Origin: a bacterium
GTDB lineage: Bacteria; ARS69
Reading direction: 5' to 3'
Length of the DNA stretch: 7,986 bases
NCBI GenBank assembly: GCA_025774865.1
Contig: JALGZO010000459.1
Span: 1 to 7,986, forward strand
Shown here piece by piece: positions 1-7,986 of the stretch. Under the pieces are notes generated by a model. It was given only the letters and a program-made list of their open reading frames with translations, searched no databases and was not told the DNA's origin. A program made the translations under genes and the position numbers. Position 1 is the stretch's first letter. Each line of letters opens with the position of its first letter.

Positions 1-910
1 TTTCCGCCTCGAAGCACGGCGGGTACTGCCACAGGAACATGCCGAGCACGACGTTGGCGTGCAGGGTGTCGATGCGCCCCATCGTCGTGAAGACGTAGTC
101 ACCGTAGCCGAGCGCATCCTGGAGCGTCACCTCGGTGCTGTACCACGAGCCGCTGATGTTCTGAATCGTGAGATGCAAGCGATCGTTCCCGTCCACCCAC
201 GTGCAACTGGCCGTGTCGCAGAAGAGACTCGGCCCCGGGCCGTAGAAGCCGGGGCCCTTCACCCGCCACGTGCGGCCGCTGAAATCCATCGTCCGCCCGC
301 CGGGGAAATCGAGCCACTGAAGCTCGTCCGCCGTCGGCGGGCCGAGGCTCTCGAACATCGATTCATCGTAGAAGACGTCCGGCGGAGGTTCCGCCGGGCT
401 CTGCAGCACCCCCAGCAGGAAGTGCGTGGCCACAGTACCCGTGGGCGCCGGCTGACTCTGAACGGAGAACGGCACACGCTGATCTGGCGGCGTGGAAGCG
501 TCGGCCACCGTGTGCGACTCGAAGCCGATCTGGTCGCCGACCGCGTTGTGCCACTCGATGTTCAGGATCGCGCGCGACTCGCCGGTCAGCGGATTGGCCG
601 ACGAATGCCACCCGATCACCGACGCGACCCACTGCTCGCCGGGAGCGGAGTCCAGACGTTGCCAGTATCCGGAAACGTCCCAGCCGCCCAGATCGGGACC
701 CGAGAGCCTCGCCGCCGCCGCGCCGTGAGTCGCGTCCGTCGAGGAGCCGACCAGTCCGAACTGATTCCAGCCTCCGAACGTCTGCCCACCGGATCCGGAC
801 ACCTCGAAGCTGGGATTTGCGAGAATGCATTGTCCGAAGGCGTCCTGGCTCGCGGCGGCGCCGAAGAGAAGCAGCGCGGCGGCCAGGTACTCCCTGACGC
901 GTGACATCAT
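1..910 (-). CDS. Secreted carbohydrate-binding / GH16-like (concanavalin A-fold) protein, C-terminus beyond window
   Basis: Reading leftward from 910, the frame stays open to base 1, giving 303 codons with no stop, so the gene continues outside the window. The protein opens with adjacent methionines (910 and 907), arginines and a hydrophobic core LAAALLLFGAAA, then probable cleavage near AFGQ: a Sec signal peptide. Residues about 28-165 begin CILANPSFEV and contain GGW, HGAA and GYWQRL motifs, resembling CBM4/9- or DUF642-like beta-sandwich binding domains. From about residue 205 the sequence (W215 in RTWRVK, then GPGPSLF, WVDGNDRLHLTI, GYGDYVF, NVVLGMFLW) matches the strand pattern of bacterial GH16/concanavalin A-like proteins. 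The acidic E-x-D-x-E catalytic segment expected just after FLW falls beyond the edge, so enzymatic activity cannot be judged; a purely lectin-like role is possible. Shine-Dalgarno GGGGAG lies 4 bases before the first ATG and 7 before the second. The gene follows the TPR gene on the same strand, possibly co-transcribed. Confidence 0.82.
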   Translation of the reverse strand, partial: MMSRVREYLAAALLLFGAAASQDAFGQCILANPSFEVSGSGGQTFGGWNQFGLVGSSTDATHGAAAARLSGPDLGGWDVSGYWQRLDSAPGEQWVASVIGWHSSANPLTGESRAILNIEWHNAVGDQIGFESHTVADASTPPDQRVPFSVQSQPAPTGTVATHFLLGVLQSPAEPPPDVFYDESMFESLGPPTADELQWLDFPGGRTMDFSGRTWRVKGPGFYGPGPSLFCDTASCTWVDGNDRLHLTIQNISGSWYSTEVTLQDALGYGDYVFTTMGRIDTLHANVVLGMFLWQYPPCFEAE

Positions 911-964
911 GGGGCTCCCCAGATAGCTCATGGATCGACTCAGCGCGATCCCATGACAATGGTA

Positions 965-987
965 TCCCTCGATCGACCGACGAGGGA
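965..987 (-). other. Inverted repeat between the TPR and GH16-like genes
   Basis: Seven-base perfect arms (TCCCTCG at 965-971 and CGAGGGA at 981-987) flank a 9-base loop, 12 bases downstream of the TPR stop codon on the minus strand. No T-run follows in that direction, so a classical intrinsic terminator is not supported. It could be a 3' RNA-stabilising or attenuating hairpin, or chance in GC-rich DNA. The rest of the 88-base gap shows only an isolated TTGTCA (minus strand, 959-954) with no convincing -10 partner. Confidence 0.3.
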
Positions 988-998
988 GACCCCGACCA

Positions 999-2741
999 CT
1001 ATTCGATCTGCTGCTCCTCTTGCTCTTCGATCAAGTCGTCGAGATCCGCGATGGCAACCTCCACCCGTCGGCGTTCCTTCGCCGACAGCCACATGCTCTC
1101 CTGCGAAGCGATGAGCGCGTCCCGCGCCTCCCGGTACCGGGTCGCGTCCTCGAGCCTCCGTGCCATCCGGAGCCGCGGTCGCACGCGTTGCGGATTCTCC
1201 GCGAACAGAGCGTCCCAGTACGCCTGCGCCTGATCGGCGTTCTCTTCGAACGACAGGAGCGCGAGCCTCTCCTGCGCGAGCGGCCTCGCCGCCGGTGCGT
1301 CCAGCAGCTGAATCCAGAGCTCGATCGCGTCTTCGTTCCGATCGACCGACTCGAGCGCTTCCGCGCGAATCACCGCAAGACGCTCCTGCTCGGGCCCCGC
1401 GCCCTCGGTCCAGCCGATGGCTCCCGCGGCCGACCCCGCTCGCAGGTGTACGAGCGCCAGAACCACGCGGCGCGGATCGTCGAGTGGAACCGAGTCCCGG
1501 TCCGCCACGACTTCGTGATACGGAAGATCTCCGTCGAGCAATCGATCCCACGTCCAGTCGGGAAGCTGCCACGTCTCGCCGGCCGCCGGCTCCTCGGGAA
1601 CCTCTTCCCAGCGACCGCGGGTGGTCAGCGCGCGGGTCAGCCGCTCGCGGGCGGGCGGGAACTCCGGAAACATCTCGTGAGCCGCCCGATACGCGACGAT
1701 GCCGTCGTCGCCGCGCCCCTCCTGCGCGAGGAGCTCTCCGAGCCGGGTCAGTGCGAGAAAGTCGCCGAAGCTCCCCGTGATCGCCGCGACGAGGTGCTCC
1801 AGCCCCTCTTCGGCGAGCCCCTCTTCTTCGTCGAGCCGTGCGAGCGCGAGGCGCGCCGTCGACGCGAGCGCAGGGTATTCCTGGGCGACCACCTCGAGGC
1901 GCTCCCGCGCCTCGCCCCTTCGGCCGAGGGCCCGGAGCCCCAGCCCGAGATCCAGCTCCGCCCACGGCGCGGCGCCCAGTCGAATCGCGCGCTCGTTCTG
2001 CAGCACGCGCATCGCCCGGGCCCCGCGCAGGCGCGCCACCTGTCCGAGCCCGAAGTGCGCCGCCTGTCGCACCCTCCGCTCCGACGATTCTTCCAGAACC
2101 GCGAGGTAGAGCCTCTCCGCGGCGTCACGCTCCCCGAGCGCGAGTAGCGCGTTCGCCCGGAGCACCCGACCCGGGTCGTCCCGCTGGAGCGACGGAACCT
2201 CCAGGAGCGCCGCACTGGACCGGTACTCCCCCTGCAGATTCAACGAGTAGGCGCGAAGGCGCACGAGGTCCGGCTCGGTATCCCTTCCTTCCTCCGCCAC
2301 CGTCAACAGATCCGCCGCGGCGAAATTACCGCGACGGACGTAGAGATCATGCAACTCCGCCCGAGCGGCGACGCCGACACCAGGATCATCGACGAGCTTG
2401 CGGAACACCTGCGCGGAGCCCCCGTACCGTCCGAGCCGATCCAGCAGCCGGGCCTCCAGGAGACGAAGACTCGCCTCGTCCACCGGCGCGGGCGTGCCCG
2501 CGAGGCGCTTCCGGACCAGCCCCAGCGCCACTTCCCAGGACTCGTCGTCGATGGCCCTCTGGATCTCGGCGAACTCCGCGGGGGTCACGTCGGTGCTCTC
2601 GAGGATCGTGGGGTTCAGGGCGTGTCCCGCCGGTCCCCGTCCCTCCGCCCGTGCTTCCCCGCGCGAAGTCGACGAAGATAGGAAGAGCGTCGCCGCCGCG
2701 ACCACGAGAAGAACGCGTAAGGACGGCCCACTACGATGCAA
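999..2741 (-). CDS. Exported TPR-repeat protein
   Basis: A 580-residue protein that is nearly all helical repeats. The N-terminus (MHRSGPSLRV, then LLVVAAATLFL) is a Sec-type leader, so the repeats probably act in the periplasm or at the membrane. From about residue 55 to 570 there are roughly ten or more TPR-like units with the small/large residue rhythm and LG.Y/LG.R turns, for example LLDRLGRYGGSAQVF, LLALGERDAAERLY, GLRALGRRGEARERL and LLAQEGRGDDGIVAY. A Trp-rich stretch near the middle (WQLPDWTWDRLLDGD) interrupts the pattern. The C-terminus is acidic and glutamine-rich (DDLIEEQEEQQIE). No catalytic motif is visible; TPR proteins of this type usually scaffold protein complexes, and the partner is unknown. 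The start is a TTG at 2741, chosen because AAGGAG lies 8 bases upstream and the signal peptide begins there; no better ATG or GTG start is present. It is transcribed divergently from the sulfatase cluster, so a functional link is possible but not shown. Confidence 0.85.
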   Translation of the reverse strand: MHRSGPSLRVLLVVAAATLFLSSSTSRGEARAEGRGPAGHALNPTILESTDVTPAEFAEIQRAIDDESWEVALGLVRKRLAGTPAPVDEASLRLLEARLLDRLGRYGGSAQVFRKLVDDPGVGVAARAELHDLYVRRGNFAAADLLTVAEEGRDTEPDLVRLRAYSLNLQGEYRSSAALLEVPSLQRDDPGRVLRANALLALGERDAAERLYLAVLEESSERRVRQAAHFGLGQVARLRGARAMRVLQNERAIRLGAAPWAELDLGLGLRALGRRGEARERLEVVAQEYPALASTARLALARLDEEEGLAEEGLEHLVAAITGSFGDFLALTRLGELLAQEGRGDDGIVAYRAAHEMFPEFPPARERLTRALTTRGRWEEVPEEPAAGETWQLPDWTWDRLLDGDLPYHEVVADRDSVPLDDPRRVVLALVHLRAGSAAGAIGWTEGAGPEQERLAVIRAEALESVDRNEDAIELWIQLLDAPAARPLAQERLALLSFEENADQAQAYWDALFAENPQRVRPRLRMARRLEDATRYREARDALIASQESMWLSAKERRRVEVAIADLDDLIEEQEEQQIE

Positions 2742-2749
2742 CGCCGATG

Positions 2750-2755
2750 CTCCTT
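2750..2755 (-). promoter_or_regulatory. Ribosome binding site AAGGAG that sets the TTG start of the TPR gene
   Basis: On the minus strand AAGGAG lies 8 bases before TTG at 2741-2739. It is the strongest Shine-Dalgarno match near this gene and is the main reason for accepting a TTG initiator here. Confidence 0.7.
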
Positions 2756-2774
2756 CTCACAGGGGAGGGCTTCG

Positions 2775-2803
2775 ATTCTCGCGGTGAACCGAGGGACTGT
2801 AAA
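2775..2803 (-). promoter_or_regulatory. Sigma70-type promoter for the TPR / GH16-like genes
   Basis: On the minus strand, TTTACA (2803-2798, five of six matches to TTGACA) is followed after exactly 17 bases by GAGAAT (2780-2775, four of six matches to TATAAT). Transcription would begin near 2768, leaving a leader of about 26 bases that carries AAGGAG and then the TTG start. Geometry and leader length are coherent; no operator repeat is obvious around it. Confidence 0.55.
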
Positions 2804-2840
2804 GGGGCGCGGACCGGGATCGTGCCGGCCTCCGTCCTGG

Positions 2841-2846
2841 TATCAT
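2841..2846 (+). promoter_or_regulatory. Candidate -10 element for the sulfatase/LarA cluster
   Basis: TATCAT matches five of six bases of TATAAT and is one of few AT-rich hexamers in the divergent gap. Transcription from about 2853 would give a leader of about 30 bases before the TTG at 2883. No recognisable -35 hexamer sits 16-18 bases upstream, so the promoter may need an activator or another sigma factor, or the call may be wrong. Confidence 0.35.
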
Positions 2847-2882
2847 AGCGTGAATGTGGACTCCCAGCGCGGAATCGCCCAT

Positions 2883-4577
2883 TTGAAACGCCCTCGCCGC
2901 AGCTCTCACCGGAGGCTCGCCGGACTCGTCGTGGCATCGGGATTCGTCGCGACCGGCTGCGCCTCGGACAGCGGTGGCCCCGGCACTTCGCCGTCGATGT
3001 CGGCGGTGCTCCTCATCACCATCGACACGCTGCCAGCCTCCCGGGTAGGCGCCTACGGTGCCCCGAACGTGCGCACTCCGGTCATCGACTCCCTGGCCCG
3101 CTCGGGAATCCAAGTGAGAGACGCCATCTCGCCCGCGCCCATCACGCTGCCCTCGCACTGTACGATGCTCACGGGCCTCGATCCGCCGCGCCACGGGGTC
3201 CGGGACAACGCGCTCTTCTCGCTCGACGACTCGTTCGAGACGGTGCCCGAGCTCTTGCCCGAAGGCGTTCGAAAGGCGGCGTTCGTCGGAGCGCTTCCTG
3301 TCCACTCCCGCTTCAACCTCGACCAGGGCTTCGACCTCTATGACGACGATTTCGGCCCGGGCTTGGATTCGCGCCGCCCGCCCGAACGCCGGGCGCGCAC
3401 GGTGTTTGAGAGCGCCGAGGCCTGGCTGACCGACCCCGCGAGCGGCGACCGTCCCTTCGCGTGGGTGCACGTATTCGATCCGCACTATCCGTATGATCCG
3501 CCCCCTCCGTGGCGGTCCGCCGCCGCCTCCCTTCCCGGCGCCGGCCGGTTCGAGGCGGAGGTCGCCTACACGGACCGGGAGCTCGGCCGGTTCCTCCAGC
3601 ACCTCGACGCGAACGAGCCGGACCGCCGGACCACGATCCTCCTGGTCTCAGATCACGGGGAGGCTCTCGGCGCGCACGGCGAGCCGACCCACAGCCTCTT
3701 CATCTACGACGCCACGCAACGTGTCCCGCTGATTCTCGCCGGTCCGGGAATCCGGCCGCGTCTCGAGTCCACGCAGCGCCGGCTCGTAGACGTCGCCCCC
3801 ACGCTTGTCGCGCTCTACGGAGTCGATCTCGACGTCGACGGGGAGGGTGCCTCGCTCCTGGAGCCGCCAACCGTCGCCGAGGCGTATATCGAGACGAAGG
3901 AGTCGGAGTTCCTGCGCGGCTGGAGTCCGCTGCACGGGATCCGTACGGACCGATGGAAGTACATCCGCGCTCCGAGGCCGGAGCTGTACGATCTCGCGAA
4001 CGATCCGCAGGAAGCGAAGAATCTCTTCGGATCGAATCCCGAGATCGAGACGCAGCTCTCCTCGCTCGTCGACGAGATCCTCGACAAGGCCCGCCTCTCC
4101 GCGCCCGGGGTCATGGACCCCGAGACCGCCGAACAGCTGGCCAGCCTCGGGTACATCGCGACGATCGAGCCCGGGACTGGCGCGGACTCCAGCAAGGATC
4201 CCAAGGACGGTATCGAAGCGGCGGCCAGCCTGTTTCACGGCATCCAGTCGTTCTCGGAACGCAACCTGGCACTTGCCCGGCACCATCTCCAGCGCGCGAT
4301 TCTTCTCGACCCCGAGCTCAAGGAAGCGCACTCCTATCTGGCCAGCACGTACCTCGAGCTCGGTCGCTACGATCTCGCGGCCGATCACGCCGCGATCGCG
4401 CTGGAGCTCCTGCCGCACATCCACGAAGGTGGTGCGCACCAGACGTTGGGAGCGGCGCTCATCGCACTCCAGCGACCGGCCGACGGGCTCCCACACTTGA
4501 AGGAGGCCTTTCGCATGCAGCCGCAGAATCGTGACCTGGCACGGCTGGTCGAAGAGGTGGAGGCTCAGCTCCGGTGA
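2883..4577 (+). CDS. Sulfatase-fold (alkaline phosphatase superfamily) lipoprotein with C-terminal TPR tail
   Basis: A 564-residue protein from the TTG at 2883. A basic n-region (KRPRRSSHRR) precedes LAGLVVASGFVATGC, a lipoprotein-like signal with Cys26 as the likely lipidated residue. Residues about 40-410 form a sulfatase fold: VLLITIDT (D48, metal ligand), TPVIDSLA, PITLPSHCTMLTG, FDPHYPYDPP, and VSDHGE (D257, H258) followed by H270. The position of the formylglycine Cys in CxPxR is occupied by Thr88 (TLPSH), so modification by a sulfatase-maturing enzyme is not expected; Thr may act directly, as in phosphotransferases and phosphodiesterases of this superfamily. The usual DTLR-x-D motif is DTLPAS here. 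After an LASLGY element (419-424), residues about 446-564 carry around three TPR units. Alternative starts are GTG 2850 and GTG 2856; both lack a Shine-Dalgarno, whereas 2883 has a modest GGAA. The far-upstream ATG 2736 is rejected because it adds low-complexity sequence overlapping the divergent gene. The true substrate (sulfate, phosphate or phosphonate ester) is unknown. Confidence 0.85.
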   Translation: MKRPRRSSHRRLAGLVVASGFVATGCASDSGGPGTSPSMSAVLLITIDTLPASRVGAYGAPNVRTPVIDSLARSGIQVRDAISPAPITLPSHCTMLTGLDPPRHGVRDNALFSLDDSFETVPELLPEGVRKAAFVGALPVHSRFNLDQGFDLYDDDFGPGLDSRRPPERRARTVFESAEAWLTDPASGDRPFAWVHVFDPHYPYDPPPPWRSAAASLPGAGRFEAEVAYTDRELGRFLQHLDANEPDRRTTILLVSDHGEALGAHGEPTHSLFIYDATQRVPLILAGPGIRPRLESTQRRLVDVAPTLVALYGVDLDVDGEGASLLEPPTVAEAYIETKESEFLRGWSPLHGIRTDRWKYIRAPRPELYDLANDPQEAKNLFGSNPEIETQLSSLVDEILDKARLSAPGVMDPETAEQLASLGYIATIEPGTGADSSKDPKDGIEAAASLFHGIQSFSERNLALARHHLQRAILLDPELKEAHSYLASTYLELGRYDLAADHAAIALELLPHIHEGGAHQTLGAALIALQRPADGLPHLKEAFRMQPQNRDLARLVEEVEAQLR

Positions 4578-4666
4578 CGGGTCAGCGGGTCGAACCTCAC
4601 GCGAACCATGCCTCTGTGCGCATCGCCGCCGAGGCCCTGGACCCGGGCGCGGGCCGACGAGCATGA
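4574..4666 (+). CDS. Possible 30-codon bridging ORF between the sulfatase and LarA genes
   Basis: GTG at 4574 overlaps the sulfatase stop as GTGA, and its own TGA (4664-4666) overlaps the LarA start as ATGA. It encodes 30 residues beginning MTGQRVEPHANH and ending DPGAGRRA, with no recognised domain. It occupies the whole 85-base gap, where no Shine-Dalgarno precedes the LarA ATG. It could pass terminating ribosomes on to LarA rather than make a functional peptide, or it could be chance in GC-rich DNA where short open frames are common. Confidence 0.25.
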   Translation: MTGQRVEPHANHASVRIAAEALDPGAGRRA

Positions 4667-5949
4667 AGATCCGGCTGCGATACGGGGCGGGCGACCTCTC
4701 TTTCGCGGTGCCCGACGCGAACGTTGCCGGAGTGTACCGCCCGATCCCGCCCGAGGTTCCCGAGAGCGGAAGCCACCTCGCCGCCCTGGCGGCCACCCCT
4801 GAGGCGGAGCGGCTCCGCGAAGAGTCGCGGGGGCGCTCGGCCCTCTTCTTCGTCGCCGACGCCACGCGCGACGAGCCGCACGCCGACATTCTCGAGACGG
4901 GCCTCGCCTACCTCGTCGAGGCGCGTGAGGTGGTCGTCGTGGTCGCGACGGGGTCCCACCGGGCGGATACCCCGGGCAATTGCGAGATCGCCGCTGCTGC
5001 TGTCGGAGCCGCGAGCCGGCTCCGGATGCCGCGGCCGCGCGTCGTCGTTCACGATTGTCGCCGGGCTGCGTTCACGGACCACGGGGTCACATCGCGCGGA
5101 AACCGCATCCTCCTCTCGAGCGTCCTGGACGACGCCGAGCTCTGCCTCATCTCGAGCGACGTAAAGCACCACTGGTTCGCCGGTTACTCGAATCCGCTCA
5201 AGTACTTTCTGCCGGGGATCGCCGCGTTCGAGTCGATCGAGCGGAATCATCGGCTCGCGCTCGAGCCGGACTCGACCTTCGGCCGCCACCCGTTCCATCC
5301 CGATCCGGCCCGGAGGACGAACCCCGTCGCGGAGGACATGCTGGAAGCCTCCGAGCGTGGCCTCGATCATCGTCCGAGCTGGGCCCTGGTCACGGTGAAG
5401 GTCGAAGAGCGAATCGTTCACGCCGCGCTCGGTCCTCTGAGTGGCGTCACGGCGGAGGCCATGGACCGGGTCGATCGCGTCGCGACGTTCTCGGTCGACG
5501 AGTCCACGCGCGTCGTCGTGTCGGCGGGGGGCTCGCCCGAGGACGACACCCTCTACCTGAGTCACCGAGCCGTCGAGCTCACGCGGGCCGCGGTCTCGGA
5601 AGGCGCCGAAATCCTCCTCCTCGCCGAGTGCGCGGGCGGCATCGCGGACGGTCGGGCTGCCTACGAGAACTTCTATGCGGAACTCACGCGGCCGCCTGAC
5701 GAGGTCCTGCGTCGCATCCGGGACGGATACCGCCTCTACCAGCACAAGGCGTTCAAGTTCGCGGAGCTCTTGAGCCGGGTGGGCTCATTTCACTTGCGGA
5801 GCGCCCTCCCGGACGACGACGTCCGCGCCGCGCACCTGATACCCGTGCCGGACGCGCAGTCCGTCGTCGACGCGTGGGTCCGCGAGGATCCCGCCTGCCG
5901 GATCGCTTTCTTCGACGAGGCGAACCGGCTCTGCGTGCTGCCGAAGTGA
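4663..5949 (+). CDS. LarA-family nickel-pincer-nucleotide racemase/epimerase (DUF2088)
   Basis: A 428-residue protein without signal peptide or membrane helix, close to the length of lactate racemase LarA (about 425). The catalytic framework aligns in spacing with Lactobacillus plantarum LarA: D66 and R69 in ADATRDEP (LarA D72, R75), H99 in ATGSHR (H108), then H170, K180 and H196 (H174, K184, H200) around FAGYSNPLKYFLPGI. K180 is the residue expected to hold the nickel-pincer nucleotide covalently. The loop that reads SGGRK in lactate racemases is SNPLK here, suggesting a different 2-hydroxy acid substrate, so no lar symbol is assigned. The family interconverts stereoisomers of 2-hydroxy acids by transient hydride transfer to the cofactor. 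The N-terminal catalytic domain spans about residues 1-255 and a smaller C-terminal domain the rest. The cofactor biosynthesis genes larB, larC and larE are absent from the window. ATG 4663 is chosen because MKIRLRYG begins the conserved N-terminal strand. Its stop overlaps the next gene, indicating an operon. Confidence 0.88.
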   Translation: MKIRLRYGAGDLSFAVPDANVAGVYRPIPPEVPESGSHLAALAATPEAERLREESRGRSALFFVADATRDEPHADILETGLAYLVEAREVVVVVATGSHRADTPGNCEIAAAAVGAASRLRMPRPRVVVHDCRRAAFTDHGVTSRGNRILLSSVLDDAELCLISSDVKHHWFAGYSNPLKYFLPGIAAFESIERNHRLALEPDSTFGRHPFHPDPARRTNPVAEDMLEASERGLDHRPSWALVTVKVEERIVHAALGPLSGVTAEAMDRVDRVATFSVDESTRVVVSAGGSPEDDTLYLSHRAVELTRAAVSEGAEILLLAECAGGIADGRAAYENFYAELTRPPDEVLRRIRDGYRLYQHKAFKFAELLSRVGSFHLRSALPDDDVRAAHLIPVPDAQSVVDAWVREDPACRIAFFDEANRLCVLPK

Positions 5950-7775
5950 CCGCCGTGCGTGCTGCCGTTTCCCGAGCGCAACTCCTCTCCTTCGGCTGGC
6001 TCTCCGGCAGCGCGCTCGGCGCGCTGGGTGGGGTCGCGGAGTCGATCCTGCTCCCGCTCGAGGAGCCGCGGCGCCTCGTCTTCGCGATCGGCGCCGACGG
6101 TCTGCTCGGCGGGACCTGGGGACTCGCAGCCGCCGGGCTGCTACTCGCCCTTCGGTCCCGCGGCTTCGCGACCGCCGCCTCCCGCGTGCTCGGCCTGGTC
6201 GCTTTCCCGCTCGTCGCGGCGGCGTTCGGACTCTTCGTGAACCGGACCCTTCTCTCCGGCGTGCACTTTCTCAGTGCCACGAGCCTCGTCGCGGATTTCC
6301 TCGCGGTGGTCGTCGCCGCGCTCGTCTGTGCCGGGCTCGCACGCCTGACGCGGCGGCGGATCGAGTCGCGTGCGGTCCGACCCCCCGGCGCCGTGATCGC
6401 CGGCGGAAGCGCGATCGTCCTGCTCGCCGGCTTCGCTTCGGCCCAGCTCCGGTCCGCGACGAGCCCCGCCGGCTCCGACCCGCCGAGCGTCGTCCTCGTC
6501 TCGATCGATACGCTCCGACCCGATCGACTGTCCGGCGGCGGCGAGCCGCGCGGCACGTCGCCGCAGATCGATCGCTTCGTTCGTGAGGGCATCCTCTACC
6601 CGGAGGCCATCGCGGTCTCGCCGGGCTCCGCCGCGTCGCACGCCGCACTCCTGACCTCGCGCTACCCCGTGTCGAACGGAGTCTGGTCCAACTTCTCGGT
6701 GATGGACGAATCGGTGACCACCCTCGCCGAGATTCTCCGCGAGAGGGGTTATCGGACCGGCGGCTTCGTCACGAACACGTTCCTCGGTCGCCGCTTCCGT
6801 TTCGACCAGGGTTTCGACGCGTACATCGAGTCTGGACGCGTGGAGCGCCTCGAGGAACCGAGCCCGTCCGTCATGTTCCGGAGCCTCGCGCTGGTTCAAA
6901 TCGTCGACCGCCTGCGCAGTCGTTTGACGCCCGGCTACGACCCCAGCTTCGAGACGGCGCTTCGCTGGATCCGGGAGTCGACGCGCCCCACATTCTGGTT
7001 CGTCCACCTGATGGACGTTCACTCGCCGTACGCCCCTCCTCACCCGTACGGTCCGAGGTTCGGCGCCGAGGCCACCGGCGCGGCGACGGGTCCGCTCGGC
7101 CGGAGGCGGAACCGGTTCGGATGGCGTCCTTCGGAGGAAGCCTACCTGGCCGAGATCCGCTTCGCCGACGCGAAGATCGGACGGCTCCGACGCCAACTCG
7201 AGGAGCTCGGCCTCCTCGACACGGCCGTCGTCATCCTCACGTCCGACCACGGGGAGAACCTCCTCGATCATGTGCCGAACTTCTCCCACGGGCAGACGAT
7301 GTTCGATTCCACGCTGCGCATCCTGGCCGCGATTCGGTGGCCCGGGGCCTCGGACCGCGGCACCCTCGATTCGCGTGTCTTCGAGAACGTCGACGTCCTG
7401 CCGACGCTCGCCGACGCCCTCGCGTGGGAGATGCCCGACGATTGGGAAGGACGGAGCTTCCGCGACCCCGGCGCAGGTGAGCGCGCCATGACCTTCACGC
7501 AGCTCAACCGCGACTTCGCCGCCCGGGCCGCACGGTGGAAGCTGGTGCTGAAGGAGTCGGGTGAGCGCGAGCTCTACGCGCTCGCGACCGATCCGGGTGA
7601 GCGGGAAGGTGTCGCGCCCTCTCCCGAGGAGATCGCCCGCGTCGAGAGCGAGCTCGCCCAGTGGATCGCGGAGCACGCCACGGACCTCTACCGCGATCGA
7701 TCGCAGGTCGTGGACCCGGACGAGCTGTCCCCGGAGACGGTCGAGAAGCTCCGGGCGCTCGGCTATCTCGACTGA
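5946..7775 (+). CDS. Membrane-anchored sulfatase-fold hydrolase/transferase, five TM helices
   Basis: A 609-residue protein from GTG 5946, whose GTGA overlaps the LarA stop and implies translational coupling; GTG 5955 is an alternative. Five hydrophobic segments (about 13-36, 44-69, 81-98, 109-132 and 148-167) are followed by a sulfatase domain at about 180-609. Basic loops (R5/R10, RSRGFATAASR, RLTRRRIESR) all fall on one side, predicting a cytoplasmic N-terminus and a periplasmic catalytic domain. Sulfatase landmarks are VVLVSIDTLRPDRL (D188), TSPQIDRF, HLMDVHSPYAPP, and TSDHGEN (D434, H435) with a later FSHGQ. The formylglycine position reads SAASH: Ser228 stands where Cys/Ser would be, without the Pro and Arg of CxPxR. 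The multi-helix plus periplasmic-domain layout recalls lipoteichoic acid synthase and phosphoethanolamine transferases, although the sequence motifs are more sulfatase-like. The C-terminus ends LRALGYLD, with no TPR tail. The function could be hydrolysis or transfer of a phosphate- or sulfate-linked group on an envelope component; the substrate is unknown. Confidence 0.87.
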   Translation: MTAVRAAVSRAQLLSFGWLSGSALGALGGVAESILLPLEEPRRLVFAIGADGLLGGTWGLAAAGLLLALRSRGFATAASRVLGLVAFPLVAAAFGLFVNRTLLSGVHFLSATSLVADFLAVVVAALVCAGLARLTRRRIESRAVRPPGAVIAGGSAIVLLAGFASAQLRSATSPAGSDPPSVVLVSIDTLRPDRLSGGGEPRGTSPQIDRFVREGILYPEAIAVSPGSAASHAALLTSRYPVSNGVWSNFSVMDESVTTLAEILRERGYRTGGFVTNTFLGRRFRFDQGFDAYIESGRVERLEEPSPSVMFRSLALVQIVDRLRSRLTPGYDPSFETALRWIRESTRPTFWFVHLMDVHSPYAPPHPYGPRFGAEATGAATGPLGRRRNRFGWRPSEEAYLAEIRFADAKIGRLRRQLEELGLLDTAVVILTSDHGENLLDHVPNFSHGQTMFDSTLRILAAIRWPGASDRGTLDSRVFENVDVLPTLADALAWEMPDDWEGRSFRDPGAGERAMTFTQLNRDFAARAARWKLVLKESGERELYALATDPGEREGVAPSPEEIARVESELAQWIAEHATDLYRDRSQVVDPDELSPETVEKLRALGYLD

Positions 7776-7790
7776 CCCCCCGGAATCCGA

Positions 7791-7796
7791 TAGAAT
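7791..7796 (+). promoter_or_regulatory. Candidate -10 element before the right-edge gene
   Basis: TAGAAT matches five of six bases of TATAAT and lies in the 65-base gap after the membrane sulfatase stop. It would start transcription near 7803 and give a leader of about 38 bases. No clear -35 hexamer is seen at the normal spacing, and no terminator hairpin separates the gene from the upstream cluster, so read-through is also possible. Confidence 0.4.
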
Positions 7797-7828
7797 CGTG
7801 TGTTCGTGTCCCCACCCCGTTTCCCCTC

Positions 7829-7833
7829 AGGAG
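7829..7833 (+). promoter_or_regulatory. Ribosome binding site AGGAG
   Basis: AGGAG sits 7 bases before ATG 7841. It is the best-spaced ribosome binding site on the plus strand in this window and supports a new independently translated gene. Confidence 0.7.
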
Positions 7834-7840
7834 AGCTCTC

Positions 7841-7986
7841 ATGCCCCGATCGCTGCGCGCGGGCACCGTCATGGCCGCGGCCACCGTCCTTCTCGCCTTA
7901 CCGTCGGCCGCCGAGTACTCGGTGAAGATCAGCCTGTCGCGCGAGGATCCCGACGTCCACACGCTCGAGAGTCCGGACGCCGAGAT
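7841..7986 (+). CDS. N-terminus of an exported protein of unknown function, cut by window edge
   Basis: Forty-eight codons are visible and the frame remains open at the edge. MPRSLRAGTVMAAATVLL followed by ALPSAAEYS is a clear Sec signal peptide, with basic residues, an alanine/leucine core and an ASA-type site near PSAA. The mature start continues SVKISLSREDPDVHTLESP, which I do not recognise. A good Shine-Dalgarno and a TAGAAT box lie upstream, so it may be its own transcription unit. Same strand as the sulfatase/LarA cluster, 65 bases downstream of it. Confidence 0.7.
   Translation, partial: MPRSLRAGTVMAAATVLLALPSAAEYSVKISLSREDPDVHTLESPDAE

Follow-up and report, generated by a model that had tools for sequence, protein, structure and literature searches.

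A LarA-type racemase homologue paired with a membrane sulfatase-fold enzyme in Orphanbacterota, and a second sulfatase-fold gene beside them in one genus

The window, that is, the whole stretch of DNA analyzed here (7986 bp), is one entire contig (C463) of the metagenome-assembled genome (MAG) G000, which comprises 785 contigs with a completeness of 92.65% and a contamination of 8.3%. Its features are the following:

1-931, minus strand: gene for a secreted protein
999-2741, minus strand: up1, secreted or anchored TPR protein, divergent from the operon (open reading frame and TPR matches)
2795-2810, plus strand: GACTGTAAAGGGGCGC, a word common to the window and G002, in the intergenic region between up1 and the operon
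2883 (TTG)-4577, plus strand: S1, lipoprotein with a sulfatase fold, Thr at the nucleophile position, and a C-terminal TPR region
4663 (ATG)-5949, plus strand: LarA homologue, of the nickel-pincer nucleotide (NPN)-dependent 2-hydroxyacid racemase/epimerase family
5946 (GTG)-7775, plus strand: S2, about five transmembrane (TM) helices and a sulfatase-fold domain predicted to be extracytoplasmic, in which the nucleophile position is Ser
7841-7986, plus strand: SP, secreted protein conserved 3′ of S2, cut by the contig end

As the initial annotation had described, S1, LarA, and S2 are co-directional and tightly packed, with a gap of 85 bp between S1 and LarA and a 4-base overlap (GTGA) between LarA and S2. 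That three-gene description did not include SP, a fourth co-directional gene starting at 7841, which is kept downstream of S2 and for which no Pfam match was found in any of three homologues. The Orphanbacterota comparison set consisted of five genomes (G000 to G004), among which G001, G002, and G003 belong to the same family as G000 and have LarA or S2 at the corresponding locus. The G002 contig (JALGZR010000033.1, MAG M3-44_Bin_119) was placed in Orphanbacterota, within the FCB superphylum, by Gong et al., whose Orphanbacterota MAGs come mostly from Bohai Sea sediment (PMC9727166).

Both S1 (E = 4.2e-29, 102 bits) and S2 (E = 1.6e-33, 117 bits) match the Sulfatase domain PF00884 well above its gathering cut-off of 25. 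S1 has the lipobox VATGC and TPRs located C-terminal of the sulfatase domain, and S2 has approximately five N-terminal TM helices according to hydropathy, with a low-confidence structure model (pLDDT 52), in agreement with the earlier view of one lipoprotein and one membrane-integral enzyme. Because the basic loops of S2 are positioned as for an N-in/C-out protein, its catalytic domain should face the outside. The residue at the formylglycine position is Thr in S1 (T-L-P-S-H) and Ser in S2 (S-A-A-S-H), and the motif of formylglycine-dependent S1-type sulfatases (C/S-x-P/A-x-R) is absent from both, so that their designation as noncanonical was justified. The closest solved sequences are carrageenan sulfatase 6pt6 for S1 and choline sulfatase 7oz8 for S2. 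Like S1-type sulfatases, choline sulfatase, and phosphonate monoester hydrolases of the alkaline phosphatase superfamily, S1 and S2 have a sulfatase domain with D-H-G-E; unlike them, they have no formylglycine motif, and S2 carries TM helices while S1 carries a TPR tail.

Approximately 60 sulfatase-fold matches per genome were counted in G000 and G002, where a match does not always represent a whole gene. In the DNA analyzed from G000 to G004, the nucleophile position of 54 sampled S1 and S2 relatives was occupied by Thr (48) or Ser (6) and never by Cys, in a sample that was seeded with S1 and S2 and is therefore biased toward the seeds' own kind; a separate pattern search did pick up one open reading frame with the canonical C-x-P-x-R. 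A non-formylglycine residue at this position is the norm in these genomes. A second S2-type gene, approximately 55% identical to S2, lies on another G000 contig (C498; locus L061, 4324-6306) without LarA and adjoins a large protease-like secreted protein.

The LarA homologue contains the Lar_N domain (PF09861; E = 2e-23 in a profile search), and its LarA_C match, at 19.8 bits, falls under that domain's cut-off of 25. It matches LarA families over its full length with every score under the equivalog cut-off, and its best NCBIfam matches are the malate racemase equivalogs NF052593 (175.8 bits; cut-off, 500) and NF052595 (168.7 bits; cut-off, 462), both of whose cut-offs it fails. The structure model (pLDDT 95.7) aligned to LarA and Mar2 structures with TM scores of 0.71 to 0.86, the maximum being to LarA of Lactobacillus plantarum (5huq). 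With a Lar_N domain and the LarA fold over its whole length, the protein is a member of the LarA superfamily, and hydropathy detected no hydrophobic segment. The equivalents of NPN-binding Arg75, Lys184, and His200 and of catalytic Asp72, His108, and His174 (LarA numbering) are all present. In the tree, the window protein belongs to a clade of 21 sequences, set apart from all others by a branch with a support of 100, that come from Orphanbacterota, Planctomycetota, Nitrospinota, Poribacteria, Fidelibacterota, and two further bacteria; the same six residues are kept in 21/21 of them in the alignment. They are also common to L. plantarum LarA, which is alike in its whole fold; its Trp358/Thr359, Gln295, Lys298, and Gly-Gly, however, are absent from the window protein, and identity is approximately 20%.

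As for the genes of the NPN cofactor, larB and larC lie side by side in G000. Within the family, LarE was found above the cut-off in G002 and G003 only, with none above it in the incomplete MAG G000. In G001 and G004, both also incomplete, larC is retained together with at least a portion of larB, and no larA of the window kind was found.

The gene order in the relatives was then compared at four usable loci, on which the conservation described here rests. In G003, the order is tRNA-Ala, LarA, S2, and SP, with no S1 upstream of LarA, and in G002 it is up1 (minus strand), LarA, S2, and SP, with no S1 between up1 and LarA. In G001, whose MAG is 67% complete and whose locus lies on one contig, tRNA-Ala and up1 (minus strand) are followed by S2, with neither LarA nor S1 present and with an SP homologue approximately 3.5 kb past S2. 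The up1 orthologues (58% and 51%) adjoin LarA in G002 and S2 in G001. The G002 contig C154 ends 5′ of LarA with the first up1 codons approximately 110 bp from LarA, and contig C279 carries the rest of up1; since the ends of the two contigs (L033 and L273, respectively) overlap by 114 identical bases, they are evidently neighbors in the genome, and with up1 starting so close to LarA there is no space for S1. The order LarA-S2-SP is thus kept in three genera (G000, G002, and G003), with the GTGA overlap at the LarA-S2 junction in G000 and G002 and a distance of 33 bp in G003. Near the operon, both G003 and G002 also have a gene of the XdhC family and one for a long secreted protein whose C-terminal domain is sorting-like (L032 13339-14250, L033 6721-7704). 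The simplest ancestral order is tRNA-Ala, up1 (minus strand), LarA, S2, and SP; from this order, G001 would have lost LarA, G003 would have lost up1, and G000 would have gained S1.

The nearest relatives of S1 head the sulfatase arrays of G003 contig C2 and G001 contig C238 (tree support, 97). Orthologues of the later array genes are found on G000 contig C97, which begins partway through the array and thus does not show the place that S1 would once have occupied. In the window, the word GACTGTAAAGGGGCGC is found in the stretch from up1 to S1, and in G002 it is found in the stretch from up1 to LarA; we used it as positional evidence and do not name it as a promoter. Its first 14 bases occur once in 320 kb of G000. 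Since S1 is the orthologue of an array-head gene located elsewhere in two relatives, it would have been inserted into the LarA operon in the genus of G000, most likely, by parsimony, between the old upstream region and LarA. An ancestral S1 followed by losses in three relatives would be less likely, as it needs more events and leaves the array-head orthology unexplained. The three genes had been proposed to form a system, and that idea does not hold, as S1 is missing from the LarA locus of the relatives and has array-head orthologues instead. The scatter of homologues that had been expected to speak against such a system was indeed found for S1, in the arrays of G003 and G001, and was not found for S2, which stays in the order LarA-S2-SP in three genera.

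To set the LarA-S2 pair against a background, 42 G000 contigs (320 kb) were compared with 1.63 Mb of G003, counting unique pairs of co-directional genes separated by no more than 300 bp, provided that both genes were also found in the sampled G003 DNA and excluding the window. As many as 26/28 such pairs were still adjacent in G003, a count that leans toward adjacency since orthologues in unsampled DNA go unseen. LarA-S2 is thus an ordinary conserved pair, and a special linkage read from adjacency alone was rejected after this count. A scan of an 84,980-species collection gave 68 LarA loci, and no S1 or S2 relative was found near the 67 outside the phylum (tblastn, E ≤ 1e-8), many of which are short or at contig ends. 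The sole locus with such a relative, L064, is G002 itself, so the adjacency to both sulfatase types that had been anticipated across distant genomes did not materialize. No relatives were found in viral contigs, and a literature search returned nothing on an operon of lactate racemase and sulfatase. Elsewhere, with gene names taken from reading the sequence, LarA neighbors trypsin-like proteases in three planctomycetes and pyruvate dehydrogenase genes in two. At four Phycisphaerae loci of one subclade (L065, L076, L077, and L079, with LarA at 10001, 5360, 10001, and 10001), LarA lies directly 3′ of murE-murF-mraY, approximately 20 bp past mraY, the names again being read from the sequence.

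These observations bear on what, if anything, LarA and S2 do together. We give roughly even odds to an incidental operon, in which unrelated pathways share one promoter and LarA serves central carbon metabolism. The abundance of sulfatase-fold matches makes such neighbors likely, the neighbors of LarA vary by phylum, and the background synteny is high; however, the LarA-S2 start/stop overlap, kept by two genera, suggests that coupled expression is under selection. We regard as unlikely a coupled envelope pathway, in which LarA would set the stereochemistry of a hydroxyacid that S2 (here also S1) attaches to or releases from the envelope or an extracellular polymer. The 4-base overlap, the joint presence of LarA and S2 with the secreted protein in three genera, and the landing of S1 in this very operon are in its favor. 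Nonetheless, S2 is found in the absence of LarA, both in G001 and as the C498 paralogue, LarA relatives elsewhere have no sulfatase neighbor, the adjacency is at background level, and the operon is without a transporter or a dedicated acyltransferase. The specific route first suggested, release of an esterified hydroxyacid outside and its isomerization inside, gained no positive evidence; G001 and the C498 locus each have an S2-type gene and no LarA. As a system the trio thus appears ordinary, and LarA and S2 a conserved pair for which the evidence of coupling would be limited to a shared, predicted operon.

A different question is whether the LarA clade catalyzes racemization at all. In Isosphaera LarA, the substrate carboxylate is bound by Arg73, Gln295, and Lys298 together with two His residues (PMC11851776). 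In contrast to characterized racemases, position 298 is Arg in 21/21 clade sequences (Arg302 in the window), Gln295 is found in 0/21 (Leu299 in the window), and the Gly-Gly of GYSGGxK before the cofactor lysine is likewise found in 0/21, with Asn-Pro in most members. Positions 358/359 are His-Lys in the clade (H361 and K362 in the window) and Tyr-Lys in two members, and His174 is followed by Tyr-Phe in the clade and by Trp-Phe in the window. His/Gln and Lys at 358/359 are the malate racemase signature of Urdiain-Arraiza et al., and Tyr-Phe after His174 is ascribed to 2-hydroxyglutarate racemases (PMC11770544). Judged from these residues, the predicted pocket is malate-racemase-like, and His-Lys together with the aromatic-Phe pair points to a 2-hydroxydicarboxylate as the candidate substrate. 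The malate racemases Mar1 and Mar2 (LarAH5 and LarAH6; PDB 6d6z and 7s91) share the fold, the NPN and catalytic His residues, and His-Lys at 358/359 with the window protein, which differs from them in Lys298 (Arg), the loss of Gln295, the replacement of Gly-Gly by Asn-Pro, and scores far under the cut-offs; Mar2 and the clade are separate in the tree.

Given the change of two carboxylate-binding residues, the reaction could differ from racemization, and a clade of nonracemases that use NPN for another hydride transfer was raised by Desguin et al. for superfamily groups that lack K298 and whose activity is undescribed (PMC7583248). Lys298, with Gln295, is present in characterized racemases and missing from some groups, and does not define the superfamily (PMC7583248), so membership stands, and racemase activity becomes less sure. 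The K298 replacement may be among the 25 published LarAH groups and thus have been seen before; no enzyme activity was reported, in the literature searched, for a protein with the pattern of Arg298, no Gln295, and no Gly-Gly. Its uniformity across the clade speaks for another reaction; against it, neither of the catalytic His nor any of the NPN residues has been lost, and Arg is a conservative carboxylate binder. We find this alternative rather improbable. It is a long shot that the clade carries out a novel NPN-dependent reaction on a precursor of the envelope and that the Orphanbacterota operon couples it to the Ser-type membrane enzyme, which would install or remove the group in question outside the cell. 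An assembly artefact, in which S1 was wrongly joined between up1 and LarA, would fit a fragmented MAG with contamination and the absence of S1 at the matching place in G002, but is very improbable, as it would take two separate false joins, placed exactly around a single complete gene and with the shared word still beside up1.

The reading that we consider probable as a whole is that of a LarA-S2-SP operon with a racemase-type NPN enzyme, a membrane hydrolase or transferase, and a transplanted S1. The operon, divergent from up1, would be ancestral to at least part of the Orphanbacterota family. LarA would be a cytosolic NPN enzyme that acts on an anionic 2-hydroxyacid, inverting it at C2 while the cofactor takes up the hydride, and it is most likely a racemase of a 2-hydroxydicarboxylate, predicted to be co-transcribed with S2; its pocket residues suggest a C4-C5 substrate, e.g., malate or 2-hydroxyglutarate, whose 1-carboxylate would be bound by the Arg at position 298 instead of the usual Gln and Lys. 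S2 would be a membrane-anchored hydrolase or transferase of the alkaline phosphatase superfamily with its Ser nucleophile outward, and S1, which is a lipoprotein of the Thr type and belongs to this superfamily as well, would have moved from a sulfatase array to the site 5′ of LarA in one genus only. A pathway shared by LarA and S2 is, in our view, the less probable case, and the incidental operon is compatible with this reading, from which it differs only by denying that link. Against the preferred reading are the lack of LarE above the cut-off in the incomplete G000, the two changed carboxylate-binding residues, and a LarA-S2 conservation not above background.

What appears new here is a LarA sub-branch that retains the catalytic machinery but has, throughout, other residues in place of those holding the substrate carboxylate. 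The three neighboring genes do not amount to evidence of a pathway; a recently inserted member of a very large enzyme family can mimic one. The absence of Cys from 54/54 sampled relatives weakens the published inference of sulfate-ester use (PMC9727166), and sulfate-ester scavenging by Orphanbacterota should not be inferred from sulfatase counts alone. The LarA sub-branch, present in these little-known marine-sediment bacteria, is the part worth an enzyme assay.
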